The notes under the pieces were generated by a model. It saw only the letters and a program-made list of their open reading frames with translations. It had not been told where the DNA came from and made no database searches. The translations under genes were made by a program, and so were the position numbers. Below are positions 1 through 64,000 of a DNA stretch of 64,000 bases, in pieces (within the stretch, counting starts at the first letter, position 1; each line of letters opens with the position of its first letter). The stretch comes from Salinisphaera orenii subsp. orenii MK-B5 (GTDB taxonomy: Bacteria; Pseudomonadota; Gammaproteobacteria; Nevskiales; Salinisphaeraceae): contig NZ_AYKH01000004.1 of NCBI RefSeq assembly GCF_003788635.1, forward strand, positions 1 to 64,000, written 5' to 3'.

Positions 1-304
1 CGGGTGTCGGTTCCGGCTGCGGCTCGGGAATCGGTTCCGGTGCGGGCTGTGGCTCGGGCTCGGGTGTGGCTTTTTCGGCCGGCTTCTCGGGTTCGCTCGG
101 CGGCTCGCGGGTGGTGTTGTCCGCGGCCCGCTGTTCGGGCTGCGGCGCGCCCTGTTCGGGGGCGAGTGCGATACGCACGCCCTGGTTGCCGGCCGAGCCG
201 CCGGTCAGCGTCGTCTCGACCTGGAAGCGCACCAGCAGCGCGGCGTGCGCGACGAGGGCGATCGCGAGGACGACCAGCCAGTGTCGAAAACGGATTCGCG
301 TCAT
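1..304 (-). CDS. tonB: TonB-family energy transducer, N-terminal part (cut by window edge)
   Basis: TonB carries proton-motive energy from ExbB/ExbD in the inner membrane to outer-membrane receptors. Read on the minus strand the protein begins MTRIRFRHWLVV, followed by one hydrophobic anchor near residues 8-22, a short periplasmic stretch, and then a Pro/Glu/Lys-rich repeat (PEPEPQPAPEP style) typical of the extended TonB spacer. Its ATG overlaps the TGA of the upstream exbD as ATGA, so it is the fourth gene of the operon. The C-terminal receptor-contacting domain lies outside the window. The proline-rich spacer plus anchor and the operon context make TonB much likelier than TolA. Confidence 0.82.
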   Translation of the reverse strand, partial: MTRIRFRHWLVVLAIALVAHAALLVRFQVETTLTGGSAGNQGVRIALAPEQGAPQPEQRAADNTTREPPSEPEKPAEKATPEPEPQPAPEPIPEPQPEPTP

Positions 305-702
305 GAGTCGTCGTGGCGCGTCAGCAGATTGACCTCGGCGATGCCGAGTTCGCGCAGCAGGTCGAACACGGCGGTGAGTTCACTTGCCTTGAGTCCGCCG
401 TCGGCACGGATCTGGAGGGGCTTGTCGTCCGGCCAGTCGACGAGGGCCTCGCGCAGCGCCGCGTCGTCGATGCGCTCGCCGCTCATGGCGAGTTCGCCGT
501 CGGCGGATATCGACAGCACCCGCGATTCCAGCTGGGCCGACTCCTCGGTCTCGGCGGTGCTCGGTGGTGTCAGGCTGAAGGGCGGACTCTGGGTCAGCAC
601 CCCCGCCAGCATGAAGAAGATCAACAGCAGGAAGACGACGTTGATCAGCGGCAGGATGTTGTCTTCCGTGGACCGCGGCCGCTTCGGCGGGGGCACGATC
701 AT
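301..702 (-). CDS. exbD: ExbD/TolR-family biopolymer transport protein (second copy)
   Basis: A 133-residue ExbD/TolR protein, a normal length for the family. One transmembrane helix (about residues 16-36) starts with NILPLINVVFLLLIFFM. The family usually has an Asp in this helix (PLIDVVF); here the position is Asn (PLINVVF), while the paralogue just upstream keeps Asp. The rest is a periplasmic domain with the usual ISADGELAM and LQIRADGGLKA strands. It overlaps the upstream exbD by 4 bases and tonB by 4 bases. The Asp to Asn change suggests this subunit does not itself carry protons and works in a mixed complex with its neighbour. Confidence 0.88.
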   Translation of the reverse strand: MIVPPPKRPRSTEDNILPLINVVFLLLIFFMLAGVLTQSPPFSLTPPSTAETEESAQLESRVLSISADGELAMSGERIDDAALREALVDWPDDKPLQIRADGGLKASELTAVFDLLRELGIAEVNLLTRHDDS

Positions 703-1103
703 GGGGCGGCACCGCCGGTGGTCGACAGCGACATCGGTGCCACGCCCGCGCCGGACAGGGCATCGAGCGCGGCGACGGTCGCCTCGAGATCGGTCTCCGC
801 GTCGGGCTGGACGATCACCGCCGAGATCTCGTCCGCCTCACGGGCGGCGATCAGCCGCGCGGCCAGCTCGCCGGGCGCATGGGTCTGGTTGCGATAGCGC
901 AGGCTGCCGTCGGCGAGCACCCGGATCACGGCGGGCGGCGTCTGGCCGGGGGTGGCCTCGGTGGTGCCGGTCGCCAGCCCGATCGGCCGCCAGTCGGTGA
1001 AGCTCGTGGCGAGCATGAAGAACACGAGCAGGATGAATACGACGTCGATGAGCGGCGTCAGGCTGATCGTGTGCTTGCGCCGCTTGAGCGTTTCAATATG
1101 CAT
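699..1103 (-). CDS. exbD: ExbD/TolR-family biopolymer transport protein (first copy)
   Basis: A 134-residue ExbD. The transmembrane helix (about residues 14-34) contains SLTPLIDVVFILLVFFM with the conserved proton-carrying Asp, followed by a periplasmic domain with VIRVLADGSLRYR and AVIVQPDAETDLEA. It sits between exbB, which overlaps its start by 11 bases, and the second exbD, which overlaps its end by 4, so translation is probably coupled across the set. Operons with two exbD genes are common in marine Gammaproteobacteria. With ExbB and TonB it powers uptake of iron chelates, vitamin B12 or similar ligands. Confidence 0.92.
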   Translation of the reverse strand: MHIETLKRRKHTISLTPLIDVVFILLVFFMLATSFTDWRPIGLATGTTEATPGQTPPAVIRVLADGSLRYRNQTHAPGELAARLIAAREADEISAVIVQPDAETDLEATVAALDALSGAGVAPMSLSTTGGAAP

Positions 1104-1845
1104 GCGAGGCGCGGCGGCTGCCGGCGTCGGCCTCGCCGGGGGATTCGTTCGAACCGGACTCCGGTTCCGCGAACGGCGTCGCGGCGTGATCGAAGCCGGT
1201 GGCCTCGTGGCGGGTGAAAAAGCGGGTGAGCGTGTCCTGCATGTCCTCGTGCAGGCGCTCGACGATCCGCTCGAACCAGTTGAGCACGGCGACCGCCGGG
1301 ATCGCCACGATCAGGCCCACGGCGGTGGTCAAGAGCGCCTCCCAGATGCCGTCGGACAGCACCGACGGATCGACCTGGCTGCCGGCGCTGGCCAGCTGCT
1401 GGAAGGCCGAGATCATGCCCATGACCGTGCCCAGCAGACCGATCAGCGGCGCCAGGGCGCCGATCACCTCCAGCGGGCGGAAGTAGTGGCGCATCCGGCT
1501 GAGGTGGCGCGCGCCCACACGAGCGGCCTCCTCCCGCACGATGGCCGTGTCCGCACCGGAGGCGACCCCGCGCATGGCCACCGCCAGCGTGTCGGCGATC
1601 GGGTTGCGCTCGGCGGCCAGCGCGGCGATAGCCTGGTCGCGTTCGCCCGCGCGCCACTGCGACAGCGCCGGCGTGATGAAACGCCGCCGGCCCACGCGAA
1701 CGCTGGCGTACTGCCAGAGCTTGAGCAGCGCGATGGCGAAGCCGAAGATCGACATCACGCCCAGAACCGCGACCACCGGACCGCCCAGACGCAGCAGCTC
1801 GAACAGACCGGCGAGATCGAGGACGGGCGAACTGTCTGGCGTCAT
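1093..1845 (-). CDS. exbB: ExbB/TolQ-family proton channel protein
   Basis: ExbB forms the pentameric inner-membrane proton channel around ExbD. About 250 residues with three hydrophobic segments (about residues 16-38, 125-150 and 165-190). The conserved C-terminal helices are clear: LIGLLGTVMGMISAFQQ and ALLTTAVGLIVAIPAVAVLN. I chose the ATG at 1845 over the more upstream one at 1911 because an AAGGAA Shine-Dalgarno lies 8 bases before it and the MTPDSS start matches the usual family length; the extra N-terminal residues look non-coding. It is the first gene of exbB-exbD-exbD-tonB, with a candidate Fur box 80 bases upstream. Confidence 0.9.
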   Translation of the reverse strand: MTPDSSPVLDLAGLFELLRLGGPVVAVLGVMSIFGFAIALLKLWQYASVRVGRRRFITPALSQWRAGERDQAIAALAAERNPIADTLAVAMRGVASGADTAIVREEAARVGARHLSRMRHYFRPLEVIGALAPLIGLLGTVMGMISAFQQLASAGSQVDPSVLSDGIWEALLTTAVGLIVAIPAVAVLNWFERIVERLHEDMQDTLTRFFTRHEATGFDHAATPFAEPESGSNESPGEADAGSRRASHAY

Positions 1846-1924
1846 GGCGTCGTTTCCTTGGCGTGAGTGCAGCGCGATGCGGCGCAAACAAGGCGAAGCA
1901 GTATGGCGCAAAAGCGCGCTAGAT

Positions 1925-1943
1925 GCGAACGATTATTATTAAC
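1925..1943 (-). promoter_or_regulatory. candidate Fur box upstream of the exbB operon
   Basis: The 19-mer GCGAACGATTATTATTAAC matches the classic Fur consensus GATAATGATAATCATTATC at 13 of 19 positions by hand alignment. It lies 80 bases before exbB in a 233-base divergent region shared with acsA (exbB start at 1845, acsA start at 2079). Iron repression of a TonB operon is the expected arrangement. The match is imperfect and rests only on position and similarity. Confidence 0.5.
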
Positions 1944-2078
1944 CGGCCTGGCTTCTTGTCCTTGCTGACGGCGGCGAGGACGCGTTGCAAAGACATGGGC
2001 CTACGCCTTTCGTCTTATGCAGACAAAGCCGCCAAATGCGTATGCTGACAGTGTTTGCGATCGCTTTACGGAGTATTC

Positions 2079-4034
2079 ATGGCCGACAACAAGATCGAAT
2101 CCGTCCTGAAGGAGGATCGTCAGTTCGATCCGCCCCAGGCGTTTCTCGACGGCGCACATCTCAAGCCGTCCGAGATCAACGCCCTGCGCGAGGCCGCCGA
2201 GGCCGATCACGAGGGTTTCTGGGCCCAGCAGGCCAAGGATCATCTGGATTGGCACAAGCCCTTCTCGCAGGTCCTCGATGATTCGGACGCCCCGTTCTTC
2301 AAATGGTTCGCCGATGGCGAGATGAATGTCGCCTACAACTGCCTCGATCGGCATCTGGCGACCCGCGGCGACAAGACCGCGATCATCTTCGAGGGCGACG
2401 ATGGCGAGGTCGAGCACATCTCCTACAGGGAGCTGCATGCGCGCGTCTGTCGCTTTGCCAACGCCCTGAAAGCCAAGGGTCTGGGCAAGGGCGATCGGGC
2501 GGTCATCTATCTGCCCAACATTCCGCAGGCGGCCGTTGCCATGCTGGCCTGTGCGCGCATTGGTGCGATCCACTCGGTGGTCTTCGGCGGCTTCTCGGCG
2601 CCGGCGCTGCGGGACCGCATCGACGACGCCGAGGCCAAGATGCTGATCACCGCCGACGGCAACTATCGCGGCGGCAAGCTGATCGCGCTCAAGGAGGTCG
2701 CCGACCAGGCGCTGTCCGAGGGCTGCGCCTCGATCGAGACGGTGGTCGTCTACAAGCGCTCGGGCACCGACGTGACCATGGCCGACGGTCGCGACGTGTG
2801 GTGGCACGATATCGTCGACGGCCAGGCCGACGAGTGTGAGCCGGAATGGGTGAACGCGGAGCATCCGCTGTTCATCCTCTACACCTCCGGTTCCACCGGC
2901 AAGCCGAAGGGCATCCAGCACGCCTCCGCGGGCTACCTGCTCGGGGCGATCTGCAGCTGCCGCTGGGTCTTCGATCTGGGTGACGATGACGTCTTCTGGT
3001 GCACGGCCGACGTCGGCTGGATCACCGGTCATACCTACATCACCTACGGCCCGACCGCCTGCGGCGCCACCCAGGTCATGTTCGAGGGCGTGCCCACCTA
3101 TCCGGAGCCGGATCGCTTCTGGAAGATGGTGGACACGCATCAGGTCAGCATCTTCTACACCGCGCCGACCGCCATCCGCGCGCTGATGAAGCAGGGCGAC
3201 GAATACCCGCAGCGCCACGCGCTGGACAGCCTGCGCATCCTCGGTACGGTCGGCGAGCCGATCAACCCCGAGGCCTGGATGTGGTACCGGCAGGTGATCG
3301 GCAAGGAGCGCTGCCCGATCGTGGACACCTGGTGGCAGACCGAGACCGGCGCGCACATGATCTCGCCGCTGCCGCAGACGACGAGCACCAAGCCGGGCTC
3401 GGTGACCTATCCGCTGCCCGGCATCGTCGCCGACATCCTCGACGAATCGGGTGCCCCGATAACCGATGCCAACGCCGGCGGCGTGCTGGTCATCACCAAG
3501 CCGTGGCCGTACATGCTGCGTACGATCTGGGGCGACCCGGACCGCTACAAGGAGACCTACTTCGGCATGTACGACGCCCACACCTATGTGGCGGGCGATT
3601 CGGCCCAGCGTGATGAGCAGGGCAACTTCCGCATCCTCGGCCGCATCGACGACGTGGTGAACATCTCCGGTCATCGCATGGGCACGATGGAGGTCGAGTC
3701 CGCCCTCGTGGCCCACAGCGCGGTCTCCGAAGCGGCGGTGGTCAGCCGCCCGCACGACGTCAAGGGCGAATGCATCGTGGCCTTCGTCATCCTCAAGAAC
3801 GACGACGGCAACGACAAGCTGGCCAGCGATCTGCGCGACTGGGTCGCCCAGCAGCTGGGGGCCATCGCCAAACCCGAGGAGATCCGGTTCGCCGACGGTC
3901 TGCCGAAGACGCGCTCCGGCAAGATCATGCGCCGGCTGCTGCGGACCGTGGCCCGGGGCGACGAGGTGACCCAGGACGTGTCGACGCTGGAGAATCCGCA
4001 GATTCTCGATCAGTTGCAGGCCAAGGGCAGCTGA
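2079..4034 (+). CDS. acsA: acetyl-coenzyme A synthetase (AMP-forming)
   Basis: Activates acetate with ATP and CoA to acetyl-CoA in the cytoplasm. 651 residues, the normal Acs length. The AMP-binding P-loop [11 protein letters not shown], the adenine motif [12 protein letters not shown] and the C-terminal [14 protein letters not shown] are all present; the Lys in SGK is the one regulated by acetylation in this family. I chose the ATG at 2079 over the in-frame ATG at 2055 because ACGGAG lies 5 bases before it. The thiolase downstream suggests acetate and acetyl-CoA metabolism. A strong terminator follows, so acsA is probably transcribed alone. Confidence 0.97.
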
Positions 4035-4060
4035 CCCGCGCCTGCGCCCCGTCAGGGGGT

Positions 4061-4107
4061 GGCCGGGCCGGTTACGGTGCATCGCGCCGGCCGGTCCGGC
4101 CTTTTTT
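4061..4107 (+). terminator. intrinsic terminator of acsA
   Basis: An 11-base arm GGCCGGGCCGG (4061-4071) pairs, with one G-T pair, with CCGGTCCGGCC (4091-4101), followed directly by six T. It starts 27 bases after the acsA stop. Confidence 0.85.
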
Positions 4108-4174
4108 ATGGATATCGCCCGGCCGCGGTCGCGAGCGGCGGCCGGGCGCGGCGTCATCGGGCCGCCTTTTTGGT

Positions 4175-4215
4175 TAGACTGACGGCCATCAGAGCCCGGC
4201 TTGCGCCGGGTTTTT
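4175..4215 (+). promoter_or_regulatory. leader with a terminator-like hairpin just before the thiolase start
   Basis: A possible -10 box TAGACT (4175-4180) is followed by a compact hairpin: CCCGGC (4195-4200), loop TTGC, GCCGGG (4205-4210), then five T. The thiolase Shine-Dalgarno GGGAGG starts only 10 bases later. A transcript from the TAGACT box would meet this stop signal before the gene, so it may act as an attenuator; equally it could end readthrough from upstream. No clear -35 box was found. Confidence 0.45.
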
Positions 4216-4237
4216 CGGTTTATCGGGAGGCATTCCA

Positions 4238-5431
4238 GTGAACGACCCAGTGAACGACAATATCGTCATCGCCGCCGCCGGGCGCACCGCCATCGGCCGC
4301 TTCGGCGGCACGCTGGCCGACGTGTCCGCGGTCGATCTCGGCGCCCACGTCATCCGTGGCCTGCTGGCGAATCACGGCATCGCGGCCGACGCCGTCGACG
4401 AGGTGATCATGGGGCAGGTGCTCACCGCCGGCGAGGGCCAGAATCCGGCTCGTCAGTCGGCGATCCGGGCCGGTCTGCCCGACACCGTGCCGGCCATGAC
4501 CATCAACAAGGTCTGCGGCAGCGGTCTCAAGGCGGTCATGCTGGCCGCCCAGGCGGTCGCGCTCGGCGATGCCGAACTGGTGGTCGCCGGCGGTCAGGAG
4601 AACATGAGCAGCGCGGCGCACGTGCTGCCCGGCTCGCGCACCGGCAAGCGCATGGGTGACTGGGCGCTCGTGGACACCATGATCCGCGACGGCCTCTGGG
4701 ACGCCTTCAACGGCTATCACATGGGCCAGACCGCCGAGAACGTGGCCCAGAAGTACCGCATCTCCCGCGAGGAACAGGACGCCTTCGCCGCGCGTTCGCA
4801 GCAGCGCGCCGAGGAAGCGCTCAAGCACGGGCGTTTCGAGGACGAGGTGCTGCCGATCGAGGTGCCGCAGAAGAAGGGCGATGCCATCGCCTTCGCCCGC
4901 GACGAGGGCCCGCGTCCGGGGGTGACCGCCGAGGGGCTGTCCGGCCTCAAGCCCGCGTTCACGCGTGACGGCAGCGTCACCGCGGGCAACGCCTCGGGGC
5001 TCAACGACGGCGCCGCGGCCGTGGTGGTGACCACGCAGGCCCGGTGCGAAGCGCTGGGGCTGACGCCGCTGGCCACGCTCGCCGGCTATGCCAGCGCCGG
5101 CGTCGACCCGGCGCTCATGGGCATCGGGCCGGTGCCGGCCAGCCAGCGCTGCCTGGCCCGCGCCGGCTGGGCGGTGCCCGATCTCGACCTGATCGAGGCC
5201 AACGAGGCCTTCGCCGCCCAGTCGATCGCCGTCGGCCGCCAGCTGGATTGGGACATCGAGCGGGTCAACGTCAACGGCGGGGCCATCGCCCTCGGGCACC
5301 CGATCGGTGCGTCCGGCTGCCGCATTCTGGTCACGCTGATCCACGAGATGCGGCGGCGCGACGCCCGGAAGGGGCTGGCGACGCTGTGTATCGGCGGCGG
5401 TCAGGGCGTGGCGCTGGCGCTGCAGCGCTAG
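4238..5431 (+). CDS. acetyl-CoA C-acetyltransferase (thiolase)
   Basis: Condenses two acetyl-CoA to acetoacetyl-CoA or runs the reverse reaction, in ketone, polyhydroxybutyrate or fatty-acid metabolism. 397 residues, standard for the family. The acylated Cys is in [16 protein letters not shown] (about residue 90), and the catalytic His and Cys are in [10 protein letters not shown] and CIGGGQG near the C-terminus. The GTG start at 4238 is supported by GGGAGG 7 bases upstream. No phaB, phaC or CoA-transferase gene is adjacent, so PhaA/AtoB-type biosynthetic and degradative roles cannot be separated here. The hairpin in its leader may control its expression. Confidence 0.93.
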
Positions 5432-5568
5432 GCCACACGCGCACCAGGACGGGGCGCGGACGACCGCGGCGCCGGTTCCGGGGCCGCGTCGAAGGGCCGG
5501 TTTGCGGCTGTCGGCCGCCGGTCGGCGCCCGAAAAGCCGGGTGAGCGGCATCGCGTCCGGCCGAAAAC

Positions 5569-5584
5569 TGGCACCAGTCTTGCT
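5569..5584 (+). promoter_or_regulatory. sigma-54 (RpoN) promoter
   Basis: TGGCAC (5569-5574), 5 bases, then TTGCT (5580-5584). The essential -24 GG and -12 GC are exactly 10 bases apart, and this matches the TGGCAC-N5-TTGCW consensus fully. It points into a gene-free stretch between the thiolase and a convergent efflux operon, not towards a protein gene. No bacterial enhancer-binding protein is encoded nearby. Confidence 0.68.
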
Positions 5585-5594
5585 TTAGCAACAG

Positions 5595-5706
5595 TGCACA
5601 GCGACCTGCGCCGTATTGCTCTCCTCCAATGCGCCCGCGCGACATCTCCTCCGGTCGTTGTGTCAATCGCGGCTTCCGGCCGGTGCATCGCACCGGCCGG
5701 TTTTCT
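5595..5706 (+). ncRNA. predicted sigma-54-dependent small RNA with two anti-Shine-Dalgarno loops
   Basis: Starting about 12 bases after the -12 GC and ending at the terminator, the transcript would be about 110 nt. The octamer TCTCCTCC occurs twice (5620-5627 and 5645-5652), each time in the loop of a hairpin. First hairpin: GCGC (5608-5611) and ATTG (5615-5618) pair with CAAT (5627-5630) and GCGC (5631-5634), with a 3-base bulge. Second hairpin: GCGAC (5638-5642) pairs with GTCGT around loop ATCTCCTCCG. CUCCUCC-loop RNAs in other proteobacteria bind Shine-Dalgarno sequences; sigma-54 control is known for CrcZ-type RNAs. No family was recognised and no open reading frame of note lies inside. 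Confidence 0.5.
5676..5706 (+). terminator. intrinsic terminator of the predicted small RNA
   Basis: A perfect 10-base inverted repeat CCGGCCGGTG (5676-5685) / CACCGGCCGG (5691-5700), 5-base loop, followed by TTTTCT. The T-run is on the plus strand only, so it serves rightward transcripts. It lies 245 bases after the thiolase stop, an odd distance for that gene but fitting for the small RNA. Confidence 0.85.
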
Positions 5707-5724
5707 ATGGTCCGGCGGCTTTGA

Positions 5725-7284
5725 TCAGTCGCGCCACGGCGTCGTTGGCGAACGATCCCCCGGGGCCTCGATCAGACGACGGGTGAGCAGCGTTCCGTCC
5801 GCCACGTACAGCTCGATCAGCGCCTGGCGATAGCCGATGAAGGCATCGATGCGATCCAGCCGTGCGGTGAGCAGGTCGCGCTGGGCCTGGGCCACCAGCA
5901 GGGCGGTCGAACGTCCCACTTCGAAGCGCGCCCGCTCGGCCTCGAGCGTGCGTTCCCGCTCGCGCACGGTCACCGCCGACGCCTCGATCTGGGCGGCCGC
6001 GCGATCGGCCTCGATCAGCGCGTAGCGGACATCCGACTCGATCACCCCGGCGAGATTCTCCAGGCTGGCCTCGGCCTGCCGCCGGCCGGCCCGGGCGCGC
6101 CGATCGCGGGCCCGGGCCGCGCGGTTGCCCAGCGGATACTCGAATTCCAGCGCCCCGGACAGATCGTAGGTGTTGCGATTGTCGAGGGTGTCGTAGGCGC
6201 GGCCGTAGTTCTCGCCGAAGCCGGTCTGGCCGAGGGTCACGAACAGGTCCAGCCGCGGCAGCAGCCCGTTGCGGGTGGCCACGACCTCGAGTTCGTTGCG
6301 GGCCAGCTCCAGCCGCGCCTGGTTGATCTCGGGGCGGCGCCGGCGGGCCAGGTCGACGTATTCGCCGGCGGTGTCGAGCGGCGCGGCCTCGGTGGCCACG
6401 GGCGTGGTCGGCTCGATCGCACGCTCGAAGCGGGTGCGGCCGGGCACGCTGATGAGTTGCAGCAGCCGCGTGCGCAGCCGGCGCGCCTCGGCGCGGCCGT
6501 CGATCAGGTCCTGGCGCCGGCGGGCGGCCTCGGCGGCGAAGGCGGCCTCCTCGACCTCGGCAACGGTGCCGGCCTCGATACGGGCGCGGGCCTCGCGCGA
6601 CTGCCGTCGGGCGACTTCGAGCGCGTTTTCGAGGATGTCGATCCGCCGGCGCGCGCCGAGATAGTCCCAGTAGGTGGATTCCACGTCCGCGACCAGTGAC
6701 GTCACGAAGCCGCGCAGCTCGTAGGCCGAGGCCTGGACATCGGCGCGGGCCTGGCGCAGCGCGACCAGATTGGTATCGATACCGAAACCGCGCAGCAGGG
6801 CCTGGGTGATGGAGAGGCCGGCGCGGGTGCCCGCCTGTCGCGGCGAGCGGTTGGACTCGGACAGGTCCTGTTCCAGGCTGATCTCCAGCTCGGTGCCCGT
6901 GGGCAGGGTCTGGCGCAGGCCGGCGCGGGCCGTCTCCTGCTCGCTGCGGACATCGAAATTCTGCTGGATGTCCTCGGAGACGCGCTCGGTGACCTCCCGC
7001 GAGCGTTCCACGGTGGCGAACACGCTGGGGTCGAACACGGCGCGCTCGACGGCCGCGAAGGTGCCGGCGATGATCGGCTGCTGGCGTTCGGCACGCAGCG
7101 AGGCGTTGTGCTGGATCGCGAGGGCGACCGCTTCCTCGACCGACAGGTCCAGGGTGCCGCGGGCGCCGACCTCGGTCAGTTCCGGCGGCAGCACGAGATT
7201 GTCCGCCTCCACCGCGGCGGCGGTCAGGCTGGCCGCGCTCGTCGCCAGCAGCAGACCGGCCAGCGCCGCGATGCGCCGGCTCAT
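5725..7284 (-). CDS. TolC-family outer-membrane efflux channel
   Basis: Outer-membrane duct of a tripartite pump. 519 residues with an N-terminal signal peptide ([20 protein letters not shown]) and two outer-membrane-factor repeats made of long coiled coils rich in Ala, Arg and Glu, as in TolC/OprM relatives. A sequence of the type LDLSVEEAVALAIQHNASLRAE marks the start of the first repeat. No lipobox Cys was seen. Its ATG overlaps the stop of the RND pump gene by 4 bases, making it the last gene of the MFP-RND-OMF operon. Confidence 0.88.
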   Translation of the reverse strand: MSRRIAALAGLLLATSAASLTAAAVEADNLVLPPELTEVGARGTLDLSVEEAVALAIQHNASLRAERQQPIIAGTFAAVERAVFDPSVFATVERSREVTERVSEDIQQNFDVRSEQETARAGLRQTLPTGTELEISLEQDLSESNRSPRQAGTRAGLSITQALLRGFGIDTNLVALRQARADVQASAYELRGFVTSLVADVESTYWDYLGARRRIDILENALEVARRQSREARARIEAGTVAEVEEAAFAAEAARRRQDLIDGRAEARRLRTRLLQLISVPGRTRFERAIEPTTPVATEAAPLDTAGEYVDLARRRRPEINQARLELARNELEVVATRNGLLPRLDLFVTLGQTGFGENYGRAYDTLDNRNTYDLSGALEFEYPLGNRAARARDRRARAGRRQAEASLENLAGVIESDVRYALIEADRAAAQIEASAVTVRERERTLEAERARFEVGRSTALLVAQAQRDLLTARLDRIDAFIGYRQALIELYVADGTLLTRRLIEAPGDRSPTTPWRD

Positions 7285-10200
7285 GCCGCGCCTCCGCGCG
7301 GCGGCCAGGCGCGATGCACGCCGGCGTAGACCACGGGGATGACGATCAGCGTGATCAGCGTGGCCGTGGTCATGCCGCCGATCACCGCCCGCGCCAGCGG
7401 CGCCTGCGATTCCGAGCCCTCGCCCGCGCCGATGGCCAGCGGTACCAGCGCGAACACCGTCGTGGCCGCGGTCATCAGGATCGGGCGCAGGCGCCGCCGC
7501 CCGGCTTCGCGCACCGCGGCCAGCGCGGCGAGTCCGTCGCGCTGCAGGGCGTTGGCCTGATCGACGACGAGAATCGCGTTGTTGACGACGATGCCGATGA
7601 GCATGAGACAGCCCAGCAGCGACTGCGAGTTGAGCGTGGTCCCGGTGGCGGCGAGCGTGGCGACCACACCGATCAGCGCCAGCGGCACCGTGGTCATCAC
7701 GATCAGCGGATCGATCAGGGATTCGTAGAGACAGGCCATCACCATGTACACCAGCAGCAGGGCGAGCGCGACGTTGATGCCCAGCTCGCGGAACGCCTCC
7801 ACCTGTTCCTCGTATTCGCCCACCAGCTGCATGTCGTAGTTGGCCGGCAGCGCGATGTCGTCGAGGGCGGCCTGCACGTCGGCGACCACCGAGCCGAGAT
7901 CACGATCGGCCACGTTGGCATAGACCGAGACCAGGCGCTGCTGGTTCTGGCGCTCGATCACGATCGGGCCGACGGCCTCGACGATCGTCGCGACGTCGCC
8001 CAGTCGCACGCGCGCGCCGTCGCGGCCCGAGCCGCTGACCGGCACCGGCAGATCGAGGATCTGCTCCGGGGCGACCTGCATCGGGTCGTTTAACTGCACC
8101 CGCACGCGCACCTCGTCGCCGTCGTCGAGATAATAGCCGGCGTTGGTGCCGGCGATCGCGGTCTCGACCGTCTCGCCGATCGCTTCGACCGTCACGCCGC
8201 GGTCGGCAGCGGCATCGCGGTCGATGATGATGTCGCGCTGGGGCGCGCCGCCGGTGCGCGAGGCGCGCACGTCGGTGATGCCGCCGATGCCGGCGATCGC
8301 GGTCTGCAGCCGGCCCGACAGCCGTTCGAGCACGTCGAAGTCGTAGCCGCGCACCTCCACCTGCACGCTCTCGTCCTCGCCGCCGAAATCCAGCATGCGG
8401 AAGAAGAACGGCTGACGCACCCGCACGCGCACCTCGGTGTCGGGCAGGGCGCCGATCGCGGCCCGCAGGTCGGCGGCGACGTCGGCGCTGGAACGCTCGC
8501 GCGCGGCCGTCGGCGGCAGTTCGATGCGGATATCGGCCTCGGCGCCGGCGTCGGCGCGATAGCTGCCGCTGCCCACGCTCGTGACCACCGACAGCGCCTC
8601 CGGCACCTGCGCGCGCACGATCGCCTCGGCCTTGCGGGTCTGGGCGTCCATGACGTCCAGGCGGGTGCCCGGCGGCATCTCCAGATCGACGCGGACCTCG
8701 CCCTCGTCCGAGGCGGGCATGAATTCGGTACCGAGCTGGCCGAAGCCGGCGAGCGCGGCGAGGCTGGCGAGACCGGCCGCCAAAAGCACCCGCCGCGGTG
8801 CCGCCAGCGCGGCGTCGAGCGCGCGCCGGTAGCCGTGGTGCAGGCGATCGTAGAGACGGCCGGCGCGGGCGAACAGCGACTGGACGGCGCGCGAGCGCGG
8901 CGGTTGAGCCAGCCCAACCACGCGTGCGGTGAGCATCGGCATGAGTGTCAGCGCGACCGCCAGCGAGCAGGCCAGCGCGAAGGCCACCACCACCGCGAGC
9001 GTCTGGAACAGCTGGCCCGAGAGCTCGCGCGCGAACAGCATGGGGATGAAGATCGCGAGCGTGGTCAGCGTGCTGGCGATGATCGCCCCGGCGACTTCGT
9101 CGGTGCCCGCCACGGCCGAGGCGAGCCGATCCTCGCCGAACTCGCTGCGTCGTCGCTGGATGTTTTCGAGCACCACGATCGCCGAGTCGACCATCATGCC
9201 TACGCCCAGCGCCAGTCCGCCGAGGGTCATCAGATTCAGGGTGTAGCCGGCGCCGTACATGAGCCCGAAGGTGGCGATCAGCGACACGGGGATGGCCAGC
9301 GAAACCGCCAGCGCGGCGCGCAGATGGCCGAGGAAGACCAGCAGCACCACGAACGCCAGCACGCTGCCGTAGATCAGCGCCCGCGAGACGTTGGCGATGG
9401 AGCGATTGATGTAGTCCGCGGTGTTGAAATAAGCGCTGATGCGGACCTGGGGGAACTCGCGGTTGAGTTCGGCGATTTCGTCGGTGAGCCGGCGCGCGAC
9501 CTCGACCGTGTTGGCCCCCGACTGCTTGCGTACGCCCATGCGCACCCCGCGCTCGCCGTTGATGCGGATTAGGCGTTCCTCGCGCTGCTGGGTATCGACC
9601 ACGGTGGCGATGTCGCCGAGCGTGATCGGCGTGTCCTCGCGCATGAGCACCACCGCGCTGCGCAGATCGTCGAGATCGCTGAAGCGCCCCGGCGTGCGCA
9701 GCACCAGTTCCTGGTTGCCGATCTCGATCGAGCCCGCGGGCAGGTTGCGGTTGGCTGCGGCGAGCGTGTCGCGGATGTCGGTCAGCGACAGATCCAGCGC
9801 GCGCACCCGGTCGAAATCCAGATTCACCTGAATCTCGCGCTCCGGTTCGCCCCAGATCTCGACCGCGGCCACGCCCTGGATCTGCTGTAATCGATAGGAC
9901 AGCTGGTTGTCGATCAGCCGGCGCAGCTCGATGGGATCGATGGTGCTGGCCAGGCCGAGGCCCATCACCGGCAGATCGGCGGTGTCGAACTTGCGCAGCC
10001 GCGGCCGGCTGGCGTCGTCGGGCAGGTCGTCGAGTTCGGAGAACAGCCGGTCGCGGACGTCGTTGGCGGCGGCGTCAATGTCCACGCCCCAGCCGAAGCG
10101 CAGGGTGACGTCGGTCGTGCCCTCGACCGAGGTCGACTCCATCTCTTCGAGCCCCGGGGTGGCGGCCACCGCCTGTTCGACCGGCCGCGTGACCAGTTCC

Positions 10201-10382
10201 TCCATGGTCTCGGGGGCGGCGTTCTCGTAGTCCACCGAGACGGTCAGCGTGGGGGTCTCGATGTCGGGCAGCAGGTCCACCGGCAGCCGCATCAGGGCCA
10301 CGCCGCCGAGCAGCAGCGCGATCGCCATGACCATGCAGGTGGTGATCGGCCGGGCGACCGCGAACGCCGGCAGCGATCTCAT
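7281..10382 (-). CDS. RND-family efflux pump (AcrB/MexB-like inner-membrane transporter)
   Basis: Proton-driven inner-membrane pump, 1033 residues with the usual 12-helix plan: one N-terminal helix (about 11-30), a large periplasmic domain, a helix block near 330-530, a second periplasmic domain and a C-terminal block near 850-1020. Hallmarks include [17 protein letters not shown] after helix 1 and [16 protein letters not shown] in helix 4, which carries the proton-relay Asp. It resembles HAE1-type drug pumps more than heavy-metal CzcA pumps, but substrate cannot be told from sequence. It overlaps both neighbours by 4 bases. Confidence 0.93.
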
Positions 10383-11563
10383 GGCGTGGCCGGCGGCTCC
10401 GCGTCGCCTGAGTCGCCGGCGTCGAAGTCGACCGCGATGCCGTCCTCGAGCTGCGCCTGGCCCAGGGTCACGACCTGGCCGTCGAGGCTGGCCGGGCTGC
10501 GGATGGCGGCCCGCTCGCGGTTACGGAAGGCGACCTCGACCGCGTGGAAGCGGGCTACGCCGGCTGCCTCGTCGACGAGGAACACGCCGGTCTCGCCGCC
10601 GCGTTCGACCAGAGCGGCCCGTGGCACCACGGGCGCGGCCTCGAGGTGCTCGGCGACCAGACCGATGCGCACGAACATGCCCGGCGCGAGCCGGCCGCCG
10701 TCGTTGTCCACCGACAGCTCCACGCGGGCGCGTCGGGTGTCCGGATCGAACACCGGCGCGATGCGCTCGATCACCGCGCCGTGGGTGGCCTCGGCCGCAC
10801 CGGCCACGCGCAGGCGCGCGCTCCGGCCCACGGCCAGTTGGGTGTAGATCGCCTCCGGGACCTGGATCACGGCGGTCAGCGGCGTGACCGAGACCACGCT
10901 GAGCAACGACGTGTTGGCCGCGACCGTGTCCCCGGGCTCGACGCTGCGCTCGCCCACCACGCGTTCGCCGTCCGCGCCGGGCCAGTCGGCGTGGATCTCG
11001 GTGTAGCCGAGCCGCACCCGCGCGGTCTCGACCCGGGCGCGGGCCTCGGCGATGCCGGCACGCGCGACCGACAGCGCCGAGCGGGCGTTGGCCCCCTGCG
11101 ACTCGGCCTCGTCGAGCTCGGCGTCCGGGGCGATGCCCTTGTCGTTGAGCGAGCGTACCCGCGACAGCGTGCGCCGGGCGTTGGCGGCGTCGCTTTCGGC
11201 CCGATCGAGCTCGGCCCGGGCGACTTCCAGCTGGGCGTCGGCCTCGGCCAGCGCCTGGCGGTATTCGTTGTCGTCGAGGGTGACCAGCAGGTCGCCGCGC
11301 GCGACCGTGTCGCCGATATCCACCGTCACGCGCTCGATCTGGCCGGCGATCTTGGGGGCCACCGTGAGCCGGGCGCTGGCCTCGAGGCTGCCGGAGAACT
11401 CGCGAAGATCGTCGATCGCGGCGCGCTCGACGGGCGTGATCTCGACCGCCACTTCCCGGGTCGCCGCGGCGGCCTCGGTCGGCTCGGGCGCCGACCACCA
11501 GTACAGCGCCGCGGCGACAAGCGCGGCAACGCCGAGGACGACAAGCAGGCGACGCGTCGTCAT
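10379..11563 (-). CDS. periplasmic adaptor (membrane fusion protein) of RND pump
   Basis: Links the RND pump to the TolC-like channel. 394 residues: N-terminal membrane anchor (about 5-22) with no lipobox, then the lipoyl half-motif GQIERVTVDIGDTVARGDLLVTLDD, a coiled-coil hairpin rich in Ala/Glu/Arg (about 105-180), and beta-barrel strands. First gene of the efflux operon; it ends in a 4-base overlap with the pump gene. An 18-base dyad in the 184-base divergent region upstream is a candidate operator; no regulator gene is adjacent. Confidence 0.9.
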   Translation of the reverse strand: MTTRRLLVVLGVAALVAAALYWWSAPEPTEAAAATREVAVEITPVERAAIDDLREFSGSLEASARLTVAPKIAGQIERVTVDIGDTVARGDLLVTLDDNEYRQALAEADAQLEVARAELDRAESDAANARRTLSRVRSLNDKGIAPDAELDEAESQGANARSALSVARAGIAEARARVETARVRLGYTEIHADWPGADGERVVGERSVEPGDTVAANTSLLSVVSVTPLTAVIQVPEAIYTQLAVGRSARLRVAGAAEATHGAVIERIAPVFDPDTRRARVELSVDNDGGRLAPGMFVRIGLVAEHLEAAPVVPRAALVERGGETGVFLVDEAAGVARFHAVEVAFRNRERAAIRSPASLDGQVVTLGQAQLEDGIAVDFDAGDSGDAEPPATP

Positions 11564-11617
11564 CCGGACGGAGGGTTCGGCGGAGCGGAGCGCATCCGTC
11601 TAGTGTAGATCAAAGTA

Positions 11618-11635
11618 GTATCGAATAATCGTTAC
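11618..11635. promoter_or_regulatory. 18-base dyad, candidate operator
   Basis: GTATCGAATAATCGTTAC reads nearly the same on both strands, with 14 of 18 positions symmetric, in the pattern GTAnCGAnTAnTCGnTAC. It lies between the efflux operon (left) and the HNH gene (right), 55 bases before the adaptor start. The binding protein is unknown. Its core on the minus strand, AACGATTATT, also occurs in the candidate Fur box at 1925-1943. Confidence 0.42.
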
Positions 11636-11747
11636 GCACCGGGCGATTGCGCGAGGCGATGGATATCCGGTACAACAGATCATGCGTCAAGGCGCGGTCA
11701 CATGTCCGCGCGAGAATGACGACGCGGCAACCGAAGAGGATGATCCC

Positions 11748-12317
11748 GTGGACGTGATTCCACGCATACTCAAGCTCGATGCCGGTGGTCTGCCCGTGGA
11801 ATGGGTGGATTGGCGGGAAGCGGTGAGTCTCTACTTCACCGACAAGATCGCCTGGGAGGCCGGCAGCGAGAAGATCTGCCTGCGCGGCGGCCGGTCGCGG
11901 GAGACCGGCATCCGCAGCGAGCTGGCGATCGATTCCATCATCGCGGTGCGCGACCGCTCGCATCGCTTCGCCCGCAATCTGGTCCCGGCCCTGACCCGGC
12001 GCGAGCTCTATCACCGCGACGGCGGGCTCTGTCTGTACTGCGGCACCCGCCTCGGCTTCAGCCAGATGCAGATCGAGCACGTCGTGCCGCGCTCGAAGGG
12101 CGGGGTGCACGAGTGGACCAACGTCGTGTCCACCTGCGAGGCCTGCAATCGCTACAAGGATGACCGCACGCCCGAGCAGGCCGGCATGTCGCTGCTGGCG
12201 CTGCCCTACGAGCCCAATCTCGCGGAATGGCTCATCCTCGCCAATCGACGGATCCTGGCCGACCAGCAGGCCTTTCTGGAACGCCTCGCCCCGAGGCGCC
12301 AGCGCCTCACCGTCTGA
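11748..12317 (+). CDS. HNH endonuclease family protein
   Basis: About 189 residues. The C-terminal half holds a zinc-binding HNH module: GGLCLYCGTRLG (CxxC), IEHVVPRSKGGVHEWTNVVSTC with the catalytic His, and CEACNRYKDDRTPEQ (second CxxC). The N-terminal 80 residues (VDWREAVSLYFTDKIAWE) match the stand-alone HNH proteins widely found in free-living proteobacteria, whose role is unknown. The GTG at 11748 is preferred because AGAGGA sits 7 bases upstream; an in-frame ATG at 11682 would add an unusual tail. It is monocistronic, with no phage, intron or restriction genes around it, so mobility is not implied. Confidence 0.82.
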   Translation: MDVIPRILKLDAGGLPVEWVDWREAVSLYFTDKIAWEAGSEKICLRGGRSRETGIRSELAIDSIIAVRDRSHRFARNLVPALTRRELYHRDGGLCLYCGTRLGFSQMQIEHVVPRSKGGVHEWTNVVSTCEACNRYKDDRTPEQAGMSLLALPYEPNLAEWLILANRRILADQQAFLERLAPRRQRLTV

Positions 12318-12350
12318 GCGTCGGCGCTCGCGAAACCGCCGGTCTCGCGG

Positions 12351-13106
12351 TCAGCTGGAGGTGGCCGAGAAGACCTTCTTCAGCAGGGCCGTGCCGCGCT
12401 CGGCGGGGTTCTCGCGAATCGCGCGCTCCTGCTCCCCGATCACGGCGAACAGACCGTCCAGCGCCTGCCGGGTGACATAGTCGTCGAGATTCAGGTCCAT
12501 CCCGGGTACGAACGACAGCATCGGCTTGGCGCGCGAGGTCAGCGCGCGGTAGGCGGAGGCGGCCTGGGACTGGGCCGTGGTCCGGGCCACGATCGGCTCG
12601 AACTTGTCGGCCAGCGCCTCGCCGGCGTGGTCGCGCAGGTATTCGGTCGCTGCGGTGTCCGAGCCGCGGAGCACGGCCAAGGCGTCGGTCACGCTCATGG
12701 CGTTGATCGTCTCGCGCAGAATCGGTCCGGCCTCCGCGGTGGCCTGTTCGGCCGCGCGGTTCATGTGGAGTTGCAGGCCGTCGAGCCGCTCGCCGTAGCC
12801 GGCCTGGCGCAGCATGCCCGCGGCGCTGTCCATCCAGCCGGGCAGCGCGATGCGGCGGGCCTCGTCGCCCCAGAATCCGTCGCTGCGGCCCAGCTGCGTG
12901 ACCGCCGCCGAGGCGCCGTCGGCGAGGGCGGCCTTGAGGCCGGAGACGACCTCGCTCTCCGGCAGCTGGCGAGCCGCGCTCGTGCTGTCGTCGCCGTTGA
13001 CCTGGTCGACGAAGGCCTTGAAGCGATCGCCCAGATCCTGGGCGCCGGCCGCGGCCGTGGCGAACAATGCGCCGGTGGCGAGAAGAGTGACGAGTCGGCG
13101 TCGCAT
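12351..13106 (-). CDS. DUF4197 periplasmic protein
   Basis: 251 residues with a signal peptide (MRRRLVTLLATGALFATAAAGAQ). The mature part matches DUF4197: SEVVSGLKAALADGASAAVTQL, FWGDEARRIALPG, LHMNRAAEQA and the end VTRQALDGLFAVIGEQE. The family function is unknown; it is mostly alpha-helical and periplasmic. A longer open frame reaches 14051 but its upstream part is antisense to mobA and moeA, so the ATG at 13106, directly before the signal peptide, is the start. It is convergent with the HNH gene and divergent from mobA. Confidence 0.85.
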   Translation of the reverse strand: MRRRLVTLLATGALFATAAAGAQDLGDRFKAFVDQVNGDDSTSAARQLPESEVVSGLKAALADGASAAVTQLGRSDGFWGDEARRIALPGWMDSAAGMLRQAGYGERLDGLQLHMNRAAEQATAEAGPILRETINAMSVTDALAVLRGSDTAATEYLRDHAGEALADKFEPIVARTTAQSQAASAYRALTSRAKPMLSFVPGMDLNLDDYVTRQALDGLFAVIGEQERAIRENPAERGTALLKKVFSATSS

Positions 13107-13349
13107 GGCGGCTCTGATCGAAGGCTGTAGCGGCATGGTAGCGCGGGCGCCTGACCGCCGGCTTACGCGCTGCGGATGGCGTTGTGGGATGGTGGCCGTA
13201 TGCGCGCGCCTCTTCGCGAACGCGACCGCGACCGCGTCTGCGTAGGCGGCGATGCGGCGGCGGGCCCGTGTCCGTGCCGTGCCGGCGCCCTCCGTGCCGG
13301 TCGGTCGGCCGCGTTGTCGAGAGGGCTTGTCGGCGTCAGGATGTGGGCT

Positions 13350-13937
13350 ATGAACATCGCCCGCGATCGCATCACGGCCGGCGTGCTCGCCGGCGGCCGG
13401 GGCCGGCGGCTGGGCGGGGTCGATAAAGGCTGGTATCGGCTCGACGGGCAACCGCTGATCACGCGCACGCTGGCGCGGGTGGCGCCCCAGTGCGCCGCGG
13501 CGGTGATCAGCGCCAACCGCAGCCTGGCCCGCTATCGGGCGCTCGGACATCGCGTGGTTCCCGACGACGGCGGTGATTTCGACGGCCCGCTGGCCGGCAT
13601 CGCGGCGCTGCTGCAGGCGGCCGCCACGCCGTACGTGCTGATCGTGCCGGTCGACACGCCGGCGCTGCCGCTGGACCTGGCGGCACGGCTGGGGGCGGCG
13701 CTGCATGCCTCGGCCGACCTGGCCGTGGCGAGCTGCGCGGGGCGGACGCAGCCGCTGCACGCCCTGCTGCGTCGCGAGCTGCTGGCGGATCTCGAAGCCG
13801 CGCGCGCCGACGGCGTACGGGCGGTTCATGCCTGGCATCGGCGGCTGACGTGCGTGTCGGTCGCCTGGCCCGACTGCGACGCCTTCGCCAACGTCAACGC
13901 CGAGGCCGATGCCCGCGTGATCGCCGCGCGGCTGTAG
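13350..13937 (+). CDS. mobA: molybdenum cofactor guanylyltransferase MobA
   Basis: Adds GMP to Mo-molybdopterin to give the guanine dinucleotide cofactor, using MgGTP, in the cytoplasm. 195 residues, the normal size. The nucleotide-binding N-terminus is clear: ITAGVLAGGRGRRLGGVDKG; the metal-binding Asp is in VPVDTPALP; the tail FANVNAEAD matches the family end FxNINTPxD. The ATG at 13350 has CAGG about 9 bases before it; an alternative ATG at 13341 would add three residues. With moeA 37 bases downstream, it supplies cofactor to the formate-dehydrogenase-like enzyme encoded 4 kb away. Confidence 0.93.
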   Translation: MNIARDRITAGVLAGGRGRRLGGVDKGWYRLDGQPLITRTLARVAPQCAAAVISANRSLARYRALGHRVVPDDGGDFDGPLAGIAALLQAAATPYVLIVPVDTPALPLDLAARLGAALHASADLAVASCAGRTQPLHALLRRELLADLEAARADGVRAVHAWHRRLTCVSVAWPDCDAFANVNAEADARVIAARL

Positions 13938-13974
13938 TCTGGCCGTCCGCCCCACCACCCTCCAGGAGTCGATC

Positions 13975-15225
13975 ATGGCCGAGTCCCGAAACGGTCCAAT
14001 GCCGCTGGCCGAGGCACGGGCACGCATCGTGGCCGCCATCTCGCCGATCACCGAGACGCAGACGCTGGCGCTGCCCGAGGCGCTGCACCGCGTGCTCGCC
14101 GAGACCGTGACCGCAGGCGTGGACGTGCCGGGGGCCGATAATGCCTCGATGGATGGCTTCGGCTTCGCCGCCGCGCAAGCGCCGGCCGACGGCGCGCGTC
14201 TGCGGGTGGTCGGCGAGGCCCTGGCGGGTCATCCCTTCCCTGCGCGCGTGGGCGCGGGCGAGTGCGTACGCATCATGACCGGGGCGGTCGTGCCCGCGGG
14301 CGTGGATACGGTGGTGATGCAGGAGAACACGCGCACGGAGGGCGACGATGTCGTGATCGAGCATGTGCCCGCGCGTGGCGACAATATCCGCCCGGCCGGC
14401 GAGGACCTGACCCGCGGTGACGCGGTGCTCGGGCCCGGCCACTATCTGCGGCCGGCCGATATCGCGGTGCTGGCCTCGGTCGGCGCGCATCGGGTGGCGG
14501 TGTATCGCCGGCCGCGGGTGGCGTTTTTCTCCACCGGCGACGAGCTGCGCCCGATCGACGGTCCGCTGGCGCCGGGCGAGATCTACGACAGCAATCGTCA
14601 CGGTCTCGCCGCGGTGCTGGCCGAGCTCGGCATGGAGGGCGTCGATCTGGGCGTGGTCGGCGATTCGCGCGCGGCGCTGGCTGCGGCGTTCGACCGGGCG
14701 ATGACGGTGGATGCGGTGGTCACCAGCGGCGGAGTCTCGGTGGGCGCGGCCGATTTCGTCCTGGATGTACTCGCCGACCGCGGCAGCGTCGACTTCTGGC
14801 GCGTGGCGATCAAGCCGGGCAAGCCGCTCGCCTTCGGCACGCTCGGCGACGCGCGTTTTTTCGGCCTGCCCGGCAACCCGGTGTCGACCGCGGTGACCTT
14901 CGTCCAGCTGGTGCGGCCGGCGCTGGTGCGTCTGGCCGGCGGCACGCCCGCGGCGCCCGTGCGCTTCACGCTGCCCACGCGCACGGATCTGCGCAAGAAA
15001 CCCGGCCGCGAGCACTACCTGCGCGGCTGCATGGCCTTCGACGGCGCGGTCTCCGAGGTGGTGGCCGTCGATCATCAGGGCTCGGGCGTGATGCGTTCGA
15101 TGAGCCGCGCGGACTGCTTCATCGTGCTGCCGGCGGACTGCGGCGACGTCGCGGCCGGCACGCCGGTCACGGTGGAGCCGATGGCGCAGCCGGTCTGGGG
15201 CCAGCCGGCGCCGCCGATCGCCTGA
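13975..15225 (+). CDS. moeA: molybdopterin molybdotransferase MoeA
   Basis: Inserts molybdenum into adenylylated molybdopterin. 416 residues with all four MoeA domains in order: PGADNASMDGF near the N-terminus, a lid region with IMTGAVVPAGVDTVVMQEN, the central MogA-like domain with FFSTGDELRPI and TSGGVSVGAADF, FFGLPGNPVSTAVTF, and a C-terminal beta-barrel. AGGAG lies 7 bases before the ATG. It follows mobA closely and probably shares its transcript. Confidence 0.95.
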   Translation: MAESRNGPMPLAEARARIVAAISPITETQTLALPEALHRVLAETVTAGVDVPGADNASMDGFGFAAAQAPADGARLRVVGEALAGHPFPARVGAGECVRIMTGAVVPAGVDTVVMQENTRTEGDDVVIEHVPARGDNIRPAGEDLTRGDAVLGPGHYLRPADIAVLASVGAHRVAVYRRPRVAFFSTGDELRPIDGPLAPGEIYDSNRHGLAAVLAELGMEGVDLGVVGDSRAALAAAFDRAMTVDAVVTSGGVSVGAADFVLDVLADRGSVDFWRVAIKPGKPLAFGTLGDARFFGLPGNPVSTAVTFVQLVRPALVRLAGGTPAAPVRFTLPTRTDLRKKPGREHYLRGCMAFDGAVSEVVAVDHQGSGVMRSMSRADCFIVLPADCGDVAAGTPVTVEPMAQPVWGQPAPPIA

Positions 15226-15353
15226 GCGGCCGGTCTCGGGTTGCACGGCGGGGTTAGACTTTCGTGCGATACATGCGCGCACCATGCAGTCTGAGTGGTA
15301 GGCTTCGGTCGCGCGCAATCGTTCGCCGCGCCCACTGACCACCGGGGGAAATC

Positions 15354-16715
15354 ATGGCCGGATTCTTCGACAAGTCCAGCATCGTCGCCAAGCCCGGCTT
15401 CAATCGCTGGATGGTGCCGCCCGCGGCACTGTGCATTCACCTGTGCATCGGCCAGGTGTACGCGTTCTCCGTGTTCAAGCTGCCGCTGACGCGTGTCGTC
15501 GGCGTGAGCGAATCGGCGGCGGCGGACTGGTCGCAGCCGACGCTGGCCTGGATCTTTTCGCTGGCGATCGCCGTGCTGGGGCTCGCTGCGGCCTTCGGCG
15601 GGCAGTGGCTCGAGCGCGTCGGGCCGCGCAAGGCAATGGCGCTGGCTGCGAGCTGCTTCGGTGGCGGCTTCATCATTTCGGCCTTCGGCGTCTGGACGCA
15701 TCAGATCTGGCTGATCTATCTGGGCTACGGCGTACTCGGCGGCATCGGTCTGGGCATCGGCTACATCTCGCCGGTGTCCACGCTCATCAAGTGGTTCCCC
15801 GATCGCCCGGGGCTGGCGACCGGCATGGCGATCATGGGCTTCGGCGGCGGCGCGATGATTGGCTCGCCGTTGGCCACCTCGCTCATGGCCTTCTTCGACG
15901 GGCCCGATTCGGTCGGCGTCGGCTCGACGTTCGTGGCCATGGGCGTGATTTACTTCCTGTTCATGATGATCGGCGCGCTGATCGTGCGCATACCCGCCGA
16001 GGGCTGGAAGCCTGCGGGCTTCGATCCGGAGGCCCAGGGCCAGCAGAGCCGCATGATCACGCGCCACCACGTGCACGTGAGCCAGTCCATGCGCACCCCG
16101 CAGTTCTATCTGATCTGGCTGGTGCTGTTTCTCAACGTCACCGCCGGCATTGCCCTGCTGGAGCAGGCCTCGCCCATGGCCCAGGAGATGGTCGGTGTGA
16201 GCGCGGCCGCGGCGGCCGGATTCGTCGGCGTGCTGTCGATCTTCAACATGGCCGGGCGCTTCTTCTGGGCGTCGCTGTCCGATTACATCGGCCGCAAGAT
16301 GACCTACGTCTGCTTCTTCGTGATCGGGATGGCGCTCTATGCGCTGGTGCCCAACGTGGCGGCGGCGGGCAACATCGTGCTGTTCGTGCTCGCCGCCTGC
16401 ATCATTGTGTCCATGTACGGCGGCGGCTTCGCGACCGTGCCCGCCTACCTGCGGGACATCTTCGGCACGATGCACGTGGGGGCCATTCACGGCCGCCTGC
16501 TCACGGCCTGGTCCGCGGCCGGCGTCGTCGGCCCGGTGTTGCTCAATCAGCTGCGTGAGGGGCGCATCGAAGCGGGCGTCGCGCCCGCCGACGCCTACAC
16601 CACGACGCTCTATGTCATGGTCGCACTGCTGGCCGCGGGGCTGGTCTGCAACCTGCTGGTGCGTCCGGTTGCCGAAAAGCATCACTACCAGGGTGATCCG
16701 GATGACGCGGCCTGA
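15354..16715 (+). CDS. MFS transporter of the oxalate/formate antiporter (OFA) family
   Basis: 453 residues with 12 predicted membrane helices. It has the OFA-type start WMVPPAALCIHLCIGQVYAFSVF, the loop 2-3 motif GPRKAMALAASCFGGGF, GYGVLGGIGLGIGYISPVSTLIKWFPDRPGLATGMAI, and the C-half copy SLSDYIGRKM. Family members move oxalate, formate and other small carboxylates. Its position between moco genes and a formate-dehydrogenase-like gene suggests formate or a related acid as substrate, but this is inference. A 40-residue companion gene follows 75 bases downstream. Confidence 0.9.
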   Translation: MAGFFDKSSIVAKPGFNRWMVPPAALCIHLCIGQVYAFSVFKLPLTRVVGVSESAAADWSQPTLAWIFSLAIAVLGLAAAFGGQWLERVGPRKAMALAASCFGGGFIISAFGVWTHQIWLIYLGYGVLGGIGLGIGYISPVSTLIKWFPDRPGLATGMAIMGFGGGAMIGSPLATSLMAFFDGPDSVGVGSTFVAMGVIYFLFMMIGALIVRIPAEGWKPAGFDPEAQGQQSRMITRHHVHVSQSMRTPQFYLIWLVLFLNVTAGIALLEQASPMAQEMVGVSAAAAAGFVGVLSIFNMAGRFFWASLSDYIGRKMTYVCFFVIGMALYALVPNVAAAGNIVLFVLAACIIVSMYGGGFATVPAYLRDIFGTMHVGAIHGRLLTAWSAAGVVGPVLLNQLREGRIEAGVAPADAYTTTLYVMVALLAAGLVCNLLVRPVAEKHHYQGDPDDAA

Positions 16716-16790
16716 CGGGCCGGTGCGGTTGCAGCCGCCCGGGTCGTTGTTTCTACGGATTGAATCGTCTGCATCCTGCAGGAGAGACTG

Positions 16791-16913
16791 ATGAGCGAAC
16801 ATAGCACCACGCCGACATGGCAGGTCGCGGGCCTCTGGGCCATGGTGACCCTGCCCGCGCTCTGGGGATTCATCGAGACGTTGAGCGGCGCGCTGCGCCT
16901 GTTCACCGGCTAG
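16791..16913 (+). CDS. small membrane protein, MFS transporter small-subunit type
   Basis: A 40-residue protein beginning MSEHSTTPTWQVAGLWAMV, with one hydrophobic helix (about residues 10-36) and ending LRLFTG. A good Shine-Dalgarno, GCAGGAGAG, ends 5 bases before the ATG, and codon use fits the neighbours. Tiny proteins of this form are found directly after OFA-type carriers in many proteobacteria and are annotated as a small subunit; the placement here agrees. Its role (stability or activity of the carrier) is not established. Confidence 0.75.
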   Translation: MSEHSTTPTWQVAGLWAMVTLPALWGFIETLSGALRLFTG

Positions 16914-17023
16914 CGGCGCCGAACCCGGCCCCGCCCGGTCGGGCGGCGGCCGAACGATCGCGGCCCGGTCGCGCCGGGCACGCGTGATGCATGGCCCAGA
17001 CCAGTGGCAATCAGGAGACGCAG

Positions 17024-20020
<2,997 letters not shown>

Positions 20021-20023
<3 letters not shown>

Positions 20024-20162
20024 TGTCCTGTCCTGCAAGTCACCTGACACGGCGCGCGGCTCGCACCGCCGTTCTGGCCCGATACGGCCTGGTTTCGCGC
20101 CTTGCCCGTCAGGCCGATGGGACACGCGCGTTGGGGTAAGACACTCGCGATAGAGGACACTG
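20021..20162 (+). repeat. MITE-like short repeat, copy A
   Basis: A 142-base element beginning TAGTGTCCTGTCCTGCAAGT and ending GGACACT, so its ends are inverted copies of each other. It shares long blocks with copy B, for example TTTCGCGCCTTGCCCG and CGTTGGGGTAAGA, when B is read in reverse. The first three bases are the stop codon of the molybdoenzyme gene. No open reading frame is inside, so it would be a non-autonomous element. Confidence 0.7.
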
Positions 20163-20198
20163 GCGCAGGCCGCACTCAGCGAATCGAGGCACGTAGCG

Positions 20199-20717
20199 AT
20201 GGCAGAACAGATCCAGTACCGGCCGGCCGATGCGAAGCGCTTCCGGCCCGAGACCGAATCCGAGATGGCGCAGTTCGAAAGCCGCGTCGCCGAGATCAAC
20301 GGTCTGCTCGACGAACTCTACGAGTCCGGCGTGATCCGCTGGCTCAAGGATTTCACGGGTGCGATGCCCGAGATCTCGACCATTGCGCTCGACGGCATGA
20401 ATACGCCGCAGGGCCGGGCCGGTTTCCGCAATCTGCTCGTGCTCGCCCAGCAGCTCGGGCGCATCGATCCGGATCGGCTTGAGCGCACGCTGGCCGCGGC
20501 CCAGGCCGGGCTCGACAAGGCCGGCGAACCGGCCGGCGAGAGCACGCCCTACAATCCGCCCGGCGTGACTGGCGTGTTCAAGCTGATGCACGACAAGGAA
20601 TTGTGGTCGGCGCTGGCCCCGTTGATCGCCGGCGCCAAGGCCTTTTCGGCGGCGCGCCGCGAACAGGCCGAGGAATCCGAGCAGACGGAGACCGGGTCCG
20701 AGTCGAACGACACCTGA
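20199..20717 (+). CDS. DUF1641 protein, partner of the formate-dehydrogenase-like enzyme
   Basis: 172 residues, soluble and acidic. It shows DUF1641 features: RVAEINGLLDELYESGVIRWLKDF, LDGMNTPQGRAGFRNLL and PPGVTGVFKLMHDKELW. In Bacillus the same family (YjgD/YrhD) is encoded beside YjgC/YrhE, so this is a conserved two-gene unit; the biochemical role is unknown and may be assembly or electron transfer. The C-terminal 25 residues are Glu/Ser/Thr-rich and probably disordered. A repeat element separates it from the enzyme gene, which may affect co-transcription. Confidence 0.85.
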   Translation: MAEQIQYRPADAKRFRPETESEMAQFESRVAEINGLLDELYESGVIRWLKDFTGAMPEISTIALDGMNTPQGRAGFRNLLVLAQQLGRIDPDRLERTLAAAQAGLDKAGEPAGESTPYNPPGVTGVFKLMHDKELWSALAPLIAGAKAFSAARREQAEESEQTETGSESNDT

Positions 20718-21378
20718 GCCGCTCGGCGCGGCGCGTCTCTTGCGCCGGGCCGTCGCTTGTCGATGCCGTAGGCGGCGGTCGCGTTGCCGAAGGGCGCCGC
20801 GATTACGCTGGCCGTGCGCACCGGCCCTGATCGTTCCCGGCCGGCCCGCGCCGCGCCGGCGAACGAACGCGGGCGCCGCGCGAAGGGCGGGATGCCATTT
20901 CGTCAACCAATATTGCTGATTCCTGGTGCCGCGCGGCTGCATTCAGGCGGCGCCTTTCCCTGCACGCCCAAACAGCCGCCGGTGCGGGCGCAGGTGGCAA
21001 ATGCAAATGGACGGGTCGCGTCAGCCGCAAGGCCATCGCGCAAGCCGGTGTAGCCCGCGTGAACGGGATGGGCCGCTGTGGCTCAGATCGGCGGTCAAAC
21101 CTGTCAACACGTCATGCGAGCCGCGCCAGGCGTTGTGGTGCGGCAAGACGAGGTATCGTCCGCGCCCCACGCAGTCACGCCGTGCCAGCGGGTGACCACG
21201 GTGGAGGGCCGCGCAACAGCGCTTGGCCCGCTGGATTGGATCGCCCATCGAAATCAACCATGGGCGCGTTGCCGCGTTGCCAGTCTCTACAGTGGCGCGC
21301 CATGGTCGGCGACTCGCGCTTTGCCGCACGCGATATGTGGTTTCCAACGCGGGACTCGCATGCCGTGTCGGCAGGCTC
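20718..21378. other. 661-base stretch without a convincing gene
   Basis: Short open frames exist on both strands but none has family features, a good ribosome site or the local codon pattern. Base composition is a little less GC-rich around 20890-21000. It lies between the DUF1641 gene and repeat copy B. It may be decayed sequence or hold an undetected RNA. Confidence 0.5.
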
Positions 21379-21544
21379 TAGTGTCCTGCCTCGTAAGTTT
21401 CTTACCCCAACGAGCGTGTGTCGTCGGCGTGGCGGGCAAGGCGCGAAACCCAGCCGTGTCGGGCCATAGGGCGCGGTTTCGCAACGCCGCCCGCCGCGGT
21501 GAGGGCCGCGCGCAGTGCAGGGTGACTTGCGAGACACGACACTA
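21379..21544 (-). repeat. MITE-like short repeat, copy B
   Basis: A 166-base element related to copy A but in the opposite orientation. The plus strand begins TAGTGTCCTGCCTCGTAAGT; the other end on the minus strand begins TAGTGTCGTGTCTCGCAAGT, giving terminal inverted repeats of about 20 bases. It is about 24 bases longer than copy A owing to an internal insertion near 21460-21490. Its minus-strand TAG (21542-21544) is the stop codon of the AEC carrier gene. Confidence 0.72.
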
Positions 21545-22489
21545 GATCAGTCCCGCGAGGCGCAGGCCGAAGACGCCGCCGGTCATGGTGATGCTGGCGG
21601 CCAGAGTCGTCACCGCGACGATGTTGGCGGCGAGCTTCGCGTTGCCGCCCATGGCCTGCACCATGATGAAGCTGGCCGCCGCCGTGGGCGCCGAGAAATA
21701 CAGGAACAGCAGCCCAAGTTCCCGGCCTGCGAAGCCGCACAGCCAGGCCACGAAGGTCGCCAGCGCCGGAAAGATCACCATCTTGATCATGGCCGCGCCG
21801 AAGGCGATGCCGCGGGCCTCGTAGAGCGCGCCGAGCGACAGCGTGCCGCCGATGCAGATCAGCGCCAGCGGCAGCGTGAGCCCGGCGAAATACTCGCCCG
21901 AGGTCATCAGCCAGTCCGGCAGCGACAGGCCGCTGGCGGCCACCGGTATCGCGACCACCGTGGCCAGGATCAGCGGGTTGGTGGCGATGCCGCGGCCGAT
22001 GCTGCGCCAGTCCGCCGGCTGGCCCGGCTGATACCAGCTCAGCACGATCACCGAAAGCACGTTATAGAGCAGGATCACCAGCCCCACCAGGATGCCGCCG
22101 GCGGACAGGCCCCAGTCGCCGTACATGCTCGCGGCCAGCGCGAAGCCCATGATGCCGCAGTTGCCACGAAAGGCCCCCTGGACGTAGACACCCCGCTCGG
22201 CCTCGGGCACGCGCCACAGCGCCCAGCCCCAGGCCAGCGCGAAGCTGGCCACGGTCGCCAGCGCGAAGTAGGCCATCAGGTCCGGCAGAAAGGCGGTGGC
22301 GAGATCCGCCTTGACGATGCTCACGAAGATCAGCGCCGGCATGCAGATCTTGAACACCAGCGCCGAGGCGGTGCCGATGAAGCGGTCGTCGATCCAGCCG
22401 GCGCGGCGGAGCACGATCCCGGCGAACACCATTAGAAAGACCGGTAGCGTGATGTTGATCGACTGGAAGAAGACGTCGGACAGGGCCAT
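21542..22489 (-). CDS. AEC-family (auxin efflux carrier type) permease
   Basis: 315 residues with about ten membrane helices. Family features include PVFLMVFAGIVLRRAGWID at the N-terminus, QGAFRGNCGIMGFAL in the middle and SAPTAAASFIMVQAMGGNAKLAA near the end. Bacterial members export or import small carboxylates such as malate; substrate cannot be read here. It sits between the formate-dehydrogenase-like locus and fdhD, on the opposite strand. Its stop codon is provided by repeat copy B, so its last residues (RLAGLI) may have been altered by the insertion. Confidence 0.88.
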   Translation of the reverse strand: MALSDVFFQSINITLPVFLMVFAGIVLRRAGWIDDRFIGTASALVFKICMPALIFVSIVKADLATAFLPDLMAYFALATVASFALAWGWALWRVPEAERGVYVQGAFRGNCGIMGFALAASMYGDWGLSAGGILVGLVILLYNVLSVIVLSWYQPGQPADWRSIGRGIATNPLILATVVAIPVAASGLSLPDWLMTSGEYFAGLTLPLALICIGGTLSLGALYEARGIAFGAAMIKMVIFPALATFVAWLCGFAGRELGLLFLYFSAPTAAASFIMVQAMGGNAKLAANIVAVTTLAASITMTGGVFGLRLAGLI

Positions 22490-22636
22490 GGGCGCGCGGG
22501 GTCGGCTGACGGGGCGTGGCGCGGCCGGCAGTCATCGGCGCGGGCACGCGAGGACCGCGCATTGTAGCCGTGCGCGTTGCTGTGCGATACATGAACCCGC
22601 GTGCCGGGCGCCCGGCGCATCGGTTACCGTAAGGTG

Positions 22637-23491
22637 ATGAACGCGATCGACGATCTCCCTTACCGCTCCGACGCCGAGACACGCGACGACGCCTCGCGGC
22701 AGAAGGCCACCATCCAGGCCTATGCCGACGGCGAGCTCGCCGCCTGCGACGACCATCTGGCGGTCGAACGGGCGCTGGAGATCCATGTCGCCGGGGCCGA
22801 TCCGCTGATCACCATGCGTACCCCCGGCGCCGATCGGGAACTGGTGGCGGGGCTGATGCACGGCGAGGGCGTGGTGCGTTCGCCTGCGGACATCGTCTAT
22901 CTCAAGCCCGCGCCCGGCGAGGCCGATGTGATGCGCCTGATGCTCAAACCCGAGGCGCGCGGCCGGCTGGACCGAATCGAGCGCAACACGCTGGCCACCA
23001 GTGCCTGCGGGGTCTGCGGCAAGCCGAGCTTCTCGCCGCCGCGCCCCGGTCGCGGCCGGGCGAGCGAGACGCCGGCGCCGGTACTCGACCCTCAGTTGCT
23101 GCTGTCACTGCCGGACCGGCTGCGCGCGGATCAGGGCGTATTCGAATCCACCGGCGGGCTGCACGCCGCGGGGCTGTTCGATGCCCGCGGCGAGCTGATC
23201 GCCCTGCGCGAGGATGTCGGCCGGCACAACGCGCTCGACAAGCTGGTGGGCTGGGCGCTGCTCAATGACCGGCTGCCGCTGTCCGATCACATCCTGCTGC
23301 TGTCCGGCCGCGCCAGCTACGAACTGCTGCAGAAGAGCGTGATGGCGGGCCTGCCGGTGGTCTGCGCGATCTCCGCGCCGAGCAGCTACGCGGTGTCGCT
23401 GGCGCGTGATTTCGACATCACGCTGGTCGGTTTCCTGCGCGCGAACCGCTTCAACGTCTACGCCGGCGACTGGCGGCTGACGGCCGGCTGA
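22637..23491 (+). CDS. fdhD: formate dehydrogenase accessory sulfurtransferase FdhD
   Basis: Transfers sulfur from a cysteine desulfurase to the bis-MGD cofactor, a step needed for formate dehydrogenase activity. 284 residues from the ATG at 22637. The catalytic CxxC is in SACGVCGKPSF; FESTGGLHAAGLF, REDVGRHNALDKLVG, SGRASYELLQKSVMAG and AISAPSSYAVSLA follow in the usual order. An upstream frame adds 12 residues without support. Its presence supports a formate-dehydrogenase role for the large molybdoenzyme 3 kb away. Confidence 0.94.
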   Translation: MNAIDDLPYRSDAETRDDASRQKATIQAYADGELAACDDHLAVERALEIHVAGADPLITMRTPGADRELVAGLMHGEGVVRSPADIVYLKPAPGEADVMRLMLKPEARGRLDRIERNTLATSACGVCGKPSFSPPRPGRGRASETPAPVLDPQLLLSLPDRLRADQGVFESTGGLHAAGLFDARGELIALREDVGRHNALDKLVGWALLNDRLPLSDHILLLSGRASYELLQKSVMAGLPVVCAISAPSSYAVSLARDFDITLVGFLRANRFNVYAGDWRLTAG

Positions 23492-23611
23492 GCATCGTAT
23501 GCCACCATGGCCGCATTGCGGACGCCGGCGCCCGGCTGGTACATAGACGGCGTCGAATCCGATCGGTACGCGGGCCGTGCCGATCATCAACGCATCATAA
23601 CGAGGTGAAAC

Positions 23612-24688
23612 ATGGGGAATCGCGTCTGGAAACCGGCTGTGATGACGGCCATCGCCGCCGTACTGCTTGTCGGCTGCGGCAGCGGCGGGGGCGACGACGA
23701 GACCGCCTCGGCGGATGCGTCCAACGGCTCGGACGGGGCCAGCGAGCCGGTCAACCTCATCTTCGGCACCGGCGGCACGTCGGGCAGCTACTATCCCATC
23801 GGCGGCGCGCTCAAGGGCGTGTTCGAGGCCAGCGACGCCGTGGACAATGTTCAGGTCGTGTCGACCGGTGCGTCGGTGCAGAACATCAACAACATCGAGG
23901 ACGGCACCAACCAGATCGCACTGGTGATGAGCGATGTCGCCTATGACGCGATCAATGGTCAGAATCAGTTCGAGGATCGCGAGGCCGACATCAAGACCAT
24001 CGCCGGGCTGTATCCCAACGTGGTCCAGATCGTGGCCACCGCGGAAAGCGGTATCGAGAGCGTCGCCGACATGGAAGGCAAGCGCATCGGCGTCGGCAAG
24101 GTCGGCTCCGGCGTCGAGGCCAGCGCCAAGAAGGTGCTCGAGGCTGCGGGCATGACCTACGACGATCTCGGTCAGGTCAGCCACACCGGCTACGCCGACA
24201 GCGTCACCCAGATGGGCAACGGCAATCTGGATGCGGCCTTCTTCACCTCCGGTGTGCCCAACTCCAGCATCACCGGGCTGATGCAGAACACGGACGTCAA
24301 CTTCGTCGAGGTGGACGGCGAGACCGCCTCAAGCCTGCTCGAGAAATATCCCTACTACGAGAAGTACGAGATTCCGGCGAACGCCCCGGAGCGTTATGAT
24401 CTGGCCAACGCGGTGAACACCGTCGCGATTCGCAACATCCTGATCGTGCCCGGCTCGATGGATGCCGCGGTGTCCGAGGAGCTCGCCAGTCGTCTCTACG
24501 ACTATCTGGGAACCGACAAGGTCTCGGTGGGCGCGCTCAAGGGCTTCGATCGCAGCACCATGGATCAGGATCTCGTGGTACCGCTGGCCGACGGCGCCAA
24601 GACGTTCTATGAGTCGAACGGCGGCAGTGAGGGGGCCGGCGACCAGAGTGACGCGTCGGCGTCCGACGACGGCGACGACAGCGCCTGA
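23612..24688 (+). CDS. TAXI-family TRAP transporter solute-binding lipoprotein
   Basis: 358 residues. A lipoprotein signal ends with the lipobox LLVGCGSG (Cys at about 22), so the protein is membrane-tethered in the periplasm. The TAXI signature is clear: INLIFGTGG-type start (VNLIFGTGGTSGSYYPIGG), then STGASVQNINNIEDGTNQIALVMSDVAYDA and GKRIGVGKVGSGVEASAKKVLEAAG. Such proteins deliver amino acids (for example glutamate) or organic acids to a fused TRAP permease. The acidic Ser/Gly/Asp-rich tail is low complexity. First gene of a three-gene unit. Confidence 0.93.
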   Translation: MGNRVWKPAVMTAIAAVLLVGCGSGGGDDETASADASNGSDGASEPVNLIFGTGGTSGSYYPIGGALKGVFEASDAVDNVQVVSTGASVQNINNIEDGTNQIALVMSDVAYDAINGQNQFEDREADIKTIAGLYPNVVQIVATAESGIESVADMEGKRIGVGKVGSGVEASAKKVLEAAGMTYDDLGQVSHTGYADSVTQMGNGNLDAAFFTSGVPNSSITGLMQNTDVNFVEVDGETASSLLEKYPYYEKYEIPANAPERYDLANAVNTVAIRNILIVPGSMDAAVSEELASRLYDYLGTDKVSVGALKGFDRSTMDQDLVVPLADGAKTFYESNGGSEGAGDQSDASASDDGDDSA

Positions 24689-24709
24689 TCGCGGGCGGGG
24701 CCGGCCGGC

Positions 24710-25210
24710 ATGCGCCTGCGGCCGGTCGGCCTCGTCGGTGTCGCGGCCCTGCTCATCCTGGCGGCCGTCGCACTGCTCTGGCCGCGGCCCTGGCTCGTGG
24801 TTCGCCACGACGGCGTGATTCGCGCGGCCTTCGTCGGCGGCGAGGGTGCGCGCTTCGCGCTGCGCTGGACGCATTCCGTGGAGAAGGAGGCCTGGATCGA
24901 GACGTTCGCGGTGCGCGATGGTGCGATCGAGCTCATGGCCACCCGGTTCAAGACCTTTGGCGCGGGCGTGCCGGCCGCCGCCGGTCGCCGCACTACGCTG
25001 GAGGACGGCTGGGTGGTGATGCACGACATCCACCGCGTCGTCGATCCCCTGGCCGTCCAGGCCGCTGCCGCCGAGGATTACAGTCTCCGCCACGACGGCC
25101 ACTGGCACGCCCTGTCCGAGCCGGGGAAGAAGCCGATCCTGATGATCGAAAACCGGCGGTTGCCGTTGTATCGTGTGCTGCCGGCGCTGATTTGGCGCTG
25201 GTCCGGATGA
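24710..25210 (+). CDS. DUF1850 protein of a TRAP-TAXI system
   Basis: 166 residues with one N-terminal membrane segment (about 7-24). It contains the DUF1850 core FALRWTHSVEKEAWIETFAV and the motif TRFKTFGAGVPA. It lies 21 bases after the binding protein and 14 bases before the permease, the usual position for this family in TAXI systems. The function is unknown; an accessory subunit in the periplasm is plausible. Confidence 0.87.
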   Translation: MRLRPVGLVGVAALLILAAVALLWPRPWLVVRHDGVIRAAFVGGEGARFALRWTHSVEKEAWIETFAVRDGAIELMATRFKTFGAGVPAAAGRRTTLEDGWVVMHDIHRVVDPLAVQAAAAEDYSLRHDGHWHALSEPGKKPILMIENRRLPLYRVLPALIWRWSG

Positions 25211-25224
25211 GGTAGGCCCGTCCC

Positions 25225-27429
25225 ATGAATACGTCCGATCGCCGTGATGCCGCGGCAGACGATGCGCCGGAGCCGGACAGCGCCGCGCGCGAGACGCTCG
25301 AGAAATACGACCGCGAGAGCCTCGTGCGCCATCGCCTGCCGGGTATCGTCATGCAGGGCGTGGTGGCGGCCTGCGTGCTGCTCGGCCTGTTCCACCTCTA
25401 CACCTCGTTCGCCGGCCCGTTGGTCGACGTGGTCCAGCGCAGCATCCATCTCTACACGCTGCTGGCGCTGACCTTCGTCCTGTTCCCGCTGACCCGTAGC
25501 AGCCCGCGCGACCGGGTGCCCTGGCTGGACGCGCTGCTGGCGCTGGCGGCCTTCGCCATCGGCGTCTACATGCTGTTCGCGGCCGACCGGGTGATTGCTT
25601 CGGCGGGACGGATCACCAATCTCGACATGGCGGTCGGTTTCGCCGCGGTGCTGCTGGTCATCGACGCCGCGCGCCGGGTGACGGGCTGGGGGCTGCCGGG
25701 CCTGGCCCTGATCTTTCTGATCTACGCCTTCTACGCCAAGCTCTCGCTGTATTCGGTGCTCAACGCCGACATCGTGCTGGCCACGTCGCGCCAGATCATG
25801 TCGCATCTGGTCTATATCACCGAGGGGCTGCTGGGTACGGCGATCGCGGTCTCGGCCAGCTACATCATCCTGTTCATTCTATTCGGCGCCTTTCTGGTCA
25901 AGTCGGGGCTTGGCCAGTTGTTCAACGATCTCGCCCTGGCGGTGGCCGGGCCCTCGCGCGGCGGCCCGGCCAAGGTGGCCGTGGTCGCCAGTGGTTTTCT
26001 CGGCTCGATCAACGGCTCGGCCATCGCCAACGTGGTCACGACCGGCGCGTTCACGATCCCGTTGATGAAACGCACCGGCTACAAGGCGAACTTCGCCGGC
26101 GCAGTGGAGGCGGCCTCGAGTGTGGGCGGCCAGATTTTGCCGCCGATCATGGGCGCGGCGGCCTTCATCATGGCCGAGGTGCTGGGCGTGGCCTACACCC
26201 AGGTGATGCTTGCGGGCATCATTCCGGCGTTGCTGTTCTATCTCGGCATCCTGTTCCAGGTCCATCTGCGGGCACTGCGCAACGGCCTGTCCGGCATCCC
26301 GCGCTCGGAACTGACGCCGCTCAGCGACGTCATGCTCAAGCGCGGCCATCTGCTGCTGCCGATGGTGATCCTGCTGTGGCTTATCTTCGAGGGCTATGCG
26401 CCGTTCTTCGCCGCTTTCTGGTCCATCGCCGCGACGGTTCTGATCTGCGGCACCTGGCGTCTGGTAGCGGGCCTGTCGGCGGTGTTGGCCGCACTCGTTC
26501 TCGAGCCGCAGATTCTGGCCCTGATCGATGGGCGGGCGATGCCGGGCCTGCCGGCGAGCCGGCTCTGGCTGCTTGCCATCATCGCGCTGCCCGCGGCGAT
26601 CAACGCCGTGCGCTCGCGCCTGCCGGTGACCTCCGAGGTCATGGATCTGGCCGCCTGTCGCGACGCCATGACGGAAGGCGTGCGCAACGCCATCCCCGTG
26701 GCCATCGCCTGCGCGGCGGTGGGCGTGATCGTCGGCGTGGCCACGCTGACCGGCATCGCCCTGGATGCGGCCGATGCCGTGGTGACCATGGGCGAGGCGA
26801 TCCCGTTCGACATGCTGCGCCTGCTGGTCACGCTGGCACTGACGATGGCGGCGTCGATCGTGCTGGGTATGGGGCTGCCGAGCATTCCCTGCTACATCAT
26901 CACCTCGACCATGGCCGCGCCCATCCTGTTGGAGCTGCCGCTGTTCCGGGAGCTGGCTGGTTCGAACGACACCGCGATCTTCGTCGCGCACATGTTCGTG
27001 TTCTACTTCGGCATATTCGCGAACCTCACGCCGCCGGTCGCACTGGCGGCCTACGCCGGCTCGGGGATCTCCGGTGGCTCGCCCAATGCGACCGGCGTGC
27101 AGGCCATGAAGCTGGCGATCGCCGGCTTTGTCGTGCCCTATATGTTCGTGTTCGCCCACAGCATGCTCATGATCGACGCCACCTGGCTCAACGTGACTGC
27201 CGTGGCGCTGACCGGCGCGCTCGGCGTCGGCCTGCTGGCGGTGGCGGTCGAGGGCTATCTGCGGGCGCCGCTCGGCGTGTTCTGGCGGCTGCTGGCGCTG
27301 GTCGGCGCGCTCGCGCTGATCTATCCGGGGCTGATCAGCGATGCCGTCGGCGCCGTCGTGGCGGTGGCGCTGCTCATGGTGCGCGGCGGTGCCGGCGGTG
27401 CGCGCCCGGCGGCCGCCTCGTCGGCCTAG
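25225..27429 (+). CDS. fused TRAP transporter permease (4TM/12TM)
   Basis: 734 residues with a fused small (DctQ-like) and large (DctM-like) membrane part, typical of TRAP-TAXI systems driven by sodium or proton gradients. Marks include GAFLVKSGLGQLFNDLALA, KVAVVASGFLGSINGSAIANVVTTGAFTIPLMKRTGY, AASSVGGQILPPIMGAAAFIMAEV and MGLPSIPCYIITSTMAAP. GAGGTAGG lies just before the ATG. The C-terminal helices (from about 640) are poorly conserved. Substrate unknown. Confidence 0.93.
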   Translation: MNTSDRRDAAADDAPEPDSAARETLEKYDRESLVRHRLPGIVMQGVVAACVLLGLFHLYTSFAGPLVDVVQRSIHLYTLLALTFVLFPLTRSSPRDRVPWLDALLALAAFAIGVYMLFAADRVIASAGRITNLDMAVGFAAVLLVIDAARRVTGWGLPGLALIFLIYAFYAKLSLYSVLNADIVLATSRQIMSHLVYITEGLLGTAIAVSASYIILFILFGAFLVKSGLGQLFNDLALAVAGPSRGGPAKVAVVASGFLGSINGSAIANVVTTGAFTIPLMKRTGYKANFAGAVEAASSVGGQILPPIMGAAAFIMAEVLGVAYTQVMLAGIIPALLFYLGILFQVHLRALRNGLSGIPRSELTPLSDVMLKRGHLLLPMVILLWLIFEGYAPFFAAFWSIAATVLICGTWRLVAGLSAVLAALVLEPQILALIDGRAMPGLPASRLWLLAIIALPAAINAVRSRLPVTSEVMDLAACRDAMTEGVRNAIPVAIACAAVGVIVGVATLTGIALDAADAVVTMGEAIPFDMLRLLVTLALTMAASIVLGMGLPSIPCYIITSTMAAPILLELPLFRELAGSNDTAIFVAHMFVFYFGIFANLTPPVALAAYAGSGISGGSPNATGVQAMKLAIAGFVVPYMFVFAHSMLMIDATWLNVTAVALTGALGVGLLAVAVEGYLRAPLGVFWRLLALVGALALIYPGLISDAVGAVVAVALLMVRGGAGGARPAAASSA

Positions 27430-27567
27430 CCGCGGCCCGGCCGCGGCACGCCGGCCAGGGCGACTCCAAAGCGGCGGCGCCGGCACCCGGCGGTCGTGGA
27501 CAATTCGCCGTCGCGGTCTGTGCTCGCACGGCTGCGGGGCGCCTCGCGCCCCGGCGACTCGGGCGCC

Positions 27568-28524
27568 TCAGGCCGGGTCGCGCGTGCGCCGGGTCGGGGC
27601 GCTGACGAGAACCACCCCCGCGAGGATGGCGATACCGCCGAGCACGAAGTTGGCGGTCAATGGTTCGCCGAGCAGGAGGGCCCCGAACAGGACGCCGAAC
27701 ACCGGCGACAGGAAGGAGAACACGCCCAGCCGGGAGGCCAGATACCGCCGCAGCAGCGCGAACCAGAGCAGGAGCATGCCGAAGGCGATGCCCAGCGTCT
27801 GGAAGCTCATGCTCGCGAGCATGAGCGGCGTCACGCGGATCGTCGACAGGTCGCCGAACAGCCCGGCGACGAGTACCAATGCGACTCCGGCGATGGTGAG
27901 TTGGTAGGACAGCGTCAGCACCGGGCGCTCCTCCGACAGACGCGTCGTCCGGATGACGATGGTGGTCGCCGCCCAGCCCAGGCCAGCCAGCGTGCCCAGC
28001 AGATCGCCGATGATCAATCCGGCCACGTCAGTACCGTTCGAATTCTGCCAGGGTGCCATCGCGCAGACGATGCCCGCGAAGGCCAGGGCGATGCCGGCCC
28101 AGTGGCGCGGGCCGAGCTGTTCCCCGGGTACCAGGAAATGCAGCCCGAGCGCGGCGAAGATGGGCGCGGTGTAGAGAAACACCGACATGTGCGAGGCCGT
28201 GGTGTAGCCCAGCCCCAGGGCCACGAGGCTGAATTCGCAGGCGAAGCCGATGCCGGCGGCCACACCCGGCCAGAACACCGCGCGGGCGTGGGTCGGACGC
28301 ACGCCGCGGGCCCAGGCGACGCCGACGACGAGCACCGCGGCAAGCAGCGATCGGATGCCGATCTGCGCCAGCGGCGCGATGTCCGCGGCCACGGCCTTGA
28401 TCGCCACCTGCTGCAGACCCAGTGCGGCGCAGAACACGAGCATCAGCAGGCTGCCCCGCGCATCGAGCGCGCGGCGCGTAGCGGGGGCGGCATCGGTCGG
28501 CGAGGCGGTGGTTGCGCGGGTCAT
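27568..28524 (-). CDS. EamA-family (DMT superfamily) permease
   Basis: About 318 residues with ten predicted helices in two EamA repeats. Features: LQQVAIKAVAADIAPLAQIGIRSLLAA in repeat 1, YTTASHMSVFLYTAPIFAALG and RYLASRLGVFSFLSPVFGVLFGALLLGE in repeat 2. Members export amino acids or metabolites. I chose the ATG at 28524 (MTRATT) over 28563 because the extra residues are Arg-rich and unlike the family. It is divergent from a LysR gene, 99 bases apart, which may control it; the pairing is typical but unproven. Confidence 0.88.
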   Translation of the reverse strand: MTRATTASPTDAAPATRRALDARGSLLMLVFCAALGLQQVAIKAVAADIAPLAQIGIRSLLAAVLVVGVAWARGVRPTHARAVFWPGVAAGIGFACEFSLVALGLGYTTASHMSVFLYTAPIFAALGLHFLVPGEQLGPRHWAGIALAFAGIVCAMAPWQNSNGTDVAGLIIGDLLGTLAGLGWAATTIVIRTTRLSEERPVLTLSYQLTIAGVALVLVAGLFGDLSTIRVTPLMLASMSFQTLGIAFGMLLLWFALLRRYLASRLGVFSFLSPVFGVLFGALLLGEPLTANFVLGGIAILAGVVLVSAPTRRTRDPA

Positions 28525-28623
28525 GCGGCGGGCCGTGGCGAAAAGACGCGCCCAGTGGATCACCCGGCGCCCGGGGCGGCAAACGATTAAACTGCGGGTT
28601 CAGGCTCAGGAAAACGCAACGCC

Positions 28624-29559
28624 ATGCCCGCGCGACTGCCGCTCAACGCCCTCCGCGCCTTCGCCGCCGCCGCGCGTCACGAGAGCTTCAGGGCCGCGGC
28701 CGACGAGATGCACCTCAGCCCGGGGGCGATCAGCCGCCAGGTTCGGCAGCTGGAGACCTATCTGAACGTGCCGGTGTTCGAGCGCTTCGCCCACGGGGTC
28801 GCCCTGACCGCACGCGGCCGCCGGCTGGCCGACGAGGTCGAGTCCGCACTGGCGCGGCTGGCGGCCGGCGTCGACCGCGCCCGGGTCGCGGACGCCCCGG
28901 CGATGGCGCTGACCGTGAGCGCCTCGCCGTCACTCATCCAGCACTGGCTGCTGCCGCGGCTGGCCGACTTCGAGGCCCGTCACCCCGATATCGATCTCGC
29001 CCTCGAGGCGAGCCCCGCGCTGATCGAGCCGGACTGGAGCCCGGATCGTGCCCAGCTGGCGATCCGCTACGGCCAGGGCCCGTGGCCGGGCGTGCGCAGC
29101 CGTTCGCTGATGAGCGAAACCGTGTTCCCGGTCTGCGCGCCGACGCTGCTCGAGCACGGGCCGCCGCTCGAGCGCCCGGCCGACCTGGCCCGGCATCGGC
29201 TCCTGCACGTCACCTGGCTGTCGCATCAGGCGGAGCTGTTCCCGGGCTGGCGGCAGTGGCTGGACGCGGCCGGCGCCCCGCAGGTGCCGGTGGCCGTGCG
29301 CCGACGCTATTCGCTGTTCGGTATGGCCCTGGATCAGGCCATCGCCGGGCGCGGCGTGGCCCTGGCGACCAGCGTGCTGGCCGCGGACCGGATCGCCAGC
29401 GGCGTTCTGGTGCCGCCGTTCGGGACGCGATACCGGCTGGTCTCGCCGTTCACCTACGAGCTGCTGCTGCCGGCGCGCGGCGAACCGCCGCCGGCCGCCG
29501 CTGCGTTCATCGACTGGCTGGTGGAGCAGGCCGCAGCCTTCACGACCGGGGCGCCGTGA
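28624..29559 (+). CDS. LysR-family transcriptional regulator (GcvA-like)
   Basis: 311 residues: N-terminal winged helix-turn-helix LPLNALRAFAAAARHESFRAAADEMHLSPGAISRQVRQLE, then a type 2 periplasmic-binding-like sensor domain with DRAQLAIRYGQGPWPG and a C-terminal ALDQAIAGRGVAL motif as in GcvA. It faces the EamA carrier gene across 99 bases, so control of that carrier and of itself is the simplest guess. Its ligand is unknown. Confidence 0.9.
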   Translation: MPARLPLNALRAFAAAARHESFRAAADEMHLSPGAISRQVRQLETYLNVPVFERFAHGVALTARGRRLADEVESALARLAAGVDRARVADAPAMALTVSASPSLIQHWLLPRLADFEARHPDIDLALEASPALIEPDWSPDRAQLAIRYGQGPWPGVRSRSLMSETVFPVCAPTLLEHGPPLERPADLARHRLLHVTWLSHQAELFPGWRQWLDAAGAPQVPVAVRRRYSLFGMALDQAIAGRGVALATSVLAADRIASGVLVPPFGTRYRLVSPFTYELLLPARGEPPPAAAAFIDWLVEQAAAFTTGAP

Positions 29560-29730
29560 GCGGCCACACGGCGATGGTGGCATGGCGATTGCGGCATAGC
29601 GTTGTAGCATGAGCGCGGGCGGCCGCCGGCGTGTCGTCGAAGGGCGTCGGCGCAGGCGGCCCGGCGGCGGTTCGCGGCGACGCGCCGTCTGCCGCCCGAT
29701 GCCCGCACAGCCACCAGGGAGAGCCCGGCC

Positions 29731-30363
29731 ATGGACGACAACGTCACCGTCATCAATCATCCGCTGATCGCGCACAAACTCACGCTCATGCGCCGCAAGA
29801 CGGCATCCACGCAGAAATTCCGCAGCCTGCTGCGCGAGATCGCCCATCTGCTGACCTACGAGATCACCCGCGATCTGGAGCTGACCACCGAGCGCATCGA
29901 GACGCCGCTGGAGGAGATGGACGCGCCGCGGCTGGCCGGCAAGAAACTGTGCTTCGTGTCGATTCTGCGCGCGGGCAACGGTCTGCTGGAGGGCATGGTG
30001 GAGCTGCTGCCCTCGGCGCGGGTGGGCCACATCGGCATGTTCCGCGATCCCGAGTCGCTCGAGGCGGTCGAGTACTACTGCAAGGTGCCGGCGGACATCG
30101 GCGAGCGCCGGGTGATCGTGGTCGACCCGATGCTGGCGACCGGCAATTCGGCCATCGCCGCGCTCACCCATCTGAAGAAACAGGGCGCGCGCCAGATCAA
30201 GTTCCTGTGCCTGCTGGCCGCGCCCGAGGGTGTGGCGGCCCTGCGCGAAGCCCATCCGGACGTGCCCGTGTTCACCGCCGCCCTCGACGAGCGGCTCGAC
30301 GAACACGGCTATATCCGGCCGGGGCTGGGTGACGCCGGCGACCGCATGTACGGCACCAAGTAG
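29731..30363 (+). CDS. upp: uracil phosphoribosyltransferase
   Basis: Converts uracil and PRPP to UMP in pyrimidine salvage. 210 residues, exactly the family size. [18 protein letters not shown] at the N-terminus, [13 protein letters not shown], the PRPP-binding loop [16 protein letters not shown], and the uracil-binding end [12 protein letters not shown] are all present. It lies 60 bases before the uracil permease gene and probably forms an operon with it. A GGGAGAG site precedes the ATG. Confidence 0.97.
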
Positions 30364-30423
30364 ACCGATCACAGCAGCACGGCCGGCTTCGACCGGCCGG
30401 ATGGATCCACTCCGGGGGAAGAC

Positions 30424-31680
30424 ATGGCGAATACGCCCGAGGCCGGCGCCAACGATTATCGCTTCAGGCTGCGCGACGGGCTGCTGGGGGCCCAGATGTT
30501 GTTCGTGGCTTTCGGCTCGCTGGTGCTGGTGCCGCTGCTCACCGGGCTCGATCCGAACGTGGCGCTGTTCACGGCCGGCCTGGGCACGCTGGTCTTCCAG
30601 GTCGTCACCCGCGGTCGCGTGCCGGTGTTTCTCGGGTCGTCGTTCGCCTTCATCGCGCCGATCCTCTACGGGGTCGAGACCTGGGGCATACCGGGCACGC
30701 TGTGCGGCCTGATCGCGGCCGGGCTGGTCTACATCGCGCTGAGTCTGGTCATCCGCTGGCGCGGCGTGGGCGTGGTCACGCGCCTGCTGCCGCCGATCGT
30801 CACCGGCCCGGTGATCATGGTCATCGGGCTGGTTCTGGCGCCGGTGGCGGTGAATCTGGCCACCGGTCACAACGGCGACGGCAGCGTCGTGCGAGTCGCC
30901 GAGCCGCTGGCGCTGGTGGCAGCCGGCGTGTCGCTCGCGGTGACCGTGGCCGTGTCGCTGCTGGGGCGCGGGTTCCTCTCGCTGGTGCCGATTCTCTGCG
31001 GCGTGCTCGCCGGCTACCTGGTCAGCCTGCCCCTGGGGCTGGTGGATCTGGCGGCCATCGCCGAGGCGCCGTGGTTCGCGGCGCCGGAATTCGTCGCCCC
31101 GAGCTGGAACGGGCAGGCCGTGCTGTACATGATACCGGTGGCGATCGCCCCGGCGATCGAGCATTTCGGCGACATCATCGCCATCCGTTCGGTCACCGGG
31201 CGCGACTATCTCAAGGACCCGGGTGTGGATCGCACCATGCTCGGCGACGGCCTGGCGACCTCGCTGGCCGGGTTCATGGGCGGGCCGCCCAACACCACCT
31301 ATTCGGAGGTCACCGGCGCGGTGACGCTGACGCGCGCCTTCAATCCGGCGCTGATGACCTGGGCCGCGGGCTTCGCCATCGCCTTTGCCTTCGTCGGCAA
31401 GCTGGGGGCGCTGCTGGCCAGCATTCCGACGCCGGTGATGGGCGGCATCATCGTGCTGCTGTTCGGCGCGATCGTGGTCGTGGGCATGAACAGCCTGATG
31501 CGCTCCGGCGAGGATCTCACCGAGCCGCGTAATCTCGCCGTGGTGGGCCTCGTCCTGATCACCGGCATCGGCGGGCTGAGCTTCTCGGCGGGCGATTTCA
31601 CGCTGGAGGGCATCGCGCTCGCCGGCGTGCTCGGCGTGGTGCTGAATCTCGTCCTGCCGCAGACGCGCCGCGGCGACTGA
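30424..31680 (+). CDS. uraA: uracil/xanthine permease (NCS2 family)
   Basis: 418 residues, 14-helix UraA fold. Key parts: GAQMLFVAFGSLVLVPLLTGLDP, FLGSSFAFIAPI, the substrate-site stretch VAIAPAIEHFGDIIAI, and GGPPNTTYSEVTGAVTLTRAFNP, which carries the conserved NT(T/S)YxE motif. It imports uracil with protons; the upstream upp then traps it as UMP. Confidence 0.95.
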   Translation: MANTPEAGANDYRFRLRDGLLGAQMLFVAFGSLVLVPLLTGLDPNVALFTAGLGTLVFQVVTRGRVPVFLGSSFAFIAPILYGVETWGIPGTLCGLIAAGLVYIALSLVIRWRGVGVVTRLLPPIVTGPVIMVIGLVLAPVAVNLATGHNGDGSVVRVAEPLALVAAGVSLAVTVAVSLLGRGFLSLVPILCGVLAGYLVSLPLGLVDLAAIAEAPWFAAPEFVAPSWNGQAVLYMIPVAIAPAIEHFGDIIAIRSVTGRDYLKDPGVDRTMLGDGLATSLAGFMGGPPNTTYSEVTGAVTLTRAFNPALMTWAAGFAIAFAFVGKLGALLASIPTPVMGGIIVLLFGAIVVVGMNSLMRSGEDLTEPRNLAVVGLVLITGIGGLSFSAGDFTLEGIALAGVLGVVLNLVLPQTRRGD

Positions 31681-31689
31681 GGCGACGAC

Positions 31690-32589
31690 TCAGCCGCTCG
31701 CACTCGCCGGTGCGGGCGGATTGCGATAGCGCATGAACACCAGCACGCCGGCCAGCACCGCCGCGCCGCCGATGTAGTGGCTGGCCTGCGGCAGCGTGCC
31801 GAACATGAGCCACGCCAGGGCCGAGGCGCCGATCGGCTCGCAGAGGATCACCACGGAGATCACCGTGGCGCTGACGTAGCGCATGCTCCAGTTGAACACC
31901 GAGTGGCCGAGCAAGGTGGGGAATACGGCCAGGGCCACGAACACGCCCCAGTCGGCACCGGCGAAGCCCGTCAGCGGTACGCCCGCGACCGCGCAGTAGC
32001 CCAGCAGCACCACCGCCGCGGTGGCGTAGACCACGAACGTGTAGGCATTGAGCGACAGATGCTGACGGGCGCGATAGCCGGCGAAGAAGTAGCCGGTGGC
32101 GAGTGCGGCGCCGAGCAGGGCCAGCGCGTCGCCGAGCAGCGCCATGCCCGAGACCGCGATATCGCCCCAGCCGATCACCATGGCGCCGGCGATCGAGAGC
32201 AAAGCGCCGGCGAACGCTCGGGGGCGCAGCCGCTCGCCGAACATGAAATAGGCGAGCACGAAGGCGAACAGCGGCTGCAGGGTCGCCAGCGTTACCGAGC
32301 TGGCGACCGTGGTGTAGTCCAGCGACACGAACCAGGCCAGGAAATGAAAGCCGAGCAGTGTGCCCGCGGCCAGGCAGTGCAGCAGGTCGCTGCGGCGCAT
32401 GCCGGCGAGCTCGCCGCGGTGGGCCAGCGCCACGACCGGCAGCAGCAGCAGGGTGGAGAAGAGCATGCGATAGGCCGCGACCGCCGCGGCCGGCGCCTCG
32501 GCGAGCTTGACCAGCGGCGCCGAGGCCGAGACCCCGAGGACCGCCACGAACAGGGCGAAGGGGACTTTCCAGGTGTTGTGTTCGGACAT
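31690..32589 (-). CDS. EamA-family (DMT superfamily) permease
   Basis: 299 residues with ten helices in two repeats: VSASAPLVKLAEAPAAAVAAYRMLFS, DYTTVASSVTLATLQPLFAFVLAYFMFGERL, and in the second half VFPTLLGHSVFNWSMRYVSATVISVVILCEPIGASALAW. The start is taken at 32589 (MSEHNT); a start at 32610 adds seven residues. It ends 10 bases from the convergent uraA. Substrate unknown; it differs clearly from the other EamA protein in this window. Confidence 0.87.
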   Translation of the reverse strand: MSEHNTWKVPFALFVAVLGVSASAPLVKLAEAPAAAVAAYRMLFSTLLLLPVVALAHRGELAGMRRSDLLHCLAAGTLLGFHFLAWFVSLDYTTVASSVTLATLQPLFAFVLAYFMFGERLRPRAFAGALLSIAGAMVIGWGDIAVSGMALLGDALALLGAALATGYFFAGYRARQHLSLNAYTFVVYATAAVVLLGYCAVAGVPLTGFAGADWGVFVALAVFPTLLGHSVFNWSMRYVSATVISVVILCEPIGASALAWLMFGTLPQASHYIGGAAVLAGVLVFMRYRNPPAPASASG

Positions 32590-32709
32590 GGCGCGGGCCG
32601 CTTGCGGCATCGGCCGGCGCCGGCCGCGGTCAGGACCGGGGCCCGCGCCGGCGGCGGGCGGGCCTCGTGTCGGCGGCGTTGTCGCCCGGCACCGGGCGTG
32701 GGTGGCGGT

Positions 32710-33900
32710 CTACTTCACGACATCGGCGATGGCGTTGCAGACGTAGTCGAGATTGGCCCGGTTGAGCCCCGCCACGTTGGCGCGGCCGGACTTGACCATG
32801 TAGATGCTGTGCCGGTCGCGCAGCGCCTCCACGTGTTCCGGCTGCAGGCCGGTGAACGAGAACATGCCGCGCTGATCGGCGACGTGGGCGAAGCGCTGGT
32901 CGAGGCCGTGCGGCGCCAGCGCCTTGACGAAATCGCTGCGCAGGTTGTTGATGCGGCTGCGCATCTCGTCGAGTTCCTCGCGCCACATCGCGGTCAGCTC
33001 CTCGGACTCGAAGATGGTGGCCACGATCGCGCTGCCGTGGGCCGGCGGATTGGAGTAGTTCTCCCGCGCGGTGATCGCCAGCTGCGAGCGCACGTCGGCC
33101 ATGTCCTCGGCGTCCTTGGCGATCGCGATGAAGCAGCCGGTGCGCTCGCGATAGATGCCGAAGTTCTTCGAGCAAGACTGGGTGATCAGCATCTCGTCGA
33201 GATGCTCGGCCAGCAGCCGCACGCCGTAGGCGTCCGCCTCCAGCCCGTCGCCGAAGCCCTGGTAGGCGAAGTCCACGAGCGGCAGCAGTTCACGCTCCTG
33301 AACGACCGACAGCACCTGCTGCCACTGTTCGGCGGACAGATCGAAGCCGGTCGGATTGTGGCAGCAGGCGTGCAGCAGCACGACGTCGCCCTGCGGGATC
33401 TGTTTGAGCGCGGCCAGCATGCCGTCGAAATCGAGCCGGTTGTCGGCGTCGACGTAGGGGTAGGACTGCATGTCGAGACCGGCCGCCCCGAACACGCCCT
33501 TGTGGTTCGGCCAGGTCGGGTCCGACAGCCAGATCGACTTGCCCGGCAGCTGTGCGGCGATGAAGTCCGCGGCCAGGCGCAATGCGCCGGTGCCGCCCGG
33601 GGACTGGGTCGCGCTCGCGCGGTTGTCGGCCAGCACCGCGCTGTCGGTGCCGAGCAGGGTCTCGAGCACATGCCGGCCGTAGTCGGGATCGCCGTGGGAG
33701 CCGATGTAGGCCTTGGTCGCCTCGGTGTCGACCAGCCGCTGCTCGGCCGCCTTGACCGCGCGCATGATCGGCGTGCTGCCGTCCTCGTCGCGGTAGACGC
33801 CGACGCCCAGATCCACCTTGTCGGGATTGGGGTCGTCCTTGAACGCCTGGATGAGCCCGAGAATCGCGTCTCCGGGCACCCGCTCGATCGCTTCGAACAT
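32710..33900 (-). CDS. aromatic amino acid / aspartate aminotransferase
   Basis: A PLP-dependent class I aminotransferase of the AspC/TyrB type, 396 residues. Marks: VDLGVGVYRDEDG, QSPGGTGALRLAADF, HACCHNPTGFDLS, the PLP Lys in SCSKNFGIYRERTG, and the end GLNRANLDYVCNAIADV. It moves amino groups between glutamate and oxaloacetate or aromatic keto acids; the two specificities cannot be told apart by eye. A GAGGAA site precedes the ATG. Single gene, divergent from the helicase gene. Confidence 0.93.
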   Translation of the reverse strand: MFEAIERVPGDAILGLIQAFKDDPNPDKVDLGVGVYRDEDGSTPIMRAVKAAEQRLVDTEATKAYIGSHGDPDYGRHVLETLLGTDSAVLADNRASATQSPGGTGALRLAADFIAAQLPGKSIWLSDPTWPNHKGVFGAAGLDMQSYPYVDADNRLDFDGMLAALKQIPQGDVVLLHACCHNPTGFDLSAEQWQQVLSVVQERELLPLVDFAYQGFGDGLEADAYGVRLLAEHLDEMLITQSCSKNFGIYRERTGCFIAIAKDAEDMADVRSQLAITARENYSNPPAHGSAIVATIFESEELTAMWREELDEMRSRINNLRSDFVKALAPHGLDQRFAHVADQRGMFSFTGLQPEHVEALRDRHSIYMVKSGRANVAGLNRANLDYVCNAIADVVK

Positions 33901-34040
33901 GCGCTTTCGTTCCTCGTTGAATGCGTGCCCGCGCGGGCCGGGCGCCGCCTGTGTTCGGTTCGTAGTCTAACCGCTCGCCGAGGCGGTTGCCGAGCGCGCC
34001 GGGTCGTGATCTGACCCACCGCCGGCGCGAGACTGGGCAC

Positions 34041-36128
34041 ATGACCGACACCGCCCATCTCGAGGATCTCAACGAACGCCAGCGCAGTGCGGTGACCTTC
34101 GGCCGGCCCGATACCGCCGCGGGGCTGACCAGCGATCCGCTGCTGGTGATCGCCGGTGCGGGGACCGGCAAGACGCAGACGCTGTCGCACCGCGCGGCCC
34201 ATCTGGTGCTGTCCGGCGTGGACGCGCGCCGGATTCTGCTGCTGACCTTCTCCCGGCGCGCGGCCGAGGAGATGACCCGGCGTGCCCGCGGCATCTGCGA
34301 CGCCGCGCTGGCGGCGCGCGGGCGTCGCGGTCAGGCCGTGTCGCTGCCCTGGGCGGGCACGTTTCACGCGATCGGCGCCCGCCTGTTGCGCGAATACGCC
34401 CCGGCGCTCGGCCTGAGTCCGAACTTCTCGATCCTGGACCGCGCGGACGCGGCCGATCTGATCGATGTCTGCCGTCAGCACCTCGGTCTCGCGCTGCGCA
34501 CGCGCCGTTTTCCGCGCAAGGACACGTGTCTCGCCATCTACTCCCAGGTCGTCAATCGGCGGGCCAAGCTCGCGGCCGTGCTCGAGACGCGTTTTCCCTG
34601 GTGCGTGGCCCATCACGATGCGCTCAAGCGGCTGTTCGCGCACTACACCGAGCGCAAGCAGCATCTGGCGCTGCTCGACTACGATGATCTGCTGCTCCAC
34701 TGGGCGCTCATGATGCGCGAGCCGGGGTTGGCGGCCGGTCTGGCCGCGCGCTTCGATCACGTGCTCGTCGACGAGTACCAGGACACCAATCTGCTGCAGG
34801 CCGAGATCCTGCGCGGCCTGGCGCCGACCGGCGCCGGGTTGTGCGTGGTCGGCGACGACGCCCAGGCCATCTACGGCTTCCGGGCCGCCGATGTCGACAA
34901 TATTCTCGGCTTCGCGGACCAGTACGCCGGTGCGCGCGTGGTGCGGCTGGAGCGCAACTATCGTTCGACCCAGGCGATCCTGGATGCCGCCAACACGATC
35001 ATGGCCGACGCCGCGCGGCGCTACGACAAGCAGCTCGCGAGCACGCGCGGCGCCGGGCTGCGACCGCGTCATATCATCGCCCACGACGGTGCCGACGAAG
35101 CCCGCCACGTGATCGAGCAGGTGCTGGCCCGGCGCGAGACCGGCGTGGCCCTCAAGCAGCAGGCGGTGCTGTTTCGCAATGCCCACCACGCCAACGAGGT
35201 GGAGATCGAACTGGTCCGGCGCGACATCCCCTACCGCAAGTACGGCGGCCTGAAGTTTCTCGACGCCGCCCACGTCAAGGACCTGCTGGCGCTGGTGCGC
35301 TGGGCGGCCAACCCGGCAAACCAGATCGCGGTCTTCCGCGCGCTGCAGATCGTGCCCGGCGTCGGCCCGGCCTCGGCCCAACGCGCGTTCGAACGGCTGG
35401 AGGCCGACGACTGGTCGCTGGCGAAGCTCGGTCGGCAGCCGGCGCCCCGGCAGGCCGACGCCGAGGCCTGGTGCGCGCTGGTGGATACCGTGGCGGCTCT
35501 GGCGGACGGCGCGGGGGGCTGGCCGGCGACGCTGGAACCGGCGGCGGAATGGCTCAAGGCGCAGTTGCCCGACCGCTACGAGGCGCCGACCACGGCGCGC
35601 GCCGGCGACATCGACGATCTGGTGCGCATCGCCGCTCGCTACCGCGACCGGGACCGGTTTCTCACCGAGCTCACGCTCGATCCGCCGGCGGCCACCGGCG
35701 ACCACAACGACGACGCCCACCTCGACGACGATTATCTGGTGCTGTCGACCGTGCACAGCGCCAAGGGGCGGGAGTTCGACAGCGTCTATCTGCTGCACGT
35801 GGCCGACGGCACCTTCCCGAGCGAGTACGCCGCGCGCTCGCCGGCCGACCTCGAGGAGGAGCGCCGGCTGCTGTACGTGGCCTTCACGCGGGCGCGGAAC
35901 GTGCTGGAGGTGGTCTCGCCGCTGCGCTACCACGTGACCGAGCAGCGCCGGCTGGGCGATCGCCACGTCTACGGCGCGATCAGCCGCTTCATGACCCCCG
36001 CGGTACGTGCCTGTTTCAGTGCCCGCGATGCCGGCACGCCGGTCGACGCCCCGGTGTCGGCCGCCGCACCCGCCTCGCTGCGCGCGGCTCTCGACGTCGG
36101 CGCGGCCGCGCGCCGTCTCTGGGACTGA
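34041..36128 (+). CDS. UvrD/Rep-family DNA helicase
   Basis: 695 residues of superfamily 1A helicase. Motif I GAGTGKTQTL, Ia LLLTFSRRAAEEM, II VDEYQDTN, III GDDAQAIYGFR, IV ERNYRSTQAI, V VLSTVHSAKGREFDSVYLLHV, and VI RRLLYVAFTRA are all intact, so it should be active 3'-5'. The start at 34041 follows from alignment of LNERQRSAVT to the family; an upstream ATG adds 18 unlikely residues. It is not a RecB (no nuclease domain). It is a UvrD/Rep paralogue, probably in repair; the NHEJ genes lie 2 kb away. Confidence 0.92.
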   Translation: MTDTAHLEDLNERQRSAVTFGRPDTAAGLTSDPLLVIAGAGTGKTQTLSHRAAHLVLSGVDARRILLLTFSRRAAEEMTRRARGICDAALAARGRRGQAVSLPWAGTFHAIGARLLREYAPALGLSPNFSILDRADAADLIDVCRQHLGLALRTRRFPRKDTCLAIYSQVVNRRAKLAAVLETRFPWCVAHHDALKRLFAHYTERKQHLALLDYDDLLLHWALMMREPGLAAGLAARFDHVLVDEYQDTNLLQAEILRGLAPTGAGLCVVGDDAQAIYGFRAADVDNILGFADQYAGARVVRLERNYRSTQAILDAANTIMADAARRYDKQLASTRGAGLRPRHIIAHDGADEARHVIEQVLARRETGVALKQQAVLFRNAHHANEVEIELVRRDIPYRKYGGLKFLDAAHVKDLLALVRWAANPANQIAVFRALQIVPGVGPASAQRAFERLEADDWSLAKLGRQPAPRQADAEAWCALVDTVAALADGAGGWPATLEPAAEWLKAQLPDRYEAPTTARAGDIDDLVRIAARYRDRDRFLTELTLDPPAATGDHNDDAHLDDDYLVLSTVHSAKGREFDSVYLLHVADGTFPSEYAARSPADLEEERRLLYVAFTRARNVLEVVSPLRYHVTEQRRLGDRHVYGAISRFMTPAVRACFSARDAGTPVDAPVSAAAPASLRAALDVGAAARRLWD

Positions 36129-36138
36129 GACGCTCGGC

Positions 36139-37110
36139 TCAGGCCGGATCGGGCAGCCGGCCGCGCACTCCGGGCGCCGCCTCCGGTGCGGGCTGTTCCG
36201 GCATGCCGCGGCCGCCGCTCAGACGCTCGGCGAGCCCCATGCGCGCACGCCGGGTCGGGGCCTCGTGTCGCAGCGGGCTGTCGAGATAGCTGATGCGGTT
36301 GCGCGCCGGCTGCGGGTCGTCGAGCCCGGGGCTCAGATGCAGACCGACGGCGGTGCGGATCAGGCTGCTGGGGCGGCCGCCGTAGCGGTTCAGACGGTTG
36401 CGCAGGTTGGAATCCTCGCCGCCGCAGCCGACGAAGCGCTCGTCGAACCCGTTGACGCCGAACAGCAGGCCGCGGTCGACCGAGAAGTTGCCGCCGAGCA
36501 GTCTCGGGCGCATCGTCTTGCGGCAGAGCATGTGGAAACGGGCCCGGGCGGCGCGCTTGAACAGGTAGCGCCGCTGCGCGCCCACCAGGGCGGCCCGGCG
36601 GTCGTCCAGCCGGTCGCCGTCGGCGCGCAGTGCGTACAGATCGAGACTGTCGCGGCGATCGAGGCGGACGTAGTCGCCGACCGCGTATCCCATCGGCCGA
36701 TAGCTGGCGCGGTGGCGCTCGATCCAGTCGGGTGACGGTATGACGTCGCCGTCGAGGAACAGCAGCTGCTGGCCGCGACTGGCGAGGATCGCGCCGTTGA
36801 GCGCCACGGTCTTGCGAAAGCCCTCGTCGGGCTGGGTCAGCACACGGATCGGCGGTAGCGCCGGATGCGCCGCGAACCGCTCGATCGCCGCGAACGTCGG
36901 CGGCTGCGAGCCGTCGTCGGCGATGATGATCTCGTCGGCACGCCAGCTCTGTCGCGTGAGCGCATCGAGCACCAGCGCCAGCGATCGGGGCTGATTGTAG
37001 GACGACACGATCAGGCTGATGGACTCGGGGCGGCCCCGGTGGGCCAGCGTGCACGGGTTATCCTGCGGGCGCCGATGACGGGTCACTTCGATCCTTTCTG
37101 ATTCTGCCAT
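36139..37110 (-). CDS. family 2 glycosyltransferase
   Basis: 323 residues, no membrane helices. GT-A fold marks: SLIVSSYNQPRSLALVLDAL, IIIADDGSQ, the metal-binding FLDGDVIPSPDW, and GGNFSVDRGLLFGVNGFDERFVGCGGEDSNL, which is the galactosyltransferase-like acceptor motif near residues 205-240. It adds a sugar to a surface polymer or lipid; acceptor unknown. It stands alone, without other polysaccharide genes. Its upstream 211 bases are markedly AT-rich, unlike the gene itself. Confidence 0.88.
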   Translation of the reverse strand: MAESERIEVTRHRRPQDNPCTLAHRGRPESISLIVSSYNQPRSLALVLDALTRQSWRADEIIIADDGSQPPTFAAIERFAAHPALPPIRVLTQPDEGFRKTVALNGAILASRGQQLLFLDGDVIPSPDWIERHRASYRPMGYAVGDYVRLDRRDSLDLYALRADGDRLDDRRAALVGAQRRYLFKRAARARFHMLCRKTMRPRLLGGNFSVDRGLLFGVNGFDERFVGCGGEDSNLRNRLNRYGGRPSSLIRTAVGLHLSPGLDDPQPARNRISYLDSPLRHEAPTRRARMGLAERLSGGRGMPEQPAPEAAPGVRGRLPDPA

Positions 37111-37321
37111 GAATCATGAAAGACCTTGATCCGTTCTATGGGTTCCTTAGAGTTAATTGATTCGATAAAAAATAATTTATTTCATTGAGATGAAACAATA
37201 CGTAGATATGTGAACGATTCGTTTAATTGCCTTGACGAGGCGTTTCAGGTGGTATTTTGAGAATTAAATAATCATGTCTTTACCCTTTCCTGAGTAATAT
37301 TAATTATTCGTTAGTCTGGAA
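37111..37321. other. AT-rich intergenic island
   Basis: About 210 bases rich in A and T in a window that is otherwise very GC-rich. It holds runs such as GATAAAAAATAATTTATTT, a small hairpin TTTCAT-TGAG-ATGAAA (near 37160-37176), and a second one GCCT-TGACG-AGGC. No open frame longer than a few codons. It separates the cytosine deaminase gene from the glycosyltransferase, both on the minus strand, so it must hold the glycosyltransferase promoter; no single promoter stands out. Confidence 0.6.
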
Positions 37322-37789
37322 TTAACGCGACGCTGGCGCATCGTCTTGTTCCGCGATGTCCTCATGCCAAAGCGACGGCTTGTCCGCCATGAAGCGCTGC
37401 ATGAGAGTGCGGCAGTCGTGGTCGTTCAGAACACTGACCTGCACGCCGCGTTCGGCCAGCAGATCCTCCTCGCCCATGAAGCTCTCGTGTTCGCCGATCA
37501 CGACCCGGGGAATGCCGTAGAGCAGAATCGCGCCCGTGCACATGGCACAGGGCGAGAGCGTGGTGTAGAGGGTGACGTCGCGGTAGAAGGCGCCAGGCTG
37601 TCGACCCGTGGCCTCCAGTGCGTCCATCTCGGCGTGGAGGATGGCGCTGTCGCGCTGAACGCGCCGGTTGTGGCCGGCACCGACGATCTCGCCGTCGCGC
37701 ACCAGCACGCAGCCGATCGGCACGCCGCCCTCGTCGTGGCCACGCCGCGCCTCGGCCAGAGCCTCGGCCATGAATGTGGAATCGTTCAT
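37322..37789 (-). CDS. cytosine deaminase, yeast FCY1-like
   Basis: 155 residues of the zinc-dependent CDA fold: HAE at 52-54 and PCAMC at 80-84 bind zinc, with Glu54 as proton shuttle. Spacing and surrounding sequence (LYTTLSPCAMCTGAILLYGI, then VVIGEHESFMGEEDLLAERG and the end PSLWHEDI) follow yeast Fcy1 closely and differ from tRNA deaminase TadA and guanine deaminase. It would turn cytosine into uracil, which Upp and UraA elsewhere in the window can use. Single gene. Assignment rests on recalled family sequence. Confidence 0.8.
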   Translation of the reverse strand: MNDSTFMAEALAEARRGHDEGGVPIGCVLVRDGEIVGAGHNRRVQRDSAILHAEMDALEATGRQPGAFYRDVTLYTTLSPCAMCTGAILLYGIPRVVIGEHESFMGEEDLLAERGVQVSVLNDHDCRTLMQRFMADKPSLWHEDIAEQDDAPASR

Positions 37790-37938
37790 CGTGTCGCTGC
37801 GTCCAAAAGTCCGATTCTAGAGTTGTCGACGACGCGCGGCGAGCGCCGCAGGGCACGCCTGCGTAGTTGCCCGGGTAGGCAGGCGCGCGCGATCGGGCTA
37901 CAAAAGGAGGTCGAAACGCCCGCGCGATGGAGGGGCCC

Positions 37939-38559
37939 ATGGCCCGCGATGACAAGCTCCGGCAGTATCGTGATCGACGCGACCCCGAGCGCAGCCCCGA
38001 GCCGCGCGGCGAGTCGGGGCGTAGCGCGAAGGACGGGGCGCCGATCTTCGTGATCCAGAAGCACGACGCCTCCACGCTGCACTACGACTTCCGGCTCGAG
38101 ATCGACGGCGTGCTCAAGTCCTGGGCCGTGCCCAAGGGCCCGTCGACCGACCCGCGCGACAAGCGCCTCGCCGTCGAGACCGAGGACCACCCGCTCGACT
38201 ACGCCGATTTCGAGGGCACCATTCCCGACGATCAGTACGGCGGCGGCACCGTGGTGGTCTGGGACACGGGCACGTTCGACAACGCCAAGCGCAACGGCGA
38301 CGGCGAGATCGAAAAGACCTTGGCGGACTGCTTCGACGACGGCCATCTCACGGTCACGCTGTACGGGCACAAGATCGCCGGCGGCTACTCGCTCACCCAT
38401 TTCCGTACCGAGAAGGGCAAGCGCCAGTGGCTGCTGGTCAAGATGGACGACGACCGCGCCGACGCGCGCCGCAACCCGGTCAGCACCGAGCCGGCGTCGG
38501 TGATCAGCGACCGCGAACTGCGCGACATCGCCCGCGACGAGGGCCACGGCAATGACTGA
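37939..38559 (+). CDS. ligD: LigD-type 3'-phosphoesterase (stand-alone PE domain)
   Basis: 206 residues corresponding to the N-terminal nuclease module of bacterial NHEJ LigD, which trims 3' ends to a 3'-OH. The active-site residues are all present: His42, His48, Asp50 and Arg52 in KHDASTLHYDFRLE, the second His in ETEDHPLDYADFEG, and YGGGTVVVWDTGTF. I used the ATG at 37939 because GGAGGGG sits just before it; an ATG at 37927 overlaps that site. The gene overlaps the ligase gene by 8 bases. In Pseudomonas this is one domain of a single polypeptide. Confidence 0.9.
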   Translation: MARDDKLRQYRDRRDPERSPEPRGESGRSAKDGAPIFVIQKHDASTLHYDFRLEIDGVLKSWAVPKGPSTDPRDKRLAVETEDHPLDYADFEGTIPDDQYGGGTVVVWDTGTFDNAKRNGDGEIEKTLADCFDDGHLTVTLYGHKIAGGYSLTHFRTEKGKRQWLLVKMDDDRADARRNPVSTEPASVISDRELRDIARDEGHGND

Positions 38560-39562
38560 CTGGTGCGACGAGTTGCCCGACCACGTCCTCGAGGCGGCGC
38601 GGCGCTCGCGCATGCCCCGGCATTTCGAGCCGATGCTGGCCACGCTGGCCGATATGCCGTTCTCCGACGACGACTGGCTGTTCGAGCGCAAGTTCGACGG
38701 CATCCGGCTGCTGGTGTTTCGTGACGGCGATCACGTCGAGCTGCTCACCCGCAACGGCCAGTCGCGCAACGATCATTTCCCGGAGCTCGTGAATGCGTTC
38801 GCGGGCCAGCCGCACCGGCGCTTCGTGCTCGACGGCGAGGTCGTGGCCTTCGCCGGGCGCGTGACGAGTTTCGCGCGGCTGCAGCAGCGCGCCGGCATCA
38901 GCGATCCGCAGGCCGCACGCGACAGCGGTATCGCGATCCATTTCTATGTCTTCGACTGCCCCTGGCTGGACGGGATCGATCTGCGCCGGGTCGCCCTGCG
39001 CGATCGCAAGAGCCTGCTGCGCCGGCATTTCAGCTTCGGCGGCCGGCTGCGCTATGCCGCCCACCGCAACGGCGTCGGCGAGGCCTATCACGCCGAGGCC
39101 TGTCGCAAGGGCTGGGAGGGCGTGCTCGCCAAGCAGGCCGACAGCCCGTATCGGCGCGGGCGCTCCCAGCGCTGGCTCAAGCTCAAGTGTAGCCAGGGCC
39201 AGGAGCTGGTGATCGGCGGCTACACCGAGCCGCAGGGCAGCCGCAGCGGCTTCGGCGCGTTGCTCGTGGGCTACTACGAGGACGATGCGCTGCGCTACGC
39301 GGGGCGTGTCGGCACCGGTTTCGACGAGGCGGAACTCACGCGCCTGCATGACGTGCTGGCGTCCCTCGAACGGGCCACGCCGCCATTCGCGGATGCGCCG
39401 AGCGAGCGCGGCGTGCACTGGGTCGAGCCCGAACGCGTGGCCGAGGTCGCGTTCACCGAATGGACCGAGGACGGGCGCCTGCGCCACCCCAGCTATGTCG
39501 GTGAGCGCGACGACAAGGACCCGCGCGAGGTCGTGCGCGAAGTCGCCCCGGCGCGCACCTGA
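38552..39562 (+). CDS. ligD: ATP-dependent DNA ligase (LigD ligase module)
   Basis: 336 residues. The nucleotidyl Lys is in ERKFDGIRLL (motif I KxDG); later motifs include FVLDGEVVAF (III), GWEGVLAKQ (IV) and QRWLKLKC (V), followed by the OB-fold domain with LLVGYYEDDALRYAGRVGTGF. It seals nicks and double-strand ends with ATP. It lies between PE and polymerase genes and is translationally coupled to the former by an 8-base overlap. Neither a Ku gene nor the other LigD domains are fused to it. Confidence 0.92.
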   Translation: MTDWCDELPDHVLEAARRSRMPRHFEPMLATLADMPFSDDDWLFERKFDGIRLLVFRDGDHVELLTRNGQSRNDHFPELVNAFAGQPHRRFVLDGEVVAFAGRVTSFARLQQRAGISDPQAARDSGIAIHFYVFDCPWLDGIDLRRVALRDRKSLLRRHFSFGGRLRYAAHRNGVGEAYHAEACRKGWEGVLAKQADSPYRRGRSQRWLKLKCSQGQELVIGGYTEPQGSRSGFGALLVGYYEDDALRYAGRVGTGFDEAELTRLHDVLASLERATPPFADAPSERGVHWVEPERVAEVAFTEWTEDGRLRHPSYVGERDDKDPREVVREVAPART

Positions 39563-39572
39563 GGAGTCCGCC

Positions 39573-40448
39573 ATGCGTATCCAGATCGACAACGCCGACA
39601 AGACGTTCTTTCCCGAGGCCGGCTACAGCAAGGGCGATCTGGCCGACTACTACCGCCGCATCGCGCCGACGATGCTGCCGCATCTCGAGGATCGGCCGCT
39701 CACCCTGCATCGTTTTCCCGACGGCATCGACGGCGTGAACTTCATCCAGAAGAGCGTCGCCGATCACTACCCGGACTGGATCGAGCGCGTGACCGTCGAC
39801 AAGGAGGACGGCCGCATCACCCACGCGCTGGCCAACGACGCCGATGCGCTTGTCTGGCTGGTGGACCAGGCCGCGATCGCCTTTCACGTGTGGCTGTCGC
39901 GCCATGATCGCCCGCATCATCCGGACCGGCTGATCTTCGATCTGGATCCGGCGGACGACGATTTCGCGCTCGTGGTCGACGCCGCCAGGGCGGTGCGCGA
40001 GCGCCTTGCCGCGCTCGATCTGAGCGCGTTCGTGATGACCACCGGCTCGTCCGGCCTGCATGTCGTCGTGCCGCTGGATCGCAGCGCGGATTTCGACGCC
40101 GTGCGCGATTTCGCCGAGCGGGTGGCCGAGCGGCTCGCCGACGCGCGCCCCGACGATTTCACCACCGCCCATCGCAAGGCCAAGCGCGGCGGGCGGCTGT
40201 ATCTGGATATCCGCCGCAACGCCTACGCCCAGACCGGCATCGCGCCGTATTCGGTGCGCGCCAAGCCGGGCGCGCCGATCGCCACGCCGCTGGCCTGGGA
40301 CGAGCTCGGCGACGCCAAGCTCGGCCCGCGCCGTTTCCATATCGGCAATATCTTTCGCCGGCTGGCCCAGCGCGACTGCCCCTGGGCCGATATCGACCGC
40401 CATCGCCAGAGTCTGGCCCGGGCCGCCGACCGGCTCGAGCGCGCCTGA
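39573..40448 (+). CDS. ligD: LigD-type primase-polymerase (stand-alone POL module)
   Basis: 291 residues of the archaeo-eukaryotic primase fold used for gap filling in bacterial NHEJ. LTLHRFPDGIDG near residue 40, the metal-binding LIFDLDPADDDF, TTGSSGLHVVVPL and LDIRRNAYAQTGIAPYSVRAKPGAPIATPLAWDEL are typical. A TGAGGAG site precedes the ATG, 10 bases after the ligase stop. Third gene of the PE-LIG-POL operon. Confidence 0.92.
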   Translation: MRIQIDNADKTFFPEAGYSKGDLADYYRRIAPTMLPHLEDRPLTLHRFPDGIDGVNFIQKSVADHYPDWIERVTVDKEDGRITHALANDADALVWLVDQAAIAFHVWLSRHDRPHHPDRLIFDLDPADDDFALVVDAARAVRERLAALDLSAFVMTTGSSGLHVVVPLDRSADFDAVRDFAERVAERLADARPDDFTTAHRKAKRGGRLYLDIRRNAYAQTGIAPYSVRAKPGAPIATPLAWDELGDAKLGPRRFHIGNIFRRLAQRDCPWADIDRHRQSLARAADRLERA

Positions 40449-40463
40449 ACCGCCAGGACGTAA

Positions 40464-40496
40464 CGGGCCCGGCACGCGTGCGGCGCGCCGGGCCCG
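40464..40496. terminator. GC-rich hairpin between convergent genes
   Basis: CGGGCCCGGC (40464-40473) pairs perfectly with GCCGGGCCCG (40487-40496) across a 13-base loop. No T-run follows on either strand. It lies between the ends of the polymerase and GltS-type genes and may stop transcription from both sides or block 3' decay. Confidence 0.45.
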
Positions 40497-40529
40497 GTCT
40501 GACTGGTCAGGCGTCGTCGAAGGAAGCGA

Positions 40530-41960
40530 TTACGGCTCCTGTTCGAGTTTGGCGAAGTAGAACAGCCCGGAGCCGATGCCGATCGCCACCAGCGCGAGCA
40601 TCACCCCGAACAGCGGCCAGGCGCCGAAGTTGTAGATCACCGGCAGGGCGAGGCCGGTGACCAGTCCGCCGCCGAAGAACGGCTCGAACACCATCTGCTT
40701 GTAGCCGAACGCCTCGTAGGCCGGCGTCTTGTTGTCCGGATCGGCGATCTTCATGAGGATCAGCCCGGTCGCGGTCACGCCCATGGACTGGCCGATATCG
40801 CCGATACCGCGCTCGAACCAGTACTTGGGGATGATGCGCGGCGCCAGCCACAGGAACATGCCCACGTTCCAGGCGATGCCGGCGAGCCCGAGCAGGACGA
40901 ATGGCACCAGGTTGTCGGCGATCACCTTCAGCGACAGGCTGGCGATCGCGGCCGCGATGAGCAGATCCAGCGCAAAGCCCTGGATGCGCACCATCAGGTC
41001 GCGATCGAGCAGGTTGTGCCGGTCGAAGCGCGAGAGCAGCTGCTGGACCACCAGTCCGCCGATCATGGCCAGCGGAAACAGCGGCACCGCGCCGAGCAGC
41101 TCCACCCCGTTCTCGCCGGCGCCCCAGGTCACGCTCTCGACCCAGGCCATCGCCTCCAGAAAGCCGAGGCCGATGAGGATCGCCATGGCGATGAATGCGA
41201 AGTGCAGGGTCAGCGGCTCGATCGATTCCGAGCGCACCGTCATGCCGCCGGCGGAAAGCGGACGCTCGTCCTCGCTGACCAGTCCGCGGCGTTGATGGTG
41301 TGGAATGCTGTCGACGGCCTTGTCCAGCACCGCGCTCTTGCCGGTGCGCACGCCCCAGTTGATCAGGATGATGCCGAACACGATGCCCGAGATCACGCCG
41401 ACCGTGGCCATGCCCACGGCCAAATCGGCGCCGTCGGCGAAGCCCAGCTCCGCGAAGGTTTCCTGCAGGCCGGCGGCGGTGCCGTGGCCCCCCTCGAAGC
41501 CGATCTCGATGAGCGCGCCGGCCATCAGCGGCAGGCCGAAGAAGGGCGCGAGGATGAAGGCGGCGATGAGGATGCCGATCACGTACTGGCCGGCGCCCAG
41601 GGTCACGCCGAAGGCAAGCTGCGGGCCGGCCAGGCCCCAGACCCGTTTCCATTTGGGCAGCGGCACGCCGAGCAGCAGGGTGGCGAAGACCACGTTGATG
41701 AGCAGGCCCGGCAGGTCGCTCCAGACGTCGAGCATCGATTCCGGAATCGCGCCCTGGGCGAGCGGCGCCTCCTCGCCGCCGACCGTACGCATGATCGCGC
41801 CAAGCACGCCGGGGCCGAGCAGCAGCCCGATCGCACCGGCCAGAATCGAGGCGGGCAGAAACAGCTGCTGGGCGGGGCGCCAGTGCATGCGCATCCATTT
41901 GCCGGCGTACAGCAGGATCGCCAGCATCAGCAGGGAAAAACCAATCCAGTCGGCAGTCAT
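40530..41960 (-). CDS. sodium/glutamate symporter family protein (GltS type)
   Basis: 476 residues with about twelve helices. The N-terminal part FLPASILAGAIGLLLGPGVLG and the core IGFEGGHGTAAGLQETF match the GltS signature GGHGTA; the second half repeats this fold (GIGDIGQSMGVTATGLILMKI). Likely imports glutamate or a related dicarboxylic amino acid with sodium. The central loop near residues 215-245 is longer and charged compared with E. coli GltS. Single gene. Confidence 0.87.
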   Translation of the reverse strand: MTADWIGFSLLMLAILLYAGKWMRMHWRPAQQLFLPASILAGAIGLLLGPGVLGAIMRTVGGEEAPLAQGAIPESMLDVWSDLPGLLINVVFATLLLGVPLPKWKRVWGLAGPQLAFGVTLGAGQYVIGILIAAFILAPFFGLPLMAGALIEIGFEGGHGTAAGLQETFAELGFADGADLAVGMATVGVISGIVFGIILINWGVRTGKSAVLDKAVDSIPHHQRRGLVSEDERPLSAGGMTVRSESIEPLTLHFAFIAMAILIGLGFLEAMAWVESVTWGAGENGVELLGAVPLFPLAMIGGLVVQQLLSRFDRHNLLDRDLMVRIQGFALDLLIAAAIASLSLKVIADNLVPFVLLGLAGIAWNVGMFLWLAPRIIPKYWFERGIGDIGQSMGVTATGLILMKIADPDNKTPAYEAFGYKQMVFEPFFGGGLVTGLALPVIYNFGAWPLFGVMLALVAIGIGSGLFYFAKLEQEP

Positions 41961-42294
41961 AGTCGGACCCTCTCACGATGTCGTGTACCGAAAGATCGTC
42001 TGCCGTGGACGACAGACACCGGTCGGGTCGCTGCATCCGCCCCCGAATGCCACACAGCTGATTCAACGACAGCGCTCATCCGCGGATGGCGGGCCGAAAA
42101 ATCCCCCTGGCCCCAGAGTAGTCCGATTGCCTCGCTCCGGGAATACGCGTTCGATAAAGCAAGATGCCGGCCATGCCGATCGGCGGGATGCCGGCGCGCC
42201 CGGCATATGCGGCCCGCGGCCCGCGCACGATCGCCGGCCGCCGATCGTCTGCCGCAACCGCGCCGACGCGACGCCCGCCCGGTCGATGGCGGCT
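41961..42294. other. 334-base stretch without a gene
   Basis: It contains the promoter region of the GltS-type gene (minus strand) and the 3' side of ybaK. No open frame, hairpin with a T-run, or repeat stands out. Confidence 0.4.
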
Positions 42295-42762
42295 TCAGCG
42301 CACCAAGTCGGTGAACAGGCCCTCGATCAGTGCGCACAGCGTGTCCGGGCTGATCTCGATCTCCAGGCCGCGCCGGCCGCCGCTGACGAAAATCGTGTCG
42401 AACGCCTGCGCCGAGGTGTCGATGACGCTGCGCAGCGCTGTCTTCTGGCCCAGCGGGCTGACCCCGCCGAGCACGTAGCCGGTGGTCTTCTCGACCCGGG
42501 CGCGATCGGCCATGAAGGCCTTCTTTGCACCGATGGCGCGGGCCAGGCTCTTCATGTGTAGGCGATGCGACACCGGGACCACGGCGGCGACCAGTTCGTG
42601 CGTGTCGAGTTCGGCGATCAGCGTCTTGAACACGCGTTCGGCGGGCACGCCGAGCTGCGCCGAGGCGTCGATGCCGTAGTCGCTGGCGGCGCGCGCAGGC
42701 TCGTAGCCGTGCACCGCATGCTCGATGCCGAGTTGGTCGAGCCGCTGGATGGCGGGTGTCAT
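42295..42762 (-). CDS. ybaK: Cys-tRNA(Pro)/Cys-tRNA(Cys) deacylase YbaK
   Basis: Hydrolyses mischarged Cys-tRNA(Pro). 155 residues, the family size. VFKTLIAEL, VAAVVPVSHRLHMKSLARAIGAKKAFMADRARVEKTTGYVLGGVSPLGQK (in parts) and the C-terminal SGGRRGLEIEISP are characteristic. The catalytic Lys is the one in VFKTLI. The gene follows moaA by 12 bases, so it is probably co-transcribed with it; the two are functionally unrelated. Confidence 0.93.
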   Translation of the reverse strand: MTPAIQRLDQLGIEHAVHGYEPARAASDYGIDASAQLGVPAERVFKTLIAELDTHELVAAVVPVSHRLHMKSLARAIGAKKAFMADRARVEKTTGYVLGGVSPLGQKTALRSVIDTSAQAFDTIFVSGGRRGLEIEISPDTLCALIEGLFTDLVR

Positions 42763-42774
42763 CCGGGCCGGCGG

Positions 42775-43803
<1,029 letters not shown>

Positions 43804-43916
43804 GGGTGACGCCGTTTGATGGATTGATCCTGATGACATGATCGGGCCTGTGGCGTCGACTCACAACCCTGGCCCCGGTCGGCGCGTTCGATTCCGCCCG
43901 GGGCCGGCCGCCGAGA

Positions 43917-43945
43917 TCGACCGGTAATACCCCGCCGGGTATAAT
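43917..43945 (+). promoter_or_regulatory. candidate sigma-70 promoter of cioAB
   Basis: -10 TATAAT (43940-43945) with -35 TCGACC (43917-43922) at a 17-base spacing; the -35 matches 4 of 6. It lies 62 bases before cioA in the 204-base region shared with moaA. A perfect -10 is rare in this GC-rich sequence. No FNR or ANR site was recognised. Confidence 0.55.
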
Positions 43946-44007
43946 CCGGAAACGTTGAGTCCACGTATGATGGGGACCCATCCCGGGGCCCGCTGGAGCC
44001 GCGTCCG

Positions 44008-45399
44008 ATGTCTCTCGATCCGGAAATCCTGTCCCGTGTTCAGTTCGCCTTCGTGGTGTCGTTCCACATTCTGTTCCCGGCCTTCACCATCGGCCTGGCG
44101 AGCTGGCTGGCGATGTGCGAGGGGCTGTACCTGTGGACCCGGCGCGACGTGTATCGGCGCCTGTATCACTTCTGGGTCAAGATCTTCGCGGTCTCGTTCG
44201 GCATGGGCGTGGTCTCGGGCATCGTCATGAGCTTCCAGTTCGGGACCAACTGGTCCCGATTCGCGGAGGCCACCGCGCCGGTGCTGGGGCCGTTGTTCAC
44301 CTACGAGGTGCTCACCGCCTTCTTCCTGGAGGCGACCTTCCTCGGCATCATGCTGTTCGGCTGGAACAAGGTGGGGCCGAAGCTGCACTTCATCGCCACG
44401 GTGACGGTGGGGCTGGGCACGACGCTGTCGGCGTTCTGGATCCTGTCCGCCAATTCGTGGATGCACACGCCGGCGGGCTTCGAGATCCGCGACGGCGTGT
44501 TCTACCCGGTGGACTGGTGGAAGATCGTATTCAACCCGTCGTTCCCCTATCGGCTGGTGCACATGGTGCTGGCCGCCTATCTGACCACCGCCTTCGTGAT
44601 CCTCGCGGTGGGGGCCTGGTACCGGCTCAAGGGCACTGCGCACGAGTCCGCCCGGGTCATGCTGACGATGGGCGTCGGGTTCGTGTCCATCGTCACGCCG
44701 CTGCAGATCCTGGCCGGTGATCTGCACGGGCTGAAGACACTGGAGTATCAGCCGGCCAAGATCGCGGCGATGGAAGCCCACTGGGAGACCGAGCGCGGCG
44801 CGGCGCTGGCGCTGTTCGCCTGGCCGGACGCCGAGGCCGAGACCAATCACTACGAAATCGCCCTGCCGAACGTGGCGAGCCTGATCCTGACCCACGAGTG
44901 GAACGGCGAACTCACCGGGCTGAAGGAGTTCCCCCGCGACGAGCGGCCGCCGGTGGCGCCCATCTTCTTTTCGTTCCGGATCATGGTAGGGCTCGGGCTG
45001 CTCATGCTGGTCGCGGGGGTGACCGGCCTGTGGCTGGCGTTCCGGCGCCGGCTGTACGATTCCCCGCGCTATCACCGTTTTCTGGTGGCGATGGCGCCTT
45101 CGGGTTTCGTGGCCGTGCTGGCGGGCTGGATCACCACCGAGATCGGGCGCCAGCCCTACACCGTCTACGGGCTGATGCGCACCTCCGACTCGCTGTCGCC
45201 GGTGGCCGCGCCGAGTGTGGCGGCCACGCTGGTCACCTTCGTGGTGGTCTACGGCATCGTCTTCGGCGCCGGGCTCTACTATATTCTGCGGATCATCCGC
45301 ACCGGTCCGGAGCGCCGCCCCGACGCGACCCAGTCCGAGACGCCCGCCACCCCGGCGCGGCCGCTGGCCTATCCCGACGAGTCGACGAGCGAGACATGA
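44008..45399 (+). CDS. cioA: cytochrome bd-type quinol oxidase subunit I (CioA type)
   Basis: Inner-membrane oxidase subunit that holds the haems and oxidises ubiquinol. 463 residues, with nine helices. Haem-ligand His in VSFHILFPAFTIG, the second in YRLVHMVLAAYLTT, the proton-path Glu in EVLTAFFLEATFLGIMLFGW, and GWITTEIGRQPYTVYGLMRTSD. The Q-loop is short, as in cyanide-insensitive CioA rather than E. coli CydA. The stop overlaps the cioB start as ATGA. Confidence 0.93.
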   Translation: MSLDPEILSRVQFAFVVSFHILFPAFTIGLASWLAMCEGLYLWTRRDVYRRLYHFWVKIFAVSFGMGVVSGIVMSFQFGTNWSRFAEATAPVLGPLFTYEVLTAFFLEATFLGIMLFGWNKVGPKLHFIATVTVGLGTTLSAFWILSANSWMHTPAGFEIRDGVFYPVDWWKIVFNPSFPYRLVHMVLAAYLTTAFVILAVGAWYRLKGTAHESARVMLTMGVGFVSIVTPLQILAGDLHGLKTLEYQPAKIAAMEAHWETERGAALALFAWPDAEAETNHYEIALPNVASLILTHEWNGELTGLKEFPRDERPPVAPIFFSFRIMVGLGLLMLVAGVTGLWLAFRRRLYDSPRYHRFLVAMAPSGFVAVLAGWITTEIGRQPYTVYGLMRTSDSLSPVAAPSVAATLVTFVVVYGIVFGAGLYYILRIIRTGPERRPDATQSETPATPARPLAYPDESTSET

Positions 45400-46406
45400 C
45401 CACTACGATCGATCTCCTGCCGCTGGTCTGGTTCGGCATCATCGGCTTCGGCGTGTTCATGTACGTGCTGCTCGACGGGTTCGTACTGGGCATCGGCATC
45501 CTGTCCGGGTTCGCCCACGGCGAGTACGAGCGCGACATCATGATGAACTCGGTGGCGCCGATCTGGGACGGCAACGAGACCTGGCTGGTGCTCGGCGGCA
45601 CCGGCCTGCTCGCGGCGTTCCCGGCCGCCTACACTGTGCTGCTGCCGGCGCTGTATCTGCCGCTGTCGCTCATGCTGATCGCGCTGATCTTCCGCGGCGT
45701 CGCCTTCGAGTTCCGCTTCAAGGCCGAGCGCAAGTTCGGCTGGAACACCGCCTTCAACCTCGGCTCCATCGTGGCCACCTTCTGCCAGGGTGTGACCCTG
45801 GGTGCGATCGTGCAGGGCGTGGCGACGGACGGCGCGCAGTACGTGGGCGGCGTGTTCGACTGGCTGTCGCCGTTCTCGCTGCTGACCGGGGTGTCGCTGG
45901 TGGTGGGCTATGCTCTGCTGGGTGCGACCTGGATGGTGATGAAGACCGCCGGCAACCTGCAGCAGAAGGCCTACGGCTGGAGCCGCATGCTCCTCACCGG
46001 CGTGATCGTCTGCATGGCGTTGGTCAGCCTGTACGTGCCGTTTCTCGACGGCGACTACGCCCAGCGCTGGTTCGGCCTGCCGCATGCGTTGCTGCTGGTG
46101 CCGTTCCCGCTGGCCGCGGTCGCGGTCTCCTACGCGCTCTACGCCAGCGTGCTGCGGCGGTCCGAATACTGGCCGTTTTTGCTCTCGCTGGCCATGTTCG
46201 CCGTTGGCTACGGGGGGCTGGCGGCCAGTTTCTGGCCGCATATCATCCCGCCCGATCTGACCATCTGGAACGCCGCGGCGCCGCCCGAGAGCCAGCGATT
46301 CCTGCTCGTGGGCATGGTCTTTCTGCTGCCGTTCATCCTGTTCTACACCGGCTGGTCGTACTGGATTTTCCGCGGCAAGGTCAGCCGGGACATGGGTTAT
46401 CACTAG
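45396..46406 (+). CDS. cioB: cytochrome bd-type quinol oxidase subunit II (CioB type)
   Basis: 336 residues, eight to nine helices, no haem ligands expected. Starts LPLVWFGIIGFGVFMYVLLDGFVLGIGIL; WDGNETWLVLGGTGLLAAFPAAY and FRGVAFEFRFKA are the hallmark stretches. The open frame extends upstream into cioA, but the ATG at 45396 in the ATGA overlap is the natural start. It pairs with CioA to form the oxidase. Confidence 0.94.
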   Translation: MTTTIDLLPLVWFGIIGFGVFMYVLLDGFVLGIGILSGFAHGEYERDIMMNSVAPIWDGNETWLVLGGTGLLAAFPAAYTVLLPALYLPLSLMLIALIFRGVAFEFRFKAERKFGWNTAFNLGSIVATFCQGVTLGAIVQGVATDGAQYVGGVFDWLSPFSLLTGVSLVVGYALLGATWMVMKTAGNLQQKAYGWSRMLLTGVIVCMALVSLYVPFLDGDYAQRWFGLPHALLLVPFPLAAVAVSYALYASVLRRSEYWPFLLSLAMFAVGYGGLAASFWPHIIPPDLTIWNAAAPPESQRFLLVGMVFLLPFILFYTGWSYWIFRGKVSRDMGYH

Positions 46407-46427
46407 CCCGCGCTTCGGAGTGTTCGT

Positions 46428-46547
46428 ATGGGCGAAACCACACGCCGGCTGCTCTGGTTCGTCGGCCTCGCCGTGGCCAGTCTGGCCGTCTGCGGCACGG
46501 CGGCATTCGTCTTCCGCGAGTTCATCTTCTTCGTGCTCGCGCACTGA
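46428..46547 (+). CDS. DUF2474-type small membrane protein, oxidase-associated
   Basis: 39 residues beginning MGETTRRLLWFVGL with one helix (about 8-34) and ending FREFIFFVLAH. It lies 21 bases after cioB. Proteins of the DUF2474 type occur right after cioB in many bacteria, in the place where CydX follows cydB, so it is probably a third oxidase subunit. GGAG is at 46417-46420, 7 bases from the ATG. Assignment rests on size, position and recalled family pattern. Confidence 0.75.
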   Translation: MGETTRRLLWFVGLAVASLAVCGTAAFVFREFIFFVLAH

Positions 46548-46583
46548 ATCCCCTGCCGGTTTCCGCGGAGACGGTTCGCCCTC

Positions 46584-47999
46584 ATGAAGACAGAGGCGCA
46601 CGCCGGGCGGTGGACGCTGGCGGATCTCATCGATTTCGAGGTCGAGCTCGCCCGCGGCGTCGCGCCCGACCCGCATGAGCGCATGGTGTTCGCCCGGGAC
46701 GTTCGCCCGCGACTGCCGGGCGGCGACGAGCGGGCGCGGCGCCGCGCCGGGCTGCGCGCCTGGCTCGAAAGACGGCGTGCCGACGCCGCACTCGCACCCG
46801 GCGCGCTATGGCTGCGCGGGCTGCGGCTGGCGCGGCTGCTGCTGTTCGGGCTGATGGCGGTGAGCGCGTTCGCGCTCATTGGCGGGCTGGTGGCCGGCAA
46901 CGCGCAGGCCGTGCACGTGATCGTGTTCGCGGGTGCCACGCTGGTGCTGCCGTGGCTCGTATTCGTCGCCGTGCTGGTCGCGCGTCTGGCCGGTCGGCGC
47001 ACGGGTGCCGGGCTGGAGGCGGGGGTCGGCGCGGTGACGGCGCTCGCCGGGCGGCTCGGCGGTGATGCCTCGCGGACCGCGGCCCTGCGCGATGCCCGCC
47101 TGCTCGACAGCGGGGGCGCGCGGGTGTTCACGTCGGCGCTGTCCGGCACGCTGCAGTGGGGCGGGCTGGGCTTCGCCACCGGTCTGGTGCTCGCCTTCGC
47201 GGGGGCGCTGCTGGTCTACGACGTGCGTTTCTACTGGGAGGCCACGCCACAGACCGGCGCCCTGGTCGAACGCGTGGTCGAGGGCGCGGCGGCGCCCTGG
47301 GCCTGGGCCTGGCCGGCCGCCCGGCCGGATCCGGCCACCATCGAGGCCAGCCGTGCACGCTTTGCCGAAGGGGTCCGGCAAGTGCCGGGCGGTGCGGCGG
47401 TGGTGGGCCCGTGGTGGCGCTTTCTGCTGATGGCGCTGCTGGTCTGGGGCGTGTTGCCGCGTCTTCTGCTGCTGGCGGCGACGGAATGGCGCCAGCGGCG
47501 GGCGCTGGCCGCGCTCGACTTCCAGGCGCCGCGGCATCGGGCACTCTGGCGCGGCCTGACCGCGGTCGAGCGGGGGGCGGTCGCCCCGGCCGCCGCCGAC
47601 GGCGCGCTGGTGCTGGATGTCGGCGGTCATGGCGTGCGCGGGGCCGACGTGCGCGGGTTCCTGCTGCGTGGCCTGCGCGTGAATCCCGAAGCCGATCATC
47701 GGGTCAATGTCCTCGACGACGAGGCCGAAGCCGCGGCCGAAGCCGCCCTCGGCACCGACCCGGACCATGTCGTGCTCCTCGTAGAGGACTGGGGCCTGTC
47801 GCCGCGCCAGGCCGCGAGCCTGCAGGCCCGTCTGCGTGCGCGCCTGGGCCCGCGCACGCCGTTGACTTGGGTCGTGTTCGCGCGTAGCGAGGGGCGGCCG
47901 GCGCCGCCGGCGCCGGCGCATCTGGAGCGCTGGACGGCCTTCATCGACGGCCTGCGCGATCCGGCCACCGAGGTCGCGGCTTATGCCCCGGAGCGCTGA
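46584..47999 (+). CDS. DUF2868 membrane protein
   Basis: 471 residues. Soluble N-terminus with the acidic ADLIDFEVELARG start, four membrane helices (about 84-106, 112-134, 190-215, 280-305), and a cytoplasmic C-terminal half with LRVNPEADHRVNVLDDEAEAA. This matches DUF2868. The function is unknown; it is encoded directly before a DUF3482 GTPase in many Gamma- and Betaproteobacteria, as here (1 base apart). Together they look like a membrane receptor and its GTPase. Confidence 0.83.
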   Translation: MKTEAHAGRWTLADLIDFEVELARGVAPDPHERMVFARDVRPRLPGGDERARRRAGLRAWLERRRADAALAPGALWLRGLRLARLLLFGLMAVSAFALIGGLVAGNAQAVHVIVFAGATLVLPWLVFVAVLVARLAGRRTGAGLEAGVGAVTALAGRLGGDASRTAALRDARLLDSGGARVFTSALSGTLQWGGLGFATGLVLAFAGALLVYDVRFYWEATPQTGALVERVVEGAAAPWAWAWPAARPDPATIEASRARFAEGVRQVPGGAAVVGPWWRFLLMALLVWGVLPRLLLLAATEWRQRRALAALDFQAPRHRALWRGLTAVERGAVAPAAADGALVLDVGGHGVRGADVRGFLLRGLRVNPEADHRVNVLDDEAEAAAEAALGTDPDHVVLLVEDWGLSPRQAASLQARLRARLGPRTPLTWVVFARSEGRPAPPAPAHLERWTAFIDGLRDPATEVAAYAPER

Positions 48000-48000
48000 C

Positions 48001-49482
48001 ATGGCCGAGCCGCACGAGTGGGTGACGCCGTCCGTGCCGTGCTTCGCGGTGGTGGGCAAGGTCAACATGGGCAAGTCCGCCGTGCTCGCGACGCTGCTTG
48101 AGGAGGACGATGACCGCATCATCCGCATCTCGCCCGAGCCCGGCGAGACCACCCGCTGCCAGCGCCTGTCGCTGGTGCTCGACGGCGTCGAGCGGCTGCG
48201 CTTCATCGACACGCCCGGCTTCCAGCAGCCGATCGAGGCGCTGCGCGCGATCCGTGCGCTCAACGAGGACGCGCGCACCGCGCCGGGATTGGCGACGCTG
48301 CGCCGTTTCGTCGAGGCCTATCGCGGCACGCACGAATTCGAGGACGAATGCCGGCTGCTCGAACCGCTGATCGAGGGCGCGGGGATCGTCTACGTCATCG
48401 ATCCGGACGTACCGGTCTATGACAGCTTTCTCGCCGAGATCGAGATCCTGCGTTTCTCCGGCCGCGCCCGGCTGGCCGTACTCAACGTGCACGGCGACGA
48501 CGCGGCACGCGACACGCCGCAGCGGGACGAATGGCGCGAGCATCTCGGCAAGGCCTTCAATCTCGTGCGCGTCTTCGATGCCCATCAGGCGCGTTTCGCC
48601 GCGCGCCGCGACCTGCTCGCCGCGCTCAATCAGATCGACGAGCGTGATCGCGACCATCTGGAGGCCACCACGGCCCTGCTCGACGCGGAATGGGTCCAAC
48701 GGCGCGAGCGTGCCGCCGAGCATATCCAGTCGTTTCTGCGTGCCGCGCTCACCCGGCGCGAGAGCGCGAGCTTCGCCGAGGACGGGCCGACGCCTGTCGC
48801 CGACCGGCACGCCGCGGTCGAACGGGCGACCCGGCATTACTTCGAGGCGATCGCGGCACTCGAGCGCGAGACCGCGGACGCGCTGCTCGATCTCTATCGC
48901 CATCACGCGGTACGCGCCGAGGCGCGGGCCGGCTTCGGCGACGACCTCGATCTGGCCAGCGACGAGACTTGGCGCCGGCTCGGCCTGACGCGGCGTCAGC
49001 TTACGGTGGTCGGGGCTGCGGTCGGTGCCGGCGCGGGTCTCGGGGTGGACGCGATGACGCTTGGCCACAGTCTGGGCGTCGGCGCGTTGCTCGGCGGGCT
49101 CGGCGGCGGCGCGCTCGCCTTCTTCAAGGGCGAAGCACTGCCCACGCTCAAGCTCGATTTCGCACCGCGCGGTGTCTTCGGCGGCCGGCGCATCACGCTC
49201 GGTCCGCCCCGCAATCCGAACTTCGCCTGGGTGCTGCTGGATGCCAGTCTGATCCGCTATCGCCAGGTGCTGTTGCGCGCCCACGCCCGCCGCGGCGAAA
49301 CCCGCCTCGCGGCCACGCTGGAGCACGCCGAGGGCATCGCCCAGAACATGCCCTCCGCGCGCCAGAAGACGCTGGCGCGCTGGTTTCGGGCCGTGGCCCG
49401 CGATCGCGACGAATCCGTCTACAGCGGCGAGGCGCTGACCGCGCTGATCGATACCCTCGCCGACGTCGAGCGCGACTGCTAA
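48001..49482 (+). CDS. DUF3482-containing GTPase
   Basis: 493 residues. N-terminal Era/EngA-like G domain: G1 GKVNMGKS, G3 FIDTPGFQQP, with a G4-like LNVHGDD that lacks the canonical NKxD. The C-terminal half is the DUF3482 region and holds a hydrophobic Gly/Ala-rich segment (VVGAAVGAGAGLGVDAMTLG, then GALLGGLGGGALAF) that could insert in membrane. The ATG at 48001 is used; an in-frame ATG at 47983 would overlap DUF2868 by 17 bases. Role unknown. Confidence 0.85.
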   Translation: MAEPHEWVTPSVPCFAVVGKVNMGKSAVLATLLEEDDDRIIRISPEPGETTRCQRLSLVLDGVERLRFIDTPGFQQPIEALRAIRALNEDARTAPGLATLRRFVEAYRGTHEFEDECRLLEPLIEGAGIVYVIDPDVPVYDSFLAEIEILRFSGRARLAVLNVHGDDAARDTPQRDEWREHLGKAFNLVRVFDAHQARFAARRDLLAALNQIDERDRDHLEATTALLDAEWVQRRERAAEHIQSFLRAALTRRESASFAEDGPTPVADRHAAVERATRHYFEAIAALERETADALLDLYRHHAVRAEARAGFGDDLDLASDETWRRLGLTRRQLTVVGAAVGAGAGLGVDAMTLGHSLGVGALLGGLGGGALAFFKGEALPTLKLDFAPRGVFGGRRITLGPPRNPNFAWVLLDASLIRYRQVLLRAHARRGETRLAATLEHAEGIAQNMPSARQKTLARWFRAVARDRDESVYSGEALTALIDTLADVERDC

Positions 49483-49930
49483 CGGCAGGGAGCCGGGGCA
49501 TGCGAACGGTCTCTTTTCGGGGAACGTCGGTCCGCCTCATGCGACAGGCCTGGCTCTGACGCCGCGCGCATCCGGACCTTGGACGTTGTTCCGTGGCTCG
49601 TGGTTGCCGCCATGGAACAAAGGTCCGATTTCAGGGGCCGGGATGCCGGAATCGTCCCCAGCCCGTGTCCGCTTATCGATGATGGTTTTCGAGATGGCCG
49701 TCATCGTTGCACCGACAGGCGCTCCTGCCGGTGCGGTGCAATCGGTTCAGCCTCGGGCCCGGTGGTCGGCGGCTCGCTGCGCGGCTCTCGATGGCGTATT
49801 GATCCGCGGTGTCATGCGGCTGGCCGCTGGCGACTGCGTCCGACGCTAAGCGGTGGTGTGATCCCGACTGCGAAAGCCGCGGCAGGCGGTGCCATCGTTG
49901 ACCGGGTCCGGCCCTCGCCGCGTCGGGCTA
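49483..49930. other. 448-base stretch without a convincing gene; holds a two-state hairpin
   Basis: No open frame here has family features. A notable inverted repeat lies at 49707-49742: CACCGACAGG (49710-49719) can pair with CCTGCCGGTG (49724-49733), or the outer TTGCACCG (49707-49714) can pair with CGGTGCAA (49735-49742). The two pairings exclude each other. No T-run follows. Confidence 0.45.
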
Positions 49931-50650
49931 TCAGTCCGCGCCGTCGGTCTGGGCATCCACAGCCCGCTGGATGCGCTCGAAGCTGACACCGCCCGAGAAG
50001 AGGCGGTTGCCCACGAGGATGGTCGGTGTGGCGCGCAGGCCGATGGCCTTGCCGGCCTCCAGATTCTGCGCGATCACGTCGTCGGTCGCGCCCTGGGCCA
50101 GGCACTGCTCCAGGCGGTCGGCGTTGACGCCGGTCTCCACGGCCATGTCCAGGAACAGGCTGGTGGGATCGCCGGCCTGGGCCCACTCGCTCTGGGTCTC
50201 GAACAGGCGGTCGTGATAGGCCCAGAACCGGTCCTGACGCGCGGCGCAGCGCGCGGCCGAGGCCGCCTGCCGGGCGTGATCGTGCATCGGCAGAGGGAAA
50301 TCGAAGAACACGAAGCGAGCCTCGCCGGCGTCCACGAGGTCTTCGCGGATCTGCTTGGCGACGGGCGCGAACGAGGCGCAGGCCGGGCACTGATAGTCCG
50401 CGAATTCGCGGATGGTGATCGGGGCATCGGCATCGCCCACGCTCACTCCCAGGTCATCGAACTCTTCATTGAAACGGGCGAGCGTGTCGGAGTCGACCTC
50501 ACGGGTGTTGTCGTTGCCGGTGCGGGTGGGCGTATCCGAGCCGCTCTGGACGCTGATGACGATGAGGGCGAGCACGATCAGTCCGCCCAGGATGAGGGCG
50601 GGCATGAACAGCACGCCAAACAGACTGGACCGGCCGTTGTTCTGACTCAT
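49931..50650 (-). CDS. membrane-anchored DsbA-family thiol oxidoreductase
   Basis: 239 residues. One N-terminal helix (about 14-35) anchors the protein, with the rest in the periplasm. The thioredoxin-fold active site is CPAC in REFADYQCPACASFAP, and the cis-Pro loop is GLRATPTILVG. It resembles the DsbA/BdbD and DSBA-like thioredoxin-4 groups that form disulfides or protect thiols. No DsbB-type partner is adjacent. The 448 bases downstream are empty. Confidence 0.88.
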   Translation of the reverse strand: MSQNNGRSSLFGVLFMPALILGGLIVLALIVISVQSGSDTPTRTGNDNTREVDSDTLARFNEEFDDLGVSVGDADAPITIREFADYQCPACASFAPVAKQIREDLVDAGEARFVFFDFPLPMHDHARQAASAARCAARQDRFWAYHDRLFETQSEWAQAGDPTSLFLDMAVETGVNADRLEQCLAQGATDDVIAQNLEAGKAIGLRATPTILVGNRLFSGGVSFERIQRAVDAQTDGAD

Positions 50651-50824
50651 GCGGCGGCTCCTTGTGCCGACGGGTGAAGATCAGCCCGGATCATACCGCG
50701 GCCCGGCGTTCGATCAATGATGGAGAACGCCCGGGGCAGCCTGAACGGCCGTCACGGATCGTCGGTCGGCATACGGCCCGTCGGCGCGCTCCGGGAAGTT
50801 TTGCGGGCCGGTTCCCGCGCACAA

Positions 50825-50852
50825 AGGACGAGGGGCCGTGGCCCCTCGTCCT
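50825..50852 (-). terminator. intrinsic terminator of the PRC-barrel gene
   Basis: AGGACGAGGGGCC (50825-50837) and GGCCCCTCGTCCT (50840-50852) form a long perfect hairpin; on the minus strand it is followed by a short TT run. It starts 33 bases after the PRC-barrel stop. Confidence 0.68.
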
Positions 50853-50884
50853 GCAACCCGGTCATGCGGAACGCCGTGTGGCGA

Positions 50885-51457
50885 TCAGTTGGTCGCGTCC
50901 TCGGCGGAATTCTCCATGGCGTCGGCCGAGTCGTCGACGGCGTCAGCCGCATCTTCGCTCTGACCCTGGGCGCGATCGATCAGGTTGTTCGTGCCTTCCT
51001 TGAGCTCTGTCCAGGCATTGCTGGCGCTCTCTTTGGTCTGCTGCCAGGCGTCGACGGCCTGGGCCTGGGTGTTGTTCCACCAGCTGTCGTTGTAGACCGG
51101 ATACTGCGAGATCGTGTCGGCGTCGCCTTCGATCGTCACACGGTATTCGGGCTCGGTGGCCTCGTCGCCTTCCATGGTTTCGACGCTCAACTGATCGGGC
51201 GCGACGACATACGATTTGCCGGCCAGGCCGAAGCTGTTCTCGGTCTCGACCACGAACGACTTGATGGTCATGTTGTTGTCGAACACGATGTCGTCGATCT
51301 CGCCGATCTCCTCGTCCGAGTTGCTCATGTAGACATCGGCATCGAGCAGCTGATCGGCCGAATAGACGCCGTCCGGCTGCTCCGCGAAGGCCGTCGTGCC
51401 GGCGCTGGCCAAGATAAGGCCGGTGACGCCGGCGAGCGTGGTGCGACGAATGTTCAT
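50885..51457 (-). CDS. secreted PRC-barrel domain protein
   Basis: 190 residues with a signal peptide (MNIRRTTLAGVTGLILASAGTTAFA). A PRC-barrel follows (about 30-110): SADQLLDADVYMSNSDEEIGEIDDIVFDNN, then GLAGKSYVVAPDQL. The C-terminal third is a low-complexity Ala/Glu/Asp/Asn helix. The mature protein is very acidic, as in periplasmic proteins of salt-tolerant bacteria. Role unknown; PRC-barrel secreted proteins are often stress or envelope-related. Confidence 0.85.
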   Translation of the reverse strand: MNIRRTTLAGVTGLILASAGTTAFAEQPDGVYSADQLLDADVYMSNSDEEIGEIDDIVFDNNMTIKSFVVETENSFGLAGKSYVVAPDQLSVETMEGDEATEPEYRVTIEGDADTISQYPVYNDSWWNNTQAQAVDAWQQTKESASNAWTELKEGTNNLIDRAQGQSEDAADAVDDSADAMENSAEDATN

Positions 51458-51518
51458 GGGAATCTCCGGTTCCTCGAAATCACGTCCGCAAGGCTAGGCG
51501 AAGCCGATTAACATGCGC

Positions 51519-52442
51519 TTAAGCGTCTGATTCGTCGAAGTCCACGCCGATCGCTCCGTCGAGCGTGGCGCGGAAGCGCTCGATCAGCGGCGAGTGCGCA
51601 TGGCCGGCGCGCGACAGGCACCACAGGGGCCGCTGCAGCGACAGGCCGGGCAGGTCGAGACACTGCACGCGGGCGTTGGCGCTGGCCTGTATGGCGGCCA
51701 GCCGGCTCACGCAGGCCAGGCCGGCGCCGGCCGCCACGGCGCGCACGATCGCGCCGCTGTCGTCGATGACCAGATGCGCCTGCGGAGCCGCCAGCCCTGC
51801 CAGAGCGAGGCTCTGTTCGAACACCGCCCGGGTGCCCGAGCCGGGCTCGCGGGCCACCCAGGGGTGGGCGGCGAGGTCGGTCGGCGATACCGCGGCCACC
51901 GGATAATCCGGCGGCGCGATGATCTGCAGCGTGTCGGTGCGCCAGGCGGCGGCGTGCAGGTCGTCGCGTGTCGGCGGGCCCTCGATGAAGCCGATATCGG
52001 CTTCGAGTGCGGCCACATGCGCCTCGGCCTGGCTGCTGTTGCCGGAGATCACGGCCAGGTCGAGCGCCGGGTGTTCGCGGCGTACGGCGGCGAGTGCCGA
52101 CGGCAGAATGTAGCGGGCGATGGTGCTGGAGGCGGCGATCCGGATGTCGCCGGCCAGCACGGCATTGTCCGCCGACGGCCGCAGCCGGCCGGGGAGGGCG
52201 TCGAACTCGGCCATGGGCGCCGCGGCCAGCCGCAGCAGCTGGCGCGCCGCCGCGGTGGGCACGATCCGCCGGCCGTCGCGCTCGAACAGGGTGAGGTCCA
52301 GAGCGTCGGCCAGTTCGCGCAGCGCCTGGCTGACGGCCGCCTGGCTCAGGTGGAGCGTCGCGGCGGCCCGCTTGACCTGACCGGTGCGCACTACCGCCGC
52401 GAATATCTCGAGCTGGCGCAGGGTGAAGTGAAGCGTCGTCAT
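51519..52442 (-). CDS. LysR-family regulator (CysB/YeiE-like)
   Basis: 307 residues from the ATG at 52442. HTH: LHFTLRQLEIFAAVVRTGQVKRAAATLHLSQAAVSQALREL; the sensor domain has IRIAASSTIARYILPSAL and the CysB-like REPGSGTRAVFEQSL. It faces a YeiH-family gene, the same arrangement as yeiE-yeiH in E. coli, so it probably controls that gene. An upstream ATG (52475) adds 11 residues. Two dyads lie between the genes. Confidence 0.9.
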   Translation of the reverse strand: MTTLHFTLRQLEIFAAVVRTGQVKRAAATLHLSQAAVSQALRELADALDLTLFERDGRRIVPTAAARQLLRLAAAPMAEFDALPGRLRPSADNAVLAGDIRIAASSTIARYILPSALAAVRREHPALDLAVISGNSSQAEAHVAALEADIGFIEGPPTRDDLHAAAWRTDTLQIIAPPDYPVAAVSPTDLAAHPWVAREPGSGTRAVFEQSLALAGLAAPQAHLVIDDSGAIVRAVAAGAGLACVSRLAAIQASANARVQCLDLPGLSLQRPLWCLSRAGHAHSPLIERFRATLDGAIGVDFDESDA

Positions 52443-52454
52443 GTCCGATGCCCC

Positions 52455-52491
52455 GATTCGGCGATGCCGAATCATGGAATAGAAAGTATTC
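52455..52491. promoter_or_regulatory. two dyads, candidate LysR-type binding sites
   Basis: GATTCGGC-GAT-GCCGAATC (52455-52473) is a perfect 8-base inverted repeat with a 3-base gap. GAATA-GAAAG-TATTC (52477-52491) is a perfect 5-base repeat with a 5-base gap; it fits the T-N11-A rule of LysR sites. Both are in the 109-base gap between the LysR and yeiH-like genes, close to the LysR start. Confidence 0.58.
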
Positions 52492-52551
52492 GATTTTTAA
52501 TAATAACCGCCGGTTTTATGGTCATGCCATTCCATTCTTCAGGAGCCCGGC

Positions 52552-53610
52552 ATGGCGACGAAACGAGCGGAGGCGCTTTCAGCGCCGCGCGGCGGAGACG
52601 GGACGTTTGCCCAGCTGCCCGCGATCCTGCCGGGGCTGGTGCTCTGTGTCGGGCTGGCGGGGCTGTCCTACGCGGTCGCCGCCTGGCCGGCGCTCAATGC
52701 GGTCGTGCCGCTGAGCGCGCTCACCGTCGGTATTCTCTTCGGTGTGGGCGTGCGTCTGTGCGTGTCGTTGCCGGCGGCGGTCGAGCCGGGGGTGCGCTGG
52801 ACGCTGCATTATCTGCTGCGCGCGGGCATCGTCCTGCTCGGTTTCCGGCTCGTGTTCCAGGACATGCTCACCGTCGGCGCCGGCGGTCTGGCCCTGGTCG
52901 TGCTCGCGGTGGCGAGCACGCTGGCGCTGGCGGTCGTGGCCGGCCGTGCGCTCGGCCTGCCGGATACGCTCAGCGTGCTGGTGGGGTCGGGTACGGGCAT
53001 CTGCGGCGCCTCCGCCGTGGTCGCGGTCGACGGCGTGATCCGGGGCCGCGAACAGGATGTGGCCTGTGCGATCGCCATCGTGACCGTGTTCGGCACCGTC
53101 GCCATGTTCGCCTACCCGGTGATTGCGGCCCATCTCGGGTTGAGCGAGGCTGCCTATGCCGCCTGGGCCGGCAGCTCCATCCACGAGGTCGCCCAGGCGG
53201 TGGCGGCGGGCTTCGCCTTCGATGCCCAGGCCGGCGTGGACGCCAGTCTGTACAAGCTCTCGCGCGTCGCCCTGCTGGCCCCGGTCTGCGCGATACTGGC
53301 GTTCTGGTGGCATCGCCGGGCCGGCGGATCGGGGCAGGAGAAGGCGACGGGCCGCGCGCCGTTTCCATGGTTCGTGGTGATGTTCGTGGTCATGGTGGGA
53401 CTGAATTCGGTGCTGCCCTTGTCGACGGATCTGCGCGACGGTCTCGTGGCGGTGGATTCGGCGCTGCTGGCCGCGGCGATGGTCGCCATGGGCCTGCAGA
53501 CGCGTCTGGTCGCGGTCGCGCGGCTCGGCTGGCGGCCGTTGGCGCTGGGCGCGCTGGTGGCGGTCTGGATCAGTCTGTTGGCGCTGGGCGGGGCGCTGAT
53601 CGTCAGCTGA
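52552..53610 (+). CDS. YeiH-family putative sulfate exporter
   Basis: 352 residues with about ten helices. Marks: YLLRAGIVLLGFRLVFQDM, the core LVGSGTGICGASAVVAVDGVI, SIHEVAQAVAAGFAFD and KLSRVALLAPV. The family (UPF0324) is thought to export sulfate or a related sulfur anion formed from taurine or similar compounds, based on genomic context elsewhere. The divergent LysR gene is the likely regulator. Confidence 0.9.
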   Translation: MATKRAEALSAPRGGDGTFAQLPAILPGLVLCVGLAGLSYAVAAWPALNAVVPLSALTVGILFGVGVRLCVSLPAAVEPGVRWTLHYLLRAGIVLLGFRLVFQDMLTVGAGGLALVVLAVASTLALAVVAGRALGLPDTLSVLVGSGTGICGASAVVAVDGVIRGREQDVACAIAIVTVFGTVAMFAYPVIAAHLGLSEAAYAAWAGSSIHEVAQAVAAGFAFDAQAGVDASLYKLSRVALLAPVCAILAFWWHRRAGGSGQEKATGRAPFPWFVVMFVVMVGLNSVLPLSTDLRDGLVAVDSALLAAAMVAMGLQTRLVAVARLGWRPLALGALVAVWISLLALGGALIVS

Positions 53611-53685
53611 GCCGCTGCCGGCGCTCGCGCACGGGCCGACGCTCTGATTTAATCGCCGGTCGATTCGATTCTCGACGGTGAAGCG

Positions 53686-54090
53686 ATGTCGATTCCGGTC
53701 TCGATGCTCGCGATCGCGTTGGGCGCGGCCTGTGGCGCCAATCTGCGCTGGGCGCTGGGCCTGGGTCTGAACGCACTCTTTCCGAACCTGCCCCCGGGCA
53801 CGCTGGCCGCGAATCTGCTCGGGGCCTGGCTGATCGGGATCGCCATCGCGGTGTTCGCGGCGCTGCCGGAACTATCGGCGTTCTGGAAGCTGGCGGTGAT
53901 CACCGGCTTTCTCGGCGCGCTGACCACCTTCTCCACCTTCTCCGCCGAGATATTCACCCAGATCCAGGCCGGCCGCCTCGGCTGGGCCGCCGCGGGCATC
54001 GCGGTGCACGTGGCCGGCTCGCTGGCCATGACCGCGCTGGGACTGGGTACAGTGGCCATTCTGCGTCAACTGCTCGGAGTCGCACGATGA
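53686..54090 (+). CDS. crcB: fluoride ion channel CrcB
   Basis: 134 residues, four helices. The hallmarks [13 protein letters not shown] (family G(A/G)xGAxxRy), [14 protein letters not shown] and [17 protein letters not shown] are intact; dimers export fluoride. It overlaps the DUF190 gene by 4 bases. A fluoride riboswitch was searched for in the 75-base leader and was not recognised. Confidence 0.95.
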
Positions 54091-54407
54091 AGGGTTTCGA
54101 AGTGATATTCATGGCCCCGCGCTCGCGCGCACACGACGGTCGGCCGGTGCTTGATGCGGTCGCCGACATCGCCCGCCGCCAGGGCGTGACGCGCTCGACC
54201 CGACGGGTCGATGCCGAAGGCACCGGGGTCAGCGGCCATGCCCACGCGGCGCACTTCTTCGAGCTGGCCGACGAGCCCGAGGAGCTGATGTTCGTGCTCG
54301 ACGGCGGCGAGGCCGACGCGCTCATCCGCGCGGTCGAGGAGGAGGAGATTGCGGTGTTCTGTCTGCGCCGCGCCATCGACTACTGGCAGTTCGGTTCGGC
54401 CGAATAG
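54087..54407 (+). CDS. DUF190 protein
   Basis: 106 residues, PII-like fold expected. [60 protein letters not shown] match the family. It is encoded next to crcB in many bacteria, as here (4-base overlap), so it probably helps the fluoride channel; the mechanism is unknown. Confidence 0.88.
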
Positions 54408-54778
54408 CTGCCGCGGCACCCGAGGTGCGTCGAGCGCCCGCGGCACACGGCCGGCAAGCCGGGCTGCGACGGGCGCCGCTTGCCGCCCGCGTGGCAAGCG
54501 TGGCGGGCTCGAACAGGCCATCCGGGCCCGATTCGAACGCTGTTCCGCGGCGGAATGAGGTGAAGTCAGTGCCGCACGGTCGCGCTGCGCGAGCGTACCG
54601 GGACGCGCCGGATTGGCATCTCGTGGGTGTCATGAGCGCCTGATCCGAAGGGGCGCGCCGCCCATCGCGCCCCGGGGCGTGGCGAGTCTCGAACGTCGCT
54701 CGCCACGCGTGCCGAATCAGCCCCGCGGGTGCGATCGGCGGTCTGCGACGCGGCGTTCGGACGACGTGCCGACAGGCT
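54408..54778. other. 371-base stretch without a gene between convergent units
   Basis: It holds a perfect 10-base hairpin GCGTGGCGAG (54677-54686) / CTCGCCACGC (54699-54708) with a 12-base loop and no T-run, possibly a bidirectional stop for the crcB and ars transcripts. No gene features were seen. Confidence 0.45.
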
Positions 54779-55480
54779 TCAGATCGCTTTCTGGTTGACC
54801 CGCTTCGACAGCACTTCGGGGCTTTCGCGGCGCTCCGAGTAGCGCTCGGTCAGATAATCCGTGTGGTCGCGCAGCAGGCGCGTGAACTTCACCAGTTCCT
54901 CCATCACGTCTACCACGCGGTCGTAGTAGGGCGAGGGGTGCATGCGCCCGGCCTCGTCGAACTCGTTGAAGGCCTTGGGCACCGACGACTGGTTGGGGAT
55001 GGTGACCATGCGCATCCAGCGCCCCAGTACGCGCAGCGTGTTGACCACGTTGAACGACTGCGAGCCGCCACAGACCTGCATCACCGCCAGCGTGCGGCCC
55101 TGGGTTGGGCGCATGCCGCCGATCGACAGCGGCAGCCAGTCGATCTGGGACTTGAACACGCCGGAGACATTGCCGTGGCGCTCGGGGCTGCACCAGACCT
55201 GGCCCTCCGACCAGAACGACAGCTCGCGCAACTCGGCGACCTTCGGATGCTCGGCGTCCCCGTCATCGGGCAGCGGCAGGCCGTGCGGGTCGAAGATGCG
55301 CGTCTCGGCTCCGAACGCCTCGAGCAGGCGGGCGGCTTCCTCGGTGAGCAGCCGGCTGTAGGAGCGCTCGCGCAGCGAGCCGTAGAGCAGCAGGATGCGC
55401 GGTGCATGATCGCTGCTGGCGGGCGTGGCGTCTTCACGCACGGTCAGGTGTTGTGGCTCGAGATTCGGCAGGTCGTTCAT
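54779..55480 (-). CDS. arsH: arsenical resistance protein ArsH
   Basis: 233 residues of the NADPH-dependent FMN reductase fold. The FMN-binding start is [64 protein letters not shown] and the end [14 protein letters not shown] are typical of ArsH. Family members reduce or oxidise organoarsenicals and quinones. Last gene of the ars operon, 34 bases after arsB. Confidence 0.95.
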
Positions 55481-55514
55481 GGGCGTGTCGGTATCGGTTC
55501 GCGATCGGGGAAGG

Positions 55515-56810
55515 TCACTGACCCAGCACCGCCAGCCAGCCGGCCAGCGCGGTCAGGGTGACAAGCAGCACCGGCACCGTCAGCACGATGCCGATCCGGA
55601 AATACTGGCCCCAGCCGATGGTCAGGCCCTTGCGGGCGAGTACGTGCAGCCAGAGCAGGGTGGCGAGACTGCCGATCGGCGTGATCTTGGGCCCGAGATC
55701 CGAGCCGACCACGTTGGCATAGATCATCGCCTGCTGGGTGAGATCGCTCACCTGGCTGGCATCGATCGAAAGCGCCACCACCAGCACCGTGGGCATGTTG
55801 TTCATGATCGACGACAGGAAGGCGGCCAGGAAGCCGGTGCCGACGGTCGCCACCCACAGCGACTGGTTCGACAGCAGATCGAGCACGCCCGCGAGCTGGG
55901 CGGTCAGGCCCACGTTCTGCAGGCCGTAGACCACCAGATACATGCCCAGCGAAAAGACCACGATATCCCACGGTGCGCCGCGGATGACCTTCATGTTGTC
56001 GACCACGTGCCCGCGGGCGGCGACCGCCAGCAGCACGGCGGCGCCGATGGCCGCGACCGCGCTCACCGGCACGCCCAGCGGCTCGGCGACAAACAGGCCG
56101 ACCAGCAGCAGGCCCAGCACCCACCAGCCGGCGGCGAACACGGCCGGGTCGCGGATGGCGGACTGCGGCTCGCGCAGGTCGCTCGGGTCGAATCGCGCCG
56201 GGATTTCGCGCCGGAAATAGGCATAGACCACGCCGATCGAGGTGATCACCGAGACGATATAGACCGGCGTCATCACCGCCGCATAGCGGCCGAAGCCGAG
56301 ATCGAAGAAATCCGCCGAGACGATATTGACCAGGTTCGAGATCACCAGCGGCAGGCTGGCGGTATCGGCGATGAAGCCGGCGGCCATCACGAAGGCCAGC
56401 GTCGCGCCGGCCGAAAACCCGAGCGCGAGTAGGATCTCGAACACGATCGGCGTGAGGATGAGCGCCGCCCCGTCGTTGGCGAATACCGCCGAGACCAGCG
56501 CGCCCAGCAGCATGACCAGCACCAGCAGGCGCGGGCCGCGCCCGCCGCCGTAGCGGGCCACATGAAGAGCCGCCCATTCGAAGAACCCGGCCTCGTCCAG
56601 CGTCAGGCTGATCAGGATGATCGCCACGAACGTGAAGGTCGCGTTCCAGACGATCCCCCAGACCGTGGCCACGTCGGACAACCCGACCACGCCCGTGGCG
56701 AGTGCGACGATCGCGCCGGCCGCCGCGCTCCAGCCGATGCCCAGCCCGCGCGGCTGGGCGATCACCAGCGTGAGCGTGGCGACGAAGATCAGAATGGCGA
56801 TGACGGTCAT
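55515..56810 (-). CDS. arsB: arsenite efflux pump ArsB
   Basis: 431 residues, twelve helices of the ArsB/NhaD type. [58 protein letters not shown] and [22 protein letters not shown] are strongly conserved. Exports As(III) from the cytoplasm. No ArsA ATPase is present, so it acts as a secondary carrier. Confidence 0.95.
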
Positions 56811-56861
56811 GAGCGATCCTGGGCAGCGATAGATCGGGCCGCGGCGCGGCCCGGGGCCGGG

Positions 56862-57284
56862 CTAGCGGGACGTGGCGCTTTGCTCGGCGAGCAGGGCACG
56901 CACGTGCTCGCGAATGCGATCGCGCGTATCTGCGAATATGGCGGCGACCTCGGCGTCGCTGCCAGTCGCCCCGGCCGGATCGTCGATCGGCCAATGCTGC
57001 TTGTTCGTGCCGGGCGGCAAGAGCGGGCAGTGTTCGTCGGCATGGCCACAGACCGTGATCACCCGATCGGCCCAGTCGAGATCGGCGTCGGCCAGGATCG
57101 CCGACTGCTGGCCCGAGATATCCACGCCGGCCGCATCCATGGTCGCGACCGCGTTCGGGTTAAGCCCGTGGGCCTCCAGGCCGGCCGAGCGTACGGCGAT
57201 CGCGTCGCCGCCCAGATGCCGGGTCCAGCCTTCGGCCATTTGCGAGCGGCAGCTGTTGCCGGTGCACAGGTAGAGAATATTCAT
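56862..57284 (-). CDS. arsC: arsenate reductase, LMW-phosphatase type (thioredoxin-linked)
   Basis: 140 residues with the P-loop CTGNSCRSQMAEG, then the DP-loop region IDDPAG and a Cys in ITVCGHADEHCPLLP that supplies the redox-relay cysteines. These are the marks of the thioredoxin-coupled ArsC of the Staphylococcus pI258/Bacillus type. It reduces As(V) to As(III). Third gene of the operon, 26 bases after arsR. Confidence 0.92.
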   Translation of the reverse strand: MNILYLCTGNSCRSQMAEGWTRHLGGDAIAVRSAGLEAHGLNPNAVATMDAAGVDISGQQSAILADADLDWADRVITVCGHADEHCPLLPPGTNKQHWPIDDPAGATGSDAEVAAIFADTRDRIREHVRALLAEQSATSR

Positions 57285-57310
57285 CGAAAGTCCTTGAACA
57301 ACGGGGCGAA

Positions 57311-57697
57311 TCAGTTGCTGCAGCGCCCGTCCGGGCGGTCGGGCATATGAGCCAGGCGGCGGGCGTCATCGGCGAACGGCGGGCTGTCGGCGTGTTCGGC
57401 GACCACGGCGTCCAGTGTTGTGCGTGTCCATGGGGCCAGGGTGTCGGCCAGGCGGTAATGCACCCAGATGCGTTCGCGTCGATCGGCCACCAGGCCCGCC
57501 TCGCGCAGCAGCTTGAGATGGCGCGAGATCTTGGGCTGCGAGAGTTCCAGCGCGTGCACCAGTTCGCAGACGCACAGCTCGCCGTGGGTGACGATCAGCG
57601 CCAGACAGCGCAGGCGCGTGCTGTCGCCCAGGGCCTGGAAGACGGCTTCCGGCGCCGGCGCGACGGCCGAATGTTCTGTCGCGGCGGACGCGCTCAT
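57311..57697 (-). CDS. arsR: arsenic-responsive repressor ArsR
   Basis: 128 residues. The metal-binding motif ELCVCEL is in the alpha-3 helix, followed by the recognition helix SQPKISRHLKLLREAGLV. ArsR/SmtB proteins leave their operators when As(III) binds the Cys pair. A further Cys lies near the C-terminus. It overlaps the upstream arsC paralogue by 4 bases. The dyads at 58241-58276 are its likely operator. Confidence 0.95.
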   Translation of the reverse strand: MSASAATEHSAVAPAPEAVFQALGDSTRLRCLALIVTHGELCVCELVHALELSQPKISRHLKLLREAGLVADRRERIWVHYRLADTLAPWTRTTLDAVVAEHADSPPFADDARRLAHMPDRPDGRCSN

Positions 57698-58224
57698 GCG
57701 TCGGCCTCCGCGTCATCGGTCGATTCCATACGGCCGATCGCATCGACTTCCGACTGCAGCCGGATACGATCGAGCGAGGCGATCGGTAGATTGGCGAACA
57801 GCTGGATACGCGCACGCATGGCATAGAAGGCCTTGCGAAACGCCTGCCGGCGCTTTGCCTCGTCGCCTTCAACCTGGGACGGATCGTCGATGCCCCAGTG
57901 CGCCGTGACCGGGTGCCCGGGCCAGGTCGGGCAGGTCTGGCCCAGCGTCACGTCGCAGACGCTGAACACGAAATCCATCGCCGGGGCGTCGTCGCGCGTG
58001 AACACGTCCCAGTGTTTCGGGTAGAGCGCGTCGGCGGCGATCTGCATGGACGCCAGCAGCTCGGCGGCGAGCGGGTGGATGTGTTCGCCCGGCTCGCTGC
58101 CGGCGCTGAAACCGCGCAGGGACGTCTGCGAGAGGCTGTTGAGCAGCGCCTCGCCGAAGATGCTCCGGGCGCTGTTGTGGCGACACAGGAACAGCACGTT
58201 ATAGGTTCGATCGGTATCGCTCAT
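57694..58224 (-). CDS. second LMW-phosphatase-type arsenate reductase
   Basis: 176 residues, first gene of the operon. The P-loop is CRHNSARSIFGEALLN; the aspartate loop region is WGIDDPSQVEGDEAKRRQAFRKAFYAMRARI; FVFSVCDVTLGQTCPTWPG carries cysteines in the redox positions. This protein is longer than the other ArsC and differs in the P-loop, so it belongs to a separate subfamily that often opens proteobacterial ars operons. An arsenate-reductase role is likely but a tyrosine-phosphatase role cannot be ruled out. Confidence 0.87.
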   Translation of the reverse strand: MSDTDRTYNVLFLCRHNSARSIFGEALLNSLSQTSLRGFSAGSEPGEHIHPLAAELLASMQIAADALYPKHWDVFTRDDAPAMDFVFSVCDVTLGQTCPTWPGHPVTAHWGIDDPSQVEGDEAKRRQAFRKAFYAMRARIQLFANLPIASLDRIRLQSEVDAIGRMESTDDAEADA

Positions 58225-58240
58225 GGATGCGGCTCTCCGT

Positions 58241-58276
58241 ATATTCGAAATTTAGAATATATGAAATATCGAATAT
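58241..58276. promoter_or_regulatory. ArsR operator / ars promoter region
   Basis: ATATTC (58241-58246) and GAATAT (58255-58260) form a perfect repeat around 8 bases. ATATTCG (58241-58247) and CGAATAT (58270-58276) form a second, wider one. The stretch is AT-rich in a GC-rich context and lies 17 bases before the first gene of the ars operon, where ArsR sites are expected. Confidence 0.7.
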
Positions 58277-58449
58277 TGCAAGCAGCGAGAGGTCGAAGCG
58301 CGCGTAGCGCGGGTTTTCTCAAGGGCTGGCGGCACGAATCGGCGACGGCACGCACGCGGGCAGGGCGCCGCGATAGCCGTGCCACCGTACGGGCCGATGC
58401 AGTGGCCGGGCGCCGATTCAACGCGCGGGCGTGCGAAGCGTGAGTGGGG

Positions 58450-59127
58450 CTACGCCCCGGCGGTCAGCAGATCGGGCAGGCGGCGATAGTCGGAAAAACG
58501 CGTCAGCACGGCCTGGGGATGGGCGCCGATCGCGCCGTGCGGGTCGTAGCCGAACACGCGCATGCCGGCACGCCGCGCGGCCTCGACGCCGGCGTCGCTG
58601 TCCTCGATCACGGCACAGCGTTCGGGGGCGACGCCGATCGCATCGGCGGCGTGCAGGAACAGGTCCGGCTCGGGCTTCCAGACGCCGAGGGGGTAGGCGC
58701 TGAATACGGCGTCGCCGAAATAGCCGGCCAGATCGGTGGCGGCGAGGGCGGCGGCCAGCTTCTTCTCGGGGCCGCTGGAGGCCACGCACAGCGCCAGACC
58801 GCGCTCGGCGATCGCCTCGATCGCGGCGTGCACGCCCGGCATCGGCTGCAGCGCCTGGCCGAACAGCTCGATCATGTAGGCGCGATAGCGGGGCGTGAAG
58901 TCGTCGGCCACGCGTACCCCGTGGCGCGCGGCCAGGGTGTCGATCATGGTCTCGAAGCGGCCACCGCGGAACTCGGCCTCGATCGCCGCGGCATCGAGCT
59001 CGATGCCGTGATCGTGCGCGAACAGGTCGGCCACGCCCTGGGCGTTGAGCAGCTCGCTGTCCACGAGGGTGCCGTCGCAGTCGAAGATCACGCCGTCGAA
59101 CGGGCGGGCGTCGTCGCGGTCGGACAT
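58450..59127 (-). CDS. HAD-family phosphatase (beta-phosphoglucomutase-like)
   Basis: 225 residues from the ATG at 59127. Motif I VIFDCDGTLVDSELL with the nucleophile Asp, motif II CVASSGPEKKL, Lys in GVWKPEPDLFLHAA, and motif IV VIEDSDAGVEAARRAGM. The cap between motifs I and II is of the all-helical type. Substrate may be a sugar phosphate; similar to E. coli YieH. The longer frame to 59205 covers the neighbouring gene and was rejected. Last gene after DUF202 and the permease. Confidence 0.9.
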   Translation of the reverse strand: MSDRDDARPFDGVIFDCDGTLVDSELLNAQGVADLFAHDHGIELDAAAIEAEFRGGRFETMIDTLAARHGVRVADDFTPRYRAYMIELFGQALQPMPGVHAAIEAIAERGLALCVASSGPEKKLAAALAATDLAGYFGDAVFSAYPLGVWKPEPDLFLHAADAIGVAPERCAVIEDSDAGVEAARRAGMRVFGYDPHGAIGAHPQAVLTRFSDYRRLPDLLTAGA

Positions 59128-59131
59128 GGGC

Positions 59132-59590
59132 TCAGCCGGGACCGGGGTGGTCGTCGTTTTCGGCGCGGCGTTCGAGCGGGCGCAGGCGGCGCTCCTCGGT
59201 GGCAAAGCGCAGAACGCCGAACAGCGCCGTGAGCACGCCGGCGACGACCATCACGATCGCGGCCGCGAGCGCGGCGTCGTGCTCGAACCACTTCGCCACG
59301 ATCGCGCCCAGCCCGGCCAGGGCCACGGCGGTACGGATATAGGCCAGCAGCGTGCGCTCGTTGGCCAGGCGCGAGCGCGACAGCGCCAGCCAGTCGCGCG
59401 CGATCAGCTGGGCGGGGTCGATGGCGTCGTAGGGGCTGCGGCGGCGTTTCAACGGCGTGACGATGGCGAGGCGGAGACGCCATTGTACGATCCGTACGTT
59501 TTCGGTTCCTTGAACGGCCTCGGCCGTCCCCCGCTTCAGTGCCCGTGGTGCGCGCAGTGCGCTGCCGGTGCCTGACGCGACAGATACCAC
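59132..59590 (-). CDS. DUF202 membrane protein (YidH-like), start uncertain
   Basis: The core, from about residue 55, is DUF202: DPAQLIARDWLALSRSRLANERTLLAYIRTAVALAG, then two helices (about 80-100 and 107-127) and a charged tail. The only in-frame ATG, at 59590, overlaps the upstream permease gene by 55 bases and gives a long Arg-rich start unlike the family; a TTG at 59452 would give a better length but has no obvious ribosome site. Role unknown. It ends 4 bases before the HAD gene. Confidence 0.75.
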   Translation of the reverse strand: MVSVASGTGSALRAPRALKRGTAEAVQGTENVRIVQWRLRLAIVTPLKRRRSPYDAIDPAQLIARDWLALSRSRLANERTLLAYIRTAVALAGLGAIVAKWFEHDAALAAAIVMVVAGVLTALFGVLRFATEERRLRPLERRAENDDHPGPG

Positions 59591-60636
59591 AGTCCCAGGC
59601 CCACGACGCCGAACACGAGGTTCAGCCAGAAGGTGTAGTCGAGCTTGAAGAACTCCATCGAGCCGACGCCGGTCGCGGCCGCATCCGGCGCCCAGCCGGC
59701 GAGCGTGAAGACCACGTCGATCAGAAAGCCGGTGAGCACCATCGCGACATACAGCAGGACGCCGAGCTGCGCGGCCAGCTTCGTGCCGTAATAGCGGCGA
59801 TAGACCAGCAGCATCGGGATCACGATCAGATCGCCGTAGATGAAGGCCAGCGCGCCGCCGAAGGAGATGCCGCCGTTGAACAGGGCTGCGGCCATGGGCA
59901 CGTTGCCGACCGAGCAGACGAAGCTGACCACCGCGACCAGCGGTCCGACCAGCGCGTTCTCGATCATCTGCAGCCAGCTCACGCCGTCGCCGGAGGACAG
60001 GAACACCGCCTGCCAGAAGCTCTGCGGCACCCAGACGGCGATGGTGCCGGCAACCACGATGCCGATCACGATGTCCTTCCAGATCATCGACCAGTCCATG
60101 GCGAAGCGCGCCGCGGCCGTGCGCCAGCCGTCGAGGCTCAACGGACTCGGGACATCGCCGGCATCATCCGCCTGGTCATCGGATTCCGATGCGCGCACGC
60201 GCTCGAAGGCCGCGATCGGGCCGAACGCCTTCATCAGCAGCGCCATGATCGCGATCAGCACCACGCCGCCGACGAACTCCGCGACCACGAACTGCCAGCC
60301 CATCAGCGACCAGAGCACGAAGCCCAGCTCAACGACCAGATTGGTGGCCGCGATCATGAAGGCGAGGGCCGCGGTGACGTGCGCGCCGCGTAGAAAGACG
60401 CTGCGGCTCATCGCCGCCGCGGCGTAGGAGCACGAAGAGCTGATCGCGCCGAAAAAGCCCGCGCGCGCCAGTGAGGCGGGGCCGTCGTCGCCCATGACCT
60501 GCGCCATGCGGCGCTTGGGCACGAACGCCTGCACCGCGCCGGAGATCGCGAAGCCGAGGACCAGCGCCCAGAGCATCTTCCAGCCCATCCCCGCGATGGT
60601 GTAGAGCGTGTCGCCTGCCATGGAAACGAGATCCAT
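59536..60636 (-). CDS. ArsP-like permease (UPF0718/DUF318)
   Basis: 366 residues, eight helices. The signature SSCSYAAAAMSRSVFLRGA (Cys-Ser pair in a helix), FMIAATNLVVELG and the second-half copy CSVGNVPMAAALFNGGISFGGALAFIYGDL define the family. Some members export trivalent organoarsenicals or are linked to other ions. It lies 1.3 kb beyond the ars operon, separated by the HAD and DUF202 genes and without the ArsR dyad, so an arsenic role is only a guess. C-terminal HCAHHGH may bind metal. Confidence 0.85.
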   Translation of the reverse strand: MDLVSMAGDTLYTIAGMGWKMLWALVLGFAISGAVQAFVPKRRMAQVMGDDGPASLARAGFFGAISSSCSYAAAAMSRSVFLRGAHVTAALAFMIAATNLVVELGFVLWSLMGWQFVVAEFVGGVVLIAIMALLMKAFGPIAAFERVRASESDDQADDAGDVPSPLSLDGWRTAAARFAMDWSMIWKDIVIGIVVAGTIAVWVPQSFWQAVFLSSGDGVSWLQMIENALVGPLVAVVSFVCSVGNVPMAAALFNGGISFGGALAFIYGDLIVIPMLLVYRRYYGTKLAAQLGVLLYVAMVLTGFLIDVVFTLAGWAPDAAATGVGSMEFFKLDYTFWLNLVFGVVGLGLWYLSRQAPAAHCAHHGH

Positions 60637-60737
60637 AGGTGCCTCGTCGTCGGATGCAATGCATGAAATCGATAACTCGACCGTAGCCGTCGCCCCGGGG
60701 GTGGGATCAATCCGGATTCTTACGAGGGTCGTTCGGA

Positions 60738-60759
60738 GCGTTCAGTATTGATTGAACGC
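60738..60759. promoter_or_regulatory. palindromic operator upstream of the GbsR/MarR gene
   Basis: GCGTTCA (60738-60744) and TGAACGC (60753-60759) are perfect inverted repeats separated by 8 bases. A further GTTCGG half-site is just upstream. It lies 23 bases before the regulator gene, in the 146-base region shared with the ArsP-like permease, so the regulator probably controls itself and the RND genes that follow. Confidence 0.65.
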
Positions 60760-60782
60760 CGGCGACCGCATAGGCTGCGCGC

Positions 60783-61274
60783 ATGCCGACCGATCCGCCC
60801 GCCGCCGTCTCCGTGTTCATCGAACGCATGGGCCTGTCCGCGCAGGCCGACGGCCTGCCGCGCATCGCCGGGCGCATGCTCGGCTGGTTCATTCTCCACG
60901 GCGGGCCGGCGAGTCTCGCGGACCTCGCCGAAGCGCTGGAAGTCTCCCGTGCCAGCGTCAGCACCAACGCCCGGGTGCTGCGCGACCTCGGCGTGCTCGA
61001 GGCCACGGCCCGCCCCGGCGACAGGCAGGACTACTACCGCCTGGCCGATCGCCACTATCTGCCGATGCTGGAAGGCTACGTCGAGCGCATGGCCACACTG
61101 CGCGATGCGCTGGCCACCGCCGAGCGCGATCTGCCCGACGACTGGCGCGACGCGCAGAGCCGGCTGGTCGACATGCACCGGTTCGTTGACACCGCGCGCG
61201 ATCACACCCGCGATCTGATCGAGCGGCTGCGTCGCGACGAGCAAGGGTCGCCGGAGGGTGACGGGCATGGCTAG
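60783..61274 (+). CDS. GbsR/MarR-family transcriptional regulator
   Basis: 163 residues. Winged HTH with GRMLGWFILHGGPASLADLAEALEVSRASVSTNARVLRDLGVLEATARPGDRQDYYRL; a helical C-terminal part follows (MLEGYVERMATLRDAL). The layout is that of GbsR-type proteins. First gene of an operon with the adaptor and RND pump; it overlaps the adaptor by 8 bases. It most likely represses its own operon through the dyad at 60738-60759. Its inducer is unknown. Confidence 0.9.
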   Translation: MPTDPPAAVSVFIERMGLSAQADGLPRIAGRMLGWFILHGGPASLADLAEALEVSRASVSTNARVLRDLGVLEATARPGDRQDYYRLADRHYLPMLEGYVERMATLRDALATAERDLPDDWRDAQSRLVDMHRFVDTARDHTRDLIERLRRDEQGSPEGDGHG

Positions 61275-62403
61275 GGCGCCGACGGTGCGCCCGATCTGGA
61301 TCGTCGCCGCCATCGTGGTCGCGCTCGCGGCCTGGCTGGCTTCGGGCATGATCGGCGGCGACGAGCCGGCGGCCGATGCCCCGGCGCCGGCCGAAACCGA
61401 GGCGCGCCCGGTGAGCGTCGCGGTGCGGGACTCGACCGCCGAGCCGGTCTGGCGCGAAGTCGAACTCAACGGCGAGACCGCGCCGGACCGCGCGGTCACG
61501 CTCCGGGCCCAGACCGCGGGCCGGGTCGAGGCCGTGGAAGCCCGGCGCGGCGCCCGCGTCGAGGCGGGCGAGGTGCTGGTGCGCATCGCCCTGGCCGACC
61601 GCGTGTCGGCCCGCCAGGAGGCGCGCGCCGTGGTCGAGCAGCGGCGGCTGCAGTACGAGGCCGTGCGCCGGATGTCGGAGAAGGGCTACCAGACCCGTAC
61701 CGACCTGGCGCAGGCGAAATCCGATCTGGAGGCCGCCCAGGCGCGGCTGGCCGAGGTCGAGCAGGATATCGACGACACCGTCATCCGCGCGCCCTTCGAC
61801 GGCGTGCTGGAGACGCGGCCGGTGGAGGTCGGCGACTATGCCGCGGTGGGCGACGAGATCGCGCGCGTGATCCAGCAGGACCCGTTCGTGGTCGAGGCCG
61901 ATCTGGCCGAGCGCGACGTCGCGTTCGTCGAGACCGGCCAGTCCGGCCGCGCGCGCCTGATCGACGGCGAGACGGTCGAGGGCACCGTGCGCTATGTCGC
62001 CACCGAGGCCGACGAGGCCACCCGGACCTATGCGGTGGAACTCGAGGTCGACAATCCGGGCGGCCGCCTGGTCTCCGGCGCCTCGGCCAAGCTGTACCTG
62101 CCGCTCGAGCGGGTCGAGGCACACGCGGTGCCGGCGGATCTGCTCACGCTGGACGAGGCCGGCCGCATGGGCATCAAGACCGTGGACGCCAACGGCCGCG
62201 TGGCCTTTCACGCCGCGCGCGTGGCGCGGAGCACGGCGGACACGCTGTGGCTGTCGGGGCTGCCCGAGCATCTGCGCCTGATCACCAGCGGTCAGGGGTT
62301 CGTGCGCGCCGGCGACGCCGTGCGGGTGGTCGAGGAGGCCGAGGCTGCCGCCGGCGACCAGCGCCCCGCGGCGGCGGGGGCGGAGGGCGCCGGCACGCAA
62401 TGA
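61267..62403 (+). CDS. RND efflux periplasmic adaptor
   Basis: 378 residues. One N-terminal helix (about 8-28), lipoyl-like half-motif AGRVEAVEARRGARVEAGEVLVRI, coiled-coil hairpin (QEARAVVEQRRLQYEAV and LAQAKSDLEAAQARLAEVEQDI), second lipoyl half (TVIRAPFDGVLETRPVEVGDY) and beta-barrel. The ATG at 61267 follows GGAGGG by 8 bases; a GTG at 61258 would overlap that site. It overlaps the pump gene as ATGA. Confidence 0.9.
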   Translation: MARAPTVRPIWIVAAIVVALAAWLASGMIGGDEPAADAPAPAETEARPVSVAVRDSTAEPVWREVELNGETAPDRAVTLRAQTAGRVEAVEARRGARVEAGEVLVRIALADRVSARQEARAVVEQRRLQYEAVRRMSEKGYQTRTDLAQAKSDLEAAQARLAEVEQDIDDTVIRAPFDGVLETRPVEVGDYAAVGDEIARVIQQDPFVVEADLAERDVAFVETGQSGRARLIDGETVEGTVRYVATEADEATRTYAVELEVDNPGGRLVSGASAKLYLPLERVEAHAVPADLLTLDEAGRMGIKTVDANGRVAFHAARVARSTADTLWLSGLPEHLRLITSGQGFVRAGDAVRVVEEAEAAAGDQRPAAAGAEGAGTQ

Positions 62404-64000
62404 ACGCGCTGATCGCGAGCGCCTTCTCGCGGCCGCGCACGGTCGTGCTCGGTCTGATCGTGATTCTGGTCGCGGGCGTGATCGTCTACAACGGCATCCC
62501 CAAGGAGTCCTCGCCCGATATCACCATCCCCACGATCTACGTGTCGATGACGCATCAGGGGATATCGCCGGAGGACGCCGAGCGTCTGCTGGTCAAGCCG
62601 ATGGAGCAGGAGCTGCGCGCCATCGAGGGCCTGCAGGAGATGAGCGCGACGGCCTCCGAGGGCCACGCCAGCGTGATCCTCGAGTTCGAGGCCGGCTTCG
62701 ACCCGGACGCGGCCCTCGACGATGTCCGCAACCAGGTCGACATCGCCAAGTCGGAACTGCCCGACGAGACCGATGAGCCCACCGTCAACGAGATCAACGT
62801 CGCGCTGTTTCCGGTGCTGGTGATCAATCTCTACGGCAACGTTACCGAGCGGGTGCTGGTGACCCTGGCCGAGAACGCCCAGGACGAGATCGAATCCATT
62901 CCCGGCGTGCTCGAGGCCGACATCGCCGGCGACCGAGAGGAGCAGATCGAGATCAACATCGATCCGCTGCGCCTGGAATCCTACGGTCTGTCGCTGGAGG
63001 AGGTGTTCAACTCCGTCCAGCAGAACAACCAGCTGGTGCCGGCCGGGGCGCTGGAGTCGGGTTCGGGGCGCTTCTCGATCAAGGTGCCCGGCGTGATCGA
63101 CAACCTCGACGCGCTGCGGGCCACCGCGGTCAAGCGCGCGGGCGATCAGGTCGTCACGGTGGCCGATGTGGCCAGCGTGCGCCGGGCCTTCGCCGATCGC
63201 GAGAGCTTCGCCCGGCTCAACGGCCAGCCCACGGTCGCCCTCGAAGTGACCAAGCGCATCGGCGCCAACATCATCGACACCAATCGCGCGGTGCGCGCGG
63301 CGGTGGCCGACATGCAGCAGGGCTGGCCGGAGGCCATCCGGGTCAACTTCTCGCAGGACGAGTCCGAGGACGTCACCCGGCTGCTGGGTGATCTCCAGAA
63401 CAACGTCGTCAGCGGCATCCTGCTGGTGATGATCGTGATCGTGGGCATTCTGGGCCTGCGCGCGGGCACGCTAATGGGCGTGTCGATTCCCGGCTCCTTC
63501 CTGCTCGGCATCCTGGTGCTGGCCGGGCTCGGGCTGTCGGTGAACATCGTGGTGCTGTTCGCGCTCATTCTGGCGCTCGGGCTGCTGGTCGACGGTGCGA
63601 TCGTGGTGGTGGAACTGGCCGATCGGTTTCTGGCCGAGGGCGAGGCCCGGGCCTCGGCCTACATGCACGCCGCCCAGCGCATGGCCTGGCCGATCATCTC
63701 CTCGACCGCGACCACGCTGGCGGCCTTCGCGCCGCTGCTGTTCTGGCCGGGCGTGGTCGGCGAGTTCATGCGCTACATGCCGATCACGCTGATCGCGGTG
63801 CTGTCGGCCTCGCTGGCCATGGCGCTGGTCTTCGTGCCCACGCTCGGCGCGGTCATCGGCGGCTCGGCCCCGGACGGCGCCGCCGCGGTCTGGCAGCCCG
63901 GCCAGCCACTGCGCGGCTTCACCGGCGCCTACGTGCGCACGCTCGAGCGCTTCGCCCGACACGCCGGCAAGACCCTGCTCGCCGCGGTGCTGCTGTTCGT
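62400..64000 (+). CDS. RND-family efflux pump, N-terminal half (cut by window edge)
   Basis: About 533 residues visible. Starts MNALIASAFSRPRTVVLGLIV with the first helix near 13-32, then ESSPDITIPTIYVSMTHQGISPEDAERLLVKPME, the first periplasmic domain, and helices from about residue 340 including the proton-relay stretch ALGLLVDGAIVVVELAD. The initial SSPDITIP and shorter loops set it apart from the pump at 7281-10382. It continues beyond 64000. No TolC-like gene is seen yet. Confidence 0.92.
   Translation, partial: MNALIASAFSRPRTVVLGLIVILVAGVIVYNGIPKESSPDITIPTIYVSMTHQGISPEDAERLLVKPMEQELRAIEGLQEMSATASEGHASVILEFEAGFDPDAALDDVRNQVDIAKSELPDETDEPTVNEINVALFPVLVINLYGNVTERVLVTLAENAQDEIESIPGVLEADIAGDREEQIEINIDPLRLESYGLSLEEVFNSVQQNNQLVPAGALESGSGRFSIKVPGVIDNLDALRATAVKRAGDQVVTVADVASVRRAFADRESFARLNGQPTVALEVTKRIGANIIDTNRAVRAAVADMQQGWPEAIRVNFSQDESEDVTRLLGDLQNNVVSGILLVMIVIVGILGLRAGTLMGVSIPGSFLLGILVLAGLGLSVNIVVLFALILALGLLVDGAIVVVELADRFLAEGEARASAYMHAAQRMAWPIISSTATTLAAFAPLLFWPGVVGEFMRYMPITLIAVLSASLAMALVFVPTLGAVIGGSAPDGAAAVWQPGQPLRGFTGAYVRTLERFARHAGKTLLAAVLLF

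Follow-up and report, generated by a model that had tools for sequence, protein, structure and literature searches.

A predicted sigma-54-dependent small RNA gene with an anti-Shine-Dalgarno loop behind a thiolase gene in Salinisphaera, and a possible NtrC enhancer within the thiolase codons

A stretch of 64,000 nucleotides from Salinisphaera orenii MK-B5 (the window) almost certainly contains a real small RNA (sRNA) gene at 5569-5706, and this gene is very probably under sigma-54 control. The encoded RNA would display a single conserved anti-Shine-Dalgarno (anti-SD) hairpin loop, which is likely to repress mRNAs. A reading favoured at slightly better than even confidence describes a free-standing, trans-acting sRNA that is activated by NtrC and sigma-54 and blocks GGAGGAGA-type ribosome binding sites. 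The gene, its promoter and structure, the conservation of its loop and of an NtrC-type dyad, and the presence of ntrC, rpoN and hfq genes were established by computation on genome sequences.

The sRNA gene, its promoter and its fold

The locus lies behind an acetyl-CoA acyltransferase/acetyltransferase (thiolase) gene at 4238-5431 on the plus strand (TIGR01930 of NCBIfam, 484 bits, cut-off 240.55). The TGGCAC-N5-TTGCT promoter described in the original prediction is present on the same strand at 5569-5584 (TGGCACCAGTCTTGCT). It conforms to the -24/-12 consensus of sigma-54, and is the sole exact match to TGGCAY-N5-TTGCW in the window, where 0.10 are expected; at least one such match appeared in 10 of 100 dinucleotide shuffles of the window. 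The promoter followed by CTCCTCC 20-50 bases on occurs once in the source genome, in which the reversed control pattern gave no occurrence.

The predicted transcript of about 110 nt extends from 5595 to 5706 on the plus strand, its start being placed from the position of the promoter. It is more stable than its shuffled versions (z -5.5), none of 200 being as stable. In the predicted fold, the 5' arm of an outer stem (5596-5606) pairs with a 3' arm at 5653-5663, which is also seen in the consensus, and the consensus of this helix exhibits two-sided changes in 8 of 12 pairs. A linker, AUCGCGGCUU, at 5666-5675 separates the stem from the terminator and is mostly unpaired (mean unpaired probability 0.66-0.83 across AUCGCGGCUUCC). 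The intrinsic terminator at 5676-5704 ends in TTTT, as had been proposed, and its stem comprises 11 bp (arms 5676-5686 and 5690-5700) rather than the 10 originally given. None of the nine distinct sequences departs from the others in the linker or the first terminator bases, which may form a second functional element.

Downstream, genes for an outer-membrane factor, an RND pump and a membrane fusion protein, as judged by sequence, occupy 5725-11563 on the minus strand. This tripartite efflux operon converges on the sRNA gene, and the downstream neighbour differs in some relatives.

Distribution and conservation

A covariance model was built from nine distinct sequences, of which the source sequence is one; its match at 5595-5704 scores 108 bits (E 1.5e-19). 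With this model, sRNA homologues were found in 10 of 14 Salinisphaera genomes, in agreement with BLASTN, which gave strong homologues (E below 1e-6) in the source genome and nine congeners among 61 genomes. Named records bearing the sRNA in a pattern scan include S. shabanensis, S. hydrothermalis, S. halophila and three more, and the S. halophila stretch (G012) is identical to that of the source genome across 161 bases. Under stricter filters, at which weak matches are lost, none of 71 other genomes of the order gave a credible match to the model, and among the matches listed for 369 genomes drawn from the class only the source genome and G003 were credible. In that sample the congener G013 gave no match, and the remaining 366 genomes, taken as non-congeners, gave no credible one.

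A scan of GTDB contigs for the promoter with CTCCTCCRAT returned 46 stretches, where roughly 29 would be expected by chance on a crude estimate; six of them match the model, all from Salinisphaera. The other 40 were set aside, their best model match (L074) having an E value of 0.5. Three further covariance matches were rejected as homologues: one in G015 (E 0.005), which by sequence falls in the hrcA-grpE region, and one in G017 (E 0.008), both without a sigma-54 promoter in the locus or CTCCTCC in the match, and a second, antisense match in G007 (E 0.007). The window gave no match to Rfam 15 at gathering score, and the best weak matches at the locus fall far under the cut-off (e.g. SECIS_2, 19.5 bits against 70).

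The ten bearing genomes have in common the site directly behind the thiolase gene, the promoter and the hairpin loop. The pattern TGGCAY-N5-TTGCW is retained in nine, the tenth (G009) having TGGCCC-N5-TTGCA, and the GG-N10-GC spacing typical of sigma-54-dependent genes is found in all of them, as is an invariant stretch, AUCGCGGCUUCCGGCCGG, which extends into the terminator. In the consensus structure 11 of 34 pairs show two-sided changes, with 93.1% of cells paired. None of 500 shuffles, which ignore relatedness, reached the observed covariation on four of five measures; on the fifth, the number of pair types in the stem, 150 of 500 did so. Shifting the partner by one to three columns destroyed the signal, leaving 26-46% paired. 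Taken alone, CTCCTCC occurs in the window at chance level (11 found versus 9.85 expected), as a chance arrangement without function would have it, and the weight is therefore placed on conservation and not on the repeat; the conservation over nine distinct sequences, the covariation and the specificity of the promoter make such an arrangement scarcely credible.

The position after the thiolase gene, already part of the original prediction, is borne out by synteny: in all ten bearing genomes the sRNA lies directly 3' of the thiolase orthologue in the same orientation. The same arrangement would suit a stable 3' end of the thiolase mRNA, whose structure would be a terminator module and whose promoter would be incidental. 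This alternative is nevertheless very improbable, given that the sigma-54 promoter is kept in all ten genomes at a variable distance from the thiolase stop (58-137 bases over the nine distinct sequences) and that conservation extends to the loop and stem that precede the terminator. The proposal of a sigma-54-dependent sRNA gene is supported by the conserved promoter, one conserved and exposed anti-SD loop, and the specificity of the promoter-plus-CTCCTCC pattern.

Four genomes of the genus are devoid of the sRNA (G002, G010, G011 and G013). The assemblies of G010 and G011 are 87% and 81% complete, so that absence in these two may reflect missing sequence, and those of G002 and G013 are both 99% complete. 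No close thiolase orthologue is present in G011 (best identity 45%). Among genomes lacking the sRNA, the sequence behind the thiolase gene was read in G002 and in G015, and not in G013 (L103) or G010 (L105). In G002 (L102), the gene that follows the thiolase gene resembles, by eye, the HNH-type product of 11682-12317 in the window, which indicates that the region has been rearranged between species. In a midpoint-rooted tree of the thiolase alone, into which G015, a member of another genus, also falls, G013 and G010 group together next to the bearing G001; the RNA has thus probably been lost in both.

The anti-SD loop and its candidate targets

The proposed anti-SD seed is the hairpin loop CUCUCCUC at 5619-5626 on the plus strand, which with its closing C gives UCUCCUCC at 5620-5627. 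Its CTCCTCC is invariant in the nine distinct sequences and thus in all ten bearing genomes, always placed in an 8-nt hairpin loop with its closing pair; the loop sequence is UCUCCUCC in eight distinct sequences and CCUCCUCC in G008. An exposed CUCCUCC-type seed within a loop, as befits an anti-SD sRNA, is therefore present: the loop is predicted to be almost fully unpaired in eight of the nine sequences and partly paired in that of G001.

The source sequence does contain TCTCCTCC twice, at 5620-5627 and 5645-5652, as originally reported. The second copy, on the plus strand, was thought to occupy the loop of its own hairpin, and instead falls within an internal loop, on its unpaired 3' arm (5642-5652). 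It is limited to this species and the identical G012, and the eight other bearing genomes have different, mostly pyrimidine-rich sequence at its position. Of the two anti-SD loops claimed, one is thus conserved throughout; the second, lying outside a hairpin and absent elsewhere, fails as a feature of the sRNA family.

Gene starts were taken from a home-made gene caller, which called 842 genes over 1.25 Mb of sequence, or roughly one third of the source genome. The commonest 7-mer before the predicted starts is GAGGAGA (28 of 842 genes, 29.8 times expectation), which is complementary to the sRNA loop. It was also observed that in these stretches GAGGAGA, and not the classical AAGGAGG core, tops the start 7-mers. 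A loop of this kind is complementary to any exposed GGAGGAG, and might as a sponge bind the GGA-rich loops of other sRNAs (CsrB/RsmZ type) in place of mRNA leaders, an activity which the accessible portion of one report describes for anti-SD sRNA systems in Caulobacter (PMC12559287). Such a role is quite improbable here, as the loop is already matched by the most frequent start motif of the genome, and pairing of the loop with mRNA leaders is preferred.

The computed duplex between the loop and GGAGGAGAA amounts to about -14 kcal/mol in isolation. GGAGGAG precedes the start of 16 of the 842 genes in the source genome, and the 15 that were scanned include DctP-type and Peripla_BP_6 binding proteins, a xanthine/uracil permease, an MFS transporter, a vanillate-demethylase-type oxygenase, a hydantoinase and an acyl-CoA synthetase with an acetyl-CoA-synthetase N-terminus. 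In this genome, genes with GGAGGAG show no clear excess of signal-peptide-like starts (4 of 16 versus 11 of 64 controls).

Across the genus, TTGGAGGAGA directly before ATG occurs at 10 sites, one apiece in 10 of 14 genomes, and no gene behind these sites is common to two bearing genomes. The motif GGAGGAGAA before ATG occurs 76 times, with 65 of the sites in the ten bearing genomes and the other 11 in the four that lack the sRNA; frames of fewer than 90 codons, six per group, were dropped before the Pfam scan. Among the best 25 of 56 families for the 59 genes of the bearing genomes, periplasmic binding-protein families lead, with six members each for Peripla_BP_4 and NMT1_3, five for Phosphonate-bd and four for NMT1, counts in which families overlap and members include orthologues. 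In strong-SD controls (62 of 64 scanned), no binding-protein family with at least two members appears among the best 25 of 94 families, and by eye about two members resemble binding proteins. G002, devoid of the sRNA, has nine GGAGGAGAA starts versus 3-10 per bearing genome, and this type of SD sequence is thus independent of the sRNA; one of its five scanned GGAGGAGAA genes codes for a binding protein. No target is common to most bearing genomes: the widest BLAST orthologue groups span three, among them a TAXI-type protein (G003, G005, G007) and a Peripla_BP_4-like protein (G001, G006, G008). The ntrC leaders of the source genome, G008 and G002 are without GGAGGAG. A target class of binding proteins and transporters is offered as a lead, with controls that are weak or point the other way, and the broad translational repression suggested by the original prediction may follow.

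An NtrC-type dyad inside the thiolase codons

A perfect NtrC-type dyad, GCACCCGATCGGTGC, lies at 5296-5310 inside the thiolase reading frame and is proposed as the enhancer. Its core, GCACC-N5-GGTGC, follows the NtrC dyad consensus, the outer T of the left half being absent, and the upstream binding dyad that marks members of the NtrC regulon is thus found here. In the source thiolase it is spelled by the codons GGG CAC CCG ATC GGT GCG, and across the bearing orthologues by GGG CAC CCN RTY GGT GCR, coding for the motif GHP(I/V)GA. The dyad is present in all ten bearing orthologues, 205-275 bp upstream of the sigma-54 promoter, and in one of four orthologues from genomes lacking the sRNA (present in G002; absent from G013, G010 and G015, the last from another genus). 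In the thiolase paralogues, for which 16 loci were given, the motif was located in eight, and all eight lack the dyad. G013 and G010, which neighbour G001 in the thiolase tree, both have the dyad broken.

Part of this conservation is coding, since the dyad overlaps the conserved thiolase motif GHPIG. The codon alignment of the nine distinct bearing orthologues has 35 glycine columns that are invariant in the protein, of which five are also invariant in the codon, and three of these five use the common GGC. The two dyad glycines are the only all-GGG and the only all-GGT column among the 35, both being minority glycine codons, and the only all-CAC column out of five histidine columns sits between them, inside the dyad. 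The wobble bases of the half-sites are frozen, as against those of the 5-base spacer, which vary.

The same sRNA may be driven from its sigma-54 promoter by another enhancer-binding protein (e.g. of CbrB or AtoC type), with the dyad a by-product of thiolase codons. The location of the dyad within the conserved GHPIG stretch, its presence in G002 without any sRNA, the 16 activator-domain matches in the source genome, eleven of them strong (E below 1e-40) and five weaker, and a site behind a thiolase gene that suits carbon control all speak for this alternative. It is nonetheless considered unlikely in the face of the unique all-GGG, all-GGT and all-CAC columns described above, and of the absence of CbrB- and TyrR-type dyads, as defined by their established half-sites, from the 220-base upstream regions, thiolase coding sequence included. 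In a dyad scan of these regions, the top four upstream dyads are common to seven of nine sequences versus three to four in three shuffles; since the regions include thiolase coding sequence, only the NtrC motif was taken further. An intergenic NtrC-like site in the source genome, GCACC-N5-GGGGC at 128 bases upstream of the promoter, and another in G004 are not common to other bearing genomes and were discarded as the enhancer. NtrC is thus regarded as the reasonably likely activator of the sRNA, and the sequence of the embedded dyad suggests that NtrC may bind there.

The wider nitrogen-control context of the genus was also surveyed, with gene names assigned by eye. In the source genome a perfect TGCACC-N5-GGTGCA dyad precedes glnK-amtB, and dyads with one mismatch precede amtB in G003 and glnA in G008. 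The dyad is followed by a sigma-54-like promoter at glnK of the source genome (TGGCAC-N5-GTGC, by eye) and at glnA of G008. The dyads at glnK-amtB and glnA support the NtrC consensus in this genus, and together with the thiolase-embedded dyad they lend indirect support to the original suggestion of a nitrogen link. No recognised nitrogen gene neighbours the other of the two perfect dyads in the source genome (L193). Dyads with at most one mismatch number 17 versus 6 for the reversed control in the source genome, 12 versus 3 in G008 and, barely above the control, 12 versus 10 in G003. A one-mismatch NtrC dyad beside a sigma-54 motif, TGGCACGAGCCTTGCT, was also noticed on the minus strand of L197 (G003, about 1501-1580), upstream of a cytosine/purine permease-like gene, which is probably another NtrC target in Salinisphaera. 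The ntrC gene is present in the two genomes tested, the source genome and G008; in the former it lies on another contig (C44), and its product passes TIGR01818 (702 bits, cut-off 558.6). All 14 genomes of the genus contain rpoN and hfq.

Proposed mechanism and its implications

Under nitrogen limitation, phosphorylated NtrC would bind the dyad within the upstream thiolase coding sequence and would activate transcription by sigma-54 RNA polymerase at 5569-5584. The resulting RNA of about 110 nt would form one long stem that displays the single CUCCUCC hairpin loop and ends in a strong terminator. Pairing of this loop with GGAGGAGA-type ribosome binding sites, probably with the assistance of Hfq, would block translation of target mRNAs, proposed to be those for uptake and for peripheral carbon and nitrogen catabolism. 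The physiological sense would then be that nitrogen starvation switches off GGAGGAGA-led uptake and catabolic genes.

If true, an enhancer within thiolase codons would explain why the sRNA never leaves the thiolase gene, and would account simply for the constancy of its gene neighbourhood. It would also provide a clean test of dual coding, whereby synonymous mutations should silence the sRNA and leave the enzyme unchanged. The system would further represent a separate origin, among halophilic Gammaproteobacteria, of anti-SD control of nutrient uptake, one that relies on a different promoter logic.

Comparison with known small RNAs

A literature search on Salinisphaera and on anti-SD and NtrC/sigma-54 sRNAs, with most subscription journals outside its scope, gave no paper on the present RNA. 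Among sRNA genes with sigma-54 promoters, GlmY and GlmZ act by other means. Their promoter type is recorded, together with that of CrcZ, in the available parts of PMC8395346 and PMC3844500; CrcZ is a decoy for Hfq, 407 nt long and carrying A-rich motifs. A precedent for an sRNA under NtrC/sigma-54 control is NrsZ of Pseudomonas, a gammaproteobacterial sRNA of nitrogen limitation that depends on NtrB/C and RpoN; as far as the accessible text goes, NrsZ is about 226 nt long, processed, located beside ntrC and an activator of rhlA translation (PMC8395346). The Salinisphaera RNA differs in being about 110 nt long and in lying beside a thiolase gene. In Enterobacteriaceae, an sRNA from the glnA 3'UTR is tied to nitrogen limitation and carbon/nitrogen balance, yet the portion of its description that was available has it released from the glnA mRNA, with no gene of its own (PMC9731577).

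The combination of anti-SD loops and nitrogen control is known from the alphaproteobacteria, in the form of NfeR1 and MmgR, on the evidence of partial texts. NfeR1 (alpha-r14) of Sinorhizobium has anti-SD loops, is linked to nitrogen stress and NtrBC, and counts periplasmic binding proteins among its targets; the excerpts at hand give it three identical CCUCCUCCC motifs, activation by LsrB, repression by NtrC and silencing of ntrB (PMC10746234). The alphaproteobacterial MmgR/SisA (alpha-r8) has an anti-SD 10-mer, according to the sections available of PMC8401924 and PMC12559287; MmgR is raised with NtrC on nitrogen depletion and affects PHB, yet the control reported there is through a dyad within its -35/-10 boxes, with no sigma-54 promoter (PMC8401924). 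AbcR1 and AbcR2 (alpha-r15) of Sinorhizobium, of 121 and 114 nt, are described in the accessible part of PMC8844928 as targeting mostly transport and metabolic mRNAs, as depending in their expression on the carbon and nitrogen source, and as alphaproteobacterial RNAs encoded beside lsrB with two different anti-SD motifs. Unlike these, the Salinisphaera RNA is preceded by a sigma-54 promoter, conserves a single motif and matches nothing in Rfam; alpha-r14, alpha-r15 and alpha-r8 gave no match in the Rfam 15 search, whose library may not hold each alpha family.

The binding-protein families that lead among the GGAGGAGAA genes of Salinisphaera, a lead for its targets, correspond to the target class of AbcR and NfeR1, so far as their partial accounts extend (PMC8844928, PMC10746234). 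What is combined here is a sigma-54 promoter, one anti-SD hairpin, a gammaproteobacterial host, the lack of an Rfam family and a likely intragenic enhancer. That this amounts to an anti-SD sRNA independent of AbcR, NfeR1 and SisA, and driven by sigma-54 from an NtrC enhancer in synonymous thiolase codons, is put forward tentatively, at a little under even confidence. The best reading is that the Salinisphaera RNA would work like AbcR and NfeR1 without belonging to their families.
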